Source: Hallerella succinigenes (lineage in GTDB: Bacteria; Fibrobacterota; Fibrobacteria; Fibrobacterales; Fibrobacteraceae). From it: a stretch of DNA of 64,000 bases. The position numbers and the translations under genes were made by a program. The notes below the pieces were generated by a model. It was not told the DNA's origin, ran no database searches, and worked only from the letters and a program-made list of their open reading frames with translations. Below, piece by piece: positions 1 to 64,000 of the stretch; within the stretch, counting starts at the first letter, position 1, and each line of letters opens with the position of its first letter. The DNA lies in assembly GCF_002797675.1 (NCBI RefSeq), contig NZ_PGEX01000001.1, positions 992,001 through 1,056,000 of the forward strand, read 5' to 3'.

Positions 1-2
1 GG

Positions 3-1544
3 AACCCGGCATTCAACCCGAGCTATACAGCCGTCGCAGCATTCCAATTGTTCTATGAAGTGACAAGCGATAGTTTTTGGCAGACGGCGATTTCGACGTC
101 CCTTACCCATTTGCGCGCTTGCCAGAACTCCGTGACCGGCCTGATGCCGGACTGGTGCGACTGGAGCTCGCATCAGGCGATTCAGCCTAACGCTGCCGTT
201 TCGGGTGGATATCTGGGATTTTATGACGATGCGGCCCGCACTCCGTGGAGACTCGCCTGGGGCTATGCCTGGTACGGCATTGCTGGCGCCAAGGAAGCTA
301 ACGACGCGATTATCGGCTGGCTCGATTCCGCCACTTATGGATACGCAGGCATGATCCTTCCGGGCTACAACCTAGACGGTTCTTCGGACAACGAAGTGTT
401 CGTTTCGTCTACCTATGCAGGCGGCCTCGGTCTTTCGATGCTTTCGGCAGACGCTCCGAAGTCCTACCTGGAAAACCTGTATTACACGCTTTCCAATACA
501 GAAGGCAAGGAAACTTTGACCGCATCCAAGGGTGAAAATTACTTTGCTGCGACGTTGAACGTTCTTTACATGCTCCTTCTCACCGGTAACATGCCGAACT
601 TCTACAATATGGAAGGTTACACGGTCTTTACTCCGGACCCGACGAATGTTCTGACTCCGTCCGCTCCGGCAGGCACATTGATGCCAGTGGGTTCGGGCGC
701 AACGATTTCCGGTTTCTGGAACTGGGGCGGTTACTCGGATAAATTCGGCGTTACCAAGATGTATCCGGATTCCGGCAGCACGGCGATTTACCAGCAGGAC
801 GACGGTTCTTACGTTGTCGCCATGGAAGCTTTCCTCGCTCCGGAACCGACCTATATCGGCGGCGTGGAATTGAACTACCCGTTTGCCGGTGTCGCATGTT
901 CCTTTGACGAAGACGAAAGCTATTATGACTTGAGCGACATTTCCACGGTTCACGTCGTTTACAAGAGCCAGGGCGTGATGCGTTTCGCCCTCCTTGACCA
1001 GGAAACTTTGCTTCAGGATCAAGAAGGCGGCGAACCGGGCTACTACCTGCATCCGACCGAAGATTGGAGAGCTATCGACATCGATATTACAGCCAATGCA
1101 AACGATGTCTTCAACTCTCTCACTTACCCGTCTTGGGTGAACTTCGAAAGCTACCGTTCTGACGTTGTCAAGGCGGTTCGCGGTTTCAAGTTCGACGTGA
1201 AAATGCAAAAGGCTGGCTACGCTTCCTTCGCCCTGAAGGAAGTAAGCCTTCTCGATGCAACAGGAAACGTCGTCACGAACTTGAAAGACATTAACGGCAT
1301 TCAAACTCCAAAGGTTACTGTCCAGAAGTCCCTGCTTCGTCGCGAAGGGAATCAAATCTATTACCAGCAGGCTTCGAACGGTGCAAAGCTCCGCGTTTAT
1401 GACTTGAACGGCACTCTGCTTTCTTCCAAGAGCATCCAGGGTTCCGGTCAGGTTGCCATCGATCAGCTTGCTCCGGCTAGCGGCCTGTACGTTCTGCGTC
1501 TTTCGGACGGTGCCAATTCTCAAACTCTGAAAATTCAGAAATAA
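3..1544 (+). CDS. GH8 family glycanase, 5'-truncated by window edge, with C-terminal sorting domain
   Basis: Secreted endo-acting glycoside hydrolase of family 8 (cellulase/xylanase type), probably hydrolysing beta-1,4 glucan or xylan outside the cell. Translation is open from base 3, so the signal peptide and the start of the catalytic domain lie upstream; 513 residues are visible. GH8 landmarks are NPSY near the first visible residues, MPDWCDW, and the DDAARTPWRLAWGYAW stretch typical of the alpha/alpha-barrel active-site region. After a Pro/Thr-rich linker (about residue 220) comes a beta-rich module of about 200 residues that looks like a galactose-binding-type carbohydrate module. The last 75 residues (LRVYDLNGTLL to LKIQK) form a sorting-type domain common on Fibrobacter secreted enzymes. 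The next gene follows after 37 bases on the same strand. Family call is from motifs; substrate is inferred. Confidence 0.85.
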   Translation, partial: NPAFNPSYTAVAAFQLFYEVTSDSFWQTAISTSLTHLRACQNSVTGLMPDWCDWSSHQAIQPNAAVSGGYLGFYDDAARTPWRLAWGYAWYGIAGAKEANDAIIGWLDSATYGYAGMILPGYNLDGSSDNEVFVSSTYAGGLGLSMLSADAPKSYLENLYYTLSNTEGKETLTASKGENYFAATLNVLYMLLLTGNMPNFYNMEGYTVFTPDPTNVLTPSAPAGTLMPVGSGATISGFWNWGGYSDKFGVTKMYPDSGSTAIYQQDDGSYVVAMEAFLAPEPTYIGGVELNYPFAGVACSFDEDESYYDLSDISTVHVVYKSQGVMRFALLDQETLLQDQEGGEPGYYLHPTEDWRAIDIDITANANDVFNSLTYPSWVNFESYRSDVVKAVRGFKFDVKMQKAGYASFALKEVSLLDATGNVVTNLKDINGIQTPKVTVQKSLLRREGNQIYYQQASNGAKLRVYDLNGTLLSSKSIQGSGQVAIDQLAPASGLYVLRLSDGANSQTLKIQK

Positions 1545-1581
1545 GCGTTCAACTTGGGAGTGGGTACCTTAGGAGATTTCT

Positions 1582-3786
1582 ATGAAGAAACTTACCAAAC
1601 TTCTCGTCGCAGGCGCCTTGGCGTTTGCGGCAGCCGCCTCGGCGGACGCCACAACCGCCAAGCCTTACCGAGTAGGTCCGGTGCAAAACTACGGCGCGCT
1701 CGGCACCAGCGGAGGTGAAGTCATCAGCCAAAAAACCAATAAGCCCGCAATGCTTCGCGGCGTAAGCCTTTTCTGGTCCGATGCAACCGGCTTGCAATAT
1801 TACAAACCGGACGTCATCGCGTGGGCAGCCAAGAATTTGGGCATCGATGTGTTCCGCTTTGCCATGGGCGTGCAGTATTACGACAGCAACGGCGGCACAA
1901 GCAATCCGATGGAAGAAGGCTATTCTTACATGACCTCTCCGGAAACCTATATTTCCAAAGTGGACCAGATGGTACAAGCGGCGGTGGAAAACGACGTCTA
2001 TATCATCATTGACTGGCACAGCCACCGTGCAGAAAACGAAATCACGGCAGCAGATACCTTCTTTACCCGCATGGCAAAGACCTACGGCAAGATTCCGAAC
2101 GTGATTTTTGAAATCTACAACGAGCCGGTGAACACCGCATGGTCCACCATCACAAGCTATGCAAACACCGTTGCAGGTCACATTCGCCAATACAGCGACA
2201 ACCTGATTCTCGTAGGAACCCCGAGCTGGTCCCAGCTCACTAACTACGGTGACGTCACAGCCACAAACGTGGCGTATGTATTCCACTTCTACGCAGGAAC
2301 TCACACAGTTGGCACATTCGGCAGCCGCATTTCCGCTGCAAAGAAAGCAGGCAATGCCGTGTTTATTTCGGAATGGGGCACCACAGCCGCAGACGGCAAG
2401 GGTTCCGCAAACGAAAGTAACACAAACGACTGGCTTTCCTTTATGGAAACGAACCGTATCAGTAACTGCAACTGGAGCCTTCGCCAATACACAAGCCCCG
2501 TGGATAATTCTGAAGAAGGATCCGCGATCTTTGCAGGCAATGCCTTCCTCACCAATGCGGAAGACTTGAATAATGCGACCTATACAGCTTCCGGCACGAT
2601 TGTGAAGAATTATCTATCCAAGTACAAAGGCAGCTGGGCAGACTCTTTGATTGCGGGCAACACGAGCGGTTCTTGCCACTTCAACAGCACGACCGTTACC
2701 GAAACAGCAGGTGCTCTCACGACACTCCTGAAATCCGGTTGTTCGTACACCTCTAGCGATGAAACGGTAGCCTCGGTGAACGGAAGCACGTTGAACATTC
2801 TCTCTGCTGGTTATGCCATTTTGACGGCAAACGACAATTCTCAATCGATCGTTGTCGTTGAAAAAGAACCGGAACAGATCGTATCTGGCCTTTCCGACTT
2901 CACCTGTCGTTATGGCGGATCCTGCACTCAGAGCCATTCCATGGTCAACTACTCTGGTACAAGCGACTACGAAACGCTTTTGACTACATCCTTCACAACG
3001 GTTCAAGGCGGAGCTCTGACTTTTGAATCCTTGACTCCAGAAATTCTTACAGTTAAACTGGCCACCTGCACAAATTCCAAATACTGCTACAGTGCTTTGA
3101 ATTCGACAGCCGTGATGGCAGAATTCACCACTGTCCTCGGCGATGGCAAAATCCGCGTTACCGCTCCGGCAGTTTCCGGTTACCGCGCCATGGACGATAC
3201 GATTACGGTCACATTCGCCAAGGGTCAGCAACGTATCTATTCAAAGTTCAAGAATAGAACTTTAACTTTCGGTGCCGTTACCGAAGCGAACGCTCTCCCC
3301 GACACGATGATGGCAGAACAGATTCCGGTTTCTTACACGTATAACGGAGCCGAATTCTCCCCATACCTGCAAAAGGTCGGCACAACGATCGTCGCTGGCA
3401 CAGAAAACGCGATTGTGAAGATTACGGCTACCGCTCCGGAAACCGACCACTACGAAGCCTTCGAAAAGTCGATTACCGTAATTGTCGGCGACAGCGCTGC
3501 CGCAGTCAACAAGGATGAATATTACGCCACCCCGATTATTTCCAAGGCAGATGTCGCACCGTTCCGCACTCAGGTGCAAAACAACAGCCTTTTGCTCCAG
3601 GTTCCGCAGGCAGGCCTTGTGCAGTGGACAGTTTTCTCTTCCTTGGGCAAGGTTGTCGCTTCGAACAAGGAACACATGTCTGCAGGCTCCCACCTGATTT
3701 CCTTGGAACAGATTCCGACAGGTTCTTACTTCCTCAAGGTCCGTCAAGGTACAAACGTCGGTTCCTTCCACTGGAACAAGCGCTAA
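1582..3786 (+). CDS. Secreted modular GH5 endoglucanase
   Basis: Cleaves internal beta-1,4 bonds of cellulose-like glucans by the retaining mechanism of family GH5. A signal peptide (MKKLTKLLVAGALAFAAAAS) starts after a GGAG-type ribosome site. The GH5 barrel spans about residues 30-350. The general acid/base is Glu181 in EIYNEP and the nucleophile Glu264 in ISEWG, with supporting WHSH (about 145) and FHFYAGTHT (about 235). Residues about 360-660 are Ser/Thr-rich Ig-like beta domains, with Cys-rich stretches that may be disulphide bonded. The last 70 residues are a sorting-type domain ending GSFHWNKR. It follows the GH8 gene closely and ends at a strong terminator, so the two probably form one transcript. 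Exact Cel5 subtype cannot be set from sequence alone. Confidence 0.9.
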   Translation: MKKLTKLLVAGALAFAAAASADATTAKPYRVGPVQNYGALGTSGGEVISQKTNKPAMLRGVSLFWSDATGLQYYKPDVIAWAAKNLGIDVFRFAMGVQYYDSNGGTSNPMEEGYSYMTSPETYISKVDQMVQAAVENDVYIIIDWHSHRAENEITAADTFFTRMAKTYGKIPNVIFEIYNEPVNTAWSTITSYANTVAGHIRQYSDNLILVGTPSWSQLTNYGDVTATNVAYVFHFYAGTHTVGTFGSRISAAKKAGNAVFISEWGTTAADGKGSANESNTNDWLSFMETNRISNCNWSLRQYTSPVDNSEEGSAIFAGNAFLTNAEDLNNATYTASGTIVKNYLSKYKGSWADSLIAGNTSGSCHFNSTTVTETAGALTTLLKSGCSYTSSDETVASVNGSTLNILSAGYAILTANDNSQSIVVVEKEPEQIVSGLSDFTCRYGGSCTQSHSMVNYSGTSDYETLLTTSFTTVQGGALTFESLTPEILTVKLATCTNSKYCYSALNSTAVMAEFTTVLGDGKIRVTAPAVSGYRAMDDTITVTFAKGQQRIYSKFKNRTLTFGAVTEANALPDTMMAEQIPVSYTYNGAEFSPYLQKVGTTIVAGTENAIVKITATAPETDHYEAFEKSITVIVGDSAAAVNKDEYYATPIISKADVAPFRTQVQNNSLLLQVPQAGLVQWTVFSSLGKVVASNKEHMSAGSHLISLEQIPTGSYFLKVRQGTNVGSFHWNKR

Positions 3787-3825
3787 ATTCTAAGCCTTCG
3801 CCTTTCGCCTAAGCACAAACATTTC

Positions 3826-3849
3826 GCCCCGCAAGAGCGGGGCTTTTTT
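3826..3849 (+). terminator. Intrinsic terminator after the GH8-GH5 pair
   Basis: A perfect 7-bp stem GCCCCGC / GCGGGGC with loop AAGA is followed by six T residues, 39 bases after the GH5 stop codon. Confidence 0.9.
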
Positions 3850-3927
3850 GCGTACCGATTGACTCATCCTAAAGAAGCTCACAAGCTCTAAAGTTCAATC
3901 CATGAATCGTACAAGCATAAAAGGAAC

Positions 3928-3946
3928 CCGCCGGCATAGCCGGCGG
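3928..3946. repeat. Palindrome between convergent genes
   Basis: CCGCCGGC-ATA-GCCGGCGG forms an 8-bp perfect stem. It lacks a T-run on either side, so it is a structural element of unknown role between two proper terminators. Confidence 0.5.
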
Positions 3947-3959
3947 ATTTGAATACATA

Positions 3960-3992
3960 CAAAAAGACCGTCCTCGATGAGGACGGTCTTTG
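3960..3992 (-). terminator. Intrinsic terminator of the outer-membrane operon
   Basis: A 13-bp stem (AAAGACCGTCCTC with its complement, loop of three bases) lies 23 bases beyond the stop codon of the GH18-like gene and is followed by a T-run when read on the minus strand. Confidence 0.85.
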
Positions 3993-4014
3993 AAATTCTT
4001 TGACGTTAGAAGAA

Positions 4015-5073
4015 TTACTTTTTCTTCTTAGCCTTGTAATCCACATCCGGGCGGAGTTCAAGGCCAATCGTCACCATCAAGGAAACGATCGGTTCCGTGT
4101 GGTCTTCAGAAAGGTCATAAGCAGCCACGCCAGCATAACCTTCGGACTTCACCGTTTCAGCCAAAGCCTTCACGGAAGGAATGCCCATGAAGACGATCGA
4201 TTCGATTTCGCTGGTAGCAATTTCAGACTTCGAGGCTTCATCGAAAGAAACCTTGTAATCCGGAGCTTCGAACTTCTTCATCAATTCCTTATAGGCGAGA
4301 ACACCTTCGTTACCACTACCGACACCCGTCTGAGCTTCGCCGAGTGCCTTGGCGCCCATAAAGCTCTTGCCGTAGAAGAATACGACCGGGAGAATCTTAT
4401 CCTTTTCAACGCCCTTCGACGTCAAAGCGTTCATCGCTTCTTCAAATGCAGCAACGCTCTGGTTCGGCTTGAGTTCAGAAACTTCTTCCGTCATCTGATC
4501 CGGAACGAATACAGTCACATATTCCGCATTGTTCAGAACAGAACCGTCGTAAGCATCAGCAGAAGAAAGCGGATACGTGGCAATCGAAAGGGTCTTGTCG
4601 CCGAGAGCTTCCTTAAGGGAAGTGACGAGAGCGGCAAAGCCTTCAGCGTTTTCAGCCGTTATGTTCTGCCAGTCCAGTTCCATGCCTGCAGCACCGTTTT
4701 CATCGAGAAAAGAAGCGACATTGCTTGCAAAAGTACCGCGGACTTCTTCCGAAGCGGCGATTTCTGCCAGCGTAGCTTCCTGTTCCATGCCGCCCACCGT
4801 CACAATCAGCTTGACGTTGTTTTCGGCAGAGAGCTTCGAAAGTTCCTTGAAGTTTTCCGCATCGTTTTCGTCAGCGAAAGCGAGCGAACCATCCGAGGAA
4901 GGAAAAAGCGACACATAGTGAATATGGGTCACCATGTTGTAGCGGATATCCTTCGGAGCGAATTGAGAGTACTGGCTCCAGTACGGAAAGTAGCCAACGA
5001 CCTTATCGGCCGCCGCATTCGCGACTGTCGCCATGCCCAATGCGAAAGTAAAAGCAATCAGTTTTAAGTTCAT
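4015..5073 (-). CDS. Secreted GH18-fold protein with degenerate catalytic motif
   Basis: Chitinase-like TIM-barrel protein that is probably not an active chitinase. The signal peptide is MNLKLIAFTFALGMATVANA. GH18 features are the first strand KVVGYFPYWSQY (about residue 25), KLIVTVGG (about 88) and FYGKSFMG. The DxxDxDxE motif has become GAAGMELDWQ, so the acid glutamate position is Gln136 and the first Asp is absent; only Asp134 remains. The end is a lysine run (KAKKKK). The ATG at 5073 is chosen because GAGGATCC precedes it; an upstream GTG overlaps the previous stop. Last gene of the six-gene operon. Inference: a sugar-binding lectin-like role alongside the barrels. Confidence 0.75.
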   Translation of the reverse strand: MNLKLIAFTFALGMATVANAAADKVVGYFPYWSQYSQFAPKDIRYNMVTHIHYVSLFPSSDGSLAFADENDAENFKELSKLSAENNVKLIVTVGGMEQEATLAEIAASEEVRGTFASNVASFLDENGAAGMELDWQNITAENAEGFAALVTSLKEALGDKTLSIATYPLSSADAYDGSVLNNAEYVTVFVPDQMTEEVSELKPNQSVAAFEEAMNALTSKGVEKDKILPVVFFYGKSFMGAKALGEAQTGVGSGNEGVLAYKELMKKFEAPDYKVSFDEASKSEIATSEIESIVFMGIPSVKALAETVKSEGYAGVAAYDLSEDHTEPIVSLMVTIGLELRPDVDYKAKKKK

Positions 5074-5081
5074 AAGGATCC

Positions 5082-5948
5082 TCACTCCGCAATTTCGCGG
5101 ATGATATCATCATCATCTACGCAGTATAACTTGGTCATCGGATAAGATTCCGACTGAATCGGATTCGCCTTTTCTGCATCCGTGCAAGCACGATAAGCCC
5201 AACCGTGAGCCTGACCGTACATCAGATACTGAGAGCTAATTGCAAACGTATCTATCGGGACAGTATTCAAGGCAACGAGATCGTTACGCGTATCTTCGAA
5301 GTTGAAGTAGAGCAGTCTCTTCTTTTTATCACTCGGAATGCCACCTGCTGTCGTATCCTGAGTCGTCACGCAATCCGTGGAATCCACCACCGTCTTCGTG
5401 CTACCGAGCTGCTTCACAATCGAATAAGTGGTTCCGTCGATTTCGTAAGAGACCTCTTCGGTCTTCGTCGAATCCGTATAGCCATCCACCTTCGTGATGG
5501 TCTTGCCGTCTTCAGCGTAAGTCAAAGAGCCGAGATAAACGGTCACCGGAGTTCCATTCGCCGGCTTCACGCGAACGTAAACCGTATCCACGCCGCAGGT
5601 CGTCACCGGAGTCGTCGAAACGGACCAGTCTTCCGCCCAAAGTTCTTCCGTGTAACCCGCGTAATACGGGTTCACATAAATCTGGTGTAGAATCGCCGTG
5701 TCCGCCATGAAAGCGGCAGAATCCGCTGTCACCGAGTCCGCTTCAAGCGTCAAGCTTGAGTTGTGTGCGGACACGTAATCCTGGATTTGCAAGCTGCGAA
5801 GGCCCGGATGCAATGCCATGTATTCTACAGCGTTGAAATCGCTCGGATAGTTGCCTACCAACGATTCCGAGGAACTTACATCCATCGAGGAGCACGCGGT
5901 CAGCGCAACAGTTCCAAGAGCCAGTAAATAAGAAAGAGATTTTTTCAT
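5082..5948 (-). CDS. Outer-membrane-type lipoprotein of unknown function
   Basis: Begins MKKSLSYLLALGTVALTACSS, a clear lipobox (LTAC), so it should be acylated and anchored in a membrane. The mature protein is acidic and rich in Thr/Asp with short beta-prone repeats; no known domain was recognised. The ATG at 5948 is preferred over an upstream GTG because AAGAGGTG lies at good spacing. It ends 8 bases before the GH18-like ATG and begins 12 bases after the preceding barrel gene, so it is part of the same operon. Inference: an accessory lipoprotein to the three barrels. Confidence 0.75.
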   Translation of the reverse strand: MKKSLSYLLALGTVALTACSSMDVSSSESLVGNYPSDFNAVEYMALHPGLRSLQIQDYVSAHNSSLTLEADSVTADSAAFMADTAILHQIYVNPYYAGYTEELWAEDWSVSTTPVTTCGVDTVYVRVKPANGTPVTVYLGSLTYAEDGKTITKVDGYTDSTKTEEVSYEIDGTTYSIVKQLGSTKTVVDSTDCVTTQDTTAGGIPSDKKKRLLYFNFEDTRNDLVALNTVPIDTFAISSQYLMYGQAHGWAYRACTDAEKANPIQSESYPMTKLYCVDDDDIIREIAE

Positions 5949-5960
5949 AAAACACACCTC

Positions 5961-8117
5961 TTAGAAAGTCACCGTGACATCGGCCATGATTACATTCTTG
6001 TCAATCGAGAATTCATCCGAGATTACACTTGGAATCGAACCGTTTTCGCCAACGCTCATGCGATTGAAGGAAACCTTATCCGTGAGCAAACCATATTGCA
6101 CAGACAGGTAAGAAGCCGGGGCAATCTTGATGCGCGGTCCCACACGGAGAAGCATTTCTTCGGTCTTCGTAATGGCAGCAGTTTCCGTCAGCATCAGCGG
6201 ATTGCCGTATTCCATCGAGACCTTTTCGAAACCAGCCAAGATGCCGACAGGACCCACGAGATTGTCGAAAGTCACGCCAGCCATGATGCGGTCGGACTTG
6301 CGCTTGAAGTAATTGTCTTCTTCTGCATGAGCGTAAGAACCCTGGATCAAAGCCTTGTCGAGAGCGGAAACGAACTGGTCGATACGAACACCGAGGCCAG
6401 CAGCGTATTCCATGAACACGTCATCAGCGGCATCCCAGTTGTAGCGAGCGAAGCGTCCGTTCACAACCACTGCACCATTCCAATCCAAATCGAGGGAAGC
6501 GGCAAAACCCTTGCGGTCCGGAGTGGCAAGGCCGTACGGCAAAGCCATATCCACCGAGACGTTCATGAGGTTCAAAGCTTCGTCGAGTTCAAGACGTTTC
6601 TTCGTATCGGCGATATAACCGTTGCGGTAGAAGTGAGCGTTCTTGTAGTTGTTATAGACGCGAGAGTAGAGGTAACCGGATTCGTCATTTTCCGAAGAAA
6701 GGACGTTTGCCTTTGCCGAAGTGATCAAGTTCGTCACATTCAATGGATTCGAGTTGTAAACCTGGAAGTAGAGGTTTTCAAGGCTCGACATACCGAAGGT
6801 AGAAACAAGGTTCGAGTAAACGGAATCCGAATAGAGAGCGTTTGCGTTCAAGATGACCGTGTTACCGCTGAAGTTCGAAGCCGAAGCGAGTTCAGACCAG
6901 AATTTTGCATCATTCTGCAAGTAACGCCCGCGGAGTTCCACGGCAAGGTCGCTGAACTTGGCCTGGACATACGGTTCCACATAGAGAGCCGAGCCATTGT
7001 CATCCAAGAAGTTTTCCGAAACGGTTTTGTGAGTTGCCTTGGTAATGGAAGAGACGTAAGCGATCGAGTCAAGACCACCGTCTGCATTCGGAACCAAGCC
7101 CTTCTTCAGTGAATAATCCGAATAGGTCTTCTCTGCCGAGTAGTAGAGGTCTGCATTCCACCAGGACATTGCATATTCTGCGTCAAAGCCGATCACCACC
7201 GGAAGATCCGGGAGAATCTTCTTCGTATTGAAACTGAGTTCACCCGAGAAGACCTTGTTGTCGTCGAAAACGACGGAGTCGCTCAAGTCGAGGTCGTGAG
7301 CGAGGAAGCTCAATTCGCGGTCAAAGACATTCACAAAGTTCGCACCGACGTGAGCGCCATAAGCATCCACACCGAGACGGACACCGTAGAGATAACGGTC
7401 AGTCCAGTCAAAGTCGAAGAATGCCTGGTCGTTCTTCTTGGAAATGTTGCGCAGACGGGCACCCGTTGCCTGGAGATGCAAATCATCCACAACACCGAGG
7501 TTACCGCTGTGATAGTCGATGTTCAAGCCGTGGAGCAGACGACGGGAAGTCGTGTCCAAGTTTCTCTTGCTCATCGCTTCTGCGCGAGCCTGCGCAAAGA
7601 TTTCCGGTTCCTGCAGAAGATTCGGCTGCGGAGTGTAAAGAGTGTACGGAGTATAACCGACGCGCATATAGCCCAAGTTAAAGGCGAGATGATCGTCGAG
7701 AATCTTTCCGTCATAAGAGAACCAGTGACCGATAATCGGGTTGTTGTTCTCTTCGTAAGCACTCTGCCAATCCTTGTGAAGGCGAGCTTCTACGCGAACT
7801 TCCGTTTCGGAGCTCGGATGAGCGGTGAGAATCAAGTTCACGTCCGTATAAGCTTGAGTTTCCTGAGTCGGAGAATTGTCGCTGAACTGGTCCGAAGAGG
7901 CCATCGATGTCAAGACGCCAGCCTTTGCAGAACCGTTCACTCGGAGACCGAGGACCGCATCATTCAGGGAATCCAATTTTTCAAGCAGCGACTTCTGCTG
8001 TTCCGCAACACTCTTTTCTGCGGAAGAATCCTGTTCCGGCGCAGCAAAGGCCGTAGCTGCAGAAAGAAGCAGCACCGAAGAGAAACCGAGCAAATGCATT
8101 TTCATATTCGAGTTCAT
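5961..8117 (-). CDS. Large outer-membrane beta-barrel protein (copy A)
   Basis: 718 residues with a signal peptide (to about residue 25, ending TAFA) and then a short polar helix containing LLEKLDSLNDAV. The rest alternates aromatic and polar residues as expected for a many-stranded barrel, and it ends with Phe (VTVTF), the usual signal for barrel assembly. The motif YTPYTLYTPQPNLLQEPEIFAQAR matches in spirit the TLFNPDVEILYEPTIFARKR stretch of the next gene, so the two are paralogues. GGGAGG lies upstream of the ATG. Fibrobacter outer-membrane proteins of this type are suspected in substrate adhesion or sugar uptake; the role here is inferred from the cellulase context. Confidence 0.75.
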   Translation of the reverse strand: MNSNMKMHLLGFSSVLLLSAATAFAAPEQDSSAEKSVAEQQKSLLEKLDSLNDAVLGLRVNGSAKAGVLTSMASSDQFSDNSPTQETQAYTDVNLILTAHPSSETEVRVEARLHKDWQSAYEENNNPIIGHWFSYDGKILDDHLAFNLGYMRVGYTPYTLYTPQPNLLQEPEIFAQARAEAMSKRNLDTTSRRLLHGLNIDYHSGNLGVVDDLHLQATGARLRNISKKNDQAFFDFDWTDRYLYGVRLGVDAYGAHVGANFVNVFDRELSFLAHDLDLSDSVVFDDNKVFSGELSFNTKKILPDLPVVIGFDAEYAMSWWNADLYYSAEKTYSDYSLKKGLVPNADGGLDSIAYVSSITKATHKTVSENFLDDNGSALYVEPYVQAKFSDLAVELRGRYLQNDAKFWSELASASNFSGNTVILNANALYSDSVYSNLVSTFGMSSLENLYFQVYNSNPLNVTNLITSAKANVLSSENDESGYLYSRVYNNYKNAHFYRNGYIADTKKRLELDEALNLMNVSVDMALPYGLATPDRKGFAASLDLDWNGAVVVNGRFARYNWDAADDVFMEYAAGLGVRIDQFVSALDKALIQGSYAHAEEDNYFKRKSDRIMAGVTFDNLVGPVGILAGFEKVSMEYGNPLMLTETAAITKTEEMLLRVGPRIKIAPASYLSVQYGLLTDKVSFNRMSVGENGSIPSVISDEFSIDKNVIMADVTVTF

Positions 8118-8133
8118 TCCTTAGTCCCTCCCA

Positions 8134-10347
8134 CTAAAATTCCACGTTAATGGAAGCTTCGATAATCGACTGACTGAATTCATGTTTGAACTTACCCGCC
8201 ACATCGGTCGACACATCATAGTAAGAAGGAAGATTATAAGCACCATCAGAAGAAGCGGCAGCCACGATCGAAGCCGTGTTGTACTCGTTCGAAACGGTGA
8301 TCATTCCGTAGTTCAAAGAGAGCCAAGCGTTGTCTGCCAAGGAGTAGTCCAAACCAACCATCCACTGCATCTGCTTGCTAGTCGTCTTCGGAGCGGCAAG
8401 ACCGCTGATCAAACCTTCGTAAGCGTTGTATTCGGAATTGATGTACTGGAGACCAGCCGTAAAGCCGAGACGCGGAAGGTACTGAACATAGAGACCGGCA
8501 TTGATGAAGTCGCTCTTGAATTCAGCCGTACCGTCAGCCGTGCCGAAGGCAGCCCAATTATCCGTATCAACACTTCTTTCCGAATGCTTGTAAGAACCGG
8601 AAAGTTCGAGCGGTTTCTTGAAACCGAGCATCTTGAAGACGTCGACCTTAGCGCCACCGCCGAATTCCATATAGGAAGCTTCCTTGAAGCCGACGACCGG
8701 AGCTACCTGAGTGAAGGTGCTGAAGAGTCCCTGCACTTCGGCATAGTCCTTCCAGTTCAAGGTGAGGTTAGCACGAGCACCCTGACGGTTCGAAGTAGCG
8801 AGACCGTTCGGGAGAGCGAGCTGCAAAGCCGGATCGCTCAAGCTTTCGATAAGAGCGAGCTGGGAGCGGGAATAGACGCCCGACTTCCAGGAACTCTTGT
8901 TGAACGGTGCGATGTTGTAACTTTCCGACTGACCGTCGCGAATGCCACCGTCATCGGTCTTCAAAGTCGTCGTGGCCGGAGAATACTTCGGAGCGTAGTT
9001 ATAAAGAGCGTCAAAGGTCGAGTAGAGCGGGGAGTTCACGCCGTATTTAATCGTGTTGCCGTCCTTGTCGGAGTTCAAGATGCGACGAGCGAAGAACTTC
9101 GGGGACTGGGCGACGTTATTGTACCAGTTGCTGTCGTTACGGACCACGTTCACACCGAGGAGAGCGCCCCAGGTGTCAGCGGTCTTGTAACCGGCATTCA
9201 AGTTTACCAAGAGTGCGGAACCGTTGAGTTTTTCATCCGTCACGACATCCGTGTAGAGATTTTCGCCGGTCGAAGCATCCACAGCCTGAGCGCCTGTCGT
9301 CGCATCAAGAACCGGAACTGCCGTGTGCGTATAAATCTTGTCGGAAGAGTAAGCGTATTCAGCGACGAGATCCAAGACAAGGTTTTTGTTTCCGAGGAAA
9401 CCAGCAACGTCACCACCTAAGCGACCACTCACCACCATCGTATTCTGCGGATCGGTGTCATATGGGTTGATTGAAGTGAGAACGTAATCGGCGCTCACAT
9501 CGTTGTCCGGATGACGATAGGTATAGGAGTAAGAATCTTCGTTATCGAAGATAAACATCGGTGTCACGCCGAGATAAAGGTTCTTATTCAGCGGGAGAAG
9601 TTCGATGTTCGCAGCGATAAGCCACTTATCCATGTTGGAAGCCAAGGAGGCGCCTGCGATCGTATCGTTCGGAAGGATATTGCCTTCTGCACCGCTCAGG
9701 TCGAGGACCGAGGTGCGGTTCAAGCGAGCGGCCAAAGCTTCTGCGCGAAGTTCGCCGACTGTGCTGCCGAGATTGTGGCGGAACTGGATGTTTGCACCCT
9801 GCAAGTTGCGCTGGTTGCCTTCCAGAAGTTCCTGGGCTTCGGCCATGTGACGCTTGCGAGCGAAAATGGTCGGTTCGTAAAGGATTTCCACATCCGGGTT
9901 GAACAAGGTCAACGGAGAATACTGCTGACGGAAGTCACCCACAACCCAGTAGAAGGAGTTGCCGATGTTTCCTTCCACATTGATCCAGCCGACGGACATC
10001 GTCTTGGAAGCGGAAGAGAAGTATTCCTGCATGCCTGCGCCGAAGCGAAGCATCACGTTTGCGCGGACAAATTCATACGGACGGAAGTGGAAGTCGATGT
10101 CGGCATTTGCCATTTCGTTACGTTCCACATCCGGCATCTTATTCAAGCCAGTCGGATCCTGATCCGTGTCGAAGTAAGAAGCTTGTGCGATAGCGCGGAT
10201 CTTACCCCCGATTTCCACACCGCGCTTGGCATTGATGGAATCGACCTTAGCATCCAATTTTTCCTGTGTCTGCCATTCCGTAGCAGCGGGGACCGTTGCA
10301 GCGGCAGCGAGGAAAGCGATCAAGAATTTTTTCATATTCATCTTCAT
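8134..10347 (-). CDS. Large outer-membrane beta-barrel protein (copy B)
   Basis: 737 residues. A signal peptide is followed directly by a heptad-like segment (EKLDAKVDSINAKRG), then a beta-barrel ending INVEF with terminal Phe. It shares with copy A the region around residues 120-175 (VVGDFRQQYSPLTLFNP, EPTIFARKR). The first ATG is taken because AAGGAGGG lies 9-10 bases upstream; two more in-frame ATGs follow within 15 bases. Spacing to both neighbours is 14-16 bases, so it is co-transcribed. No specific porin or TonB family could be assigned. Confidence 0.75.
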   Translation of the reverse strand: MKMNMKKFLIAFLAAAATVPAATEWQTQEKLDAKVDSINAKRGVEIGGKIRAIAQASYFDTDQDPTGLNKMPDVERNEMANADIDFHFRPYEFVRANVMLRFGAGMQEYFSSASKTMSVGWINVEGNIGNSFYWVVGDFRQQYSPLTLFNPDVEILYEPTIFARKRHMAEAQELLEGNQRNLQGANIQFRHNLGSTVGELRAEALAARLNRTSVLDLSGAEGNILPNDTIAGASLASNMDKWLIAANIELLPLNKNLYLGVTPMFIFDNEDSYSYTYRHPDNDVSADYVLTSINPYDTDPQNTMVVSGRLGGDVAGFLGNKNLVLDLVAEYAYSSDKIYTHTAVPVLDATTGAQAVDASTGENLYTDVVTDEKLNGSALLVNLNAGYKTADTWGALLGVNVVRNDSNWYNNVAQSPKFFARRILNSDKDGNTIKYGVNSPLYSTFDALYNYAPKYSPATTTLKTDDGGIRDGQSESYNIAPFNKSSWKSGVYSRSQLALIESLSDPALQLALPNGLATSNRQGARANLTLNWKDYAEVQGLFSTFTQVAPVVGFKEASYMEFGGGAKVDVFKMLGFKKPLELSGSYKHSERSVDTDNWAAFGTADGTAEFKSDFINAGLYVQYLPRLGFTAGLQYINSEYNAYEGLISGLAAPKTTSKQMQWMVGLDYSLADNAWLSLNYGMITVSNEYNTASIVAAASSDGAYNLPSYYDVSTDVAGKFKHEFSQSIIEASINVEF

Positions 10348-10361
10348 TGTTCACGCCCTCC

Positions 10362-12593
10362 TTAGAACCAAACCTTGGTTTCCGCAGCAATGTAGTGCGA
10401 ATGCCAATCGTTAACGGAAAGGGTTTCGTCGGAATGGGTCATCCATTTGTAGCGAACGTGCAAGCCCGCGCGGTCAGCGAAGTCCCAGTCAAAGCCAAGA
10501 CCGATTGCCGTTTCGAGGTAATTGATCGGGGCGTAAGCGTAGTAGTCGGTAGAGACTTCGTTGTACATATCCGACGTCTTCGAAAGACCGTTCGAAACAG
10601 AGTAAGACGTGTAAGCGTATTTAGAGCGGAAGTTTTCAAGACCGAAAATACCCACAACGTGGAACTTCGGATGCACAGCGATTGCCGGTTCAAACTGACC
10701 GTAGAAGCTCCAGAGGAGCATGTCGGTTTGGTCTTCGCTGTAAGCGATCGGAGCAATCGTCGTCGAAATACCGGAAATAGCGGCATAACCCGTCATCATT
10801 ATGTTGCGGTCGGTGCCGAACCAGTGACCGATATCGTAACCACCCATGAAGGAGAGATAAGAAGACCATTTTGCGTGGCTCGGGACTTCCTTAGACCTGA
10901 TCTGGTCGGTATTCTGGTAGGCGACAAAGGATTCCCACATTTCCCAAGTTCCACCGTACAAGCCACCCTTCTGACGGCGAAGCTTGATACCGGTACCCGG
11001 TTCGAGGACACCCGTACGTGCGACATAGCCACTTGCCTTCGGATCGGCGTTACCCGAGTCAGCCCAGAAAATCGGCTTGTGCTTGGTCCAGGAGTTCGTG
11101 CTTTCCCACATATTACGACCGTTCAAACGGTAGTTGAAAACGAGCACGTCCATGCCTTCTTCCACCTGGCGATGCTGACCGTACTGCAAGTCGAAGTAGC
11201 CGCGGTTGAAAGTCGGTTCGAGCTTCAAGTTCAAGCCCATCATGTTCGGGGTGTAGCGGAGAGAACCGCCGTTCAAATACATTTCATCCTTACGCCAGCT
11301 GGTGAAGCGGGAAGGGTTGCTCAGAGAATACGGAGAATAGAAGTCCTTCGGAAGGTAAATACCTTCGACCGTAATCGGCCAGCCTTCGATGTGCTTGCTC
11401 TGCGCCTTCACATAGACACCGACTTGCGGATTTGCCGTACCCGTGGTATAAGCATCTTCTGCATAGCCATGGGTCTGGGCAGCTTCGTCGGACTTGTAGA
11501 AGTTCACGGAATCCGTGATGCTCACAGCCACATCCGCCATCAAATAGAGTTTCGGGGTGATGTTACCCTTGATGTCCAAGGAGACCACATGCGTATTCAA
11601 GAGGGACGGGGTAAGACCAGCGGTAATGTGCTGGTTACGGAATTCATCTTCGTAAATGATACCCTTGTCGAAGACGACGCCCATGTAGTTTGCACCGACG
11701 GTCATCGTTTCAAAGAGCTTATCCTTGGCGATTCTGCCGTGATAGACAGCACCGCGCATATCATGAAGACCATAGGTTTCAAGTTCGCCCGGCTGACCTG
11801 CATAAAGGCGGAGACCATCACGGGTACCCATGTCCATATCCATCGGCTGGGAAACCATGAACTGCGCCTTCATGTTGTACGGCAACTGGTAAACGTTTGC
11901 AAAGAGACCTCCGAAAGAACGGTTCGTCCAGAAAGCACGACCGCCTTCCTTCACCGGCTTAAAGACCTTTTCCTTATAGTAAGTACTGACGGTCTTTTCG
12001 TCTTCGAAGAGTTCGTACTGCCAAGCAAAGCGCGGAGCGGTTTCACGTTCCCACATGGTAAGAGGCGAACCATTTGCCCAAATCACGCCACCTGCGGTCA
12101 CGTAAGCACCGAAGACGCCTGCACGGATATCCACACCGACGTTGAATTCTTCATCGATCGTCGTGGAGTAGTAGTCCGTCGAGTGATCGTAAAGAACGCG
12201 TTCGTCGTACGTCGGCACTTCGGTCGGCTGCGTAGCGTACTTGTTGCCGAAGGTACCCGAAAGATCGTACGGGAAGGCGATGTTAGACCACAAGGTCATG
12301 TAGGAGTTCGGCATGGCAACGATGTTCGCCTTGAAGACAGCGTCGATCGCCGTGCGAGCCTTATCGCTTGCAAAAGCCGGAGAAGTGTTCGAATAATGGA
12401 AGTTCTTGACGCGGAACGCCATGAAGCCAGACACTGCCATCGGAAGGTCATCCTTACCGAGCAAGGTCGATTCCATATTATTGGAGAGAGTGTCCAAAGA
12501 CGCATTGATCGAGTCCAGTTTGACCTGGGTCGGGGTGGCCCAGACGGACGCGGCGCAAGAAGCGATCAAAAAAGAAGAAACTAGTTTACGCAT
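10362..12593 (-). CDS. Large outer-membrane beta-barrel protein (copy C)
   Basis: 743 residues with a signal peptide (MRKLVSSFLIASCAASVWA), a short heptad segment (VKLDSINASLDTLSNN) and a long barrel ending ETKVWF. The leader design is the same as in copies A and B, but the barrel sequence is much more diverged. GAGGG precedes the ATG. It sits second in the operon, 9 bases after the sugar-binding-like gene. It might bind or transport oligosaccharides released by the neighbouring glycanases; this is inferred from gene order only. Confidence 0.75.
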   Translation of the reverse strand: MRKLVSSFLIASCAASVWATPTQVKLDSINASLDTLSNNMESTLLGKDDLPMAVSGFMAFRVKNFHYSNTSPAFASDKARTAIDAVFKANIVAMPNSYMTLWSNIAFPYDLSGTFGNKYATQPTEVPTYDERVLYDHSTDYYSTTIDEEFNVGVDIRAGVFGAYVTAGGVIWANGSPLTMWERETAPRFAWQYELFEDEKTVSTYYKEKVFKPVKEGGRAFWTNRSFGGLFANVYQLPYNMKAQFMVSQPMDMDMGTRDGLRLYAGQPGELETYGLHDMRGAVYHGRIAKDKLFETMTVGANYMGVVFDKGIIYEDEFRNQHITAGLTPSLLNTHVVSLDIKGNITPKLYLMADVAVSITDSVNFYKSDEAAQTHGYAEDAYTTGTANPQVGVYVKAQSKHIEGWPITVEGIYLPKDFYSPYSLSNPSRFTSWRKDEMYLNGGSLRYTPNMMGLNLKLEPTFNRGYFDLQYGQHRQVEEGMDVLVFNYRLNGRNMWESTNSWTKHKPIFWADSGNADPKASGYVARTGVLEPGTGIKLRRQKGGLYGGTWEMWESFVAYQNTDQIRSKEVPSHAKWSSYLSFMGGYDIGHWFGTDRNIMMTGYAAISGISTTIAPIAYSEDQTDMLLWSFYGQFEPAIAVHPKFHVVGIFGLENFRSKYAYTSYSVSNGLSKTSDMYNEVSTDYYAYAPINYLETAIGLGFDWDFADRAGLHVRYKWMTHSDETLSVNDWHSHYIAAETKVWF

Positions 12594-12602
12594 AAAACCC
12601 TC

Positions 12603-13340
12603 TTAAATCGCATTGCGGAATGGATAGTTGGCCGGACCTTCGTACGGCTTGCCATGCTTCTTGATGACGATGTCGTCAATCCACACCTTGAAGGATTCGT
12701 TTTCATCCTTACGGACTTCAAGACGGAAACCCTTGAACTTATCCCACGCAAAGGGAAGCATCACGTCACGGGTGTTCTTGGCATCCCAATAAAGACCCGT
12801 CATACCGAAGAGCTTCAGCGGAATGCTGTAATGAGTCCATTCCGTCGTAATTTCACCAAGGCTCTTGGAACGGAGCTTGACCTGGAGCGATTCACCACCG
12901 CTCTTCACGCCATCGTCCACGAGCACGAACAGAGCGTTTTCACCACCCTTGGCACCTTTAATCCAGAATTCGAGAACTCCTTCTTCGAGGTACGGAGTCA
13001 GGTCCACAGAACCGGCGATACAGATAGCCACACCGGAGTAATCGCTAGCGATCAATTCGATTTCCATGGAAAGAGCGCCTTCCTTGGCGTACTTATCCGT
13101 CATAAACGGTTCCGGGTTTTCACGCGGATACTGGTAAGTGTATCCACCGCCACGGGGGACAGCTTCGCGCATCACGACAGTAACGACGTCCTTATCCGGG
13201 CGGAACGGCTTAGCGGGTTTCATGATAAAGCGGGATTGATCTCGATCGCGGTATTCACTAAATCCGGCAAAAGAGAACGACGCAAGAAGAAGTGTCACGA
13301 AAAGGCACTTCCAGATGGGTTTCTGTATCTTTGCATTCAT
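12603..13340 (-). CDS. Secreted carbohydrate-binding-like protein, first gene of the barrel operon
   Basis: 245 residues. The signal peptide ends near SFSFAG. The rest is one beta-sandwich of galactose-binding type: ALSMEIELIASDYSGVAI, the LEFWIKGAKGGENALFVLVD strand pair, and the ending SFKVWIDDIVIKKHG. This is the pattern of CBM11-like modules attached to cellulases, but here it stands alone. The start at 13340 is chosen over an upstream in-frame start because GGAGAG lies about 11 bases upstream and a signal peptide then follows immediately. It leads the operon, so it may be a periplasmic or surface glycan-binding partner of the barrels. Family assignment is tentative. Confidence 0.65.
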   Translation of the reverse strand: MNAKIQKPIWKCLFVTLLLASFSFAGFSEYRDRDQSRFIMKPAKPFRPDKDVVTVVMREAVPRGGGYTYQYPRENPEPFMTDKYAKEGALSMEIELIASDYSGVAICIAGSVDLTPYLEEGVLEFWIKGAKGGENALFVLVDDGVKSGGESLQVKLRSKSLGEITTEWTHYSIPLKLFGMTGLYWDAKNTRDVMLPFAWDKFKGFRLEVRKDENESFKVWIDDIVIKKHGKPYEGPANYPFRNAI

Positions 13341-13383
13341 AGATTTTAATCTCTCCAAAATCCGATAAAATCTGGTAAACCAC

Positions 13384-13410
13384 AATATAATTTGTTTTTT
13401 TCACTTTCAA
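13384..13410 (-). promoter_or_regulatory. Candidate promoter of the outer-membrane operon
   Basis: On the minus strand TTGAAA and TATATT are separated by 15 bases within an AT-rich stretch, placing the start about 37 bases before the first ATG. The rest of the divergent intergenic region (13341-13602) is AT-rich. On the plus-strand side it holds two copies of TTATGTTTA (13544 and 13560) just ahead of the GH5 lipoprotein gene. Confidence 0.4.
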
Positions 13411-13602
13411 ATTTCGTTTTTGCAAAAAAAACACTTTAACTAGAACCATTCCACCCCATTTTTTTGTATTTCTGCCCATTTATTGCGGTTTCATACGTAA
13501 ACGCCTTATTTGGACACCAAAAAACTTTCATTTTGGGAAAAACTTATGTTTAGGAAAAATTATGTTTAAGAAGGACATATCTATTATACAGGAGCTTCTT
13601 CC

Positions 13603-14796
13603 ATGGAAAAAATTTTGATGCCCCTTCTCGGATTCGCTATAACGACGATGGTCGCCTGCTCTAGCGATTCTGGACAGCTCTCTGCGGTCGAATCTTCAAG
13701 TTCTGCAGAAAGCTCGGCAACTGTCGTTGCCGTAGACTACTCCCTGGGACGCGCAATGAACGCCCGTCTTGGACGTGGCATCAACTTGGGAAATTCCTGG
13801 GATTCCAAGTCATACGCGGATGATGTTCCGGAAGAACCCTATAATTTTGGTTACAACGACGATCTGGACGGCGGCTGGGGAAACCCGATCAAGGACGGCG
13901 ACTTCGAGATCGTCAAAAACGCCGGTTTTAACTCTGTCCGTATTCCTGTGCGCTGGCAGCACAACTCCAATCCGACCACCCACGAAGTCAATCCGGAACG
14001 CTTGGCCGGAGTGATGGAAGACGTACAACTTGCGCTGAATCAAGGACTTGCAGTGATAGTCGACTTTCACTGGTACCAGGAATTGATGAACGCGGCAAAC
14101 GATTACACGAACGATCCGACAAACAATGCGGCAGCTTACGAAGCGGAAAAGACCCACTTTTTAGCCATCTGGGCCCAGGTGGCGACCGCTCTGAATGTTT
14201 TCCCGGATTCGATGCTCGTGCTTGAAATTTTGAACGAACCGACTATCAAGGACGCAACCGTCTTGAACGATGTGATGCTTTCTGCTTACAACGTAATCCG
14301 CAGCGCCGCTCCGGGCAAGACGATCATGTTCGAATCTTACCACGCGGCCAAATTCAACGACATCGGAGCCTTACAGCTTCCGCAGGACGGAAACATCATC
14401 TTTTCCGGTCACTATTATGAACCGTACACCTACACGCACGCAGGTCACGGTTACACCTGCGCTGGCGACGAAACCTATTCGACGACCGCGACGACGGACT
14501 TTCCGAAGTATGTGGCACTCGCCCAGTCCCTTTACCCAGACGTAAACGGCGGACATATTCCGATGAACATGGGTGAATTCGGCGTGGCGGCAGGTGCCCG
14601 CAGCAGTTGCGGCGAAGCAAAGGGTCCAAGCGACAAGTATTGGGCTCTTTGGAGCAAGAAGACGATCGCCGCCGCTGAAAAATACGGTATGAGCTGGACC
14701 TACTGGGGCTTTACCAAGGTGGGCGGTTTTGAAGCTTATGACCGCTACAACAACACCTGGTACACGGGTATTCTTGATGCCTTGTTCCAGAATTAA
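13603..14796 (+). CDS. GH5 endoglucanase lipoprotein
   Basis: Cell-surface endoglucanase. A short signal peptide with lipobox MVAC (Cys19) is followed by a Ser-rich tether (residues 20-45). The GH5 domain then runs to the C-terminus: RGINLGNSWD (58-67), SVRIPVRW (111-118), VDFHW (153-157), acid/base Glu212 in EILNEP, and nucleophile Glu325 in MNMGEFGV. 397 residues, a single-domain enzyme without sorting domain. CAGGAGC lies 8 bases upstream of the ATG. It is divergent from the outer-membrane operon, sharing the control region, which suggests common regulation during growth on cellulose. Confidence 0.9.
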   Translation: MEKILMPLLGFAITTMVACSSDSGQLSAVESSSSAESSATVVAVDYSLGRAMNARLGRGINLGNSWDSKSYADDVPEEPYNFGYNDDLDGGWGNPIKDGDFEIVKNAGFNSVRIPVRWQHNSNPTTHEVNPERLAGVMEDVQLALNQGLAVIVDFHWYQELMNAANDYTNDPTNNAAAYEAEKTHFLAIWAQVATALNVFPDSMLVLEILNEPTIKDATVLNDVMLSAYNVIRSAAPGKTIMFESYHAAKFNDIGALQLPQDGNIIFSGHYYEPYTYTHAGHGYTCAGDETYSTTATTDFPKYVALAQSLYPDVNGGHIPMNMGEFGVAAGARSSCGEAKGPSDKYWALWSKKTIAAAEKYGMSWTYWGFTKVGGFEAYDRYNNTWYTGILDALFQN

Positions 14797-14805
14797 TTTG
14801 CGAAA

Positions 14806-15561
14806 TTAGCGAATCAGCGGACGATTTTCCGCAAAGAAATTTTGAATGACGAGATCTTCGGATTTCGCCATTTCTTTTGCCATTTCTTCGGCGGGGCGTT
14901 TGGAATGGTAGAATTCGCGGTACATGCGTTCGATTTCAACGATTTTGCTTTCGGGGAAACGCTCCGGGAAACGACGCAAGGCGTGTAGATTGACCCCGGC
15001 GAAACGGAGCGGATTTCCGAGCGCCTTCACATACGGGGGAACATCCTTGTCGACTTTGAGTGCCGCGCCGATAAAGCTGAACGCGCCGATGCGACAGTTC
15101 TGGGTGACGCCTGCGGTGCCGCCCAAGTTCGCATATTCCCCTATCTGAACGTGACCGGCAAGCTGGACTGCATTCGAGATGACGACCCCGTTTCCGATGC
15201 GGCAGTCGTGTGCCACATGGACGTACGCCATCATGAGCACATCGTCGCCGACGACCGTCTTGCCGGTGGCTGCAGTGCCGCGGTGGAGAGTCGCATATTC
15301 GCGGATCGTGCAGCGTTCGCCGATTTCGAGTGTGGTTTCTTCACCGCCAAACTTGAGGTCCTGCGGGATGTTCCCGAGGCTTGCGCCGTCAAAGACTTTG
15401 GTTCCCGCCCCGATTTTTACATGCGAAAGAACGTGAACGCGGGATTCGAGGACAACATTTTCGCCGATTTCGACAAAATCTTCCACAAGGCACCAAGGGC
15501 CGATACAAGCAGAATCTGCAACTTGAGCGTTTGGGCTCACATAGGCGGAAGGGTGAATCAT
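14806..15561 (-). CDS. lpxA: UDP-N-acetylglucosamine acyltransferase LpxA
   Basis: First step of lipid A synthesis: transfers a hydroxyacyl chain from acyl carrier protein to UDP-GlcNAc in the cytoplasm. Left-handed beta-helix hexapeptide repeats run from about residue 2 to 180 (IGENVV, IGAGTK, IGNGVV, IGEYAN). The catalytic histidine region VHVAHDCRIGN is intact (His118, matching His125 of the E. coli enzyme). ALGNPLRFAGVNLHALRR and a C-terminal helical part follow, and 251 residues is close to the usual length. Two ATGs are adjacent; no clear ribosome site is visible. It stands alone, without lpxD or fabZ beside it, convergent with the GH5 gene. Confidence 0.9.
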   Translation of the reverse strand: MIHPSAYVSPNAQVADSACIGPWCLVEDFVEIGENVVLESRVHVLSHVKIGAGTKVFDGASLGNIPQDLKFGGEETTLEIGERCTIREYATLHRGTAATGKTVVGDDVLMMAYVHVAHDCRIGNGVVISNAVQLAGHVQIGEYANLGGTAGVTQNCRIGAFSFIGAALKVDKDVPPYVKALGNPLRFAGVNLHALRRFPERFPESKIVEIERMYREFYHSKRPAEEMAKEMAKSEDLVIQNFFAENRPLIR

Positions 15562-15596
15562 CATGGGTATAGAATAATAAATATATTTTGCCCGTT

Positions 15597-16706
15597 ATGC
15601 TAAGCATTTGCATTCTCGGAGTCCTTACAGCGCTTTACGCGGTGCTCTTCCTGTTCTTTTCGATTGGCCTTTTGCGTGCTAAAAAAGACAAGGAAAAATC
15701 GGAAAAGTTCTGGACCGTTTCGGTCATTGTTCCTCTGCGCAACGAAGAGGAACATGCAAAGCGAACCCTCGAAGCCTTGAATGCTCAAGATTATACCGGC
15801 GAATGGGAAGTCATCTGTGTAAACGACCGTTCGACCGACAATACTCCACAGATACTCGAAGAATTCGCCGCGGCACATCCGAGATTTTCGGTGGTTCATG
15901 TTCCGATGGACGCGCCTTACCTCGAAAGTCCCAAAAAGCGTGCGCTCGAAACGGGTTTTAAACAGGCGAAGTACGAAATTCTGATGACGATGGACGCCGA
16001 CTGCTTACCGCCGAAAGGCTGGGTCCGCTCCATGGCGAACCGCTTCCGAGGAAACATCGCGATTGTGCAGGGGCCGAAAAAAAATTCCGGTTCGCCGGGA
16101 GTCGTCCACGCCTTTCAAAAGCTCGAAACCCTCGGTTATACTTCGATTGAAGCGGCTGGCTTCAGCATGGGCATTCCGATGGTCGCAAGCGCGGCGGCTC
16201 TCGCCTATAAAAAAGACCTCTTCTTTAAGGTCGGCGGATTTGGCGATCTCGTGCACCTTTCTTCCGGCGACGACGACATGCTCGTGCACAAGATGATCCA
16301 CGAGCCGGATGTCGGATTCTGCTACAATCTGGACAAGGAAGCGGTCGTCGAAACCGCTCCGGTCGATACCTTCAAAGGTTTGCTGAATCAACGCGCCCGC
16401 TGGTCGAGCAACGGAACCAGTTACAGCAATCACCTTTACACTTTTTTCCTGACGCTGATTTATACTTTTTATGTGTGGCTCTTTGTGTCGCCGTGGCTTG
16501 CGCTGTTTCTCGATTTTCCATGGAGCTGGTTCCTTGTGCCGTTTGCGGTCAAGTTCGCCGTTGATGTACTATTCCTTTCGATTGGAGCGATTCGCCTCGG
16601 AGAAACCAAACTTTTAGCGGCGCTTCCGATGACCGAGCTGTTGCAAGTCCCCATCATCACGGTGGCTGTTCCGCTTGGAATCTTTAAGATTTTCCGTTGG
16701 AAATGA
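15597..16706 (+). CDS. Membrane-bound family 2 glycosyltransferase
   Basis: Inner-membrane processive-type glycosyltransferase. An N-terminal membrane helix (residues 1-25) precedes the GT2 domain: SVIVPLRNEEEH, the metal-binding-type acidic pairs VNDRSTDN and TMDADCLPP, then SSGDDDMLVHK and the QRARWSSNG motif (QxxRW). Three C-terminal membrane segments follow from about residue 280. The ATG at 15597 is used; a TTG three codons earlier is also possible. Only 35 bases separate this start from lpxA on the other strand. Substrate unknown; the neighbour suggests an envelope glycan or lipid. Confidence 0.8.
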   Translation: MLSICILGVLTALYAVLFLFFSIGLLRAKKDKEKSEKFWTVSVIVPLRNEEEHAKRTLEALNAQDYTGEWEVICVNDRSTDNTPQILEEFAAAHPRFSVVHVPMDAPYLESPKKRALETGFKQAKYEILMTMDADCLPPKGWVRSMANRFRGNIAIVQGPKKNSGSPGVVHAFQKLETLGYTSIEAAGFSMGIPMVASAAALAYKKDLFFKVGGFGDLVHLSSGDDDMLVHKMIHEPDVGFCYNLDKEAVVETAPVDTFKGLLNQRARWSSNGTSYSNHLYTFFLTLIYTFYVWLFVSPWLALFLDFPWSWFLVPFAVKFAVDVLFLSIGAIRLGETKLLAALPMTELLQVPIITVAVPLGIFKIFRWK

Positions 16707-16939
16707 GTGTGGCTAACAGAACAAGTCTTCTCGCTATCCAGCCCCCACGGACAAGCTTTTGTCCGGCGATGTAAGTGATCAAATACCATTTGGTATCAAC
16801 CGAAAAAACTCTTAAATGGTAAGAGTGTTTCACGGTCAGTAGGAAAAGCGACGGGCTGTAGCTTCTTCTGAATTCAACCCGCTTTGAAAAAATCTTTGAA
16901 GCCGCTAACTTTGCGCCGCAACGCAACAAAGGAGGCACG
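16707..16939. other. Gene-free segment with three small hairpins upstream of the integrase
   Basis: Contains CGGACAA-GCTT-TTGTCCG (16748-16765), ATACC/GGTAT (from 16783) and ACTCTT/AAGAGT (16808-16826), then a direct repeat of CTTTGAA. There is no T-run, so these are not clear terminators. The integrase ribosome site AAAGGAGG lies at the right end. A recombination site for the integrase could lie here, but none can be shown. Confidence 0.4.
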
Positions 16940-17947
16940 ATGCGGTTCGAGAAAGCGGCGGAAAGCTGGTTCGGGAAGGCGGCGGCGGATTGGAAGGAAA
17001 GCACGCTGGCGAAATACAGGGCGCTTTTGCGGAAGCATCTGCTGCCGGCGTTCGGGGGCATGGAGGCGGAAGGAATCGGGACGGGGGATGTGCGGGATTT
17101 CGCGGAGCGGGAACTTTCGGGGTTCTCGATTTCCGCGCGGCGTTTCGCGCTTTCCACCCTTTCGCGGATATTGCAGTTCTCGCTTCCGGCGGAGCTGTTC
17201 CGTGCGCTGGAGTTCCCGAAGGGCGGGAAAGTCCGGAAGGGAAAAGCCGACTCGCTTTTGCCCGGGGAGCTCGCCGCGCTGATTCGGACGCTGGAAGGGA
17301 ACAAAAACCCGAAACGGGAGAACACGGCGCATGTCCTTTTGCTGATTGCTTTCACCGGGATGCGGCTCGGCGAAGCGTGCGCGCTCAGGCTTTCGGACTT
17401 CGACTTCGTGCGGAACACCGTTCGGATACACGCGACGCTGGAACGGCTTCCGGTCGAAAACGGCGGGACGGCGGACGGGGCGAAGGGAAAAGCCCGGACC
17501 GCCCTGCGGCTGCTGCCCGCGAAGACGGCGAGCGGCGAAAGGGAAATCCCCATCCCGGAAAAGCTGCTCGCCCGGCTGAAGGAAATGGCGGCGGAAAATC
17601 CTCCCGAGGCTCCCCTGACGACGCGCGACCCCCGGACACTGCAGAACCACTTCAAGAAATTCCTGAAAGCGGCGGGTATTTCGAAAGACGCCCACATCCA
17701 CACGCTGCGGCACACCTTCGCGACGCATTCGCTCTCCGCCGGGGCGGACCTGAAGACGCTCTCGGCGACCCTCGGCCACGCGAGCACCCACACGACTTTG
17801 GATTTATACGTGCACCCGACTTTCGAAAGCAAGCGCCGGCTGCAGGAGGCGTTCCGGCTATTCATCGCGCACCCGGAAAAGTGGGGCCGGCAGGGCGACG
17901 ATGCGGACTGGGGAGAGGGGTTCGGGAAGGGACGGCCCTTCGGGTGA
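16940..17947 (+). CDS. Tyrosine recombinase / integrase, GC-rich
   Basis: Site-specific DNA recombinase of the phage-integrase family. The N-terminal SAM-like DNA-binding domain covers residues 1-95; the catalytic domain has all expected residues: Arg142 (TGMRLGEA), Lys195, His254-x-x-Arg257 (HTLRHTF), His280 (LGHAST) and nucleophile Tyr290 (LDLYVH). AAAGGAGG precedes the ATG. Base composition is visibly much richer in GC than the flanking lpxA and IS genes, with long antisense open frames as a side effect, so it is probably a transferred gene. Two bases after its stop begins the first of two inverted palindromes, a natural candidate for its own recombination sites. No tRNA is adjacent. Confidence 0.9.
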   Translation: MRFEKAAESWFGKAAADWKESTLAKYRALLRKHLLPAFGGMEAEGIGTGDVRDFAERELSGFSISARRFALSTLSRILQFSLPAELFRALEFPKGGKVRKGKADSLLPGELAALIRTLEGNKNPKRENTAHVLLLIAFTGMRLGEACALRLSDFDFVRNTVRIHATLERLPVENGGTADGAKGKARTALRLLPAKTASGEREIPIPEKLLARLKEMAAENPPEAPLTTRDPRTLQNHFKKFLKAAGISKDAHIHTLRHTFATHSLSAGADLKTLSATLGHASTHTTLDLYVHPTFESKRRLQEAFRLFIAHPEKWGRQGDDADWGEGFGKGRPFG

Positions 17948-17948
17948 A

Positions 17949-17974
17949 TTTCGCAGAAGGGCTCTTCTGCGAAA
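17949..17974. repeat. Left 26-bp palindrome (inverted pair with 18211-18236)
   Basis: TTTCGCAGAAG, loop GGCT, CTTCTGCGAAA. The loop gives it an orientation opposite to the right copy. Confidence 0.85.
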
Positions 17975-18210
17975 GCTCCTGAGTTTGACAATAAAATATA
18001 ACTCGAAAATGTAAAATTTTCAATACACGGACAGCGAAAATCTTTACCGGATTGTTACGGGACAGAGGGAAATCAGCTCCGGGCGCAAGATTTCCAACCC
18101 CGCAGGCGAAATTTCCTGCCGGGCGCTTCCCCGCCCGTTCCCTCTTTTGCCCGGGGGCGGTTCCGGGGCGGGAAAATGCGCGCTTTCAACGTCTTTTCCC
18201 GCGATGTTTT
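17975..18210. other. Candidate invertible or regulatory segment between inverted palindromes
   Basis: 236 bases without a gene, lying between two inverted copies of a 26-bp palindrome. The left part is AT-rich and carries TTGACA at 17985 followed by AT-rich sequence (TAAAAT at 18012, spacing longer than the ideal), pointing toward the downstream gene. The right part is very GC-rich with several self-complementary runs of G and C. It could hold a promoter whose direction depends on recombination; the reading is tentative. Confidence 0.4.
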
Positions 18211-18236
18211 TTTCGCAGAAGAGCCCTTCTGCGAAA
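18211..18236. repeat. Right 26-bp palindrome (reverse complement of the left copy)
   Basis: TTTCGCAGAAG, loop AGCC, CTTCTGCGAAA; extended to a 15-bp stem by flanking T and A runs (18207-18240). It ends directly against the ribosome site of the gene at 18252. Confidence 0.85.
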
Positions 18237-18251
18237 AAAAGGAGAAAATTA

Positions 18252-18830
18252 ATGAATGAAAAAATAATCGCAGCCGCATTTGCGCAAGTAGAGAATGCGG
18301 GAGAACTCGTCAAGTTCTATTTTGAACCCTCCTTCGGCTCGCGGAACAAGTCGGACATCGACCTGATGATGTTCAAAATCTATTACGCAAGCTTGAATGG
18401 CAAAGGAACGTCGGATATCGAAATCAGCCGGGATTTGAAAATAACGCAGGCGAAGGTGCGGAGCCTGAAAAATCGGTTGCGCCTGGTCTATCCGCAGGAA
18501 CCGGGCGAAGATTTGGCCTCTTGTCTAGAGAAATTGTTCGCTATGACAAAGCGCGTCCATTACGATGAAAAGACGAACAAAATAGAAATCACCGTTCTGG
18601 ATTCCATTTTATATGAAAATTTAAAAGACAAACTGGAAGAAAATGGCGCTTCTCTGGACATTACTTTGAATCCAAAACTTTTTTCCATTACGGCAGGGCA
18701 GTTTGTCGAATTTGCGCTCGATAAATTGAATGCCGGACAAAAAAAGGAAATCCAGAAGCAATTGAAAATGCAAGGATTGAAAACGGAGCAGGGCATAATT
18801 GGTAAAGAATCCTTCAAGGAGGTTTTATAG
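18252..18830 (+). CDS. Unknown protein with helix-turn-helix-like segment
   Basis: 192 residues; family not recognised. The ATG is set by AAGGAG ten bases upstream, next to the right palindrome. The N-terminal half contains LMMFKIYYASLNGKGTSD and EISRDLKITQAKVRSLKNRL, which reads like a winged or simple helix-turn-helix. The C-terminal half is mixed alpha/beta and ends in Lys/Gln-rich helices (LNAGQKKEIQKQLKMQG). No signal peptide or membrane segment. It lies downstream of the candidate invertible segment, so it could be the gene whose expression is switched; this is inference from position only. Confidence 0.6.
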   Translation: MNEKIIAAAFAQVENAGELVKFYFEPSFGSRNKSDIDLMMFKIYYASLNGKGTSDIEISRDLKITQAKVRSLKNRLRLVYPQEPGEDLASCLEKLFAMTKRVHYDEKTNKIEITVLDSILYENLKDKLEENGASLDITLNPKLFSITAGQFVEFALDKLNAGQKKEIQKQLKMQGLKTEQGIIGKESFKEVL

Positions 18831-18882
18831 ATTAGGCAGATAAATACTTTACAAAACAAGCAAAGTTTACTATATTTGCATC

Positions 18883-19929
18883 ATGGAAAAAGATGATGCA
18901 AGAAAGAATGTCCAGAGCCTTCTCGAAAAACGGAAGACAATCGTAAAAATGAAGAAGGCGGGATTCAAGAAAAGCAAGATCGCAGAGACCTGCGGCGTGA
19001 GCCGCCCCATGGTGGATGCAGTTCTATCGCTTTACGAGAAAGGCGGGATGAATGCGCTCAAGCCGAAGACAAGGGGCCGCAAGGAAAGGGAAAAAAGGCT
19101 CCTTTCCGCCAATCAAGAATCCGAGATACAGAAACTAATCCGGGACAAGCGTCCCGAACAGCTCAAGTTCAAGTTCGCCCTCTGGACCCGCGAAGCGGTT
19201 GCGGAGCTTGTCCGCAGCAAATTTGGAGTGAAGCTGGCCAAGAGAACGGTCGGCGACTACCTCAAAAGATGGAACTTCACCCCGCAAAAACCGATTGTCC
19301 GCGCGTACGAGCAAAACCCCGAAGCGGTGAAGAAGTGGCTCGAAGAGGAATACCCGAAAATAAAGGCCGATGCGGTATGCGAGAATGCGGAAATCCACTG
19401 GGCGGACGAGACCGCCATCGTGAACACGGATGTCCGTGGCCGCAGCTACGCCCCCTGCGGGCAGACCCCGGTCGTGAAGGCTCCCGGATGCAGGGAGCGC
19501 TTTTCCATGATATCGGCGGTGAACAATCGCGGGAAGTGCCACTGGATGATGATTGACGGGGCGTTCGACGCGACGAAGCTCATCGACTTCATGACGGCTC
19601 TGGTGAAGGATGTGTATGCAGACGGGAAAGGGAAGAAAGTGTTTCTCGTGATGGACAACCTGAGGGTTCACCACAGCAAGCCGGTAAAGGAATGGCTTGA
19701 AGCGAACACGGACAAGATAAGCGTATTCTACCTGCCCAGCTACAGTCCCGAGCTGAATCCTGACGAACGTCTTAATGCCGACCTGAAACACGAAATATCT
19801 TCCAACGCACCGGCTCGGACTCGCGAAAAGCTACGCTCCCATGCGGAATCCCACATGAAAATGGTGAGCAACAGCCCTGAACGAGTAATCAAGTATTTTG
19901 GCGACAAGCATGTCTCTTATGCAGCATGA
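18883..19929 (+). CDS. IS630-family transposase
   Basis: DDE transposase of the IS630/Tc1 group. N-terminal helix-turn-helix (FKKSKIAETCGVSRPMVDAV, residues 29-48) and a second HTH around residue 110, then the catalytic triad Asp175 (HWADET), Asp258 (VMDNLRVHH) and Glu295 (LNPDE) with the typical LPSYSPELNP run. Full length at 348 residues with no frameshift, so it may be active. Terminal inverted repeats could not be drawn: TTTACA occurs near both ends (about 18849 and, inverted, 19936) but the match does not extend. Confidence 0.9.
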   Translation: MEKDDARKNVQSLLEKRKTIVKMKKAGFKKSKIAETCGVSRPMVDAVLSLYEKGGMNALKPKTRGRKEREKRLLSANQESEIQKLIRDKRPEQLKFKFALWTREAVAELVRSKFGVKLAKRTVGDYLKRWNFTPQKPIVRAYEQNPEAVKKWLEEEYPKIKADAVCENAEIHWADETAIVNTDVRGRSYAPCGQTPVVKAPGCRERFSMISAVNNRGKCHWMMIDGAFDATKLIDFMTALVKDVYADGKGKKVFLVMDNLRVHHSKPVKEWLEANTDKISVFYLPSYSPELNPDERLNADLKHEISSNAPARTREKLRSHAESHMKMVSNSPERVIKYFGDKHVSYAA

Positions 19930-20059
19930 CTATGTAAAAAATATATCCGCCGGAGCAATAAGCTTTATCTTGAAGCAGGGGATTTCTACGGGGTTTAACG
20001 CCCTTTCACAACTATTGCTGCAACAACTAGGGTAATCGTTCACCCCAAACGAGGAAAAC

Positions 20060-20668
20060 ATGAAACAAGCGATTTTCACGATACTTCTAATCTTCCCCCT
20101 CGTCGGCCTGGCTTCCTGCGAGAAGGATTCCTTCACGGACTCCCGGGACGGTCAGACCTACAGGACCGTCCAAATAGGGAACCAGACCTGGATGGCGGAG
20201 AACCTGAACTACCATACGGAAGGCAGTTCCTGCTACGGCGACAAGCCCGCCAACTGCCAAAAGTACGGCAGGCACTACACGTGGGAAGCGGCACTAAATG
20301 CCTGCCCGAGCGGTTGGCACCTGCCGAGCATGGCGGAGTTCGATACCTTGATTGCCACTGTCGGCGGGGTAGATGTCGCCGGTAAAGTTCTCAAGTCAAA
20401 GAGCGGCTGGAAGAGCGATGGCAACGGCACGGACGCCTACGGTTTTTCCGCTCTCCCGGCGGGCGTCCACTTCAGCGACGATGACTTCGGCGACGCTGGC
20501 TCCTTCGGAGACGCCGGCGACTACGCCAACTTTTGGAGCACCACGGAGGACAGTCGCCTCACCGCCGACTTAATGAGCTTGAAATACGGCGACGACCGCG
20601 CGTACCTGTATGACGGCATACAGCTCGGCCGTATATCCGTTCGTTGCCTCCGGGACTCCCGTTTGTGA
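20060..20668 (+). CDS. FISUMP-domain lipoprotein, copy 1
   Basis: 202-residue lipoprotein (lipobox GLASC at residue 19) carrying one Fibrobacter succinogenes major paralogous domain: DGQTYRTVQIGNQTWMAENL, CPSGWHLPSMAEF, GFSALPAG, NFWSTTE and the ending SVRCLRD. The fold is expected to be C-type-lectin-like and surface-exposed; function of the family is unknown. Its signal peptide and upstream region differ from copies 2-4, and the segment after ALPAG is longer and differs in sequence. Within that segment it is closest to copy 4, with which it shares a long identical run around LKYGDDRAYLYDG. A GAGG ribosome site precedes the ATG. Confidence 0.85.
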   Translation: MKQAIFTILLIFPLVGLASCEKDSFTDSRDGQTYRTVQIGNQTWMAENLNYHTEGSSCYGDKPANCQKYGRHYTWEAALNACPSGWHLPSMAEFDTLIATVGGVDVAGKVLKSKSGWKSDGNGTDAYGFSALPAGVHFSDDDFGDAGSFGDAGDYANFWSTTEDSRLTADLMSLKYGDDRAYLYDGIQLGRISVRCLRDSRL

Positions 20669-20701
20669 GGTCTAACGCCTGCCGCAGGCAGGCCAAAGAC
20701 C
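20669..20701. repeat. Hairpin directly after FISUMP copy 1
   Basis: GGTCT, AAC, GCCTGCC, loop GCA, GGCAGGC, CAA, AGACC: a 12-bp two-part stem starting at the base after the stop codon. No T-run follows, so it is not a standard terminator. Confidence 0.8.
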
Positions 20702-20885
20702 TTACAAACCGCCGCTCAGGGGGAGCGCAGCTCCACCACAGCGGCGCGGCGGCGATTCCCAGCTTTCAGGGCCGATCGGACGTTTCCCGGGCTAGGACTC
20801 ACTTTTCACAATCAACCCATCAATCAACCAATTACTGGATTTGCTTATCAAGGCGGAAAAAGCGCAGAAACGCTAGGAGAACCAA
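20702..20885. repeat. Conserved inter-FISUMP spacer
   Basis: Same spacer recurs after copies 2 and 3 nearly unchanged (3 differences in about 217 bases between those two, hairpin included). It holds a second hairpin (CGCCGCT ... GGAGC-GCA-GCTCC ... AGCGGCG, about 20710-20757) and ends in the AGGAGAACC ribosome site of the next gene. No open frame of note. Confidence 0.75.
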
Positions 20886-21482
20886 ATGCATATTAAACGA
20901 TTCCTCTTCACAGCCCTAGCCCTTTTCCCCCTCGTCGGCCTGGCTTCCTGCGAGAAGGATTCCTTCACGGACCCCCGGGACGGTCAGACCTACAGGACCG
21001 TCCAAATAGGGAACCAGACCTGGATGGCGGAGAACCTAAACTATAAAATGAAAGGCAGTTACTGCTACGGCGACAAGCCCGCCAACTGCCAAAAGTACGG
21101 CAGGCACTACACGTGGGAAGCGGCAATGGATGCCTGCCCGAGCGGTTGGCACCTGCCGAGCATAGCGGAGTTCGATACCTTGATTGCCGCTGTCGGCGGG
21201 CTGGGCGTCGCCGGTAAAGTTCTCAAGTCAAAGAGCTGCAGGAAGAGCGATGGCAACGGCACGGACGCCTACGGTTTTTCCGCTCTCCCGGCGGGCAACC
21301 GCTACCTCGATGGCGACTTCGACCACGCCGGCTACGACGCCCACTTTTGGAGCGCCACGGGGCGCGATAGCGTCGACGCCTACAACATGTACTTGGGCTG
21401 CGACTCCGACTACGCGTACCCGCTTTACCTCGACAAGAACTTCGGTTTGTCCGTTCGTTGCCTCCGGGACTCCCGTTTGTGA
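20886..21482 (+). CDS. FISUMP-domain lipoprotein, copy 2
   Basis: 198 residues; signal peptide MHIKRFLFTALALFPLVGL with lipobox ASC, then one FISUMP domain. The first 135 residues match copy 3 with very few differences; from the Ala of ALPAG to the Phe before GLSVRC the sequence is extensively altered. That segment consists largely of NNC codons (AAC, GAC, CAC, TAC, GGC, CTC) and supplies polar and aromatic residues. The tail GLSVRCLRDSRL is invariant. The unit repeats with an 814-base period. See the finding on localised hypervariation. Confidence 0.85.
   Translation: MHIKRFLFTALALFPLVGLASCEKDSFTDPRDGQTYRTVQIGNQTWMAENLNYKMKGSYCYGDKPANCQKYGRHYTWEAAMDACPSGWHLPSIAEFDTLIAAVGGLGVAGKVLKSKSCRKSDGNGTDAYGFSALPAGNRYLDGDFDHAGYDAHFWSATGRDSVDAYNMYLGCDSDYAYPLYLDKNFGLSVRCLRDSRL
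21291..21443 (+). other. Hypervariable segment of FISUMP copy 2
   Basis: 153 bases that differ from copy 3 at 29 positions by hand count, only one of them at a third codon position, while the flanking 39-base coding tail is identical. Confidence 0.75.
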
Positions 21483-21515
21483 GGTCTAACGCCTGCCGCA
21501 AGCAGGCCAAAGACC
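21483..21515. repeat. Hairpin directly after FISUMP copy 2
   Basis: Same element as after copy 1, with one G to A change (AGCAGGC) that breaks the loop-closing pair. Confidence 0.75.
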
Positions 21516-21699
21516 TTACAAACCGCCGCTCAGGGGGAGCGCAGCTCCACCACAGCGGCGCGGCGGCGATTCCCAGCTTTCAGGGCCGATCGGACGTTTC
21601 CCGGGCTAGGACTCACTTTTCACAATCAACCCATCAATCAACCAATTACTGGATCTGCTTATCAAGGCGAAAAAAGCGCAAAAACGCTAGGAGAACCAG

Positions 21700-22296
21700 A
21701 TGCATATTAAACGATTCCTCTTCACAGCCCTAGCCCTTTTCCCCCTCGTCGGCCTGGCTTCCTGCGAGAAGGATTCCTTCACGGACTCCCGGGACGGTCA
21801 GACCTACAGGACCGTCCAAATAGGGAACCAGACCTGGATGGCGGAGAACCTGAACTATAAAATGAAAGGCAGTTACTGCTACGGCGACAAGCCCGCCAAC
21901 TGCCAAAAGTACGGCAGGCACTATACGTGGGAAGCGGCAATGGATGCCTGCCCGAGCGGTTGGCACCTGCCGAGCATGGCGGAGTTCGATACCTTGATTG
22001 CCGCTGTCGGCGGGCTGGGCGTCGCCGGTAAAGTTCTCAAGTCAAAGAGCGGCTGGAAGAGCGATGGCAACGGCACGGACGCCTACGGTTTTTCCGCTCT
22101 CCCGGAGGGCTACCGCTACCCCGATGGCGACTTCGGCCTCGCCGGCTACTACGCCAACTTTTGGAGCGCCACGGAGTACAATAGCGGCAACGCCTACAGG
22201 ATGAGCATGGACTACTTCAGCGACTACGCGTACCCGAATTACCTCGACAAGCCCCTCGGTTTGTCCGTTCGTTGCCTCCGGGACTCCCGTTTGTGA
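21700..22296 (+). CDS. FISUMP-domain lipoprotein, copy 3
   Basis: 198 residues, same signal peptide and lipobox as copy 2 and the same FISUMP landmarks. Outside the variable segment it differs from copy 2 at about six bases in the 5' two thirds of the gene. The variable stretch replaces, for example, AAC by TAC, CAC by AAC, GAT by AAT, CTT by AAT and AAC by CCC, keeping the third base. Ribosome site AGGAGAACC. Same spacer on both sides, so the copies arose by tandem duplication of an 814-base unit and then diverged in one place only. Confidence 0.85.
   Translation: MHIKRFLFTALALFPLVGLASCEKDSFTDSRDGQTYRTVQIGNQTWMAENLNYKMKGSYCYGDKPANCQKYGRHYTWEAAMDACPSGWHLPSMAEFDTLIAAVGGLGVAGKVLKSKSGWKSDGNGTDAYGFSALPEGYRYPDGDFGLAGYYANFWSATEYNSGNAYRMSMDYFSDYAYPNYLDKPLGLSVRCLRDSRL
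22105..22257 (+). other. Hypervariable segment of FISUMP copy 3
   Basis: Counterpart of 21291-21443, same length, rich in AAC/AAT/TAC/AGC codons; of the 29 differences to copy 2, 21 have an adenine in one copy. Confidence 0.75.
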
Positions 22297-22329
22297 GGTC
22301 TAACGCCTGCCGCAGGCAGGCCAAAGACC
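22297..22329. repeat. Hairpin directly after FISUMP copy 3
   Basis: Perfect copy of the element at 20669-20701, beginning at the base after the stop codon. Confidence 0.8.
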
Positions 22330-22513
22330 TTACAAACCGCCGCTCAGGGGGAGCGCAGCTCCACCACAGCGGCGCGGCGGCGATTCCCAGCTTTCAGGGC
22401 CGATCGGACGTTTCCCGGGCTAGGACTCACTTTTCACAATCAACCCATCAATCAACCAATTACTGGATCTGCTTATCAAGGCGAAAAAAGCGCAGAAACG
22501 CTAGGAGAACCAA

Positions 22514-23113
22514 ATGCATATTAAACGATTCCTCTTCACAGCCCTAGCCCTTTTCCCCCTCGTCGGCCTGGCTTCCTGCGAGAAGGATTCCTTCACGGAC
22601 CCCCGGGACGGTCAGACCTACAGGACCGTCCAAATAGGGAACCAGACCTGGATGGCGGAGAACCTGAACTACCATACGGAAGGCAGTTCCTGCTACGGCG
22701 ACAAGCCCGCCAACTGCCAAAAGTACGGCAGGCACTACACGTGGGAAGCGGCAATGGATGCCTGCCCGAGCGGTTGGCACCTGCCGAGCATGGCGGAGTT
22801 CGATACCTTGATTGCCACTGTCGGCGGGCTGGGCGTCGCCGGTAAAGTTCTCAAGTCAAAGAGCGGCTGGAAGAGCGATGGCAACGGCACGGACGCTTAC
22901 GGTTTTTCCGCTCTCCCGGCGGGCTTCCACGTCAGCGACGCTGGCTACTTCGGCGACGCCGGCGACTACGCCAACTTTTGGAGCACCACGGAGGACTGGC
23001 GCCTCGCCGCCGACTTCATGAGCTTGAAATACGGCGACGACCGCGCGTACCTGTATGACGGCGCGAAGAACTTCGGTTTGTCCGTTCGTTGCCTCCGGGA
23101 CTCCCGTTTGTGA
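22514..23113 (+). CDS. FISUMP-domain lipoprotein, copy 4
   Basis: 199 residues. The signal peptide and first part are those of copies 2 and 3, but the NYHTEGSSCYG stretch matches copy 1, as does much of the variable segment (FWSTTED, LKYGDDRAYLYDG). The tail is again GLSVRCLRDSRL. The mosaic suggests gene conversion or unequal exchange between copies in addition to point diversification. Last intact copy; its hairpin follows, after which the spacer changes to sequence belonging to the 3' side of the nuclease gene on the other strand. Confidence 0.85.
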   Translation: MHIKRFLFTALALFPLVGLASCEKDSFTDPRDGQTYRTVQIGNQTWMAENLNYHTEGSSCYGDKPANCQKYGRHYTWEAAMDACPSGWHLPSMAEFDTLIATVGGLGVAGKVLKSKSGWKSDGNGTDAYGFSALPAGFHVSDAGYFGDAGDYANFWSTTEDWRLAADFMSLKYGDDRAYLYDGAKNFGLSVRCLRDSRL

Positions 23114-23146
23114 GGTCTAAAGCCTGCCGCAGGCAGGCCAAAGACT
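23114..23146. repeat. Hairpin directly after FISUMP copy 4
   Basis: Same element with A in place of C in the first bulge and a terminal G-T pair. Confidence 0.75.
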
Positions 23147-23351
23147 TTACAAACCGCCGCTCAGGGGGAGCGCAGCTCCATCACAGCGGCGCGGCGGCGA
23201 TTCCGGCAAGCCCCAGCCCACAGGGCGGGGGCTTCAATGTTTCATCCTATCCATCAAACGCGAAAATAAGCAAAGCATCTACTTTCTTTGCGACTGCAGG
23301 TACTAGCAGGTTTGGGGTGTTTCCGCAAGTGGCTGTCGTTAGAAACGGAAA

Positions 23352-24344
23352 TTACAGCTTGCGGATTTCTTCCTCGGAAAGGCCGGTTTGCCGAGCGATT
23401 AGTTCCAAGGATATGCCGGCATCGCGGAAACCTTTCGCCATTTCCCTCCGCTCCCTTTCCATGCCGATCCCGATGCCTTCGTCGCGACCCTTTTCGAAAC
23501 CAAAGTCAACCCCCTCCTCGTACTTCGCGGCAAGGGCCTTCTCTTCGGCTTCGGCGATGGTTTCGTAACCGTACGCTTCGGATGTCTTGACAAAGTCCAT
23601 TTGGAATTCCTCTTTCTCTTCCTGCGGGAGGAGTTTCTTCAAATATAGAAATGTCTGCGTGAGGAAACTCTCCGCTTCGTCCCGGGGCAGTTCCTTCAGC
23701 ATCTTCACGGCGGTGCGTAGGTGGCTCTGCATCTTTTCGCCATGGAAGACGTACTTCATGGCGACCAAAGCCAGCGCGATTTTCGGGGAGATGTCCCGGA
23801 TTTCGTTTGTGCTGAAACTGTCGCCGATGTCCACCAGCTCGAGGACGAACGGCAGGCCGATGCGGTGGTAGTATGCCGGGTAGTCCGGGAACATGGTTCT
23901 CACGTCCAGGTTCCAGCGTTCCCTGCCGTTATAGAAGACGATGGCGACGGTGGGAATGTTCTTTTGCGTCTTGACCATGATGTGGTACCAGTACTTGACG
24001 AGCTGCGAGACGACATTCGGGTCCTTGGAGGACTTGTGCTCCTCCAGAATGCCGACGAGGAGGTCGGCGGAACGCTTCGCCTTTTCGCCTTCGTTTCCGC
24101 CTGTATTTTCGATTTCTTCCCCGGCGATTCTGACAGTGAACGCCAGATCCGCGTAGCCGAAGGTTTCCGTGTCGCTGAAGGATTCGGAGATTTCGGTGAG
24201 GGTCGATAGGTCGACGGTTTTCAGGAACTCGGCGAGGCTCCTGTTGTTTTTGGCGACAAGGCGCAAAAGTTCCGCGGCACGGTCCGGTGCCTTGAAGACG
24301 GAGCGGAAGTAGGAGTCATGCGGGGTGCGGCTGGTTTCGGTCAT
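23352..24344 (-). CDS. Rpn-family recombination-promoting nuclease / putative transposase (PD-(D/E)XK)
   Basis: 330 residues. Rpn-type proteins are PD-(D/E)XK nucleases that stimulate RecA-independent recombination. Visible landmarks are [10 protein letters not shown] (residues 9-18), ADLAFTV, the core [12 protein letters not shown] (catalytic E-x-K region) followed by LVKYWYHIM, then [11 protein letters not shown] charged C-terminal tail ends in a degenerate repeat ([20 protein letters not shown]) and SEEEIRKL. The ATG at 24344 has AGAGGA upstream. The 3' end of this gene occurs a second time at 24693-24915, fused with a FISUMP 3' end. Confidence 0.85.
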
Positions 24345-24466
24345 GATGTTCCTCTTGGATACGGACTTTCCCCATGAATGTCCTATTCCTTTAAACGCTC
24401 GAACGGGAAATTTTTCCACCTCGATTCGTGTAAAATATTGTTTGCAGGGGAGATGTTTTTTTTCGT

Positions 24467-24540
24467 TGCCTCCGGAACTCCCGTTTGTGAGGTCTAAAGC
24501 CTGCCGCAGGCAGGCCAAAGACCTTACAAACCGCCGCTCA
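24467..24540 (+). pseudogene. FISUMP 3'-end relic with hairpin
   Basis: Last codons RCLR(N)SRL, stop, and the post-stop hairpin (24491-24523) of a fifth FISUMP copy, without any gene body; preceded by a T-run. It is the left end of a duplicated block that also carries the nuclease 3' end. Confidence 0.8.
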
Positions 24541-24692
24541 GGGGGAGCGCAGCCCCAGCCCACAGGGCGGGGCTTCAATGTTTCATCCTATCCATCAAAC
24601 GCGAAAATAAGCAAAGCATCTACTTTCTTTGCGACTGCAGGTACTAGCAGGTTTGGGGTGTTTCCGGCGGAGGCTTTCGTTCGAAACAGAAA

Positions 24693-24915
24693 TTACAGTT
24701 TGCGGATTTCTTCCTCGGAAAGGCCGGTTTGCCGAGCAATTAGTTCCAAGGATATGCCGGCATCGCGGAAACCTTTCGCCATTTCCCTCCGCTCCCTTTC
24801 CATGCCGATCCCGATCCCCTCCTCGTACTTCGCGGCAAGGGCCTTCTCTTCGGCTTCGGCGATGGTTTCGTAACCGTACGCTTCGGATGTCTTGACAAAG
24901 TCCATTTGGAATTCC
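24693..24915 (-). pseudogene. Truncated duplicate of the Rpn nuclease 3' end
   Basis: About 70 codons matching the C-terminal part of the gene at 23352-24344 ([20 protein letters not shown] to SEEEIRKL), with an internal deletion of about eleven codons in the charged repeat. No upstream part or start region. Together with 24467-24540 it is a duplicate of about 23087-23606. It abuts the 3' end of the CCA-adding enzyme gene. Confidence 0.85.
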
Positions 24916-24923
24916 TCTTAAAT

Positions 24924-26243
24924 TTAATTTTTCGATGATAACGAAACGCTTTTGCGTACGGAATCGGATTCCAAGCGATTTCTGGCAAAAGCCAGAGCCT
25001 CTTCATGGGAAGAAATCTTCCCTTGCAACTGCCATTCAAATTCTTCCTTGATAAACTCTCCAAAAAGGCGACCCGGACGCAGGCCCATTTGGATTAAATC
25101 CGCGCCTTTCAAAAGCGGTTCCGGCGGGTTCGTAAAGACATTCAGACTTTCGGCAGCGGTTTTGAATTTTTCCGCAAGCACGACACGCATTTCGCTTTCG
25201 AGAAGCGGTGTCGATTTCAAATACAGATACGCAAGGAACAATCCGTTCTGTTCCACGGAAGCGCGACGTAAAAATTCCGCGTCAAAGCTCTGTTCGTTCG
25301 CATGATCGAGCAAGCTCGGTACAAACCGATACAAAAGTGGAATCCGTTTGAGCAGATGAATTTCATTCGTAATCCGCGAAAGGAAGGCATTCACTTTTTG
25401 GACGTTCTCCGCTCCGGAAAGGAGTGCGGTAAAGGCGAGGACTTCTTGCGACGTGAGGTCCGGAACATTTGCAAGTTCACCGGAGACCCTGTCGAGAAAA
25501 TTCCCCAAGTTCTCAAAAGAACCATTCAGCGGCTGGATTTCGGGAAAGAACCTGCCGAGATCCATTTCGAGGAACGCTTGAAGACCGATGCTCGGTTTGC
25601 CGGGCTTGAGCAACCACTTTTTGAATTCTTCGAAAATGCGTTCCGAAGAAAGATCGGCAAGCGAGAGCGAACGGCAAAGCTCTGCGGTTTCCGGCGCAAG
25701 CCGCAACGAGAACCGGGACGCAAATTGAACGCCCCGCAAAACGCGAAGGGAATCTTCGGCAAAAGCCGCTGATACATGGCGTAAAATTCCCTTTTCCAAA
25801 TCGCTCTTTCCGCCGTAAGGGTCGGAAAGTTCCAAATCCGGCAAGGAAAGCCCCATGGCATTGACTGTAAAATCGCGGCGGCGGGCGGCTTCCTTAAAAG
25901 TCAGGTGCAGATGCGTTTCGACGAGAAAGCCCCGATGGCCTTCCCCGATTTTACTTTCGGTACGCGGAAAGGAAAAATCCAGTTCAAGGCCGTGAGTCAC
26001 GAGGTGCACTACGCCAAAAGCTTTACCGACTAGATTCGGGCGGCCAAACTTTTGGAGGACGCCGAGAAGAGTCTCCTGGTCGATGTCGTAAACTTCCACG
26101 TCAAAATCACGGGAAGAACGTTCGAGCATGGCGTCGCGGACAAAGCCTCCGACGAGATAGCATTTACCGCCGACATCGCGGATGCCTTCGGCTATCTGCA
26201 TTAAACGTTTCGGGATATCGGAACAGACCTTGTCGAGATTCAT
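24924..26243 (-). CDS. cca: CCA tRNA nucleotidyltransferase / poly(A) polymerase family
   Basis: Adds or repairs the CCA end of tRNAs (class II nucleotidyltransferase). Head domain: YLVGGFVRDAMLERSSRDFDVEVY (residues about 29-52) with the GG and D-x-D signature, then RRRDFTVNAMG, DPYGGKSDLEKGILRHV and the RVLRGVQFASRF motif. The C-terminal half is helical and poorly conserved, as usual. 439 residues. Its start overlaps the end of the small lipoprotein gene by ATGA. Whether it does CCA addition or polyadenylation cannot be told from motifs alone. Confidence 0.88.
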   Translation of the reverse strand: MNLDKVCSDIPKRLMQIAEGIRDVGGKCYLVGGFVRDAMLERSSRDFDVEVYDIDQETLLGVLQKFGRPNLVGKAFGVVHLVTHGLELDFSFPRTESKIGEGHRGFLVETHLHLTFKEAARRRDFTVNAMGLSLPDLELSDPYGGKSDLEKGILRHVSAAFAEDSLRVLRGVQFASRFSLRLAPETAELCRSLSLADLSSERIFEEFKKWLLKPGKPSIGLQAFLEMDLGRFFPEIQPLNGSFENLGNFLDRVSGELANVPDLTSQEVLAFTALLSGAENVQKVNAFLSRITNEIHLLKRIPLLYRFVPSLLDHANEQSFDAEFLRRASVEQNGLFLAYLYLKSTPLLESEMRVVLAEKFKTAAESLNVFTNPPEPLLKGADLIQMGLRPGRLFGEFIKEEFEWQLQGKISSHEEALAFARNRLESDSVRKSVSLSSKN

Positions 26244-26542
26244 TTAACGACTTCCTCGGACGGGATGTTCGACGAGTCTGCGACCACAGAATCCTTTTTG
26301 GAATCCGCGTAAAGTTCATAGATGCTCTTTTTGAACTTGTTCGTAAGCGAATCGGACTTGGCGTATTCTTCCTGTTCCGCACGGCACTGTTCAAGTTCTT
26401 GGCGTGTCCATTCTCGCTGGTCCGGGGACATCGCCGTGTGATTCAAGCGGTATTCGATTTCAGCGCAGACAGGCTTTTGACGTTGCGAAGCACAGCCCGC
26501 GATCAAAAATGCCGAAAGCAAGACAAATCCCAAATTTTTCAT
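26240..26542 (-). CDS. Small lipoprotein
   Basis: 100 residues with signal peptide MKNLGFVLLSAFLIAGCAS (lipobox IAGC). The mature part is short, highly charged and helical (SPDQREWTRQELEQCRAEQEEY) with no known domain. It overlaps the start of the CCA-adding enzyme by four bases and lies 19 bases after the propeller gene, so the three are likely one transcription unit. Confidence 0.75.
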   Translation of the reverse strand: MKNLGFVLLSAFLIAGCASQRQKPVCAEIEYRLNHTAMSPDQREWTRQELEQCRAEQEEYAKSDSLTNKFKKSIYELYADSKKDSVVADSSNIPSEEVVK

Positions 26543-26561
26543 AAAACCTCTGCGGAATCGA

Positions 26562-28763
26562 TCAGTGCAAAATCAGCAGTTTTCCCTGCTTCTTTTTGGA
26601 GCCTTTCTTGATAAGGTAGTGGTAAACGCCCGGGGCGACGTAAACACCGCGGCGATCCTTTCCATCCCAAGTGACGCGTCCACCGTCCAATTCATCTCCG
26701 GCGAAGAACTTCACCAAGTGCGCACCTGAATTGTACACGGAAATGGTTGCATCTTCGGCGACGTTTTCAAACTTGATCTGCTGACCCCAGTTCAAATGGA
26801 CCGGATTCGGGTAAACTTTGACTTCTGGGCCTTTCGATGTCATGTAAGCTTCCGTTTCTCGCAGGTCGCTGCGCGAGTATGCGGACATGCCGTTCTTGTG
26901 GACGAACCAGGCGATTCCCAACCGGGCGTCAATGGCGACGTCGTAAACGATGTCATTCATCAGGCCGTTGCGCGTTACAAACTTCGTCGCCTTCATGGTG
27001 TCTGGATTCGACGCGGCCTTTTTGATCATATAAACGCCACTGCCAAGCGTTCCCACCCACAGACGATCGTTTGGATCCATCGCCAAAGATGTCAAACTCG
27101 CCTGTTCAAAGTTCGAAGTTTTATGTGGCGGCTGGACGGAATCCATTCCCACTTCCCAATAGGCGATCGTAGAATAGGTAATCGCCCACAGGCGACCAGC
27201 CTTATCCAAATCCATATCGATCAAGTATCTGTTGTCGGGAGTCGGCACCGTCATCTGTTCTACAATCTTCAGTTCCCCACCGGTCTGCGAAATCGGCGTA
27301 ATCGTGAAAATATCCAAAAGACCGGATCCTTCTGTACCTTCCGTTCTGCCCGCCGAAGAATAAAGAATCCACTCGGTGCTGTCATCGGACCAGGAGGCGC
27401 GCAAAGGTCCTGCAAACTTGCCGCTACCTACCCCATTTGCACAGCTTACGCTGCCCGATTCGTCGATGTAAGCGATACCATACGCAGATTTTCCCCAGTA
27501 GCTGACAAGCCAACCGATGCTATCCGGCGAAGGGGTAATGCCCACCGGCACGATGAAATCCGTGAAGTATTCTTCGACGCAGGTATTTTCCGAAGGCGAA
27601 ATTTCCACACCGCGATTCGTTCCATTGTCCGGATGCATGCGAAATCCAAAGCCCCAAATACCGACCAAGACATTCCCGTCCGCCAAGGTCGAAACATTCT
27701 TCAGCAAACGGTCATAGGCTTCCATTCCACCATAAAAACCCAGATCGTTTGGCGCTTCTTGAGAAACCCAACCTCCGCCATCGCTCCAGCCGAATTCTCC
27801 ATAGGTCGAGTAAACCGTTACACCGCCTTTACCGCCCACATAAGGCGTTGCCGCATACGGGGTCCTGAGCGGGAAATACGACCAAGCGGACACATTCGAA
27901 AGTTCCGCCCCATTATAGAACCAGACGGAATCCTTCCCCACCAAATAGGCGCCTTCTTCGCTTTCTAGAACCTGCTGCACCTTGGAACTGTCATTCTTCC
28001 AAAGATTGGCAAACTTGCCTGCCGAAAGCGTGTCCTTCAAAGCGACAATCGGAGAAAGCGTTTTGTCAAAGCTCACCGAAAGAGCGCCTTTGTTCCATGC
28101 GAGATGCCGAATTGTAACCTTCGCCGTATCTCCGCTATCATACGAACCGGCCAAAGTCCAGGAATCCGGATCGGCAAGTAAAATATCTTGCGCGAGAGCT
28201 TGCCAATTCACTTCACGCACATACACTTCCGAACCCAAGGCGACAAAAAGAGAATCCCCCTGGACAAGCATTGCCGAAGGAGAAAGCGCCTTCAAGGAAA
28301 CGTCCCCAATGCGTGAAAGCGTCATCACGGACTTTCGGCTCACATAATCGAAAAAGGAAATTTTATCGCGGAATCCGAGGACCAAAATCGAATCCGACGT
28401 GACTGCAAGCCCCTGCACAAGTTCTGTCCCGTTCGAAGCATAAGAACGGTTCACCGTAATGAATCTTCCGTTACCCTCATAAGTGGCGATTAGGCCCTTA
28501 TCGGAAACGGTCAAAATTTCTCCGTTCGCCGCATGGACGACACCGTAGATAATCGATGATTCGAGACCGTCTTCCGACGAATAGACCTCAGAAAATCCAT
28601 TCGAATAGATAAAACGGACGCCGCCATCGGTCGCAAGAATCAGCGTTCCATTCGCAACGGCTCCCGCGTAGAAATTTTCTGTACGGGAGAAATTATTCCA
28701 GCCATCTGCCGCGAAAGCGACAGACACGATAAAAAAGAGGAAAGAGCGGAGAATCAACTTCAC
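26562..28763 (-). CDS. Secreted beta-propeller protein with FlgD-like C-terminal domain
   Basis: 733 residues. Signal peptide (to about residue 18, FAADGW). The body is built of repeated short WD/two-component-propeller-type blades (for example NLADGNVLVGIWGFGF, DPNDRLWVGTLGSGVYMIKK, IDARLGIAWFVHKNGM). The last 85 residues, from VKVYPNPVHLNWGQQ to GKLLILH, are a FlgD-like Ig domain with the GVYVAPGVYHYLIKK ending found on sorted or surface proteins. The start is GTG and the ribosome site is weak. Likely periplasmic or exported; function unknown. Confidence 0.75.
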   Translation of the reverse strand: MKLILRSFLFFIVSVAFAADGWNNFSRTENFYAGAVANGTLILATDGGVRFIYSNGFSEVYSSEDGLESSIIYGVVHAANGEILTVSDKGLIATYEGNGRFITVNRSYASNGTELVQGLAVTSDSILVLGFRDKISFFDYVSRKSVMTLSRIGDVSLKALSPSAMLVQGDSLFVALGSEVYVREVNWQALAQDILLADPDSWTLAGSYDSGDTAKVTIRHLAWNKGALSVSFDKTLSPIVALKDTLSAGKFANLWKNDSSKVQQVLESEEGAYLVGKDSVWFYNGAELSNVSAWSYFPLRTPYAATPYVGGKGGVTVYSTYGEFGWSDGGGWVSQEAPNDLGFYGGMEAYDRLLKNVSTLADGNVLVGIWGFGFRMHPDNGTNRGVEISPSENTCVEEYFTDFIVPVGITPSPDSIGWLVSYWGKSAYGIAYIDESGSVSCANGVGSGKFAGPLRASWSDDSTEWILYSSAGRTEGTEGSGLLDIFTITPISQTGGELKIVEQMTVPTPDNRYLIDMDLDKAGRLWAITYSTIAYWEVGMDSVQPPHKTSNFEQASLTSLAMDPNDRLWVGTLGSGVYMIKKAASNPDTMKATKFVTRNGLMNDIVYDVAIDARLGIAWFVHKNGMSAYSRSDLRETEAYMTSKGPEVKVYPNPVHLNWGQQIKFENVAEDATISVYNSGAHLVKFFAGDELDGGRVTWDGKDRRGVYVAPGVYHYLIKKGSKKKQGKLLILH

Positions 28764-28784
28764 TCTTTAATATTACCAAATTCT

Positions 28785-29306
28785 TTAAGACTTTTTTACC
28801 GAGTCCACGACATTTTCCCGCATTTTTCCGATCGATACACAGATCTTTTTGGCGACGGTTGAACGCTTGATCCCCGTCATTTCGGACAGTTCGTGTACAG
28901 AAAATCCTTTGAGATAGTGCAAATCGACCAGTGTTCCCATATTTGGCGAAATTCGGTCAAGAAGCGTATTTACATCCTGCTCATCGAACAGTTGTTTTTG
29001 ATTTGCCGCATTCCGGCTGACCTGATAGTGGTAAAAGCTTTCACAGACGCATTGTTCCCGCATTTTATGGCGAAATTCATCATTGCAGAGGTTTTCTGCA
29101 ACTCGGTACAGCCATCGACCTGGATTTTGTAGATGACACACGTCTTCAAAGTGCGTATGCAAGCGGATGTATACATTTTGCAGAAGATCCTGAATCGGCA
29201 CGTCGTCTCGTATTTTACGGGAACACAATTTGTAAATTTGGTTCCGATGGCGATTCCAAAAGTTCAATATATCTTGATTGCGAACTGGTCCCTGAATGGT
29301 GGCCAT
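28785..29306 (-). CDS. ECF-type RNA polymerase sigma factor
   Basis: 173 residues. Region 2 reads NRHRNQIYKLCSRKIRDDVPIQDLLQNVYIR with LYRVAENLCNDEFRH; region 4 reads LDRISPNMGTLVDLHYLKGFSVHELSEMTGIKRSTVAKKI, a helix-turn-helix for the -35 element. The ATG at 29306 is used because GGGAGCGGAG lies just upstream; the open frame extends 20 codons further but without a site. No adjacent anti-sigma gene is visible, which is unusual for the ECF class. It is divergent from dsbD. Confidence 0.85.
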   Translation of the reverse strand: MATIQGPVRNQDILNFWNRHRNQIYKLCSRKIRDDVPIQDLLQNVYIRLHTHFEDVCHLQNPGRWLYRVAENLCNDEFRHKMREQCVCESFYHYQVSRNAANQKQLFDEQDVNTLLDRISPNMGTLVDLHYLKGFSVHELSEMTGIKRSTVAKKICVSIGKMRENVVDSVKKS

Positions 29307-29380
29307 AATGCTCCGCTCCCTCAGCTTGAGCATCCAAAAACGACATTGCCAAAGATAACTATACAAAGGAGTCCTTTGTT

Positions 29381-31183
29381 TTGAAAACGATTGAAAAAAA
29401 AGTTTTAGCCACTTATAAGTTGCAAAGCATGCTTTGGGTCATTTTGTTCTTCTTTTGTTCGCAATCCTTTGCGGAAAGCTTTGACCTAGACGTCGGCAGT
29501 GTGAACCTGAACGGCATGGCTCCGCCGAAGATGGAAATTCTTTACCCGTCCGAAGCGACAAAGGTTGGAACCCAGGTGACCGTGCAAATCACGATTCCTG
29601 AAAAGTGGCACGTGAATGCGAACATTCCCGCGGATCCGTTTTTAAAACCTTCGACTTTGGACATTCAGGCGCGCGGCATAGAATTTGGCGAAGCGATTTG
29701 GCCGGAACCGATCAAGGAATACAGCGAAGCGCTGGATTTTGAGAATCTCGTTTTCAAGGGAACTTTTGAAGTGAAGATTCCAGTGAAAGCCATTGCCGCC
29801 GATTATGACACCAGCACGACCAACGTGGAATTCGGCTACCAGGCTTGCAGCCAGATCTGCCTTGCTCCGCAAACCGTACACGCTGCCTTGGAGCTCAAGC
29901 TCGAATCAAAGTTCGAAGAATCTTCAAAAAAAAACTCCCATGACTCCCTAGCTCTGCTTTTGGGACTCGCCTTTTTGGGCGGCCTGATTTTGAACTTGAT
30001 GCCGTGCGTTTTACCGGTGCTTTTCTTAAAACTTTTTAGCCTTGTCCGCAACGCGGGCGAAACCCGGGCGCGCCTTTGGAAGCTGACCGTTTCTTTGGTC
30101 TTAGGAATTCTCACTTCGTTCTGGGTGCTCGCCGGAATTGTTTCTTTGATTAAAGCGGGCAGCGGAAATGCGGGCTGGGGTTTCCAGTTTCAAAATCCGG
30201 GTTTTGTCGCCTTTATGGTGGTGCTGCTTTCGGCATTTGCAATGAATTTGTTCGGATTTTTTGAAATCTTTTTGCCGGGAAGCGCTCTTACCAAGATGGA
30301 CGCGGCGACGCGCAAGGAAGGACTTGCAGGCGCCTTCTTGAGTGGCGTTCTGATGGTGCTTTTGAGCACACCGTGTTCTGCTCCGTTCCTCGGGACCGCC
30401 ATGGGGTTTGCCTTTACGCAGAGTGCGGCTATTCTTTTTGTGTTCTTTACGGTAGCGGCGCTCGGTCTTGCATTCCCGTATATTTTGGTCGCGATCTTCC
30501 CGAAGGTTTTGAAGGTTTTCCCGAAACCCGGAACCTGGATGGCGAAGTTCCAAAAGGTTCTCGGCATCTTTTTGCTCGGTACGGCGATTTGGCTCGTTTG
30601 GGTTGGCTTCCAGATGACCGGTGCAGAAGGCGCAGCCATCATTGCAACGTTTGGACTCTGCGCCATGCTCCTTTCGGTGATCTTTGGAAAGTTCGCTCGC
30701 CCGAATAAACCTTTTATTCGCGAACCGATTTTCCTTTTGGCGGTGACAGGCTTTTTGTTCTCGGCATGGTTCCTCGGCGGAAAGCCGGCAGTCCAAAGTG
30801 TGATTGAGGCAAAGTCTCGTGCCGCTGCCGAAAAGACTTTGGGTGAAGACGGCTGGTACAATTACTCCGAAGCGAACTGGAAGGCTCTCGCCCAGGAAGG
30901 GAGGCCGATTTTTATCGATGTGACCGCGGACTGGTGCTTAACCTGCAAAACAAACGAAGCGGTCGTGCTGTCGCGCGAAGATGTGAAGAAAGTTCTGTCG
31001 GACGCCAACGCGATTCTTGTACGCGCCGATTACACGCTTGAAAGCGCAGAAGTCACGAATCTCCTTCGCAACCTTGGAAAGAGTGGCGTCCCCGCCTATG
31101 CTGTTTACAATCCAAAATCACAAAAATGGAACGTTCTTTCCGAAATTTTGACGCTTGAGGACATTGAAGATGCGTTGAAGTAA
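29381..31183 (+). CDS. dsbD: Thiol:disulfide interchange protein DsbD
   Basis: Carries electrons from cytoplasmic thioredoxin across the inner membrane to periplasmic disulfide isomerases and cytochrome-maturation proteins. 600 residues in the standard order: signal peptide, N-terminal immunoglobulin-like domain with Cys156/Cys160 (ACSQIC), eight membrane segments with the Cys pair Cys209 (LMPCVLP) and Cys332 (STPCSAP), and a C-terminal thioredoxin domain with CxxC Cys519/Cys522 (DWCLTCK). The start is TTG, supported by AAAGGAGT upstream. All redox cysteines are present, so it should be functional. Confidence 0.92.
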   Translation: MKTIEKKVLATYKLQSMLWVILFFFCSQSFAESFDLDVGSVNLNGMAPPKMEILYPSEATKVGTQVTVQITIPEKWHVNANIPADPFLKPSTLDIQARGIEFGEAIWPEPIKEYSEALDFENLVFKGTFEVKIPVKAIAADYDTSTTNVEFGYQACSQICLAPQTVHAALELKLESKFEESSKKNSHDSLALLLGLAFLGGLILNLMPCVLPVLFLKLFSLVRNAGETRARLWKLTVSLVLGILTSFWVLAGIVSLIKAGSGNAGWGFQFQNPGFVAFMVVLLSAFAMNLFGFFEIFLPGSALTKMDAATRKEGLAGAFLSGVLMVLLSTPCSAPFLGTAMGFAFTQSAAILFVFFTVAALGLAFPYILVAIFPKVLKVFPKPGTWMAKFQKVLGIFLLGTAIWLVWVGFQMTGAEGAAIIATFGLCAMLLSVIFGKFARPNKPFIREPIFLLAVTGFLFSAWFLGGKPAVQSVIEAKSRAAAEKTLGEDGWYNYSEANWKALAQEGRPIFIDVTADWCLTCKTNEAVVLSREDVKKVLSDANAILVRADYTLESAEVTNLLRNLGKSGVPAYAVYNPKSQKWNVLSEILTLEDIEDALK

Positions 31184-31228
31184 ACAGAAAGCGTGCATAT
31201 TTTTTGGAATTAAAATAGATTTGATAGT

Positions 31229-32461
31229 ATGAAAGTCGCTCTTCTTACCAATGAATTTCCTCCCGACATCTATGGCGGTGCCGGCATTCACGTTCAGTTC
31301 CTTTCCCGCGAACTTCGCGCTCATTGCGAAATCGAAGCCCGCGCTTTTGGCCAGCAGAACGATTTTGAAAAGAACCTGCACGCTCTGGGATTTGCGCCAA
31401 AGCTCGATTCGAAGCCGGTTGACCCGCGCATGTCCAAGATTTTGAACCCGCTCGACATTAACCTGCAGTGGGCCAGCAGTCTGAAAAACATTGACATTGT
31501 GCATTGCCACACATGGTACAGCCACTTCGGCGGTGTCGTTGCAAGCAAGCTTTTTGAATGCCCGCTCGTGCTCACGACCCACTCCCTTGAACCGCATCGT
31601 CCGTGGAAAGCGGAACAGCTCGGTAACGGTGGCTACCAGATGAGCACTTGGATCGAACGTTCTGCCTACCAGACAGCCGACGGCGTGATCGCCGTGTCCA
31701 AAGAAATGAAGCGCGACGTGATGGAACTCTACGGCGTTCCCGCAGACCGCGTTCAAGTGATTTACAACGGCATTGACCCGGATTTTTACAAGCCAACTTT
31801 TGAACCGGAAGTTCTCGACAAGTTCGGCATCGACAAGGACAAGCCTTTCATTCTCTTCGTCGGACGCATTACCCGTCAGAAGGGAATTTCGCAGTTGATC
31901 AGTGCAATCCCGCACATTCGAAAGGATGTTCAGGTCGTGCTTTGCGCAGGCGCCCCGGACACCCCGGAACTCGCCGTGGAATGTGAAAGCAAGATCAATG
32001 CTTTGAAGCAGACCCGTGATGGCATTTTCTGGATTCAAGAAATGATGAATCACAAGGAACTGCGCGTTCTTTACACGTATGCAACCGCATTCGTCACCCC
32101 GTCCCTTTACGAACCGTTCGGCATCATCAACTTGGAAGCGATGAGCTGCGGAACACCTGTCGTCGGAAGCGCCGTCGGAGGCATTCCGGAAATCATCGTG
32201 GACGGCAAAACAGGCTTCCTCGTTCCGCTCGAACCGACTTCGGCTACGAACTTTGAACCAAAGGATCCCGAAAAGTTCCAGTGTGCTCTCGCCGAAAAAC
32301 TGAACGTACTACTTGACAATCCAGATTTGGCAAAGCAGTACGGCGAAGCGAGCAGGCAGCGCGCCATCGACGTGTTCAGCTGGAAGAGCATTGCCAAGCA
32401 GACCTTTAACTTTTACGAAACGGTCATTTCCCGTTACAAGGCAGAAGGTCCGAGAAAGTAA
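31229..32461 (+). CDS. Glycogen synthase, GT4 type
   Basis: 410 residues; alpha-glucan synthesis from a nucleotide-glucose. GT-B fold: NEFPPDIYGGAGIHV at the N-terminus (the K/Y-GG loop), HTWYSHFGG, TTHSLEPHRPWK, VIYNGIDPDFY, FVGRITRQKG, and the acceptor-sugar motif EPFGIINLEAMSCGTPVVGS. The shape and length match the actinobacterial-type glycogen synthase (TIGR02149) rather than E. coli GlgA. Fibrobacter stores large amounts of glycogen, which fits. Single gene with its own terminator; no ribosome site stronger than a weak A/G stretch. Confidence 0.85.
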   Translation: MKVALLTNEFPPDIYGGAGIHVQFLSRELRAHCEIEARAFGQQNDFEKNLHALGFAPKLDSKPVDPRMSKILNPLDINLQWASSLKNIDIVHCHTWYSHFGGVVASKLFECPLVLTTHSLEPHRPWKAEQLGNGGYQMSTWIERSAYQTADGVIAVSKEMKRDVMELYGVPADRVQVIYNGIDPDFYKPTFEPEVLDKFGIDKDKPFILFVGRITRQKGISQLISAIPHIRKDVQVVLCAGAPDTPELAVECESKINALKQTRDGIFWIQEMMNHKELRVLYTYATAFVTPSLYEPFGIINLEAMSCGTPVVGSAVGGIPEIIVDGKTGFLVPLEPTSATNFEPKDPEKFQCALAEKLNVLLDNPDLAKQYGEASRQRAIDVFSWKSIAKQTFNFYETVISRYKAEGPRK

Positions 32462-32476
32462 GCTTCTCTCTTTGAA

Positions 32477-32515
32477 AAAAAGAAAAGGAGTCGCGTTGCG
32501 GCTCCTTTTCTTTTT
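32477..32515. terminator. Bidirectional terminator between convergent genes
   Basis: Long stem AAAAAGAAAAGGAG.CGC, loop GTT, GCG.CTCCTTTTCTTTTT with a single mismatch; A-run and T-run on either side serve both the glycogen synthase gene and the PDZ gene on the opposite strand. Confidence 0.9.
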
Positions 32516-32538
32516 AGAATGAGGCTATAGGAGAACTT

Positions 32539-33246
32539 TTAGCGAAGCGCTCCCTGAAAGTAGAGCGTATTTCCATTCTGCGAAACACGTACAAGGTAAT
32601 TTCCCGCCGGAAGCATACTGCCGTTCCAGGAAATACGGTTTGCACCCATAGAGCCTTCGAACTGCATCGAACGTACCTTTTGGCCCTTCGCCGAAAGAAC
32701 CGTCAAATGAGCCGTTCCCGATTCCGAAAGTTCAAATGCGATTTCTCCACGGGAAAAGTCCGAAAGGTTCTGAACATTCCGAGGCGTTTCTTCAGCGGAG
32801 CTCAAACTTTTGGATGCGTAAACCTGGGCGTTTAACGTCGCAAGTTCTACGTCATCCAGGTGCACCATTTCCTCGTTCGCGGATTTGTTGAAAAGCGCCT
32901 GCGCGTTTTCCGTTTCCGACTGCACCACAAGCTTTTCACGTTCAAGATGAAGCGTCAAAATTTCACCATCCCGTTGCACCGAAAGTTCCAAAGATTCGCC
33001 CGGATTTCCACGGAGGACTTCCATGTCGTATTCCAAACTTTCCCCTTCGAGCGGAACACCATTTGCCGAAAGCAGAAAATCTCCGATGACGATGCCCGCC
33101 TTTTCTGCAGCGGAACCCTGTACAACGTGAGCGACTTCTGCGCCGGATTCAGAAGGATAAATGGCAAGGCCGATTCCGCCGAACGATTCGGCGGCAATAC
33201 CGATCTGAGCCGAAGCAAGCAGGCCCAAAGCCCATAATTTTTTCAT
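32539..33246 (-). CDS. Secreted PDZ-domain protein with sorting-type C-terminal domain
   Basis: 235 residues. Signal peptide MKKLWALGLLASAQIGIAA; a single PDZ domain (GGIGLAIYP ... VQGSAAEKAGIVIGDFLLSANG ... LRGNPGESLELSVQRDGE, residues 22-105); a charged linker; and a C-terminal Ig-like sorting domain (SGTAHLTVLSAKGQKVR ... LPAGNYLVRVSQNG). No protease domain, so it likely binds exported peptides. Its start overlaps the stop of the following upstream gene by ATGA, showing translational coupling. Confidence 0.75.
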   Translation of the reverse strand: MKKLWALGLLASAQIGIAAESFGGIGLAIYPSESGAEVAHVVQGSAAEKAGIVIGDFLLSANGVPLEGESLEYDMEVLRGNPGESLELSVQRDGEILTLHLEREKLVVQSETENAQALFNKSANEEMVHLDDVELATLNAQVYASKSLSSAEETPRNVQNLSDFSRGEIAFELSESGTAHLTVLSAKGQKVRSMQFEGSMGANRISWNGSMLPAGNYLVRVSQNGNTLYFQGALR

Positions 33247-34403
33247 TCGAAAACCTCCGAAAGAACTGTTTGATTTTGAAGTAAAGAATCCAAAGATGAC
33301 GTCGGGAGTTTCATGACGCCCTTTTGGAACGCGGCGACGTAAAGCGTGTCCTTTACCAGTACACCGTCTAAGATTTCCGCAACGCCCGGAATCGGCGGAA
33401 GAGCGTTCCAGCGATTTTCCTTGGGAGAGTAAATCGCCGAGCCTTCACCGAGAGCGATAAAGCGGTTTTGAAACGGAAGGATTCGGTACACGGAAGCCGG
33501 CGAACGGGAAAGAAGTTGCACGTCTTCATTTTGCAGAAGAAGCGAGCAGTCTACTTTGGGCGTCCACGTTTCCGCTTCAGAAAGTCCAAAGAACCCTTCG
33601 AGATTTGCATAGCCCACCAGCAATCCGTTTTCATTTTGCACAGCATCCCTTGCAAGCGTCGACGAGGCGTTCCACGTTCCGTTTTCGCAAACGAGCTGTG
33701 GAGCCGAAAGCGCTTTCCATTTTGTACACGAAGTATCGAATCGAACAATGCCGTTCCCATAGGTCATGGCGAAGAGGGAACCGTTCCATTCCACGGCACG
33801 CATAAAGGATTCTTCGGCGGGAAAACCTTCGTTGAAGATTTTCCAGGAACCGTCTGGCTGTTCAAAATAGATGGGATTGCGTTCGCCCATTTTTCCATGG
33901 GAAAGCGACAGCACTAAGCGACCTTGGAATTTTGCAATCCCATCGATACCGTATGCGGTATCGGAAATCGGGTACGCCTTGGAAACTTCGGGAAGCAGGA
34001 ACTCCGTCCACGTTTCCGTCTGCGGATTGAACTTCCAAAGATGTGCTCCGCCGTGACTCCAGTACGTTCCGACAAAGAGCATTCCGCTGTCCGCAAACAA
34101 AACATTCGGCACATCGCCACCGGGAAGCTCAAGTTCTTTCCACAAAAGGCTCCCTACCTTTCCAATGAAAAGCTGGTAGCGCCTTTCTCCATCGAGAACG
34201 CGATCGTTCCTGGCAAAGAGATATTCGCCGACACTTGTAACGGATTCAATGCCCGTTCCAATCGCTGCTGCATCCGAAGCATCGACAGAAAGACCTGCCG
34301 AAGTCCAACCGAGAGCTTTCTTGGGAGTCAAATTTTCGGAAGATTTATCCTTGGACGAACACGCGCCGAGGAAAATCAACAGGGCGAACAGGAGCCATTT
34401 CAT
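33243..34403 (-). CDS. Lipoprotein with beta-propeller-like repeats
   Basis: 386 residues; signal peptide MKWLLFALLIFLGACSS with lipobox GAC. The body has repeated strands of kelch or propeller style (GGAHLWKFNPQTETWTEFLLP, DGSWKIFNEGFPAE, GNGIVRFDTSCTKWKALS, PKENRWNALPPI). The ATG at 34403 is set by the signal peptide and by TAATG coupling with the lipase-like gene; 32 extra in-frame codons upstream are discarded. Middle gene of a three-gene coupled set (lipase-like, propeller lipoprotein, PDZ). Role unknown. Confidence 0.7.
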   Translation of the reverse strand: MKWLLFALLIFLGACSSKDKSSENLTPKKALGWTSAGLSVDASDAAAIGTGIESVTSVGEYLFARNDRVLDGERRYQLFIGKVGSLLWKELELPGGDVPNVLFADSGMLFVGTYWSHGGAHLWKFNPQTETWTEFLLPEVSKAYPISDTAYGIDGIAKFQGRLVLSLSHGKMGERNPIYFEQPDGSWKIFNEGFPAEESFMRAVEWNGSLFAMTYGNGIVRFDTSCTKWKALSAPQLVCENGTWNASSTLARDAVQNENGLLVGYANLEGFFGLSEAETWTPKVDCSLLLQNEDVQLLSRSPASVYRILPFQNRFIALGEGSAIYSPKENRWNALPPIPGVAEILDGVLVKDTLYVAAFQKGVMKLPTSSLDSLLQNQTVLSEVFE

Positions 34404-36652
34404 TATGCACCACCCAGGACTTTTTCGACGTCCGCCCAAACGATTCCGCCGATGGCAGCAGCCTTCTTGTACTGAATCTTCTTTTTGACGAGATTGCACT
34501 TGGAATCATCTAGGGCGCAGTAAAGGTCCAAGCCCTTACGCGGAGCGCCTTCGTGTTTAATCATCTTCAGGTGAAGATTGTAGTTGGAATTATCGACCGA
34601 GCCGTAGTCCAGAACGTCTCCGTGCGGAATAAAGTTGAACGGGGAAACATTCGGCATCTGCGAAAGAGAAATGGTATAAGTGCGCGGCTGCAAAAATTCT
34701 TTTTGGTATTTAGGGCCGAGCTTTTTCTTTTTATCCATAAACTGCTGGCTGTAAGAAGTCACAAGTAAATCGCTCGAACCGAGCCATTCTTCCATCAAAT
34801 TGTTGTAGAAGTCGAGCCACTTTTGAACGCCTTCGAACTGGGAAAGCTTTAAGCCCTTAGACTTGTAAAGAAGCGTATTGATAAAGGTTGTGACCGAGAA
34901 GCAACTGCTCTTGGCGACGTCACTGCCTCTGCAGAATTCTGTACTGCCTTCCGCGAGCTGATTCATCATGTAATTGCGAATGCCTCGCATGTCCGAAGAG
35001 AACATCGGGCGCATCTGAACCTTTTTGCCGTTCGGAAGCTTGGGATAGCCTTCTTTTGTCAAAGCCTGCACAAAGGCGGAATGCGTTGCAAGATGGCTTC
35101 CGTCCACGTGCCAAGCCCAAAGCGTATCGCGCAAAGGCTTCAAGAAGTCAATCTTTTTCGTTTCTCTCTTGGATAAAAGACCGCCCATCACACGGTAATT
35201 CGTTTGCAGTTTGAAATCGCCGACGTAACTACCCGTTAAACGGACGCTCACATCGGTTGCGGCACCGAGCATTCCCGTGAGAAAACTCGTCGGGAAAAGG
35301 CTTTCGCCGATGGCGCTCAACACCGGTCTATCTAAATTCAGCTGCTGAAGCATCATATTCGCCGCATTCTTGCTTGCGCCTTCCTGGAAGAACTTCTTGA
35401 GATCCTTATCCACCTTGGCGTAAAGAAGAGTCTGGTTCTTGTAATAGCTCTGCTTCGTTTTGCTTTCCATATTCTTCTGGTCTTGAACTTCCTTGATGAA
35501 AGCGGCTACTGCCGGATAAGACTTTTGGATTGTCTTGTAATCATCAGCCAGTTCCGAGCCAAAGTGCGGCGTATTCACCGTCACAACACGACGGATATGG
35601 TTCGCCGCATTCTTGTTGCCCACCGGGTAAAGCTTGGAATTTGCGCGCAAGCCTCGGAGCATTTCGCGGACGACAAGACCGCCTTGACTGTGCGCCACCA
35701 GGTCGACCTGATTCTTATCACTCTTCCACCAGTTCTTTCCGTAATGCTTTGCCAAAACATTTTCAAGATACTTGTAAAGCGCAAAAGAAATAGACTTTTT
35801 ACTCTGATTGTTCTTCCACTGCGGCAGGACCTGCACCAGATTGCCGTTCTTCTTTTCGTAAGGTGCCGTGAAGAAGTACAAACCGTTCTTGTTGATTCCC
35901 TTTGCGCTCACGTCTAGATTCTGGTCTCGGGCGATGATATCCGGCAAAGATCCGTCATCATAGCCGGAAACGTTTCCGTTCAAATAATTCGCATCGCTCG
36001 GGTCCGTTTTCCCAATCGGTTGAGCGCCAAAAGCGATGAACGAAGAATTATGCCCCGGCACAAAAACGACAGGACGGGCGAGTTTCTTCGAACCGTTCTT
36101 TTTTTCGGGGAAGGCAACCTTTCTGCCGTTCCAGATTTTAAAGATTTCTTCGGTCGGAACACGATTCAAATCGCGGCAAGCCTTTTTCGGTAAGAACTTG
36201 CCCGTCGTCGCATTGTATTCCGAAAGGGGAACGTCTGTCCATTTGCTGCTCGACTTCCCCACCGTCGAAATTCCCCATTTAAAGTCTCCCTTATACGAAA
36301 GACCGTTTCCGCAATTGACCTTATATTCCGCGGCATAATGGCATTCGATGTAAGGCGAACCGTTTGGACGTGTTTTTTTATAATCCTTGTTAAAGCTGTA
36401 CTTCAAATGGGTCAGCTGAAAAGCGTTCTTGTTGAACTTTCCATTGGAGCCGATATCCGTACAATAGGTATTCGGCGAAAAGCTCGCTTTAGGGTTTTGG
36501 ATTTTACTTGCAGCCACAGGGCTTCCGGGATATGTCAAAGAATTTTTGCTATTCCCTTCTGCAAAATAGAGCAAGGTGCTGTCTGTCTTCGCAACTCCAA
36601 AAGCGACCGAAGACAAGACGATCAAAGGCAAAGCTTTGTTCAAAAGCTTCAT
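34403..36652 (-). CDS. Secreted alpha/beta-hydrolase (lipase/esterase-like)
   Basis: 749 residues. Signal peptide MKLLNKALPLIVLSSVAFG. A hydrolase core of PGAP1/lipase style: RPVVFVPGHNSSF (oxyanion region, about residue 210) and the nucleophile elbow VAHSQGGLVVREML (GxSxG-type, Ser at about 330), followed by VVTVNTPHFGSELA as in triacylglycerol lipases. A candidate catalytic His lies in the C-terminal part (NFIPHGDVLDYGS or WHVDGSHLATHS). The ATG at 36652 follows GAGGAG. Likely acts on exported ester substrates; the substrate is unknown. Confidence 0.75.
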   Translation of the reverse strand: MKLLNKALPLIVLSSVAFGVAKTDSTLLYFAEGNSKNSLTYPGSPVAASKIQNPKASFSPNTYCTDIGSNGKFNKNAFQLTHLKYSFNKDYKKTRPNGSPYIECHYAAEYKVNCGNGLSYKGDFKWGISTVGKSSSKWTDVPLSEYNATTGKFLPKKACRDLNRVPTEEIFKIWNGRKVAFPEKKNGSKKLARPVVFVPGHNSSFIAFGAQPIGKTDPSDANYLNGNVSGYDDGSLPDIIARDQNLDVSAKGINKNGLYFFTAPYEKKNGNLVQVLPQWKNNQSKKSISFALYKYLENVLAKHYGKNWWKSDKNQVDLVAHSQGGLVVREMLRGLRANSKLYPVGNKNAANHIRRVVTVNTPHFGSELADDYKTIQKSYPAVAAFIKEVQDQKNMESKTKQSYYKNQTLLYAKVDKDLKKFFQEGASKNAANMMLQQLNLDRPVLSAIGESLFPTSFLTGMLGAATDVSVRLTGSYVGDFKLQTNYRVMGGLLSKRETKKIDFLKPLRDTLWAWHVDGSHLATHSAFVQALTKEGYPKLPNGKKVQMRPMFSSDMRGIRNYMMNQLAEGSTEFCRGSDVAKSSCFSVTTFINTLLYKSKGLKLSQFEGVQKWLDFYNNLMEEWLGSSDLLVTSYSQQFMDKKKKLGPKYQKEFLQPRTYTISLSQMPNVSPFNFIPHGDVLDYGSVDNSNYNLHLKMIKHEGAPRKGLDLYCALDDSKCNLVKKKIQYKKAAAIGGIVWADVEKVLGGA

Positions 36653-36774
36653 GGATTTCTCCTCAGAAAATGTTTTTGAAAATCGGCGATAAGCCGTAAG
36701 AATTTTTGATTTATAAAAAGGCGCTCTCCTCAAAGAAATTGCCGCGCCCGAGCTAAACCGCCTTGAATTATAAA

Positions 36775-36805
36775 AGAGAAAACCGCACCCGTCAAGGATG
36801 CGGCT
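36775..36805 (-). terminator. Intrinsic terminator of the sbcDC operon
   Basis: Stem CCGCATCC / GGGTGCGG (one mismatch) with a five-base loop, followed on the minus strand by a T-rich tract; about 70 bases after the sbcC stop. A T-run also follows on the plus strand. Confidence 0.75.
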
Positions 36806-36876
36806 TTTTTATTTTCAAAATCTTCAGCGATTAATCATTTTAATCATGACATATTTTGTCAAATATTTAGAAGATT

Positions 36877-39800
36877 TTAGGCGACTCCCATAGAAACGCC
36901 CGGTCCCACAATCTGGCTGTGTCCGCTTCCAGACGGAATGATTTCGATATGATTCGAAACTTCTTCCTTCAAGCGGCCCACGTGAGAGATAACTCCGACA
37001 AGCTTATCGCTGCGCTCGCCCAAATTGCGAAGCACTTCGATTGCCTTCTGCAGCTTATGTTCATCCAAAGAACCGAAACCTTCGTCGAGGAACAGCGTAT
37101 CGATTCGAACGCGCTGGCTCGCAAGCGAAGACAGTCCCAAGGCGAGCGAAAGGCTCACCAAGAACGTTTCACCGCCCGACAGGTTCGCCGACGGACGCGA
37201 CGTTCCACATTCCGCGTCATACAGCGAAATGTTCAAGCCCGTTTCATCGGTTTCAATCTTGTAACGCGGATCCAAGCTGTGCAAATGTTTATTCGCCGCC
37301 GAAATCAACTTGCGAAGAGTCAGCTGCTGCACATATTCCACAAACTTCTTACCGTCTGCGCTACCGATCAAGGAATTCAGCGTACTCCAAACGTGTACCT
37401 TCTGATCCTGAGCTTCCTTTTCGACGATTACTTTTTGGAAGTTTTTCTTCGCCACATCGTTTTCCGTGTAAAGGCGCGTCTTCTTGCCCAGTTCTTCGGT
37501 AAGGTCCGCAATTTCCTTTGCCAAGGTTTCGAGCTTATACGCCACAGTCTCCAAGGTCTGATGTCCCGTATCCAAGGAACGCAAGTGATCCAAGCGTTCT
37601 TCCGCCTGTTGCGATTTTCCTTGGCTCAAGGCGAGATCCGCGGTTACCTTTTCAATCTTTTGCGTAATCTGCAAGCGAAGCACTTCCGGAATCACAGCAT
37701 TCTTCAGATCCTGTTCCGAACCGAAGCCGTGCTCACGCAGCTTTGCCTTGAGATCCGCATCCAAGGATTCCTTCTCGCGTTCGCGTTCCGTAATCTGCCT
37801 CGAAATCGTGTCGAGCTCAGAACGGACCGAGGCGAGATTTTTCGTGCAGCGTTCGCGCTTTTCGGTGAGTTCCACACGCAACTGGGCAACGGCATCGATC
37901 TTTTCCTGGCATTCACGGCGGTCTTCTGCCACATCACGAGATCCGAAAAGTTTTTGACGTTCCATCACGCGATCTTGGGTTTCCGCCTTTTTCTTGCTCA
38001 GGTCGTCTTCGAGAAGGCGCAAGTCCGCCTGTGCGGTTTCCACATTTTGCGCCAAGCTATTTTCGTTTGCTTCAAAAACGGCGATCTGTCTTTTGCAAGA
38101 TTCGATATTCTTGACGCAGGCGCTCCACTGCGAAGCCCAGGTGCGAATCTTCGAAAGAACTATCTGAGGCACTTCGAGATCCGCTTCCGCAAAACCGAAC
38201 GGGCGTAGTTTTTCCACGACCATCTGGAAAGATTCCAAAGAAGCCTTGTTCTTGTTCACGACGTCTTCTTCGCAATTCTTGATGACGTCGTCTGCGGCAT
38301 GGAGCCTGTATTCCGCATCACTAAGCGCATTCTTCGCCTTTTCGTAACGGGATTGCAGACTGTTCAAGCGCCCTGCCGTCGCCGTCAAATCGCCCTTGGT
38401 AAATTCCGTTTTTTCATGTTCTGCGTGATACGGGCTACCGCACACCGGGCAAATGTCCCCGTCCGAAAGCGAAGCCTGCACAAACGACACAATCTTATTC
38501 ATATCGTTCGACAAACAACGATCGCGTTCTTCGCTCACGTTCTTCAAATTCAAAAGCTGATTGCGCCAAATATTTTCCGCTTCATTGCGACGGGTCTTGG
38601 CGACTACCAAAGCATCTTTTGCCTTGAGAACCGCATTTTTCGAATCGGCCAAATGATTCAAACGGTCCGAAATCACCGCTTGTTCGCTTTCGAGCATTTT
38701 GTGCGTCGGGTGAGCCTTTTCGTAGTTTTCGTTTTCCGCAAGAGCCTTTTCGACTTCTGCACGGCTATTCTTCAGCTGAACGCTTTTCTGGCGAAGTTCT
38801 TCGAGGCGTGCCTTTTTGCCGCGGATTTCCGCAATCTTTTCGCTGCAGATCTGTTCCAAGCGAATAATGTCCGAATCCAACTTCGAAACCTTTTCGCGAA
38901 GTTCGCCTCGCACCTTATCTTCAGCACGCAAGCGGTCTTCTTCGCGAGTCTTCGCATCGAGTTCCGTCTGGACCTGACGCCTGTTCAGTTCGCATTCTGG
39001 AATCTTCTGCAACAGATTCTTTTTTTCTGCAGTCTTTGCCGCATAATCCTTGCGGATCAGTTCGAGCTTTTCCAGTTCCGGAATCAAAAGCTGTGCTTCG
39101 TTTCCACGGGAAAGGCGTTTGCGATCCGGTTCCAGATTGCGATTTTCAAGCAAAAGCGCTTCTACGGCTTTGCGCAAGTCCTGACATTCCTTTTCCGCGG
39201 TCACGACTTCGCCGAGAATGCGTTTGAACTCTTCGTTCTTTTTGAGTTCCGCTTCCTTCGAAGCCTTGGTCTTGTTCGAGTTTTCAATCCAAGCCTTCAA
39301 ATCGCGTTCTTCATTTTCCGGGAGCAGTTGAATGCCACTCAGCAGGTTCTGCAATTCTTTCAAATGCGCATCTTCTGCCTTATTGCGTTCATAGACCGCT
39401 TTCGAAATTTTGCGGTAGATTTCCTGGCCGGAAAGTTTTTCGAGAATCGCCGCCTTTTCTTCACGCTTGCATTTGAGGAAGCTGTCAAAGCCTCCCTGCG
39501 GAAGCATCACGGCGCGCATGAACTGGTCAAAGTTCAGTCCGACGACTTCTTCGATTTTCTTTTGGGCTTCGATCGATTTGGAATATTCATCTTTGGCGAC
39601 AAAAGAACCTTTCTCTTCAAAAAGAATCTTGCGGTCCACGCCCTGAATTGCGCCATCGGCGCGATTACGGCTGCGGTGCACCTTCCAAACCGCCATGTAT
39701 CGGCTGCCGGCAGATTCAAAAATCACTTCCGAAAAAGACTCCCCGGTTCCTGTCGTCATCACGAGTTCCGGGCCGACCGAAACACCGCCACGCTTGTCCG

Positions 39801-39993
39801 ACACATTGTCCTGACGCGGCGTTTTACCGTAAAGCGCAAGCGAAATCGCATCCAGTACCGAAGATTTTCCCGAACCCGTCGGACCGGAAATAGCAAACAG
39901 ATGATTGCGCAAAAAGGCAGGATCGTCAAAACGGATATTCCATTCCCCAGCGAGGGAATTCACATTTTTAAAATGGAGTGCGATAATTTTCAT
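36877..39993 (-). CDS. sbcC: Exonuclease subunit SbcC
   Basis: Rad50-type ATPase that with SbcD opens DNA hairpins and blocked ends. 1038 residues: Walker A GPTGSGKSSVLDAISLALYG near residue 38, long coiled coils, the zinc-hook CPVCG near residue 515, a second coil, the ABC signature NLSGGETFLVSLSLALGLSS near 935 and Walker B TLFLDEGFGSLDE. The length is standard. TAATG couples it to sbcD. Hairpin-cleaving SbcCD is of note in a window with many palindromes. Confidence 0.95.
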   Translation of the reverse strand: MKIIALHFKNVNSLAGEWNIRFDDPAFLRNHLFAISGPTGSGKSSVLDAISLALYGKTPRQDNVSDKRGGVSVGPELVMTTGTGESFSEVIFESAGSRYMAVWKVHRSRNRADGAIQGVDRKILFEEKGSFVAKDEYSKSIEAQKKIEEVVGLNFDQFMRAVMLPQGGFDSFLKCKREEKAAILEKLSGQEIYRKISKAVYERNKAEDAHLKELQNLLSGIQLLPENEERDLKAWIENSNKTKASKEAELKKNEEFKRILGEVVTAEKECQDLRKAVEALLLENRNLEPDRKRLSRGNEAQLLIPELEKLELIRKDYAAKTAEKKNLLQKIPECELNRRQVQTELDAKTREEDRLRAEDKVRGELREKVSKLDSDIIRLEQICSEKIAEIRGKKARLEELRQKSVQLKNSRAEVEKALAENENYEKAHPTHKMLESEQAVISDRLNHLADSKNAVLKAKDALVVAKTRRNEAENIWRNQLLNLKNVSEERDRCLSNDMNKIVSFVQASLSDGDICPVCGSPYHAEHEKTEFTKGDLTATAGRLNSLQSRYEKAKNALSDAEYRLHAADDVIKNCEEDVVNKNKASLESFQMVVEKLRPFGFAEADLEVPQIVLSKIRTWASQWSACVKNIESCKRQIAVFEANENSLAQNVETAQADLRLLEDDLSKKKAETQDRVMERQKLFGSRDVAEDRRECQEKIDAVAQLRVELTEKRERCTKNLASVRSELDTISRQITEREREKESLDADLKAKLREHGFGSEQDLKNAVIPEVLRLQITQKIEKVTADLALSQGKSQQAEERLDHLRSLDTGHQTLETVAYKLETLAKEIADLTEELGKKTRLYTENDVAKKNFQKVIVEKEAQDQKVHVWSTLNSLIGSADGKKFVEYVQQLTLRKLISAANKHLHSLDPRYKIETDETGLNISLYDAECGTSRPSANLSGGETFLVSLSLALGLSSLASQRVRIDTLFLDEGFGSLDEHKLQKAIEVLRNLGERSDKLVGVISHVGRLKEEVSNHIEIIPSGSGHSQIVGPGVSMGVA

Positions 39994-41261
39994 TAGTCCA
40001 CCTGACCTTCCTGAACAGCCTTCAAAATTTCCTGGAATGCGAGTTCCACGCGCGCCTTCAATTCCGGATTCTGGGAAAGTCCCATTTCATCCTTTTCATT
40101 TTCCATGCGACGGGTAAAAACTTCTGTCGGCGAAAATTCCGAAAGATCCTTTTCCTCTTCGATCGCCGTATGCGAATTATCTACGCGGGCAACATATTCC
40201 GCATGCACCAATTCAAGACTCGTCTTTTTAAAGTCTTCCGCAAGATTTTGACGGAGGCTTCCCACGGTTCCCGCACCCGTAAACTGCACTCGAATCCAGG
40301 CGCCCGGAGTTTCTTTATCCTGACGCAAAACCTTTTCACGGATTTCCGAAAGGTCCGCGCCCGAAATCGTCACAAGCTTTCTTGGTAAAGAAAGTCCCAT
40401 CGGGCGAATGACCGGAAGCTTTCCTTCTTCCAGATCCACCAAAAGCACTTCACTCTGGGAACGGGCTTCGTCAAAGCCCATCGGAAGCGGAGATCCCGAA
40501 TAGCGGATCCGATCTTCACCGGCCACCTTCTGCGAACGGTGAATGTGCCCAAGGGCAACATAGTCGAAGACCGGCGGGAAAATTTCCGAATTCACATTTT
40601 CCAGATTGCCGACGACCGTATATTCCGTATCGTCTGCATTTTCCGAAGGGGCAGCTCCGGCGGCATAAAGGTGCGCCATCGCCACGATCGGCAAATTCTT
40701 CCCGAGCTTTTCGCGCAGCTCCAGGGCGAGCTTTTGAAGTTTTTCGAAATGCGCCTTTGTTCCCGCACGCACGAACTGTTCATCCGTTTCGAACTTTTCA
40801 CTGCCAAGGCTCGATTGCAAAGCGGCATCGCGCAGGAAAGGAGCCGCGCAAACGATGACCTGCGGGGCCTCTTCACTCGGTAGCGCAAAGACTTCGTTTA
40901 CAAAATGCTTTTCCGCATCCGGGGTCGCCACGACCTTCACGTTCAAAAGTTCGAGCAGCTCACGGGTGGCATTGAGCGTTGCCGGCGAATCGTGATTGCC
41001 CGCGGTCACGACCACATTTTTGCAGCACGTTCCGTTCAGGCTTGTCAAAAAGGAGTAATAAAGTTCCAAAGCCGCATTGCTCGGGGAACCTGTATCGAAG
41101 ATATCCCCCGAAACGAGCAACGCATCCACTTCGTTCAAAACGATGATTTTCTTTAATTCTGCAAGAAAAGACCGGTACTCCTCGATTCGCGAATGATCGT
41201 GCAAGGAATTGCCCAAATGCCAGTCTGATGTATGTAAAATGCGGTATCCTGTATGATTCAT
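39993..41261 (-). CDS. sbcD: Exonuclease subunit SbcD
   Basis: Mre11-type metallophosphoesterase nuclease. Metal-binding motifs are intact: HTSDWHLG (residues 10-17), LLVSGDIFDTG, VVVTAGNHDS, and ALGHIHRSQ. 422 residues, with a C-terminal capping region. First gene of the sbcDC pair, overlapping sbcC by one base. No clear ribosome site is visible before the ATG. Confidence 0.95.
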   Translation of the reverse strand: MNHTGYRILHTSDWHLGNSLHDHSRIEEYRSFLAELKKIIVLNEVDALLVSGDIFDTGSPSNAALELYYSFLTSLNGTCCKNVVVTAGNHDSPATLNATRELLELLNVKVVATPDAEKHFVNEVFALPSEEAPQVIVCAAPFLRDAALQSSLGSEKFETDEQFVRAGTKAHFEKLQKLALELREKLGKNLPIVAMAHLYAAGAAPSENADDTEYTVVGNLENVNSEIFPPVFDYVALGHIHRSQKVAGEDRIRYSGSPLPMGFDEARSQSEVLLVDLEEGKLPVIRPMGLSLPRKLVTISGADLSEIREKVLRQDKETPGAWIRVQFTGAGTVGSLRQNLAEDFKKTSLELVHAEYVARVDNSHTAIEEEKDLSEFSPTEVFTRRMENEKDEMGLSQNPELKARVELAFQEILKAVQEGQVD

Positions 41262-41379
41262 AATGCAAATTTAGTTCGGTTTTTTTGTCAAAAATGACAA
41301 ATTCCGAAAAAAGCGACTTTTGTCACGCCTTAAAAATAAGAACGTTCTCAATTTTAGACTTTTTATTTATATTAAGAAC

Positions 41380-42219
41380 GTGGAAAAATTGACCGACATC
41401 TTTCAATATACGCATTTTCGCAAGTATCTCGCGGAATATCAAGGCGCAAGGGCTCTTGTAGAGCCTTCTTTTAGCCGTACCGAAATCTGCGCAAGGCTCG
41501 GGCTTCCCAAAACCCGAAGCTACTTCGCCGATGTCCTCCGCGGCAAAAAGGTTTCCCCGCGCATGGTCCAAAAGTTCATCGAAGTTTTGGAACTCAACCG
41601 CAAGGAAGCGAAATACTTTGAATCCATGGTCAAGCTCGACCAGGCAAAATCGGATGCGGTCCGCAAGGACGCTATGGAAGAACTCTTGAAGATCAATCCG
41701 CACCCGCAGATGCTCTTGAATTCCGACGCGTATGAATATTACGCCAAGTGGTATCACAGCGCCCTCTTCGCTATTTTAGACGTGATGGACGTTTCCGACG
41801 ACCTTTCCTCGGTCGCAAAGCGTATATTCCCCAAGGTCACGATCGGCAAGCTGAACGAATCCATCGCACTGCTTTCTCGACTCGGCCTTATCCGCAAAAA
41901 CGATGACGGTTTTTGGAAGCCGACCAAGGATTCCATTTCGAGCGGCCCGTACAACAACGACGAACTGATTCGCGAATACCAGCTCCAATGTTTTGAACTT
42001 TCGAAAGAAGCCTTGCTCACCCCGAGCAAGAATCCGCACGTGATGAACACCCTCGTCTTTAGCCTTTCGAAGAACGCTTACAAAAAGCTCGAAGCGGAGC
42101 TCCAGGCATTCAAGGCAAAGGCGCACCAGATCGTCGCCGAAGATCAGGAAAAAGCGGACGGCGTTTACCACATGAATATTCACCTGTTCTCGAATCTCGA
42201 CGCGGAGGCCAAGCCATGA
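41380..42219 (+). CDS. TIGR02147-family protein (Fibrobacter-type regulator)
   Basis: 279 residues. Starts EKLTDIFQYTHFRKYLAEYQ and continues with FSRTEICARLGLPKTRSYFADVLRGKKVSPRMVQKFIEVLELNRKEAKYF in sequence style of the TIGR02147/DUF4423 family, which is many-copied in Fibrobacter and looks like a DNA-binding regulator with an N-terminal helix-turn-helix. The GTG at 41380 is preferred; the open frame runs 20 codons further upstream from a TTG. A palindrome AGAACGTTCT (41339) and a second AAGAACG touching the start codon could be an autoregulatory site. ATGA overlap with the next gene indicates coupling. Confidence 0.75.
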   Translation: MEKLTDIFQYTHFRKYLAEYQGARALVEPSFSRTEICARLGLPKTRSYFADVLRGKKVSPRMVQKFIEVLELNRKEAKYFESMVKLDQAKSDAVRKDAMEELLKINPHPQMLLNSDAYEYYAKWYHSALFAILDVMDVSDDLSSVAKRIFPKVTIGKLNESIALLSRLGLIRKNDDGFWKPTKDSISSGPYNNDELIREYQLQCFELSKEALLTPSKNPHVMNTLVFSLSKNAYKKLEAELQAFKAKAHQIVAEDQEKADGVYHMNIHLFSNLDAEAKP

Positions 42220-43730
42220 CACTTTGGAAAAAATATTCCATGCTCGCTGGCGGAGCCTTGATCCTTGCAGCCTGCAGCAGCTCCGATCACGCGGGCGTCA
42301 TCAGCACGACGGAATCCGGCAAAACGCTCGCTGGAATTGTCGTCACGCACGCAGGCGACGCCGTCGCCCACACGTCCGTCTATGTTGTCGCAAGCGATTA
42401 TACCGCCCACGCAGACAGCATACTTTACTCGACCGTCTCCGATGAAAACGGCAACTATCAGATTTTGCTTTGCAATCTTGCCGATGGCGAATACACCGTT
42501 CTTTTTGAAAATGCGGAATCGAACCTCGTTTCCAAGGAAGAACTTGAAATTGAAAGCGACACGAAAACCGTGGAAAATAACACGCTCACCTTGAACACGG
42601 AACTTTCGACCGCATCCGAAATCGCCGTAGACATCGAAGCGTACAAAATCTCGGCAGGCAACACGCTCTGCCTGAACGGAACGCTCAGCTGCACCGTCAT
42701 TACCGACACGGACATTTCGAACGGCATCGCTGTTTTGACGGCCATTCCGGAAGCCGACTACAGCTACTTCACGGTTTACAGCTCGCAGAAAATATCCACT
42801 CACTACGTTGACATGGAAATCGACGAAGGCGAAGCCTATACGGTTTCTGGCAAAGCAACAAAAGCGCAGCTGATTTTGAGCCGCACCCTCCCGGATTCGT
42901 TACAGTCCAAAATCCAGACGGATGTGGATTCCGCCACATTCCCGATTTGGATTTCGAACAAAGTTGCGTCCCCGCTCCTGGTGGACGACAACGGTTTTGT
43001 GTTGCCGACCGAAAAGGTTTACAGCACCGCGGATTCGACCCTTTACTGGAGCGTTTTCCCGACCGTCGATTTGAGCGCATCGACCAGCCAAAAGCTTTAC
43101 ATTTTCAATTCCGAAATCCAGCCCGTATTTTCTTCGCAGGTGCGCTACAGCATGCACTGGGATTCTTTAAGCGCCGAAGGCGTTTGGGCGGGGGCAAAAG
43201 CTTATGCCGCGGGCGATAAACCGGATACAGTAAAGGCGTTCCCTGTCATCGTAGACGGCAATTTCGCCGTTTCATTCTGGACAAAAATCGAGAAGTCCGC
43301 ATTCGAAAACGATTCGAGCATTGCGCTCTTCACCGCCCTAGAAGATTCGCTCGGAATCGTCATTCGACAGAACGGTTCGAGCAAGAACCTGGGCGTGGAA
43401 CTCTTTGTGGATTCGGATACACTCGTCATTTCCGACACGACCGTTTACGGCTCTTCCAAGATTGCCGACGGCAACTGGCATCATTACGCCGTTTCCATCA
43501 ACGGCCATCACATCACCATTCTCAAAGACGGCAAAGTCATTCGGAACACGGACTTTGAACTTTCGAAAGGTTTTGGAAACGTGCAGAGCTTTACCCTTGG
43601 CGACAGCCGATTCGAAGGCATCCTGGACGAATTCAAGATCCTCGGTGGAACGCAGGATTCGAATTCTCTCCGCCTGATTTACGAGCTGGAACGCGCCGAT
43701 CAAATTCCGTGGACAGAAGTCGACGACTGA
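42216..43730 (+). CDS. Lipoprotein with C-terminal LamG/concanavalin-like domain
   Basis: 504 residues. Signal peptide with lipobox LAAC (MLAGGALILAACSSS). An N-terminal carboxypeptidase-regulatory-like beta domain (GIVVTHAGDAVAHTSVYVVA ... DENGNYQILL, residues 37-95), middle beta-rich domains, and a C-terminal LamG-like domain (about 345-500: VIVDGNFAVSFWTKI, DGNWHHYAVSINGH, ILDEFKILGG). Typical surface-exposed glycan-binding design. Coupled by ATGA to the TIGR02147 gene, a pairing that suggests the regulator controls this lipoprotein. Ligand unknown. Confidence 0.75.
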   Translation: MTLWKKYSMLAGGALILAACSSSDHAGVISTTESGKTLAGIVVTHAGDAVAHTSVYVVASDYTAHADSILYSTVSDENGNYQILLCNLADGEYTVLFENAESNLVSKEELEIESDTKTVENNTLTLNTELSTASEIAVDIEAYKISAGNTLCLNGTLSCTVITDTDISNGIAVLTAIPEADYSYFTVYSSQKISTHYVDMEIDEGEAYTVSGKATKAQLILSRTLPDSLQSKIQTDVDSATFPIWISNKVASPLLVDDNGFVLPTEKVYSTADSTLYWSVFPTVDLSASTSQKLYIFNSEIQPVFSSQVRYSMHWDSLSAEGVWAGAKAYAAGDKPDTVKAFPVIVDGNFAVSFWTKIEKSAFENDSSIALFTALEDSLGIVIRQNGSSKNLGVELFVDSDTLVISDTTVYGSSKIADGNWHHYAVSINGHHITILKDGKVIRNTDFELSKGFGNVQSFTLGDSRFEGILDEFKILGGTQDSNSLRLIYELERADQIPWTEVDD

Positions 43731-43739
43731 ATCATGCCA

Positions 43740-43850
43740 TCCCCAAACTTTTCGACTCACACAAATCTTCGTAAAACAGAATTCTTGACGCGAGGAAAAT
43801 AATCAACCACTCCGACGATTTTATCGCAATGCCGCAACTGGTTGATATAT
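43740..43850 (-). pseudogene. Decayed 3'-end fragment (A) of the 126-residue gene family
   Basis: Matches the 3' part of the gene at 55816-56187. Compared with the longer fragment B at 44566-44747 it lacks the stretch between two CAAATCTTCG repeats, as expected from a deletion between direct repeats. No start. Confidence 0.65.
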
Positions 43851-43851
43851 C

Positions 43852-43983
43852 GTGCTTGGCATATTGGCCCTTTTCGGGGCTGGCGACGCGGGAGACGCAT
43901 GCACCATCACCTTGCTGTTGAAAGTGCTTCCAATACTCAGTTTCGCGGGGATTTTTGCGTCGTTGATATTCTGTGGAGAGTGA
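43852..43983 (+). repeat. Hydrophobic-peptide repeat, copy 1
   Basis: 43 codons from GTG: a short lead, then GAGDAGDACTITLLLKVL and one membrane-spanning stretch ending IFCGE. No ribosome site. Same unit, in variants, at 44749, 53451, 55054 and 55622. Confidence 0.6.
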
Positions 43984-44089
43984 TTTTTTCAAATTTGGCG
44001 CAATTTGTAAAGCCAACGGGTTAATCCAACTTAGAAGGGTTTGCATTTTGAGCAACTAAAAAGGTATATTGAGAAAGGAGGTTTCTCTT

Positions 44090-44308
44090 ATGCCTATCGA
44101 ACTGCTGCAAGAAAAAGTCAAGGCCATCCCCGCAGAATATGTAGGGGAAGTTTCTGATTTTATCGATTTCATTCTCCAGAAATCGCTAAACACGTCCGTC
44201 AAGCGGAATGTAAAAAAGTTCGGTATCGCTAAAGGCCAGTTTTCCATCCCCGACAATATCGATTCCTGCAATGACGAAATCGCAGAAATGTTCGGGGTGG
44301 GCGGATGA
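44090..44308 (+). CDS. DUF2281-like antitoxin, orphan
   Basis: 72 residues: MPIELLQEKVKAIPAEYVGE, then VSDFIDFILQK, a pattern seen in DUF2281/VapB-type antitoxins that pair with PIN toxins. AAAGGAGG gives a strong start at 44090. The C-terminal IAEMFGVGG is followed by ATGA overlap with a toxin start that is broken after five codons. It is therefore an antitoxin left without its toxin. Confidence 0.7.
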   Translation: MPIELLQEKVKAIPAEYVGEVSDFIDFILQKSLNTSVKRNVKKFGIAKGQFSIPDNIDSCNDEIAEMFGVGG

Positions 44309-44358
44309 AAGTCTTACTATTTGCCAGAACTGTTCACATGAAATGCCGCAACTGTTAA
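44305..44358 (+). pseudogene. Toxin gene remnant (VapC-like start)
   Basis: Starts ATGAAAGTCTTACTA (MKVLL), as many PIN toxins do, overlapping the antitoxin stop by four bases, then runs into unrelated sequence and stops after 17 codons. The catalytic Asp expected after MKVLL is missing. Confidence 0.6.
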
Positions 44359-44414
44359 GGTTGCGATTTTTGATTTGTTTCAGGGCGTGCAGGCGGAGAC
44401 TTCCCCCTTTATAC

Positions 44415-44444
44415 AAAAAAGACCGAAGCGGTTAGGCTACGGTC
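44415..44444 (-). terminator. Terminator-like hairpin beside a leuS relic
   Basis: GACCG ... CGGTC with inner AGC/GCT pairing and a six-base T-run on the minus strand. The remains of the same sequence occur at 55725-55740. Confidence 0.55.
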
Positions 44445-44530
44445 CGCAATGTTTTGGATTGCTTCGGGGGCAGTCTCGTCAACGCAAACCGGAGCGGCAT
44501 CGTCGTCACCGACAACGGAACGCCAGTCGC
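44445..44530 (-). pseudogene. leuS: Short leucyl-tRNA synthetase relic
   Basis: On the minus strand [24 protein letters not shown], matching [24 protein letters not shown] of the larger relic at 48848-49690 when read in the same frame. Nothing of the enzyme on either side. One of several leuS scars in the island. Confidence 0.65.
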
Positions 44531-44565
44531 GGGCAAGGTCACTATCCCTAACACAATTTCTAAAA

Positions 44566-44747
44566 AATCTCATCCCCAAACTTTTCGACTCACACAAATC
44601 TTCGCGTTCGGCAATTCTTTTCGAAGATAATTCAGCACCTGCCATATTCGGTTCCGAGCAAATCTTCGTAAAACAGAATTCTTAACGCGAGGAAAATAAT
44701 CAACCACTCCGACGATTTTATCGCAATGCCGCAACTGGTTGATATAT
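44566..44747 (-). pseudogene. Decayed 3'-end fragment (B) of the 126-residue gene family
   Basis: About 180 bases closely matching 55810-55985, the 3' part of an intact gene. No start or N-terminal part; it passes directly into the hydrophobic-peptide repeat. Confidence 0.7.
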
Positions 44748-44748
44748 C

Positions 44749-44880
44749 GTGCTAGGTATATTGGTCCTTTTCGGGGCTGGCGACGCGGGAGACGCCTGCG
44801 CCATCACCTTGCTGTTGAAAGTGCTGTCGTTCTTGATTTTCGTGGGAATTGTGGCGTCTTTGATGCTCTGTGGCGGGTAA
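44749..44880 (+). repeat. Hydrophobic-peptide repeat, copy 2
   Basis: 43 codons from GTG: VLGILVLFGAGDAGDAC, then ITLLLKVLSFLIFVGIVAS and LMLCGG. The last 110 bases recur almost unchanged at 55054-55165, again directly ahead of a dinJ gene. Confidence 0.6.
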
Positions 44881-44912
44881 ATATGGATAAGATTTAATAC
44901 ACTGCATCGCTC

Positions 44913-44944
44913 TTTTACTAATTTTTATATAAATTTTAGTAAAA
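44913..44944 (+). promoter_or_regulatory. Operator-like inverted repeat of dinJ-yafQ
   Basis: TTTTACTA, 16 bases, TAGTAAAA: perfect 8-bp arms around an AT-rich core with TATATA, ending at the AAGGAGC ribosome site. The layout suits autorepression by the antitoxin or the complex. Confidence 0.6.
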
Positions 44945-44955
44945 AGGAGCGCTTT

Positions 44956-45240
44956 ATGGGAACCACAATGCATACAATCAGCGCAAGAATAGATTCCAAG
45001 CTCAAAACGCAAGCCGAAAGCCTGTTCGACCAGCTCGGGATGAACATGAGCACAGCAATAACCGTATTCTTGAAACAAGTCGTCCGTCTCCGCAAAATCC
45101 CGTTCGAGATCGCCCTTGACACTCCCAACGATGAGACTATCGCCGCCATAGCTGAAGCAAACGAAATCGCCAGCGGCAAGCGCAAGGCTAAATCTTACAA
45201 GAACGCAAACGCAATGATTAAGGACATTCTAGGCGAATGA
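44956..45240 (+). CDS. dinJ: Antitoxin, RelB/DinJ family (copy 1)
   Basis: 94 residues: ribbon-helix-helix ISARIDSKLKTQAESLFDQLGMNMSTAITVFLKQ in the N-terminal half, DNA-binding and autoregulatory, and a C-terminal toxin-binding tail (ETIAAIAEANEIASGKRKAK). AAGGAGC precedes the ATG and an inverted-repeat operator lies just upstream. Overlaps the yafQ start by four bases. Nearly identical to the copy at 55241. Confidence 0.88.
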   Translation: MGTTMHTISARIDSKLKTQAESLFDQLGMNMSTAITVFLKQVVRLRKIPFEIALDTPNDETIAAIAEANEIASGKRKAKSYKNANAMIKDILGE

Positions 45241-45515
45241 TGGAAATCAAGACCACAGCAAAGTTCAGGAAAGACCTTAAGCAGGCTAAAAAGAAAGGGT
45301 TAAATATGGCTCTCCTGCAAAAGGTCGTTGACGATTTGGCTGCAGGGAAAAAGCTAGACGAACGACACCACGACCACGCCCTCGTTGGGGAGTGGGTCTC
45401 GTTCCGCGAATGCCATATTCAACCGGACTGGCTGTTGATTTACAAGATTTCGGGCGATGCGCTCATATTGACGCTGACGCGAACAGGTTCGCACAGCGAT
45501 TTGTTCAAGAAATAG
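45237..45515 (+). CDS. yafQ: Toxin, YafQ-type mRNA interferase
   Basis: 92 residues of the RelE/ParE fold, a ribosome-dependent mRNA endonuclease. Landmarks: FRKDLKQAKKKG, LLQKVVDDLAAGKKLDERHHDHALVGEW in parts, then FRECHIQPDWLLIYK and the end LTRTGSHSDLF, which holds the usual catalytic His and Phe. Translation may start at either of two adjacent ATGs. Intact, so this module should be functional. Confidence 0.88.
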   Translation: MMEIKTTAKFRKDLKQAKKKGLNMALLQKVVDDLAAGKKLDERHHDHALVGEWVSFRECHIQPDWLLIYKISGDALILTLTRTGSHSDLFKK

Positions 45516-45582
45516 GAAGAAGGCGCTGCCATTGGCAACGCCTAGTTTTCGCAAAAGACTCCTAAAAAGTTATCTTTGCGGG

Positions 45583-45640
45583 GTCCGTTTAGCCAGATGT
45601 GAAATTTTCGCCGATTCCAGTCTGTTAAGCGGACTTTTTT
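45583..45640 (+). terminator. Terminator-like long hairpin after yafQ
   Basis: GTCCGTTTAGCCAG pairs imperfectly with CTGTTAAGCGGAC across about 25 bases and is followed by six T residues. It ends at the stop codon of the minus-strand small gene. Confidence 0.55.
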
Positions 45641-45746
45641 ATTTGCGAGGATTGTTGTTCCCGCGCCCACCGCCGGAAGGGCCTTTGCCTCCGCCGTGTC
45701 CTGTAGGCCATCCTGCGCCATTGGGATCGTTTTGTGGTTGTGCCAT
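45639..45746 (-). CDS. 35-residue Gly/Asn-rich small protein
   Basis: MAQPQNDPNGAGWPTGHGGG then KGPSGGGRGNNNPRK: no hydrophobic core, very rich in Gly, Asn and Pro, so probably disordered or a precursor peptide. AAAGGAGG lies six bases before the ATG, a strong site for such a short gene. Third gene of a minus-strand set of three small genes. No family recognised. Confidence 0.55.
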   Translation of the reverse strand: MAQPQNDPNGAGWPTGHGGGKGPSGGGRGNNNPRK

Positions 45747-45769
45747 ATTGGGCCTCCTTTTACTTGGTC

Positions 45770-45940
45770 TTACCATTGTCTTTGATTACTCGTAATATGC
45801 CAGCCACCGCCTTCGGGGCAACGGTAAACGTGCATCGTAATGCCCGTTGCGAACCTGCGCTCATTGGCGACCACGCCAGCTTCGTATTCGGTAAGATAAA
45901 GATTCTTTTTCTTACCGTCTTTACCGCAACAGGAACACAT
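45770..45940 (-). CDS. 56-residue Cys-containing small protein
   Basis: Starts MCSCCGKDGKKKNLYLTEYE, continues AGVVANERRFATGI and ends with CPEGGGWHITS. The CxCC start and a later Cys/His could bind zinc. AAGGAGG precedes the ATG and overlaps the end of the upstream small gene, whose stop is two bases before this start, so translation is coupled. Family not recognised. Confidence 0.6.
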   Translation of the reverse strand: MCSCCGKDGKKKNLYLTEYEAGVVANERRFATGITMHVYRCPEGGGWHITSNQRQW

Positions 45941-45942
45941 AC

Positions 45943-46086
45943 CTATTTCCTCCTTCCCTGAAATTTGACATCTTCGGGATTGCAGAGACGCGATTTATTG
46001 TTCATCGCATCCACATACTGCTTGTTGAATCCCGATGTGCCCTTGTTAGAGTTGTTCATATTGGAGACGTTGTTTTCTGGTTTCAT
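45943..46086 (-). CDS. 47-residue Asn-rich small protein
   Basis: MKPENNVSNMNNSNKGTSGF, then NKQYVDAMNNKSRLCNPED and VKFQGRRK. The ATG at 46086 has AAGGATAAG upstream; a longer open frame exists but has no site. First of three tiny genes read in the same direction with close spacing, hence a likely operon. No hit to a family I know. Confidence 0.55.
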   Translation of the reverse strand: MKPENNVSNMNNSNKGTSGFNKQYVDAMNNKSRLCNPEDVKFQGRRK

Positions 46087-46209
46087 TTTCTTATCCTTTT
46101 TTTCAAGAAACGGAATTGTTTCCTGCCTGACAAAAAAATTATCTATTCCGTTTCTAAAAGGCAATATTGAGAAGCCGTCGAGTCACGTCAAAAAAATACG
46201 ACGAAAAAA

Positions 46210-48510
46210 TCAGTTGAATTTATCCCGATTTTCTTCGAGATATTTCAAGATGTGACTTGAATTACGCAGAAAGGCAAACTCCCAGCATGAAATCTCCGCT
46301 GCATTTTCGTGAAGTGCTTTTTGGTTCGGATCCCCTCCATGCTCAACCATCATTTTGAAAAGCGTGATATTATCGGATTCTGCTGCAAACATTAGAGGGG
46401 TATACCCTCTAATGCCTTTGATTTCAAGGGAATAGTTAGGATTGGCGCCCTTTTCCAGTAAAATCTCCGCAATTTTGTATAAGTTTTCTTTTTTTGAGTA
46501 TTTTAGGAACTGCTCATAAATTAAATGTTGCTTACGCTCAATATACAACCTTGCCGCCGTATTTTTTTCTGAGTTCCAGGTTTTTATGATTTGGTCATTA
46601 GATAGACCTCTAAAAGCGTCAATTTGACGACGAAGGCTGTCTATCATTTCTGGACTCCAAAATGTCGAAGGAAATGCGTTTAGAATAAAATCTGGCATAA
46701 ACATTTTTGCGACAGTAAACAAAGGTGTTTCTCTGTCTGGCGAGTGTATCCCATCAACATCAGCCCCCATGTCTAGAACATCTTTAACCACGCTTGGATT
46801 TTCGCTTAGTACTGAAAGGCCCAAGCAAGTCAATTTCATTTTGTCAGATTGTGTATTTATTGTAGTTGTATTGTGAGGAAGAACTTTTAAAATATTGAAT
46901 AGCTTCATTCCCAATTCCGGTTCATAAGGTATGCCAGTGAGATTCATTTTATGAATAGCGAACAACAGGGCGGAATCCCTTGATGAGGTCATTTCATTTG
47001 CGTTTACTTTTGCATCAGCAAGTTCCTTAACTGCTTCGACATTTCCAGTCATTGTGAAATAGGTTAATTGAGGAAATTGTTTGTATTGAACAGTAAATTT
47101 CTTTGTGTATGGTTCTTGGGGCTTTTGAGGTAAATCTTCCTCAAAAAACAAAAGAGGGCCATTTATACCTGATTCAAATTTTTTTAGTTGATTCGCATTT
47201 TTAATACAGTCTTTAGGGAAATAGAGAAAGAAATAATCAGCCCATGCTTTTTCTTCCCAATCTTCTATTTCCGTAGTTGTCGCTCTCGAATCTTTGTTGA
47301 CTGGAGGATAATTCTTTTCATAGGACGATGTAGGTGCATCAATTTTTTTACTATAGATACCGAAGGCGATGCAGTAGTTTTTTATCAATTTTAAAAAAGT
47401 TCTGTTTTTTAGAACTGCTGCTAATGCGAGTGCGGGCTGATAGATTGTCGCTGTTTTATTGTCTGCTGTAATAAAAGCAGTATCTTGTAGGTTGAATGTA
47501 TAGAACAGGTTTGGCAAAACTTCCTTGAAAATTTCAAGTGCAGTTTTAAATTCGCCAGAATAAACATTTGCGATTGCAGCAAGCGTTGGACGAGTCCATT
47601 CGCTAATAAAGCTGTCCTTGCCATGAATGTTGCAGAACTCATCGAAATCATCTAATATTTTTTTGAAGTTGTAATCGCCAAGTTCAGCCTGTTTTCTGAT
47701 TTCTCGTTGCGCTACAACAAATTGTTCTCCGATAATTTTGTACTGATTGAAGGCTTCTGGCGTTGTGTTTTGCAGCGTATAATTAGGATCCTTTTTTAAC
47801 TGGGCAAAAACATCTTGCAAGCTACAAGGGCTTGCCATTTTTTCCGCTTTCTGTAAAAGACAAGCAATAAATAAAATTTCACAACAATAGATGTAATTGT
47901 TGGGTATGCATTTTTCATTAATAGTCTCAAAAAGTTCCCCCATTGATGGAACTTGTATTCCTTTTGTCCATCGAACAACCTTGTCTCTTTCGCTATCTTT
48001 AAAACATTTTAATAAATCTGGATTTTTCTGTTTGACTATCTCAAAGCCATATTTTAATGGAGTTGATGTTTGATACAGCTCATCAAGAATCGTTTTGTCC
48101 TTGCAAGAAATATGGTTTTTAAGGTCGTATATCCAACATGCAGCCAATTCTATACGATATCGCGTAATGAAGTCTCGACTAGGGGTGACGTGCGCAGGAG
48201 TCCACCAAATAGTATGAGCGTTTTTAGCGTAAAAATTGTCCTTCCAAAGTTGCATTTCTCGTTCAAGGTTGTCTTTGGGAAACGGCTCGATTATAAAAGA
48301 TGATTTTGGATATTCAAAAGGGAGTCTGAAGATTTCGTCTTTAAGTTTTTCCAACACTTCAAAATCAATCTTGGGTTCTCTTGCCATTTGATCGAATTTT
48401 ACTGCAAAATCAGCATTTGGCCTGGTGTCAAGTACTGTTGATATAATTTGTAACTGTCTCGCCAAGCTGGGATGTGGCGGATTGAATTCCATATACTTAT
48501 AATTGACCAT
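46210..48510 (-). CDS. Large cytoplasmic ankyrin-repeat protein
   Basis: 766 residues without signal peptide. The N-terminal 450 residues are helical and of unknown family. The C-terminal part contains ankyrin-type repeats: YFTMTGNVEAVKELADAKVN, VVKDVLDMGADVDG and IAEILLEKGANPNY with GYTPLMFAAESDNITLFKMM. More AT-rich than its neighbours, suggesting recent transfer. An AAAGGA site lies before the ATG. Ankyrin proteins in accessory islands often act as effectors or defence components; no evidence here fixes the role. Confidence 0.7.
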   Translation of the reverse strand: MVNYKYMEFNPPHPSLARQLQIISTVLDTRPNADFAVKFDQMAREPKIDFEVLEKLKDEIFRLPFEYPKSSFIIEPFPKDNLEREMQLWKDNFYAKNAHTIWWTPAHVTPSRDFITRYRIELAACWIYDLKNHISCKDKTILDELYQTSTPLKYGFEIVKQKNPDLLKCFKDSERDKVVRWTKGIQVPSMGELFETINEKCIPNNYIYCCEILFIACLLQKAEKMASPCSLQDVFAQLKKDPNYTLQNTTPEAFNQYKIIGEQFVVAQREIRKQAELGDYNFKKILDDFDEFCNIHGKDSFISEWTRPTLAAIANVYSGEFKTALEIFKEVLPNLFYTFNLQDTAFITADNKTATIYQPALALAAVLKNRTFLKLIKNYCIAFGIYSKKIDAPTSSYEKNYPPVNKDSRATTTEIEDWEEKAWADYFFLYFPKDCIKNANQLKKFESGINGPLLFFEEDLPQKPQEPYTKKFTVQYKQFPQLTYFTMTGNVEAVKELADAKVNANEMTSSRDSALLFAIHKMNLTGIPYEPELGMKLFNILKVLPHNTTTINTQSDKMKLTCLGLSVLSENPSVVKDVLDMGADVDGIHSPDRETPLFTVAKMFMPDFILNAFPSTFWSPEMIDSLRRQIDAFRGLSNDQIIKTWNSEKNTAARLYIERKQHLIYEQFLKYSKKENLYKIAEILLEKGANPNYSLEIKGIRGYTPLMFAAESDNITLFKMMVEHGGDPNQKALHENAAEISCWEFAFLRNSSHILKYLEENRDKFN

Positions 48511-48765
48511 ATAATTTTCCTTTTTAACGGAAAATAAAAAAGACCTTACGTCGTTTCACGTTATTTTTTTTCAGCCCCATTCGAGCAATGTAAAATCAGC
48601 CCCCCTTTTTGCTGTTTTCCTCCATTTTTCGCACTTTATCCAAGAATCATTAATACACAAGCGAGCATTATCATACAGAGCTTAAGCCCGGGCGTTACGG
48701 GTGCGGCGTATGAGCACCCGCATAGAAGGGGTAGCGGAAGACCCGGCTGGGCGGGTTATACAAAG
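48511..48765. other. Gene-free region before the leuS relic
   Basis: AT-rich near the ankyrin gene, then GC-rich and partly palindromic (GGGTGCGGCGTATGAGCACCC). Nothing coding is seen. The block from about 48700 is repeated at 51175-51240 (GGGGTAGCGGAAGACCCG...). Confidence 0.5.
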
Positions 48766-48789
48766 ACGCCCACTCTTTTGAGTGGGCGT
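48766..48789 (-). terminator. Hairpin downstream of leuS relic 1
   Basis: ACGCCCACTC, loop TTTT, GAGTGGGCGT: a perfect 10-bp stem, with the same element after relic 2 (51237-51260). Probably the original leuS terminator carried along. Confidence 0.65.
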
Positions 48790-48847
48790 GATTATAAGGG
48801 CGGGGGCGGGGCTGTAGTTAGGGGAAGGCTTTCCCCTCCCAACAACT

Positions 48848-49690
48848 TATTTCACCACGATGTTCACGAGCTTGCCCGGGACCACAATGGACTTCACGAC
48901 GGTCGTGAGGGATTTGTTGTGACCGAGGATGCTCCACATTTCTTCGGCGATATGCGGGGCAAACGGGTGCAAGAGCTTCACGAACGTTTCGCACGGTTCG
49001 CGGTAGCACTTGTCACCTTGATGACGGTCTGGTGCATCACCTTCTCGATTGCTTCGGGGGCGGTTTCATCCACAAAGACCAGGGCTTCGTCAGAATCACC
49101 CACCACGGAACGCCAGGCTCGGCCGAGGAAGCGGTTCATGCCTTCGATGCCCTTGGTCTGCCACGGCTTCACAGCGTCCAGCGGGCCCATGAACATTTCG
49201 TACAAACGAAGGCTTTCGGCACCGTAGTCGCGCACCACATCATCGGGGTTCACGACATTCTTGAGGGACTTACTCATCTTCGCCACGATCTGCTTGAGCT
49301 CGATGTCGGTTCCCTTCTTGAAGAACTTGCCGTTCTTTTCTTCGACTTCGTCGGTGGGGACCTTGGAGCCAGCGGCGTGTTCGGCACCGCCCACGTAGAG
49401 GTCCACGGGCATCCAATACTTTTCCAGTTCCTTTGCGAGGAAGGCGTCGACGTTGCAGGCGTCAATGTAGCGCAGGTAATACCAGCAGGAACCTGCCCAC
49501 TGCGGCATGGTATTGGTTTCGCGGAAACCCTTACGGCCGTTTTTTTCGACAACGTTGAGCCATTCGGTTGCGTTGGCCAGCGGAGACTGACCGCCGTCAC
49601 CCGGCTTGTAGTCCTGCAAGTCCGGCAGCTGCACGGGGAGTTCTGCATCGTCGACGGTAGAGATTTCACCGAAAACAGCAACACTTGCCT
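48848..49690 (-). pseudogene. leuS: Leucyl-tRNA synthetase relic 1 (3' part, internal deletions)
   Basis: Begins inside the enzyme (LPVQLPDLQDYKPGDGG), includes the catalytic-domain stretch TMPQWAGSCWYYLRYIDACN, DLYVGGAEHA and the [14 protein letters not shown] signature. It breaks after MHQTVIKV by a frameshifting deletion, resumes as [20 protein letters not shown] in another frame, and loses a further piece before the terminal [18 protein letters not shown]. The N-terminal half is absent, so it cannot charge tRNA. It is fused at about 49690 to the promoter of the AbiE locus. Confidence 0.88.
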
Positions 49691-49713
49691 TTTCAACCAT
49701 TTTATCATATATT
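49685..49713 (+). promoter_or_regulatory. Candidate promoter of AbiE locus 1
   Basis: TTGCCT and TATATT are 17 bases apart; the -10 reads TATATTTG, also fitting the TAnnTTTG element of Bacteroidetes-type promoters. It sits only 9 bases before the ATG, so the transcript would be leaderless or nearly so. The second locus has the same arrangement. Confidence 0.4.
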
Positions 49714-49722
49714 TGGTTTGAA

Positions 49723-50331
49723 ATGCAAGAAACAAACGAAAAGAAACTGGAAAAATTGCTGAGCGCGAACGGAGGCTATATCACGCGGAAGCAAGTTGAT
49801 AGCCACGGGATTCCCTCGTGGTTCTTGACCGATTTCGTGAGAAAGCAACGTCTTGTTAAGATAGACAAGGGGTTCTACGCCCAAGAACAATGGATTCGGG
49901 ACGATTATCTTGTGTTTCAATACAAATATCCCAAATTCATCTTTTCGCACGTTTCCGCACTCTTTTTGCATGGACTGACGAACCAACTTCCGGCTTACTT
50001 CGAAGTGACCGGCCCCAAGAACTATCGACCTTTTTCTCCGAAGCCTTCCGTCACCATACATACGGATTCCCACGACGAATCCTACAGACTTGGGGTTTGC
50101 AAAATCAAGACTTCGCTTGGGCATCTGGTGGAATGCTACAACATGGAACGAACACTTTGCGACATCATCAAGAACAGCCGAAAAATCGATGCCGAAATTT
50201 TCGGCAAGGCGCTCAGACTCTACGCAAAGTCAAAAGGCAAGAGCATTCGCAACCTGCTCCACTATGCGCAGGTTTTGAAAATAGAGAATAAAGTTGCGGA
50301 ACTTATGACGGTGGTAATGAATGAAGATTAA
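49723..50331 (+). CDS. abiEi: AbiEi-type antitoxin (copy 1)
   Basis: 202 residues. Type IV toxin-antitoxin / abortive infection antitoxin that represses its own promoter. N-terminal winged helix (KKLEKLLSANGGYITRKQV, residues 7-25; IPSWFLTDFVRKQRLVKIDKGFY), then VSALFLHGLTNQLP, VTGPKNYRP and the C-terminal MERTLCDIIKN region typical of the family. No ribosome site is obvious (see promoter). Overlaps the toxin gene by 11 bases. Confidence 0.85.
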   Translation: MQETNEKKLEKLLSANGGYITRKQVDSHGIPSWFLTDFVRKQRLVKIDKGFYAQEQWIRDDYLVFQYKYPKFIFSHVSALFLHGLTNQLPAYFEVTGPKNYRPFSPKPSVTIHTDSHDESYRLGVCKIKTSLGHLVECYNMERTLCDIIKNSRKIDAEIFGKALRLYAKSKGKSIRNLLHYAQVLKIENKVAELMTVVMNED

Positions 50332-51160
50332 CAAGAACTCTCTGCAAGCGAGAATCAACAACCTCTCCAAAGAATTGAACGTCCATGTCAACGTCTTGCT
50401 GATATCATTCTTATTCGATGCGTTCATTTCTAGATTAGCCAAGTCAATATACGCAGACAAATTCGTTTTCAAGGGCGGTTTCTATCTTGCCACATTGCTC
50501 GGCGTAAAGAACCGTTATACTGCCGACATAGATTTCCTTCTGAGAAAGGAATCCATGGACGAGAATAGATTGAGAGAAATTTTCTCCGACATCATTGCAA
50601 CCAATGCCGACGATTCAATAACTTTCGAAATAGCCGATATCTCTCCAATACGCGACGAAGATGCCTACGGCGGTTTTTCCATCCTTCTGACAGGGCACTT
50701 AGAGAATGTCAGACAAAGTTTCCATGTCGATGTCGCTACGGGCGACCCAATCACTCCGACAGATATTGAGTATTCCTACCAAAGCCTCATCAGCAACGAA
50801 ACCATCGCGTTCCGAGCATATAACCTGGAAACAGTCGTTGCAGAAAAACTTCAAACCATTCTTTCCCGAGGCATGCTCAATAGCCGTTGTAAAGATTATT
50901 ACGACATCTATATCATCAATCAATTGCAACGGAAGAATATCAGCATTCCCGACTTGAAGAAAGCTTTTGTAACAACTTGCCAATACCGCAAAACGCCTTT
51001 TAAAAAAGAAGAAGCTCTTTTGCTTCTAGAAGAAATTTCAAGGAGCGACATTCTTCAAACTCGATGGAAGAATTATGCTAGGAAGGCATCCTTTGCAAAG
51101 GACATTACGTTTGAAGCAACGGTTGAATCTTGCAAAGAGATTCTCGATTGCATTTTCTAG
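50321..51160 (+). CDS. abiEii: AbiEii-type nucleotidyltransferase toxin (copy 1)
   Basis: 279 residues. DUF1814/AbiEii nucleotidyltransferases of this type block growth by modifying tRNA ends or similar targets. Core motif VFKGGFYLATLLG (Lys51, GG) with RYTADIDFLLR (Asp69, Asp71), then FHVDVATGDPITP with a third acidic position and ETVVAEKLQTIL. Intact. About 85-90% identical in protein to the copy at 54212, so the locus was duplicated. Confidence 0.87.
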   Translation: MKINKNSLQARINNLSKELNVHVNVLLISFLFDAFISRLAKSIYADKFVFKGGFYLATLLGVKNRYTADIDFLLRKESMDENRLREIFSDIIATNADDSITFEIADISPIRDEDAYGGFSILLTGHLENVRQSFHVDVATGDPITPTDIEYSYQSLISNETIAFRAYNLETVVAEKLQTILSRGMLNSRCKDYYDIYIINQLQRKNISIPDLKKAFVTTCQYRKTPFKKEEALLLLEEISRSDILQTRWKNYARKASFAKDITFEATVESCKEILDCIF

Positions 51161-51236
51161 CATTTCGGGGTCTTAGGGGCGGAGCCACTAGGCGAAGGGG
51201 TAGCGGAAGACCCGACCAGGGCGGGTTATATAAAAG

Positions 51237-51260
51237 ACGCCCACTCAAATGAGTGGGCGT
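51237..51260 (-). terminator. Hairpin downstream of leuS relic 2
   Basis: ACGCCCACTC, loop AAAT, GAGTGGGCGT; same stem as at 48766-48789. Confidence 0.65.
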
Positions 51261-51317
51261 AATTATAAGGGCGGGGTCGGGGCTGAAGCGAGGGGAAGGC
51301 TTTCCCCTCCCAACAAC

Positions 51318-51753
51318 TTATTTCACCACAATGTTCACGAGATTGCCGGGGACCACAATGGACTTCACGACAGTCATGCCCTTGGTAAATTCCTTCACTC
51401 GGTCGTTGTCCATGGCGAGCTTTTCCAAAGCGGCCTTGTCCATGTCCTTCGCGACAGAGGCCTTCGCGCGGACCTTGCCGTTCACCAGGAACACGACTTC
51501 CACGGTGTTTTCCACGGCCTTGGAGTGGTCGGCTTCGGGCCAGGCGCGGCCGAGGAAGCGGTTCATGCCTTCGATGCCCTTGGTCTGCCACGGCTTCACA
51601 GCGTCCAGCAGACCCATGAACATTTCGTACAAACGAAGGCTGTCGGCACCGTAGTCGCGCACCACATCATCGGGGTTCACGACATTCTTGAGGGACTTAC
51701 TCATCTTCGCCACGATCTGCTTGAGCTCGATATCGGTTCCCTTCTTGAAGAAG
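51318..51753 (-). pseudogene. leuS: Leucyl-tRNA synthetase relic 2 (3' part)
   Basis: Starts at [20 protein letters not shown], continues through [18 protein letters not shown] to RFLGRAW, then jumps in frame to [20 protein letters not shown] and the true C-terminus VNIVVK. Compared with relic 1 it keeps the last 60 codons but lacks the catalytic domain upstream of FFKK and the region between RAW and PEAD. At 51754 it joins unrelated GC-rich sequence ending in GGTCACTATCCCTAAC, a string also found beside the relics at 44537 and 55778 (there with one change). Confidence 0.87.
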
Positions 51754-51899
51754 TGGCGCAAGCGCCATCTGCTTCGGCTCGGCCATGCCGGTGTGCAAGC
51801 ACTCCGTCGCGGCACTCGTCGCCCGCCACCTAAAACCGAGCCCACGGTCTCGGCCCCAAGGGGTCACTATCCCTAACGCGGGATGCGGAAAAAGAGAAT

Positions 51900-52094
51900 T
51901 TATTTATCTTGAAGCAAACGATCTATATCGTCAAAAGCATTTTCCAATGCTTCGGCATGGTATCGTTCGTGCATGCTATAAACAAAATCAGTCAGTTTTT
52001 TTCTTCAAGCTGAGCAGAATTTTATTCGCGGTGTTCCTTTATAAGCAGCATACTGCTCCATCAAGAAACTGAAAAATTCCATTTCTTTAGCCAT
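51900..52094 (-). pseudogene. DUF3791-like gene with frameshifts
   Basis: Begins MAKEMEFFSFLMEQYAAYKG and, after a stop in the original frame, ends with DFVYSMHERYHAEALENAFD and DIDRLLQDK in that same frame. The middle (NKILLSLKKKT in a second frame) shows two compensating shifts with a stop between. It overlaps the gene upstream by TAATG. The partner protein is intact. Confidence 0.6.
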
Positions 52095-52339
52095 TAGCAT
52101 CTCCTAATGTAAATGGAATCTCGCGGGTCGCCCGTTCTTTGTTCAGCTTCCCACATGTCGAAAATTCCGAAACAACTGAAGTCCCACATCTGGAGTTCCG
52201 GATTGCTCAACATTTCATAAGTCTTCGAGAACATGAACTTCTTGTACGCATCCATAATCGGGAATCCGTACTTCTTGCTAATCATCTGCGAAACTTCGCG
52301 ATCGTAGTAGTCAAGGATGAAAGGAAGGACTTTGTTCAT
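52094..52339 (-). CDS. Small conserved protein, partner of DUF3791
   Basis: 81 residues: MNKVLPFILDYYDREVSQMI, KYGFPIMDAYKKFMFSKTYEM and LQMWDFSCFGIFDMWEAEQ. This type of protein is commonly found next to DUF3791 and DUF3990 proteins in toxin-antitoxin-like loci. TAATG coupling to the broken DUF3791 gene supports a former two- or three-gene module. Function unknown. Confidence 0.6.
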   Translation of the reverse strand: MNKVLPFILDYYDREVSQMISKKYGFPIMDAYKKFMFSKTYEMLSNPELQMWDFSCFGIFDMWEAEQRTGDPRDSIYIRRC

Positions 52340-52437
52340 TGTTACACCGCCTTAACAAATATAAGTTTTTGCAAAAATTGGCTGGATGCCTCACACAAAA
52401 TACAATCCATTCCCTTTTGATCGATTATGCGAGCTTT

Positions 52438-53241
52438 TTATCGTTTTAACTTAGCCAAGCTTTCAAAGGGCAGCAGTTCCCCATCGTTGGTGTCGTTGCG
52501 GAGGTCGTTGTATATGTTTCTGCAGTTGGCACAAATGCAGTGGAAATTCTGACGAACATTTTTTACCGGGCGCTTGCTCGGAAAAAAGTAATAGATGTTT
52601 TGAACACCACCGTAATTTAAGAACGTCAAATCAAAAACCTTTTCGTAATCGTAACCGCAGATTTCACACGCAGCACCCTTTTTCTTCACAAGATCCAGTT
52701 GAAGAGGCACTACCATGCTGTAATGATATGTTTTAGGGACGCTTTCCGTATTTGTTTCACACAAATTAGAAGCAAAATTCTTTTTCGCAGAGACAGTAAA
52801 AGCATTATAGAGAAAATTGACCCACAACCATTCCAATTTCGTCCCGAGAGAGTCGTTCAGCACCATCCCCGAATGCCCCTCTTTCCATACATATCGAGGG
52901 AACGCCTTTTCGAGATCCCGAATACTGAGATGCACGCCCCGCTCCGTATCCACCAAGAAATCGGGCTGTATATTCACATAATAAGTCATCCGGCCCTTGC
53001 CAGACCAGTCTTCGTCATGATAAGGGTCGGACACGATCCTTCCGCTCATGACCACGCCGGTTTTCCCCTTGCCGACACGAAGCATAAAGAAGCGGTCCCC
53101 GCAGTGAACCTTTTCGTGCTCCCACACACTCCAGTTCAGCATGTAGTTTTGCGAATTTCGCGCTTCTTCCATGGCATTCTTGAAACGGTTCATGCTGTAG
53201 CTGGAAATTTCCGGATTCCATCTCAAAATGACGACGCTCAT
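52438..53241 (-). CDS. EVE-like (PUA-fold) protein with degenerate HNH-type zinc domain
   Basis: 267 residues. The N-terminal half resembles EVE domains (WSVWEHEKVHCGDRFFMLRV, GVVMSGRIVSDPYHDEDWSG, YYVNIQPDFLV), which read modified bases in type IV restriction enzymes. The C-terminal part has zinc cysteines of an HNH nuclease (CEICGYDYEKVF ... CICANC). But where active HNH proteins have the His-His pair this one reads QNIYYFFPSKRP, and the final CxxC is followed by RNIYND rather than HxxxH. Known family role: modification-dependent restriction; this copy may bind rather than cut. Stand-alone gene inside the island. Confidence 0.6.
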   Translation of the reverse strand: MSVVILRWNPEISSYSMNRFKNAMEEARNSQNYMLNWSVWEHEKVHCGDRFFMLRVGKGKTGVVMSGRIVSDPYHDEDWSGKGRMTYYVNIQPDFLVDTERGVHLSIRDLEKAFPRYVWKEGHSGMVLNDSLGTKLEWLWVNFLYNAFTVSAKKNFASNLCETNTESVPKTYHYSMVVPLQLDLVKKKGAACEICGYDYEKVFDLTFLNYGGVQNIYYFFPSKRPVKNVRQNFHCICANCRNIYNDLRNDTNDGELLPFESLAKLKR

Positions 53242-53429
53242 CGGGACCTCCTGTGGTTTTGGAGCCTACACAGGAAAGATACATCCATTTTAGCGTCAAT
53301 TTTTGACATTTTATGATTTTCAGCGTATTTCATCCGCCTGTCCATAATCCTTTGAATTGTTTATACTATTTTTCTCCCTAGATGCTACGGGCTTTCGCTC
53401 TTGCTCTCTTGCGATGATTTTTATTTCAA

Positions 53430-53575
53430 CGTTGATTGTATTTTCTAACATTTCGGGGCTGGCGACGCAGGGGATGCCTGCGCCATCACCTTGCTGTTGA
53501 AAGTGCTGTCGTTCTTGATTTTCGTGGGGATTGTGGCGTCTTTAATGTTCTGTGGCGGACAAAAAGATAAAAAAC
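53430..53575 (+). repeat. Hydrophobic-peptide repeat, copy 3, with AbiEii 3'-end relic
   Basis: GATTGTATTTTCTAACATTT (the last codons, stop and following bases of an abiEii gene) leads into GGGGCTGGCGACGC and the repeat coding CAITLLLKVLSF, IFVGIVASLMFCGG. It shows an abiEii copy was once here ahead of the present second AbiE locus. The bases 53242-53429 before it hold nothing recognisable. Confidence 0.65.
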
Positions 53576-53604
53576 TTGCATTTTCAACCATTTTGTTATA
53601 CATT
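53576..53604 (+). promoter_or_regulatory. Candidate promoter of AbiE locus 2
   Basis: TTGCAT, 17 bases, TACATT, nine bases before the ATG, aligned with the promoter of locus 1. Confidence 0.4.
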
Positions 53605-53613
53605 TAGTTCGAA

Positions 53614-54222
53614 ATGCAAGAAACAAACGAAAAGAAACTGGAAAAAATGCTGAACGCGAACAGCGGCTATATCACGCGAAAACAAGTTGACAACCACAAG
53701 ATTCCTTCGTGGTTCTTGACTGACTTCGTGCGAAAGCAAGGCCTTGTCAAAGTAGACAAGGGTTTTTACGCCCAGGAGCAATGGATCCGGGACGATTACC
53801 TTGTTTTTCAATACAAGTATCCCAGATTCATCTTTTCATACGTTTCAGCACTATTCTTGCATGGGCTAACGGACCAGCTCCCAGATTATTTCGAAGTGAC
53901 CGGCCCCAAGAACTACCGACCATTCTCACCGAACCCATCCGTCACCATCCACACGGATTCTCACGAAGAAACCTACAAATTGGGAATCTGCAAAATAAAG
54001 ACATCTCTTGGGCATCTGGTAGAATGCTACGATATGGAACGAACGATTTGCGACATCATTAAAAGCAGTCAAAAAATCGATGCGGAAATTTACGGCAAGG
54101 CACTCAAACTTTACGCAAAGTCAAAAGACAAGAACACCCACAATCTTCTCCGCTATGCACAGGCTTTGAAAATAGAAAGCAAGGTGGCGGAACTTATGAC
54201 GGTGGTATTGAATGAAGATTAA
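53614..54222 (+). CDS. abiEi: AbiEi-type antitoxin (copy 2)
   Basis: 202 residues, same length and architecture as copy 1 with scattered substitutions (for example YITRKQVDNHKIPSW, VTGPKNYRPFSPNP, MERTICDIIKSSQ). Differences are spread evenly and many are silent, so it has been kept by selection as a working gene. Overlaps its toxin by 11 bases. Having two close antitoxins raises the question of cross-neutralisation. Confidence 0.85.
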   Translation: MQETNEKKLEKMLNANSGYITRKQVDNHKIPSWFLTDFVRKQGLVKVDKGFYAQEQWIRDDYLVFQYKYPRFIFSYVSALFLHGLTDQLPDYFEVTGPKNYRPFSPNPSVTIHTDSHEETYKLGICKIKTSLGHLVECYDMERTICDIIKSSQKIDAEIYGKALKLYAKSKDKNTHNLLRYAQALKIESKVAELMTVVLNED

Positions 54223-55051
54223 CAAGAACTCCCTGCAAGCAAGAATCAACAATCTTTCCAAAGAAATGGACGTCCACGCCAACGTCCTGCTGGTATCGTT
54301 CTTTTTTGACGCTTTCATTTCAAGACTCGCAAAGTCAATACACGCAGACAAATTCGTTTTCAAAGGCGGATTCTATCTCGCCACATTGCTCGGCGTAAAG
54401 AACCGCTACACCACCGACATAGATTTTCTTTTGAGAAGGGAATCTATGGACGAGAATAGATTGAGGGAAATTTTCACTGACATCATCGCAATCGATGCCG
54501 ACGATTCTATCACTTTTGAAATAAGCGACATTTCTCCTATCCGCGACGAAGATGCCTATGGTGGATTTTCCATTCTTTTGACCGGGCACCTAGAGAACGT
54601 CAGACAAAGTTTCCATGTCGATGTCGCCACGGGCGATCCTATTACGCCAAAAGATATTGAATATTCCTACCAAAGCCTCATCAGCAATGAAACCATTGCG
54701 TTCCGAGCATACAACCTAGAAACAGTTGTTGCAGAAAAACTTCAAACTATTCTGTTCCGAAGATTGCTCAATAGCCGGTGCAAAGACTATTACGACATTT
54801 ATATTATCCATCAATTACAATGGCGTAAAATCAGCATTCCTGATTTGAGGAAATCTTTTGAAACAACATGCCAATACCGCAAAACACCCTTTGAAAAAGA
54901 AAAATCTCTTTTGGTTTTAGAAGAAATTTCAAAGAGCGACATTTTTCAAACTCGCTGGAAGAATTACGCAAAAAAATCTTCGTTTGCAAAAGGCATCTCG
55001 TTTGAAGCGACAATTGAAGCATGCAAAGAGATTCTTGATTGTATTTTCTAA
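54212..55051 (+). CDS. abiEii: AbiEii-type nucleotidyltransferase toxin (copy 2)
   Basis: 279 residues with all core motifs (VFKGGFYLATLLG, RYTTDIDFLLR, FHVDVATGDPITP, ETVVAEKLQTIL). The C-terminal third diverges more from copy 1 than the catalytic part. Intact. Followed immediately by hydrophobic-peptide repeat copy 4 and a second dinJ. Confidence 0.86.
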   Translation: MKINKNSLQARINNLSKEMDVHANVLLVSFFFDAFISRLAKSIHADKFVFKGGFYLATLLGVKNRYTTDIDFLLRRESMDENRLREIFTDIIAIDADDSITFEISDISPIRDEDAYGGFSILLTGHLENVRQSFHVDVATGDPITPKDIEYSYQSLISNETIAFRAYNLETVVAEKLQTILFRRLLNSRCKDYYDIYIIHQLQWRKISIPDLRKSFETTCQYRKTPFEKEKSLLVLEEISKSDIFQTRWKNYAKKSSFAKGISFEATIEACKEILDCIF

Positions 55052-55053
55052 CA

Positions 55054-55165
55054 TTTCGGGGCTGGCGACGCGGGAGACGCCTGCGCCATCACCTTGCTGT
55101 TGAAAGTGCTGTCGTTCTTGATTTTCGTGGGAATTGTGGCGTCTTTGATGCTCTGTGGCGGGTAA
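55054..55165 (+). repeat. Hydrophobic-peptide repeat, copy 4
   Basis: Nearly identical to the 3' 110 bases of copy 2 (44749-44880) and, like it, followed by the dinJ operator. No start codon of its own. Confidence 0.6.
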
Positions 55166-55197
55166 ATATGAATAAGATTTAATACACTGCATCGTTC

Positions 55198-55229
55198 TTT
55201 TACTAATTTTTATATAAATTTTAGTAAAA
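55198..55229 (+). promoter_or_regulatory. Operator-like inverted repeat of dinJ copy 2
   Basis: TTTTACTA, 16 bases, TAGTAAAA, identical to the element at 44913-44944. Confidence 0.6.
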
Positions 55230-55240
55230 AGGAGCGCTTT

Positions 55241-55525
55241 ATGGGAACCACAATGCATACAATCAGCGCAAGAATAGATTCCAAGCTCAAAGCGCAAGCC
55301 GAAACCCTGTTCGACCAGCTCGGGATGAACATGAGCACGGCAATAACCGTATTCTTGAAACAGGTCGTCCGTCTCCGCAAAATCCCGTTCGAGATTGCCC
55401 TTGACACTCCCAACGACGAGACTATCGCCGCCATAGCCGAAGCAAACGATATCGCGTCAGGAAAACGCAAGGCAAAGTCTTATAAAAATGCGAAAGCAAT
55501 GATCAAGGACATCCTGGACGATTAA
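55241..55525 (+). CDS. dinJ: Antitoxin, RelB/DinJ family (copy 2, orphan)
   Basis: 94 residues, about five substitutions from copy 1 (for example KAQAETLF, AKAMIKDILDD). Same ribosome site and operator. Its toxin gene is reduced to a deleted remnant that begins at the last base of this stop codon, so this antitoxin stands alone; it could still bind the YafQ of the first locus. Confidence 0.87.
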   Translation: MGTTMHTISARIDSKLKAQAETLFDQLGMNMSTAITVFLKQVVRLRKIPFEIALDTPNDETIAAIAEANDIASGKRKAKSYKNAKAMIKDILDD

Positions 55526-55616
55526 TGGAAATCAAAACCACATCAAAATTTCGGGCGATGCGCTCATATTGACGCTGACGCGAACAGGTTCGCACAGCGA
55601 TTTGTTCAAGAAATAG
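55525..55616 (+). pseudogene. yafQ: yafQ remnant with large internal deletion
   Basis: Starts ATGGAAATCAAAACCACATC like yafQ, then jumps to the last 70 bases (TTTCGGGCGATGCGCTCATA to the stop), out of frame. About 190 bases are missing compared with 45240-45515; CAAAATTT at the junction suggests deletion between short repeats. Confidence 0.88.
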
Positions 55617-55621
55617 GAAGA

Positions 55622-55721
55622 AGGCGCAGGAGATACCTGCGCCATTACCCTGTTGTTGAAGGTTCTTCCGTTCCTGATTTTCGTGGGGATTGCTGAGTCG
55701 CTTATGTTTTGCGGAGAGTGA
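55622..55721 (+). repeat. Hydrophobic-peptide repeat, copy 5
   Basis: Codes GAGDTCAITLLLKVLPFLIF then VGIAESLMFCGE and a stop; closest to copy 1 in its ending. Directly followed by a run of A and the short leuS relic. Confidence 0.6.
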
Positions 55722-55724
55722 AAA

Positions 55725-55800
55725 AAAAAGACCGTAGCGGCATCGTCGTCACCGACAACGGAACGCCAGTCGCGGGCAAGGTCACTATCCTTAACACAAT
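55725..55800 (-). pseudogene. leuS: Very short leuS-like relic
   Basis: Minus strand DWRSVVGDDDAAT plus the flanking string GGTCACTATCC, as beside the relic at 44445-44530. Only about 50 bases of the enzyme gene remain; the assignment rests on that other relic. Confidence 0.45.
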
Positions 55801-55815
55801 TTTTAAAAAATGTCA

Positions 55816-56187
55816 TCACCAAACTTTTCGGCTCACACAAATCTTCGCGTTCGGCAATTCTTTCCGCAGATAGTTCAGCACCTGCAATATTCGTTTCCGA
55901 ACAAATCTTCGTAAAACAGCATTCTTGACGCGAGGAAAATAATCAATCACTCCGACAATTTTATCGCAATGCCGCAACTGATTGATAATTACCTTGGCGT
56001 CATTCTCTAGATTTGCTTTAAGAAGTTCACTTACCTTAATTTTTCGAACATAGTTGTTTACGTCAAACAATTCCCGTACATAACGATAATCAAGAATATC
56101 CCGGCATTTCCTGACTACAGCAAAATTGATATCGACGATTTCTTTTCCATCCCAAAATACACCTAGTAGTTTGTATGTACTTTTCAT
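55816..56187 (-). CDS. Unknown basic protein, intact member of a family with relics nearby
   Basis: 123 residues from the ATG at 56187 (GGAG eight bases upstream). MKSTYKLLGVFWDGKEIVDI, then YVRELFDVNNYVRKIKVSEL and DKIVGVIDYFPRVKNAVLRR; strongly basic in the second half. It starts one base after the stop of the DUF4417-like gene, so the two are an operon. Its 3' end occurs as fragments at 43740 and 44566. Family not recognised; context (two-gene unit, basic, accessory island) is toxin-like but unproven. Confidence 0.6.
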   Translation of the reverse strand: MKSTYKLLGVFWDGKEIVDINFAVVRKCRDILDYRYVRELFDVNNYVRKIKVSELLKANLENDAKVIINQLRHCDKIVGVIDYFPRVKNAVLRRFVRKRILQVLNYLRKELPNAKICVSRKVW

Positions 56188-56188
56188 T

Positions 56189-56860
56189 TTATGCACTCCG
56201 CTTATACTTCTTGCTCAGTTTGTGATAATCGTCATATACGCGGTAATCAAAGCCCATCATATTGAGTTTTCCCAAAGCAATCTCATCTTCCGGGCCATAA
56301 ACAACCAATTTAGACGGCATCACTCGCAAGGTACTCGAGATAAAACGAAAGTCTAGCGGGTCTTCTTCTGCACATCCGAGGAATCCAGCGGCCCACATAA
56401 TTCCTTTAGGCATGTTGTTTAGGTTTTCTGCTGAACGGGCATCGCCGGTCCGGAGATTCGCCACAACCTTCACCCCGTTTACCGCCAAAACAGCCATAAA
56501 CAACTGATGCAGCAACATTATTGCGTTTTGCCATTCCTCGTCCATATCACTGGTAACGGTTATATCTATTGTGACAACTCCTAAAAAACGCTTGTACTCA
56601 GGAATATCTTTAAGCACCTTCTTAAGTCTGGGATAAATGCGTTTATCCCCGCAATAAAAGCAAAGTAGTGTCTTTTTAGGATCCGTCACAAGGATGTTTT
56701 TGCGAAAATCGTATGGAAGAACGAGTTCAGGATATTCATCCAAAAACATCTCTTTGCGCAGCAAAGGGAAACCCTTGCTGTTAAATTTTACCTCTTTGCG
56801 CTCCAAATACCGGATGTATTCTTCGGAAACTTTCAGCAAATCGACCAGGTTTTTGACCAT
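56189..56860 (-). CDS. DUF4417-like protein
   Basis: 223 residues. LVLPYDFRKNILVTDPKKTL and CFYCGDKRIYPRL near the start, a Rossmann-like middle (FLGVVTIDITVTSDMDEEWQ), then VVANLRTGDARSAENL, IMWAAGFLGCAEEDP and VVYGPEDEIALGKL. This resembles DUF4417 proteins of phages and islands. No signal peptide. First gene of the pair with the basic protein downstream; a leader shared with the gene at 60822 lies about 70 bases upstream. Confidence 0.6.
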   Translation of the reverse strand: MVKNLVDLLKVSEEYIRYLERKEVKFNSKGFPLLRKEMFLDEYPELVLPYDFRKNILVTDPKKTLLCFYCGDKRIYPRLKKVLKDIPEYKRFLGVVTIDITVTSDMDEEWQNAIMLLHQLFMAVLAVNGVKVVANLRTGDARSAENLNNMPKGIMWAAGFLGCAEEDPLDFRFISSTLRVMPSKLVVYGPEDEIALGKLNMMGFDYRVYDDYHKLSKKYKRSA

Positions 56861-56929
56861 TTTTCAAAACCTCTAAGATGCGGAGTCCTCAACAAAGTAC
56901 TCCAGGTTGCCTTTTGCTTGCCGAATTTG

Positions 56930-57008
56930 CTATCTTAAAGAGCCCTCAGCCTTGTTTGGATAGCAATATTCAACAAGCGACTTGCCGGGGGCGGCTGCTA
57001 CCGCTTTC
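56930..57008 (-). repeat. Shared leader module, copy A
   Basis: Aligns with 61261-61343: both contain TCTTAAAG, then CCTCAGCCTTG.TTGGA.A.CA and TATTC, and GCTGCTACCGC or ACTGCTACCGC further on. Each precedes a minus-strand gene by about 70 bases. Confidence 0.6.
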
Positions 57009-57353
57009 CGGCATTTTTATTTACCCTTCCATTTTTTTAACACATTCGCACATTCCTCTTTGGGCAAACAATGATTTGTTCCCAAAATATCTTCCAAACA
57101 TTCAACCGCCTGGGAATAGTCTAAGATCTTCTTCCCGACCATTCTTTCAAAGACTTGTAGCAGATTGTATACCTTTGGAACATGTTGCTTTGCGATATTC
57201 AAAAAATTACGATCGCTAGACAAAATCACGCAGTCGTTTTCCTTCGCATAGAAAATGAACTCCGCCTCGGTATACGTCAGTTTATTTGACACTGAATCAT
57301 AAAAAGAGAGAACTTCGTCAGTTGAAGACTCATCCAAGCCAACAATATTTAGT

Positions 57354-57361
57354 TTATTAAA
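57354..57361. repeat. Target-site duplication, left
   Basis: TTATTAAA, repeated at 58831-58838. Confidence 0.85.
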
Positions 57362-57381
57362 GGCTCTTCATCAACATGTGT

Positions 57382-57405
57382 GGGTGGCTTCGCCACCCTT
57401 TTTTT
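57382..57405 (+). terminator. Insulating terminator inside the IS left end
   Basis: GGGTGGC, loop TTC, GCCACCC and seven T residues, 80 bases ahead of the transposase ATG. Confidence 0.85.
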
Positions 57406-57485
57406 GTTGACTTTCGCCTAAATCAAACAAAAAAATGGGCTATTTTCTAAAATTTAATCGCCAAAAAAAACAGAAGAAAAAGCCC

Positions 57486-58802
57486 ATGTCAAAATTATAC
57501 AAATCCATCTTCAATGTCAACGGCTGTTCAGTCGTCAAGCAGGAGCAAACCGACACCACGGTCACCATCACGGTAAGACTCACCAAGGGCAACGCCAGCA
57601 GGTGCGGCTGTTGTGGGCGAAAAGGGAAGCTCTACGACAACGGCCGGGAACAGAGGGTATGGCGGACGCTCGATCTCGGCACGAAGATGGGCTTCATCAG
57701 GATGGACACCTACAGGGTGAAGTGCAAGAAATGCGGCGTAAAAACGGTGAAGGTGCCGTGGGCAAGCCACAGGTCAGGCTTCACCGACGCCTTCGAGCAG
57801 CAGGTCGCATGGGCCGTATGCAGCATGTCGAAAAAGGCTGTCGCAAAGCAGCTACGCATCGCCTGGAATACCGTGGGGGAAATTGCCGACCGCGTATGGG
57901 ATTGCCTGGACACAAGGCCGATCAAGGCAGGCTGCATCTTCAGGCGCATAGGCATCGACGAGACCAGCTACAAGAAAGGGCACAAGTACATAACGGTGGT
58001 AGTGGATCACGACAGGCGCTGCGTGATCTGGGTCCACGAGGGCTACGGGAAGGAGGTGCTGGACCTCTTCATGAGGGAACTCAGCGAAGAGCAGCGCAAG
58101 GGCGTGGAGCTTGTGACTTGTGACGGAGCCAAGTGGATAAGGTCAAGCATCGAGGAGTTCCTGCCCAATGCCGAACGGTGCGTGGACAGCTTCCATGTCG
58201 TACAGTGGGCGACAGAAGCCCTGGACAAGGTCCGTGTGGAAACCTGGAAGGAGGCCCGCAAGGAAAACCGCAATCAGAAACGGGGCCGAGGCAGGCCCAC
58301 GAAGGATAGCGTCCCGAAGGACCGCACCGCGGAGGGGATAAAGAACTCCAGGTACGCTCTGGGCAAGGCTCCAGAGAACCTTAACGAAAGCCAGCAGAGA
58401 AAAATAGAACTCATAGCAAGCCGCTATCCGCGTCTCTACAGGGCATACCAGCTCAAGGAGGAACTGCGCATCATCCTGAAGATGGGCTATGACGATGCCA
58501 GGGAAAATCTGGACAGGTGGCTGTGGCGTGCAAGCCACTCACGCATCGGCTCAGTCAAGGATCTGTACGCAAAGATCAAGCGTAACTACGACGGAATCCT
58601 CAACACAATCAGGCTGGGCGTGTCAAACGCAAGGATCGAGGCGACGAACAACAAGATAAAGCTACTGATACGGACTGCCTATGGCTTCAGGAACATGAAC
58701 AACATGCTGTCGCTGATAATGTTGAGCTGTTCCTATGTCGATGTAAAGATAGCCTACGAATGGGAATCGGAATCGAGAGAATCATCTAGCAAGGCTGCCT
58801 AA
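57486..58802 (+). CDS. ISL3-family transposase
   Basis: 438 residues. N-terminal zinc-finger CGCCGRKGKLYDNGREQRVW with a later CKKCG, a helix-turn-helix around AVAKQLRIAWNTVGEI, then the DDE core: IGIDETSYKKGHKYITVV (first Asp), CDGAKWIRSSIEEFLPNAE and VDSFHVVQWA (second Asp), and ARIEATNNKIKLLIRTAYGF (Glu). The ATG at 57486 is favoured; an in-frame ATG 17 codons earlier lies in an A-rich stretch that can pair with the region of this start (GGGCT / AGCCC). Full length, no frameshift. Confidence 0.92.
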   Translation: MSKLYKSIFNVNGCSVVKQEQTDTTVTITVRLTKGNASRCGCCGRKGKLYDNGREQRVWRTLDLGTKMGFIRMDTYRVKCKKCGVKTVKVPWASHRSGFTDAFEQQVAWAVCSMSKKAVAKQLRIAWNTVGEIADRVWDCLDTRPIKAGCIFRRIGIDETSYKKGHKYITVVVDHDRRCVIWVHEGYGKEVLDLFMRELSEEQRKGVELVTCDGAKWIRSSIEEFLPNAERCVDSFHVVQWATEALDKVRVETWKEARKENRNQKRGRGRPTKDSVPKDRTAEGIKNSRYALGKAPENLNESQQRKIELIASRYPRLYRAYQLKEELRIILKMGYDDARENLDRWLWRASHSRIGSVKDLYAKIKRNYDGILNTIRLGVSNARIEATNNKIKLLIRTAYGFRNMNNMLSLIMLSCSYVDVKIAYEWESESRESSSKAA

Positions 58803-58830
58803 ATGCTACCACACATATTGATGATGCCTC

Positions 58831-58838
58831 TTATTAAA
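58831..58838. repeat. Target-site duplication, right
   Basis: TTATTAAA directly after the right end of the ISL3 element. Confidence 0.85.
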
Positions 58839-59002
58839 GTTCCTTATTCTATCAAAAATTTCCGGTGCTACAATCTTTTTCAATTCTCTTAACACACCAT
58901 CTGTCGTGCAGAATCCGCATTCCATAGAAAGCAACGCTTTCAGCGAGCATACAGAAAGCATATCGCGAATTAAATTCGCGTCTATGAGAAAGCGTTTCTC
59001 CA

Positions 59003-60055
59003 TTAGAATGCAAATTCCCTTGCAACAAAGTCGATGTTTTTTCCAAGTAGAGAAGCCGCCTTAGAAATAGTTATCAGCCCTTTTTCCAAAGCTGCACCAA
59101 TAAGCCGGAAAAGCCGATCGGAATGTTCTTCGTGCCAACATGATTGTTCGACAAACGCTTTATAACTAGGCTTTTGATTTTTATGGATTCGATAGCCGGC
59201 ATAACGTTTTTCACTTATGATTCCGCATTCCTTCAGCTTATGCATTATCGCGTCAAAAGAGATCCCAAATTCCTTTTGAATCGGACGAATGTCATAAAAG
59301 GTATAATCCTTCTTGCCTGAGTCAAGATTTTTTCTTAGGGTTGATTCAGGAAGAAGCATTTCACTTGCAAAACTATTGCATATATTTTCAATTTCCTTTT
59401 GCGTCATAGCGGAGGTATCGGTATTCAGCAAAAGATGTCCTAATTCATGGAATGACGTAAGCCGTTTTCTTTCTGGATAATCATTTTTTGCAAGCACTAT
59501 TACCGGATATGTTTCATTAATCCAGGCACTCAAGCCATCAAAATCAGGGATTGCGTCCAACTCAATGACTATAACACCATGTTTTTCCAATAGTTCAATG
59601 ACATTGCCAATGCATCCGTCCTTCAAATTCCATTCTATTCTAAGGCTTCGGGCAGCATTTCTCGCATCCTCAAAGTTTGCGACATCATATCTTCTAAATT
59701 TTTCCTCACAGCGTGCCCCGCAAATTTCTTCCACCTCGATATAACGTTCTATTAAATCGGACGCAACTTGTTCAATCCTTTTTTCCATTTTCCCAGAAAC
59801 ACGTTCCTTCTTTCGGAAACGAACCGTCTCCATCTGAAATTTCAAGGGTCGAAGAAAATAGCCGCAAGGCAAATCCAACGCATCTGCCAAAGCATTCAAA
59901 TGCGTAGGACTTGGCTTGAGTTCGCCCTTTTCGAATCTGGAAATCGTCATTTTAGTGACAGGTGGTACCATGTGCGAACAGAGTTCGTCCATAGACCAGC
60001 CTTTCATCAGGCGAGCATTTTTTAACCTTACTGGAAAGTCTGTTAATGAGTCCAT
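59003..60055 (-). CDS. XRE helix-turn-helix / ImmA-IrrE metallopeptidase fusion
   Basis: 350 residues. N-terminal XRE domain (RLKNARLMKGWSMDELCSHM, KMTISRFEKGELKPSPTHLN, residues 10-54), then an ImmA/IrrE-type zinc peptidase domain with HELGH at 203-207 (FHELGHLLLNTD) and downstream NSFASEMLLPE. Proteins of this layout serve as antitoxins or as repressor-cleaving proteases. Coupled by TAATG to the PIN gene now broken by ISL3; so this is a likely antitoxin without an active toxin. Confidence 0.85.
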   Translation of the reverse strand: MDSLTDFPVRLKNARLMKGWSMDELCSHMVPPVTKMTISRFEKGELKPSPTHLNALADALDLPCGYFLRPLKFQMETVRFRKKERVSGKMEKRIEQVASDLIERYIEVEEICGARCEEKFRRYDVANFEDARNAARSLRIEWNLKDGCIGNVIELLEKHGVIVIELDAIPDFDGLSAWINETYPVIVLAKNDYPERKRLTSFHELGHLLLNTDTSAMTQKEIENICNSFASEMLLPESTLRKNLDSGKKDYTFYDIRPIQKEFGISFDAIMHKLKECGIISEKRYAGYRIHKNQKPSYKAFVEQSCWHEEHSDRLFRLIGAALEKGLITISKAASLLGKNIDFVAREFAF

Positions 60056-60087
60056 AAGCTTTGCCCCCGCAGCAAAAAAAATAACTA

Positions 60088-60450
60088 TTAAACCTGCACA
60101 AGAATACCTGTTTTTAGCACGATCGCTCGAGATGAGTAATCCAACAATTTTTCATATGCCGGCCTGAACGAATCAGAAACATTCACGGCAAGGCGTTCTT
60201 CTAGCCAATTTTTTAGTTTTGCACATTTTTCAATATCAAAATAATCACAATCCCCAAAGTCAAGCAAGGAACCACATAAATCATTAACGGGATTCACAAA
60301 ATCATCTTTAAATTGATGCCAAATCTCTAAATTTGCACCGAAGTCAAAGTCATACTTTTCGACTCTTGGGTCCGGTAACGGTTCAGGAACATCAGGCTCG
60401 TCTCCATAATAGGGAACGCCTTCTAACGTTTTAAACAAAACGAACCACAT
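60088..60450 (-). CDS. Immunity-like acidic protein (second tandem copy)
   Basis: 120 residues, very acidic: MWFVLFKTLEGVPYYGDEPD, FVNPVNDLCGSLLDFGDCDY, KNWLEERLAV and AYEKLLDYSSRAIVLKTGI. It is a diverged duplicate of the next gene (same MWxVLF start, NPV, L.DxGD.D and YEKL..YS.RA motifs). The preceding AAGGAGGAAATGTA is identical in both, so the ribosome site was duplicated too. Small acidic pairs after a toxin-like gene are typical immunity proteins; no known Imm family was identified. Confidence 0.6.
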   Translation of the reverse strand: MWFVLFKTLEGVPYYGDEPDVPEPLPDPRVEKYDFDFGANLEIWHQFKDDFVNPVNDLCGSLLDFGDCDYFDIEKCAKLKNWLEERLAVNVSDSFRPAYEKLLDYSSRAIVLKTGILVQV

Positions 60451-60468
60451 TACATTTCCTCCTTGCGT

Positions 60469-60822
60469 TTACAACTGTATTTCAACGCCTGTATTTAACT
60501 CTACAGCACGGAATGAATATTCTCGCAATTTTTCATAGAATGGTTTCAGAACGGGTGGGGTTGGTTTAGTCAATCTGTCATCAAGCCATTCTATTATTTT
60601 TTTGCATTTGTCGGCATTGAGAAAATCTACATCACCAATATCAATTAACGCATCGAGTTGTCCATCTACAGGATTTATGAAATCTTTTTCAAAACAATCC
60701 CAATATTCTCTCGGAATATCGAAACGATATATTTCGACGCGACTTTCACGGTCTTCAGGAATTTCTGGTATATAACCGTAATACTCCAGATTATCTAAGT
60801 CTAGAAACAAAACAACCCACAT
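60469..60822 (-). CDS. Immunity-like acidic protein (first tandem copy)
   Basis: 117 residues: MWVVLFLDLDNLEYYGYIPE, FINPVDGQLDALIDIGDVDF, IEWLDDRLTK and FYEKLREYSFRAVELNTGVE. Its start overlaps the stop of the toxin-like gene by TAATG, so it is made together with it, as expected for an immunity protein. Its paralogue follows after 18 bases. No signal peptide, so it would act in the cytoplasm. Confidence 0.62.
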   Translation of the reverse strand: MWVVLFLDLDNLEYYGYIPEIPEDRESRVEIYRFDIPREYWDCFEKDFINPVDGQLDALIDIGDVDFLNADKCKKIIEWLDDRLTKPTPPVLKPFYEKLREYSFRAVELNTGVEIQL

Positions 60823-61193
60823 TACATTTCCTCCTTGCGTTTGATTTTGAAGTGAGTCCCCTCGTTAGAACCTGTCAACGTTCCATCCATCATATAAAAT
60901 AGCTCAGTTGCTTTATTTTTTATTCGTAAATATCCAGCGACCATATCGCACATCACAATGTTATCTGCCCCTTCGAAATAATACTTATATCCGTTTTCGT
61001 AAGCTTTTGCATTCGGAGCGTATTGATTTACAATATCAACGATATTGACCTTTTCTTTTTTCCAATTCTCGTTAAATTCCTTTTCCCTCAATTTGGCCCG
61101 ATTATATCGAGCCAGGTCAATAGGATTTGACGGAACCTTCGTTTCGCAGTAATACTTCGACGCTTCCGAGTATATCTCTTTCGCATTCGACAT
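60822..61193 (-). CDS. Toxin-like protein, probable partner of the acidic pair
   Basis: 123 residues from the ATG at 61193 (AAAGGAG five bases upstream; the open frame runs further but without a site). MSNAKEIYSEASKYYCETKV, then YYFEGADNIVMCDMVAGYLR and the C-terminal GTHFKIKRKEEM. The G(T/E)HFKIKRREEM-type ending resembles C-terminal toxin modules of polymorphic toxins, here as a stand-alone short gene without a secretion domain. The assignment is by context and this ending only. Confidence 0.5.
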   Translation of the reverse strand: MSNAKEIYSEASKYYCETKVPSNPIDLARYNRAKLREKEFNENWKKEKVNIVDIVNQYAPNAKAYENGYKYYFEGADNIVMCDMVAGYLRIKNKATELFYMMDGTLTGSNEGTHFKIKRKEEM

Positions 61194-61260
61194 GCAAACT
61201 CCTTTAACACGTCCCCTGTTTGGGTCGTTTCGGTTAAGGTTAAACTTCGCCGAAACAGTC

Positions 61261-61343
61261 GTCTTAAAGGACCTCAGCCTTGCTTGGACAACAGTATTCG
61301 GCATTTGCGTGCATCAGGAATTGCGACTGCTACCGCAATCCGC
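61261..61343 (-). repeat. Shared leader module, copy B
   Basis: Aligns with 56930-57008 and lies between the end of the type III Res gene and the toxin-like gene, where a promoter for the latter is expected. Confidence 0.6.
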
Positions 61344-61403
61344 TCGTTACAAATATAACATATTTTGTCATTTTGTAACGTAAATTTTCAAAAACATTCA
61401 AAT

Positions 61404-64000
61404 TTACACCGCCTCCATGGCTTTCAACAAATCTTCGTAACTGGCGACCTTGTGGTACTTTACGTCTTCGGTCGAGATTTCGTTGAAAAGGCGTTCGGCG
61501 CAGTGAATCTTGGCATCTTCGATGGCCTTGAGCTGCATGGAATCCATGCTGCCCTTGGTTTCGGCGACAAAGAAGATGTGCTTCACGGAATCCTTCTTGA
61601 AGGCAATGGCCCAATCGGGCGAGTAGTTGCCCACCGGAGTCGGAATCTGGAATGCCTTCGGGAGTTTTGCATACACGGCCACTTCGTCGGCAGACTCAAG
61701 CTGCTTTGCGAAGCGTGCTTCTACGCTATCTTCGGGCTTTTTAGCATAGCCGTCAGTAAAAATGTAGTCGGTGATATGCTTTTCCGTCAGGAACGCCTTG
61801 TCTAGCGTGGCGTGTTTTTCGGCGGTAAAGATATCGCTATCGTATGTTCCATCAATCACAGAATAACCGATGTGTTCCACAATCATGGTCGCTTTCTGTT
61901 CCTTAATGAGCTTCACCACATTCTTGATGTACTCTTCGGGATTCTTGCGGAACATGAACAGTTTGCCTTCGGTCTTTTTCAAAATTTCAACGACCGTCTT
62001 GCGGGTAAGTTTCGCGCCTTCGGCTATTTCACCTACTAGGTCATATTTTACCGTTGATGAAGATACTGTAGAAGCCTTCTTGCGGACAGTCTTTGTCGCA
62101 CCGAACGCATCAACTCCGGTCTGGTCGGCTTCGGTAATCACGTATGTCAGTTCACTCACCATCAAATTGTCATTGATACTCTTGGCGGCCTTTTCCACAA
62201 GTTCTGCACTGTCATAATCGACGGTATAGACATACTTGTGATTCAGGCGTTTCCACAAATCCTGAAATTCCTGCTTGTAGTAGTTCGCGTTCAAGACGCT
62301 TGCTGGAACTTCGGTCGCATTTCCGTCTTCAACCATCGTTTCGAGCGCAAGTTCCGTATCGAATGTCGCCTGCACGAGTTTATGAATGCTAGTTTCCATT
62401 CCGGCCAGTTTACCACCCATCGCAGCAAGCGTTCCGGCATCCTTGTGCATCTTATATCTTTCGGTGACTCGCCCCTTTTCATCGACATAATCGTTGCTGT
62501 AAAGGTATGCAAATACAAGGCTTGCTTCGGCATCTGAAAGCGTATGCTTTTCACCACCGACCATTTCAATCGATTTCCCGAAGAAGTAATCCTTGTTGGC
62601 CAGCGTCGGCCTATCGCGAAGCGCTTCCCTGATTTCGGACTGCAAACCACTTACAAATGCGGCGTAATCTTCGTTGGCAATGACAGTCAGTTTGTTCAGG
62701 TTATGGATGTTTTCACCCAAGACTTCCAAATCCTGGCGATCACCATCCTGATTCACGCAAAGGCGTAACCCACGCCCCACCTCTTGCCTGCGGCGGACAT
62801 TGGAACTAGCGTGGCGGAGCGTGCAAATTTGGAACACGTTCGGATTGTCCCAGCCTTCCTGCAACGCGGAATGGCTAAAGATGAACCGCACGGGATTCCC
62901 AAAACTGAGCAGGAGTTCCTTATTTTTTAGAATAAGGTCGTAAGCGGAAACATCATCACTCATTCCGTCCAGTTTCTTTTCGGCCTTGCTATCGCAGGCG
63001 TGGCCTTTCTTGTCGATAGAGAAATATCCCTTATGCGTATCTTCGGCAGTAATCCCTTTTAGATACTTTTGATAATCGTCATCGAAAAAAGTCAGTTTTT
63101 CAGAAACAATGTTGTTGTATTCTTCTTCGAACGTTTTCCAGAGGAAACCCTTGACCTCGTCATCGCCTTCATAGCTCTTGTAATTTGCGACTTCATCAAT
63201 GAAAAACAGCGAAAGGCACTTGATTCCCTTCTTGAAAAGCTCTTCTTCTTTTTTGAAGTGGGCTTCGATGGTTTCGCGGATTTGCAAACGCTGCATCGTC
63301 TTTGCATCCGTATCGTTTACGACTTGGCCCTTGTAAATTACTTTACCGTTAGTAAAAACAACCTGGTTTGCGAGCGGATCGATTTCCGCAATGGTGAAAC
63401 CGTCATACGCATTGGTCCCGCTAGCAACGGAAAGCTTATCGCCATATTCAAACTTGCGATATTCCCGGCTGATTCCGGAACCCTTCTTGACTTCAAGTTG
63501 AATTTTTGCAACAGGAGCCTTTTTCGGATCTAGGATAATATCGTCTAGATACAGGTACGCAGCCGTTCCCGCCAAGTTTTTTGCAGTAAGTGTCTTGACT
63601 TGAATTTTCTTCACGAGTTTTTGGCGGTAGGCGTCAAGAGCGTCCAAGGCATAGATGAGATTGTGCTGGATCTTATGCGTTGCGGAGTAGTTCAAGATGA
63701 ACAGCGGCTTGAACGCCTGCATGGTCTTCTGGGTGACAGTTCCTTCAAGTTTCTGAGGTTCATCCAGAATGACAATCGGATGGTTTGCCGCCAGCACGTC
63801 AATGGGCCTACGGCTCCCGAATTCATCGCGCCTGTCAAAAATTTTTCTGTTCGCTTCGGGAATTTTCTTGCCTTCGGCAATTTTCTTCTTGTAATCTTCT
63901 TCGTTGAACGATGATGCAAACGCCTGGGCGTTAATAATCATTACATTGATGCCGGCATCGCTCGAATAGGAATCAATCTGCTGCAAATGGTCGCTGTTGT
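61404..64000 (-). CDS. res: Type III restriction enzyme, Res subunit, 5' end outside window
   Basis: At least 860 residues are visible; the frame stays open to the window edge, so the Walker A region is missing. Helicase motifs: ILDEPQKLEG (motif II variant), FILNYSATHK (motif III), FIFSHSALQEGWDNPNVFQI (motif V) and RRRQEVGRGLRL (motif VI). A C-terminal PD-(D/E)XK nuclease is shown by NYSPDWAIAF and FFVAETKGSM (Asp and E-x-K). Works with a Mod methyltransferase, expected upstream beyond the edge, to cut unmethylated foreign DNA. No frameshift. Confidence 0.9.
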   Translation of the reverse strand, partial: NSDHLQQIDSYSSDAGINVMIINAQAFASSFNEEDYKKKIAEGKKIPEANRKIFDRRDEFGSRRPIDVLAANHPIVILDEPQKLEGTVTQKTMQAFKPLFILNYSATHKIQHNLIYALDALDAYRQKLVKKIQVKTLTAKNLAGTAAYLYLDDIILDPKKAPVAKIQLEVKKGSGISREYRKFEYGDKLSVASGTNAYDGFTIAEIDPLANQVVFTNGKVIYKGQVVNDTDAKTMQRLQIRETIEAHFKKEEELFKKGIKCLSLFFIDEVANYKSYEGDDEVKGFLWKTFEEEYNNIVSEKLTFFDDDYQKYLKGITAEDTHKGYFSIDKKGHACDSKAEKKLDGMSDDVSAYDLILKNKELLLSFGNPVRFIFSHSALQEGWDNPNVFQICTLRHASSNVRRRQEVGRGLRLCVNQDGDRQDLEVLGENIHNLNKLTVIANEDYAAFVSGLQSEIREALRDRPTLANKDYFFGKSIEMVGGEKHTLSDAEASLVFAYLYSNDYVDEKGRVTERYKMHKDAGTLAAMGGKLAGMETSIHKLVQATFDTELALETMVEDGNATEVPASVLNANYYKQEFQDLWKRLNHKYVYTVDYDSAELVEKAAKSINDNLMVSELTYVITEADQTGVDAFGATKTVRKKASTVSSSTVKYDLVGEIAEGAKLTRKTVVEILKKTEGKLFMFRKNPEEYIKNVVKLIKEQKATMIVEHIGYSVIDGTYDSDIFTAEKHATLDKAFLTEKHITDYIFTDGYAKKPEDSVEARFAKQLESADEVAVYAKLPKAFQIPTPVGNYSPDWAIAFKKDSVKHIFFVAETKGSMDSMQLKAIEDAKIHCAERLFNEISTEDVKYHKVASYEDLLKAMEAV

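Follow-up and report, generated by a model that had tools for sequence, protein, structure and literature searches.

The window (the whole stretch of Hallerella succinigenes DNA that was analysed, 64,000 nucleotides) is part of a complete, single-contig genome of 3.13 Mb and carries four FISUMP genes, which encode surface proteins, in tandem (c1 to c4; Table 1). The name FISUMP is short for 'Fibrobacter succinogenes major paralogous domain'; this large family, which has no assigned function, has 47 matches in the whole genome. The units of the array follow one another at a spacing of 814-817 bp across the 3' halves and tails, where they are near-identical. Codons ~138-194 are strongly divergent among the copies and lie between a conserved start and an invariant 3' end, TTCGTTGCCTCCGGGACTCCC, which is identical in c1-c4 and is followed by two hairpins with GCA triloops. 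Between an upstream recombinase region and the array lies an IS630-family transposase gene (18883-19929).

Table 1. Positions in the window of the FISUMP array, its hairpins and the neighbouring relic
Feature	Position	Strand	Remarks
FISUMP gene copy 1 (c1)	20060..20668	+	variable segment ~20465-20635
Invariant 3' end of c1, IMH-like, TTCGTTGCCTCCGGGACTCCC	20640..20660	+	repeated at 21454, 22268, 23085
Hairpin 1, c1	20661..20709	+	13 bp including one G-T, 3x3 internal loop, 7 bp, GCA triloop
Hairpin 2, c1	20710..20746	+	GCA triloop, C-G closing pair
FISUMP gene copy 2 (c2)	20886..21482	+	variable segment ~21297-21449
Hairpin 1, c2	21475..21523	+	G->A at 21501 opens the loop-closing pair
Hairpin 2, c2	21524..21560	+	
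FISUMP gene copy 3 (c3)	21700..22296	+	variable segment ~22111-22263
Hairpin 1, c3	22289..22337	+	
Hairpin 2, c3	22338..22374	+	
FISUMP gene copy 4 (c4)	22514..23113	+	variable segment ~22925-23080
Hairpin 1, c4	23106..23154	+	C->T at 23146 gives a G.T wobble
Hairpin 2, c4	23155..23191	+	
Putative Rpn-type nuclease gene	23352-24344	-	3' part duplicated with FISUMP tail
Relic: invariant 3' end and hairpin 1 (24483-24531)	24462..24573	+	no FISUMP gene; hairpin 2 damaged

The relic, whose version of the invariant 3' end (from 24462) has one change relative to c1-c4, is the product of a second segmental duplication. The duplicated block (23085-23614 and 24462-24919) consists of the FISUMP tail and the 3' part of the putative Rpn-type nuclease gene, and the left border of the tail relic (24462 on) lies near the VR/IMH junction. 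A similar FISUMP-tail relic was observed in F. intestinalis (L075:11900-11975), reversed and beside an unrelated ORF (L075:10300-11883); it again begins near TTCGTTG. Since the copies arose by duplication, c1-c4 and the relic amount to one independent observation, not five. In F. intestinalis, an ankyrin-repeat-like gene lies ahead of a FISUMP gene, and its 3' end (L075:7322-7398) is similar to the leader of c2-c4 (20815-20900, with the same stretch ahead of c3 and c4); thus, the repeat unit seems to contain a fusion junction.

The sequence-only reading had placed a strong hairpin behind each of the four genes and at the relic, starting at the base after the stop codon and lacking a T-run. The core GCCTGCC-GCA-GGCAGGC is present at all five sites (chance expectation in the window, 0.02 matches), and the 33-mers that were proposed for folding fold at -16.9 to -19.5 kcal/mol, with no shuffle equally good. 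However, the stretch concerned (20669-20701 in c1) is only the inner part of hairpin 1. The true stem (GTTTGTGAGGTCT / AGACCTTACAAAC, 20661-20709) begins five bases before the stop codon and takes in this codon and five coding bases, so that the TGA of c1 (20666-20668) lies within the left arm and the zero distance does not hold. The predicted 61-nt fold has an energy of -33.4 kcal/mol. The single stem changes noted earlier in two copies were recovered in c2 (21501) and c4 (23146), but the account was incomplete for c4, which has a further change in hairpin 1, an internal-loop C->A at 23121 that the relic shares. No T-run follows the hairpins in any of the four copies, as had been claimed, and the terminator scan gave no terminator-like site there; a search of Rfam gave no match at E<=1. 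Within the genome, the array and the relic are the only places with the exact 15-base core, and matches over the length were found at the five tails only. A dispersed palindrome of the REP or MITE kind was ruled out, the core and tail being confined to the array and the relic with no dispersed copies.

Hairpins at such positions are known from diversity-generating retroelements (DGRs). In Bordetella phage BPP-1, efficient homing depends on a hairpin or cruciform after the variable repeat (VR), with a GRNA loop, a free choice of stem sequence and a flexible distance from the VR (Guo et al. 2011, PMC3240598). The tails of the array resemble the BPP-1 target site after the mtd VR in having an invariant 3' end and then a GC-rich inverted repeat by the stop codon, and also in the free stem sequence and the short, purine-rich loop. 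However, the BPP-1 site has a single stem of 8 bp and a GRNA loop of 4 nt, whereas the array has two longer hairpins with GCA triloops, and the stem of hairpin 1 passes through the stop codon; furthermore, the reverse transcriptase (RT), template repeat (TR) and Avd of BPP-1 lie alongside, whereas none was detected in the genome of the array. The hairpins of the archaeal DUSEL4 DGRs have GRA triloops (Paul et al. 2015, PMC4372165). They are thus similar in having a GNA-type triloop (GRA there, GCA here) and in overlapping the target gene, although these archaeal DGRs have an RT, the hairpin lies inside the target gene, and the target families are others. Another close system is the DGR locus L110 of Fibrobacter intestinalis ATCC 43854, from the same genus, with the same target family and the same tail organisation of a stop-spanning stem and a GNA-loop hairpin. 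The adenines of its template match the variable sites of the window. It differs in the presence of RT, TR and an Avd-like gene, in having two local targets versus four, and in the sequences of the hairpins.

We counted, with DNA energy parameters, hairpins of at least 5 bp with a C-G-closed GNA or GNNA loop no more than 110 nt from the stop codon. Such a hairpin follows 18 of the 21 TR-validated FISUMP targets and all four window copies. The fair comparison for this loop class is with control gene ends, other FISUMP genes and TR ends, where it was found at 10/305 (5/144 in this genome and 5/161 in relatives), 6/37 and 1/22, respectively. Two of the hairpin-bearing other FISUMP genes (L075:8126 and L077:2259) resemble remote targets. 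The correlation of hairpin and variable segment that had been proposed for checking was therefore observed (18/21 versus 6/37), and hairpins of this kind after unrelated genes, about which the same proposal asked, are rare. When tails sharing sequence were merged, 12 of 15 independent clusters had the hairpin (p=1e-13), a value to be read, like the other p-values for the loop class, as descriptive, since the class was noticed first in these tails and the count was made for the most part on the tails themselves. An earlier count with a stricter stem finder, which pooled validated targets and other FISUMP genes, gave 16/39 versus 6/201 (p=4e-10).

The stem sequences differ between the DGR-target loci, and a stop codon within the left arm, as in the window, was also found in L110, L111, L113 and L114. 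At L075:8837 of F. intestinalis, the right arm of hairpin 1 is not conserved. A hairpin followed by a T-run was found at 1/21 targets, 0/4 window copies, ~15% of ordinary genes and 8/22 TR ends; the TR 3' ends with a terminator-type T-run hairpin, unlike the targets, are those of L118, L119, L123, L125, L163, L164, L171 and L172. As for the features usual in DGR targets, the array thus has a hairpin downstream of the VR with a short G..A loop, GCA being of the GNA type, not the GRNA of BPP-1.

The variation itself follows the adenines of a template. Between c2 and c3, the differences at the three codon positions number 13/14/1 in the variable segment (55 codons) and 3/0/3 upstream (104 codons), with none in the tail; the former pattern is that which would be expected from adenine-directed mutation of AAY codons. 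When the TR of F. intestinalis, that is, of a same-genus relative and not of H. succinigenes itself, was used as the template, the sites variable among c1-c4 comprised 43/67 adenines versus 22/178 other sites (p=4e-15). Restriction to codon positions 1 and 2, which takes out the effect of codon position, gave 23/58 TR adenines versus 5/74 others for c2 versus c3 (p=4e-6), and position 3 was retained in 21 of the 22 codons that differ in this pair. The adenine bias was weaker between c1 and c4 (p=5e-4), and third positions differ between the c1/c4 pair and the c2/c3 pair. TR adenines also mark the protein loops that are freest to vary, and selection may therefore contribute; however, the static third positions suggest that it is not the whole explanation of the adenine match. 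The invariant 3' end resembles the ends of the TRs in L110 and L076; its role would be that of an IMH.

The AlphaFold2 model of c3 (alignment of 36 relatives) has a mean pLDDT of 91. Foldseek alone gave weak matches to C-type lectins only, and a PDB sequence search with the FISUMP alignment gave no match. In a second structural look, the best match was Treponema denticola variable protein 1 (TvpA, 2y3c; Z 10.6, 154 residues), and TaqVP was among the matches with a Z of 7.9, at which matches can be unspecific. Because the Foldseek matches were weak, the fold call relies on the second look together with the known relation of Fib_succ_major to DUF1566 (PMC4159848). By the predicted model, then, the array genes have the C-type-lectin-like fold that is usual, though not universal, among DGR targets. 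Fib_succ_major was already listed among DGR target domains, for targets from the human microbiome (PMC4159848), and the array shares with TvpA and these targets the lectin-like fold and the C-terminal variable repeat.

FISUMP-targeting DGRs are present in relatives. RVT_1 was found in 28 of the 60 genomes searched, and the DGR RT of F. intestinalis matched in 45 of 167 Fibrobacterota genomes (E<=0.001). The DGR RT of relatives contains the IGxxxSQ motif, which is typical of DGR RTs. A scan for repeat pairs with mismatches at adenines found RT-linked pairs of TR and FISUMP VR with adenine-specific mismatches at many loci of relatives, including the same genus (L110, with two DGR targets); L160 has three targets in a row. 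In one genome (G022), an RT remnant is flanked on one side by an AAC-rich template repeat and on the other by a FISUMP gene carrying the matching variable repeat, and the gene of ~250 residues beside the RT has a weak, below-cut-off match to Avd at residues 127-221. The TR-adjacent gene at L110:5263-6051 and L076:1820-2569 is likewise ~250 residues long, with a weakly Avd-like C-terminal half; its N-terminal half gave no match to a Pfam or NCBIfam family. Another member of the Fibrobacteraceae (G021) has at least three separate DGRs (L113, L114 and L115), with different FISUMP templates, on different contigs.

A further set of 80 FISUMP loci and 5 viral loci has the loop class in 12/101 tails. 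The repeat scan gave a TR in none of them, so that they are unusable as validated targets, and the scan overlooked at least one TR: L276 has a DGR RT, and adenines account for 13/15 mismatches of its VR/TR pair. This contig of a viral collection (IMGVR_UViG_2728369487_000001) thus carries a FISUMP DGR with RT, TR, VR and GAA-loop hairpins, and some such systems may therefore travel on prophages.

Synteny between the array and the DGR locus of F. intestinalis is limited to the recombinase and the FISUMP genes; as the flanks are not in common, synteny gives no support to a loss from a single ancestral locus. In the window, a tyrosine recombinase is followed by two perfect palindromes (TTCGCAGAAG..CTTCTGCGAA) 262 bp apart (16940-17974, 18211-18236), the only occurrence of this recombinase-linked palindrome in the H. 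succinigenes genome; the F. intestinalis locus (L110:9-1253) has a recombinase 58% identical, with the same palindromes at the same spacing.

The machinery was sought in the genome of the array. The RVT_1 profile search found no reverse transcriptase, and the DGR RT of F. intestinalis as a query gave no match at E<=0.001; that an RT was merely missed was rejected, this enzyme having been sought both by profile and by protein. The search of the genome with the variable segment of c3 for a TR gave, at significant E-values, only FISUMP genes and the tail relic. The Avd-like protein of a relative gave no match at E<=10, in a search that had no positive-control genome and for accessory genes that vary between DGRs. 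Outside the array, the genome has no donor for the variable segments above ~71% identity, and a plasmid search gave distant FISUMP genes only. RT and TR, which a complete DGR has, were thus not found in this genome. Since no RT, TR or Avd-like gene was detectable, present activity is not supported and, judged from sequence comparison, the array looks like a stranded (orphaned) or remotely served (trans-served) DGR target array.

Comparison demonstrated adenine-matched variation, the DGR-associated loop class, a lectin-like fold and FISUMP-targeting DGRs in relatives. We propose, with a probability of about 0.85, that the hairpins are the 3' target-recognition element (a DNA hairpin or cruciform) of a DGR and that each FISUMP gene is a target. 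The sequence-only reading had also preferred a DGR target-site hairpin to a terminator, and the adenine signature, the loop class at 18/21 validated targets and the missing T-run agree with it. In the mechanism that we envisage, a variable repeat in a C-type-lectin-like domain would lead into the invariant IMH-type end (TTCGTTGCCTCCGGGACTCCC) and then into two GNA-loop hairpins, which would mark the point, at the IMH-like end, where template-derived cDNA is installed. The DNA hairpins, as predicted by folding, may extrude and recruit the homing complex. The variation may have been made by a DGR whose RT, TR and Avd were later lost, or by one that acts from elements outside this assembly. Tandem duplication of the cassette, hairpins included, produced the array.

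That the hairpin is instead an ordinary transcription terminator or a stabiliser of the mRNA 3' end of the FISUMP genes would suit its place at the gene end and its great stability, and it would form in RNA. Guo et al. (PMC3240598) discussed terminator-like stem-loops as DGR targets, and both roles may coexist. However, there is no T-run in any copy and the scan gave no terminator-like match; the loop class is rare at other gene ends and missing from most other FISUMP genes, and it is the TR ends (8/22) that use T-run hairpins instead. We therefore regard this explanation as unlikely. Gene conversion or diversifying selection among FISUMP paralogues, with the hairpins as passengers of duplication or drivers of cruciform recombination, seems to us still a little less probable. 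The hairpins were certainly copied through duplication, and the copies are mosaic, since c1/c4 and c2/c3 pair over the gene whereas the end of c4 is like that of c2. However, the changes fall on TR adenines also when codon positions 1 and 2 are taken alone, third positions are nearly unchanged between c2 and c3, no donor above the identity given was found, and the hairpin class is common to unrelated DGR target tails.

A tyrosine recombinase upstream (16940-17947) and tandem genes with a repeated 3' element could also suggest a cassette array served by this enzyme, with the hairpins as attC-like recombination sites, and by eye the GTCTAAC of the left arm resembles an attC core. However, the right arm is without a matching GTTRRRY core, the left arm reads GTCTAAA in the relic and c4, the score of the recombinase is 73 bits versus an integron-integrase cut-off of 265, and the copies diverge at template adenines within the gene, not at cassette borders; this explanation is very improbable.

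Target-site hairpins as a kind of element are already known. In the literature searched, an RT-less four-gene array with doubled GCA-loop hairpins appears to be undescribed, as does a loop class that marks FISUMP DGR targets in bacteria; the reports on TvpA and Fib_succ_major cover neither an RT-less array in the Fibrobacteraceae nor the loop class of the hairpins. As a simple marker, the C-G-closed GNA or GNNA loop distinguishes DGR targets from terminators and from the remaining FISUMP genes; thus, DGR targets might be recognisable even without RT and template. Furthermore, loops of the GCGNAGC kind are unusually stable DNA mini-hairpins, and the loop class opens a direct test of target hairpins acting as DNA.

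A more speculative and rather unlikely extension is that the 3' cassette, that is, the IMH-like end with its two GNA-loop hairpins, is a portable docking tag copied with or without its gene. If so, the tag would turn the FISUMP gene upstream of it into a substrate of DGR machinery that comes in trans, such as from a prophage or a different strain, and a genome without RT or template would keep a standing array of programmable receptor genes. For the family, a subset of FISUMP proteins being DGR targets across the Fibrobacterota offers a working explanation for part of it, as rapidly diversified surface binders.

Follow-up and report, generated by a model that had tools for sequence, protein, structure and literature searches.

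Tandem FISUMP lipoprotein genes of Hallerella succinigenes as probable orphaned targets of a diversity-generating retroelement

The targets of diversity-generating retroelements (DGRs) can outlive the machinery that acts on them: among 17 strains of Treponema denticola 9 carry a DGR, and target genes persist in strains that lack the reverse transcriptase (RT) and the template (PMC4891356). Fib_succ_major domains have been reported as DGR targets (PMC4159848, PMC8143477), and in the Bordetella phage BPP-1 a hairpin or cruciform 3' of the variable region (VR) is required for target recognition, its stem sequence being free to vary (PMC3240598). A sequence-only reading that preceded this analysis knew of no firm description of FISUMP arrays as DGR targets, a statement rendered outdated by the Fib_succ_major targets of the former two reports; for Fibrobacter, DGR targets of the Fib_succ_major type are not described in the papers found. 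Since FISUMP DGR targets are already published, the kind is known: both orphan DGR targets and FISUMP domains as DGR targets are on record, and what is presented below is not a new system.

Here we describe a locus of Hallerella succinigenes (NZ_PGEX01000001.1) that consists of four tandem FISUMP lipoprotein genes and is very probably a recently orphaned array, formerly diversified in trans by a DGR whose core was lost or was supplied from outside the assembly. The window, a stretch of 64,000 nucleotides (positions 992,001 to 1,056,000), belongs to a genome that is a single contig of 3.127 Mb with a completeness score of 100%.

The array and its variable regions

The array occupies window positions 20060-23113 on the forward strand and comprises four FISUMP lipoprotein genes in tandem, nearly identical in gene body and spacer: copy 1 (20060..20668; 202 aa, with its own signal peptide and the lipobox LASC), copy 2 (20886..21482; 198 aa, 597 bp), copy 3 (21700..22296; 198 aa, 597 bp) and copy 4 (22514..23113; 199 aa). 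Matches to PF09603 and TIGR02145 above cut-off, those of copies 1 and 3 among them, place the array genes in FISUMP/Fib_succ_major, of which the whole genome holds 47 matches. The variable regions lie at the 3' gene end, keep their third bases constant and are devoid of stop codons. They extend over 21291..21443 in copy 2 and 22105..22257 in copy 3, as located by alignment of the two copies and by mapping on a relative's template (see below), and have putative boundaries at 20459..20629 in copy 1, which in the alignment carries an 18-base insertion relative to copies 2 and 3, and at 22919..23074 in copy 4. The homology between template and VR ends 3' in a conserved block (SVRCLRD codons, 21447..21474 in copy 2) that the alignment recovers in all copies and that is, by its position, a candidate initiation-of-mutagenic-homing (IMH) site. 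Further downstream in the window, the region 24456-24919 is a segmental duplicate of ~23079-23614 and contains a solo FISUMP tail with a hairpin and part of the neighbouring Rpn-like gene.

A C-type lectin fold is likely for the array proteins, a view that rests on prior reports (PMC4159848), the PDB matches obtained here being non-significant: the AlphaFold2 model is confident (pLDDT 90) and retrieves many C-type lectins as well as 4eps, all with E 0.03 or worse, and a sequence search of the PDB returned nothing relevant. Among viral proteins, the best matches (E 2e-14) are phage proteins annotated as FISUMP. The variable codons would lie on one binding face.

Copies 2 and 3 differ at 35 positions over the 597-bp coding sequence, 29 of them inside 21291-21443 and 6 in the remainder, to which the 217-bp spacer adds 3 and the identical 39-base tail none. 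The variable segment thus differs at 29 of 153 bases and the rest at 9 of 661 (~1.4% in the flanks), a concentration far above chance; within the 51 codons of the segment, 28 of the differences are found at codon positions 1-2 and a single one at position 3. The sequence-only reading had reported these figures (29/153, 28 at codon positions 1-2, 21 with an A, an identical 39-base tail), and all of them proved exact. The adenine bias that it saw in them is correct as a count, 21 of the 29 differing pairs having an A in one copy, but weak by itself, because base composition per codon position leads one to expect ~16; an excess this modest does not alone show a DGR, and after composition correction the presence of an A in one copy was rejected as sole evidence. 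It is on independent templates that adenine specificity is seen.

The 47 FISUMP matches of the genome would, in principle, provide material for gene conversion or recombination importing diverged segments from other FISUMP genes. Across the whole genome, however, matches to the variable region of copy 3 outside the array do not exceed 74% identity, short tail fragments aside, so that no donor could be named, and the third-position and scaffold changes expected from such imports are absent; we deem this explanation highly improbable.

Adenine sites on the templates of relatives

PF00078 identifies reverse transcriptases in 61 of the 168 genomes of the phylum and none in that of H. succinigenes; within the genus, an RT occurs in 2 of 6 genomes, in one of them merely as a contig-end fragment. 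The nearest named relative, Fibrobacter intestinalis ATCC 43854 (G140), belongs to the same genus; its contig C41 carries a matching array, and contig C92 (locus L116) combines a pair of FISUMP genes with an accessory gene of 262 aa, a template of 199 bases that translates into an Asn-rich sequence (GNRNGDGNYNNAGKNANFWSSTENSGNNAYSWNFNYDNENVNSNYNNKNNG) and an RT bearing the DGR-type motif LPIGNLTSQ. Targets lie both adjacent to this core and at remote loci (L117, L118, L119). Clear targets show mismatch rates of 0.43-0.56 at template adenines and 0.01-0.09 elsewhere, the figures for an older remote target (L117 5922-6119) being 0.63 and 0.20; expressed as shares, 73-97% of the mismatches in targets fall on template A, and 58% in one older remote target. 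At L117 6195-6839, in a gene of the matching array, a target region that fits the species' own template is joined, with a deletion and a frameshift, to a tail of the window type.

We compared 21 RT loci of the family, namely that of F. intestinalis and 20 further ones (L225-L244), of which 19 contain an A-biased template/target pair, the template of the twentieth having been found by probe. The template reads as a FISUMP-type C terminus in 16 of the 21 loci and is of another type in the remaining five, e.g. SRWLAVRNNNNNAWNF; judging by these templates, FISUMP-type DGRs are widespread in the family. At least four intact RTs are found in a single genome (G070).

When the differences between copies 2 and 3 are mapped on the template L238, which stems from another genus of the family (genome G097) and aligns to the window copies without gaps, 26 of the 29 sit on template adenines (26/67 A sites versus 3/86 others within the 153 bases, p=1.9e-8), and the F. 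intestinalis template, with 23 of the 29 on its adenines, gives p=2.3e-7; as these p-values, and those that follow, assume independent sites, they serve as a guide only. Restricting the L238 mapping to codon positions 1-2, whereby the trivial third-base effect is removed, yields p=7.6e-5, with 2 of 37 non-A positions changed. The L238 template has AAY codons at 18 of the 22 variable codons. One of its AAY codons corresponds to Ser 174, encoded by TCC in copy 2 and by AGC in copy 3. Two replacements that leave the amino acid as it was would be hard to obtain by selection, but are expected from two random draws from AAC. Non-A sites of the variable region differ at 3/93 between the two copies, about as rarely as the flanks (9/661), which argues against the segment being just an older piece that has diverged further. 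Copies 1 and 4 bear a weaker signature (13 A-site and 6 other differences, p=0.015). When the window copies, given A at the variable sites, served as a probe, the top match outside the genome was the template adjoining the G097 RT, and the templates of G045 and G070 also ranked high. The mapping is indirect, since the best known template agrees with the array at only ~80-83% of non-A sites and the parent template of the array is not among the known ones.

These observations bear on the idea that the segment was shaped by ordinary point mutation and by very strong selection for diversity on the face that binds the ligand, with gene conversion homogenising the remainder. C-type-lectin-like domains do vary at exposed residues, the flanks are nearly identical, as this idea would have it, and template adenines lie at exposed sites of the fold, where site-specific diversifying selection would be expected to act as well. 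Against it stand the 28 changes at codon positions 1-2, with a single one at position 3, next to flanks differing by ~1.4%, the two replacements needed for the Ser-Ser change, and the nearly unchanged non-A sites of codon positions 1-2. We regard it as improbable, and read the array instead as a convincing record of adenine-templated diversification.

The signature extends to other FISUMP genes of the genome. A second array at 372652-375209 (genome coordinates, G000:C1) consists of three tandem FISUMP lipoprotein genes, each pair of which has 28-29 differences at template-adenine sites and 2/127 at other sites, and the 3' end of a FISUMP gene at 402071-402649 agrees with the F. intestinalis template, mismatches being found at 25/57 A sites and 11/139 others. 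Three other paralogues (89 k, 91 k and 94 k) differ at 15-19% of the other sites, with many third-base changes, and are older.

Absence of the core and genomic setting

The sequence-only reading had supposed that the reverse transcriptase and the template lie elsewhere in the genome. The search of the complete, one-contig genome does not support this: it gave neither a DGR-type RT (by RVT_1, by the F. intestinalis RT and by a 17-RT profile that scores relatives' genomes used as controls at E<1e-110 and finds the intact DGRs there) nor a template with A at the variable sites, the queries (copy 3, the F. intestinalis template and the A-substituted probe) returning only FISUMP genes or weak matches. 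The F. intestinalis accessory protein, a single-sequence query run without a positive control in that search, found no accessory gene in the genome. Among in-genome template candidates, the best matches of the F. intestinalis template turned out to be FISUMP genes (402071-402649, 373764-374261 and others), and a partial FISUMP open reading frame at 2492736 was discarded as a gene remnant without AAY runs. Of the earlier proposal, DGR mutagenesis of the variable segment is supported, by the adenine-specific signature on other species' templates and by a 3' hairpin (see below), whereas an RT and template elsewhere in this genome are not. With the core absent from a complete genome, "was diversified" fits better than "is diversified", and with RT, accessory gene and template all missing we read the array as a set of orphaned targets.

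The history that we favor can be outlined as follows. A DGR reverse transcriptase would have copied template RNA, inserting random bases wherever the template has adenine. The resulting cDNA would have replaced the 3' part of each gene, from the conserved GFSALP end to the SVRCLRD/hairpin end, so that AAY codons on a single face of the binding domain were rewritten while the scaffold stayed untouched. Tandem duplication, and probably homogenisation, would have kept gene bodies and spacers near-identical. The core, i.e. accessory gene, template and RT, would later have been lost, or would have come from an element outside the assembly, and the array would now be an orphaned, fixed repertoire. 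We infer retrohoming as the cause, a recent loss, and surface display and ligand binding of the array proteins.

It may be, conversely, that the DGR was not lost and works in trans, carried by a plasmid, phage or integrative element that the assembly does not contain or that resides in other strains. The fresh look of the diversification in both arrays, the patchy RT in the genus (2/6 genomes) and a tyrosine recombinase and a transposase near the array speak in its favor; against it, the assembly forms a single contig with a completeness score of 100%, the family DGRs examined reside in bacterial genomes, with the RT adjoining at least one target in nearly all, and RT relatives in viral contigs share only 28-39% identity, for which reason they were set aside. 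Such an outside source is unlikely in our estimation, and a shade less likely still is its most far-reaching form, whereby both tandem arrays are under live adenine-targeted diversification from a mobile or extrachromosomal core visiting strains, in which case target arrays and mutator would be inherited separately. Orphaned targets remain our preferred reading.

In all four window copies the SVRCLRD block is followed at once by a hairpin, immediately 3' of the VR, whose 13-bp outer stem overlaps the stop codon (20661..20709, z -6.3; 21475..21523, z -5.2; 22289..22337, z -6.3; 23106..23154, z -4.2; copies 1 to 4). A hairpin of unrelated sequence occupies the same place in most active targets of the family; the window hairpins could instead be terminators, and a strong hairpin 3' of the VR was looked for and not found in the second array (372652-375209).

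Upstream of the array lies a tyrosine recombinase-like gene (16940..17947, forward strand), a relative of which (58% aa) is located upstream of the F. intestinalis DGR. The recombinase and the DNA downstream of it (16904-18265) are 67% identical to the stretch upstream of that DGR, possibly as a shared island, and the chromosomal neighbours further out differ between the two loci. An IS630-like transposase, assigned by inspection, directly precedes copy 1 (18883..19929, forward strand); an identical copy (404936-405979) is situated ~2.3 kb from the FISUMP gene at 402071-402649. Recombinase and transposase may have contributed to the movement or loss of the DGR core.

Comparison with known DGR systems

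These results show that past DGR activity can be read in a genome without a DGR, once paralogue differences are mapped on the templates of relatives, and that DGR action may explain part of the large FISUMP paralogue set in Fibrobacter, given a FISUMP-type template in 16/21 RT loci. Tandem arrays would offer the host several variants at once, which would be fixed if the mutator is lost. What seems to be undescribed in the literature searched are the tandem arrays, the arrays without an RT and the breadth of FISUMP-type DGRs in the family.

The window array resembles the DGR targets of F. intestinalis, a member of the same genus, in its FISUMP domain, 3'-end VR, AAY-codon variability and hairpin 3' of the VR, and in the related tyrosine recombinase upstream; it differs in that accessory gene, template and RT adjoin the targets there and are all absent here, and the F. 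intestinalis template is not its direct parent. With the Fib_succ_major/DUF1566 targets of human microbiomes and Bacteroides phages it shares a PF09603 domain diversified at the C terminus (PMC4159848, PMC8143477), whereas an RT and a template accompany the target in those systems. Its hairpin, which adjoins the VR on the 3' side and lies at the stop codon, recalls mtd of BPP-1 (PMC3240598), which is, unlike the window array, a phage tail protein of a complete, active element. Finally, the T. denticola DGR (TvpA family) offers a parallel in its several targets per genome, its target proteins of C-type-lectin type (as is likely for those of the window array), its gain and loss between strains and its leftover targets, although these belong to another target family and phylum, and the leftovers of the window form tight tandem arrays.
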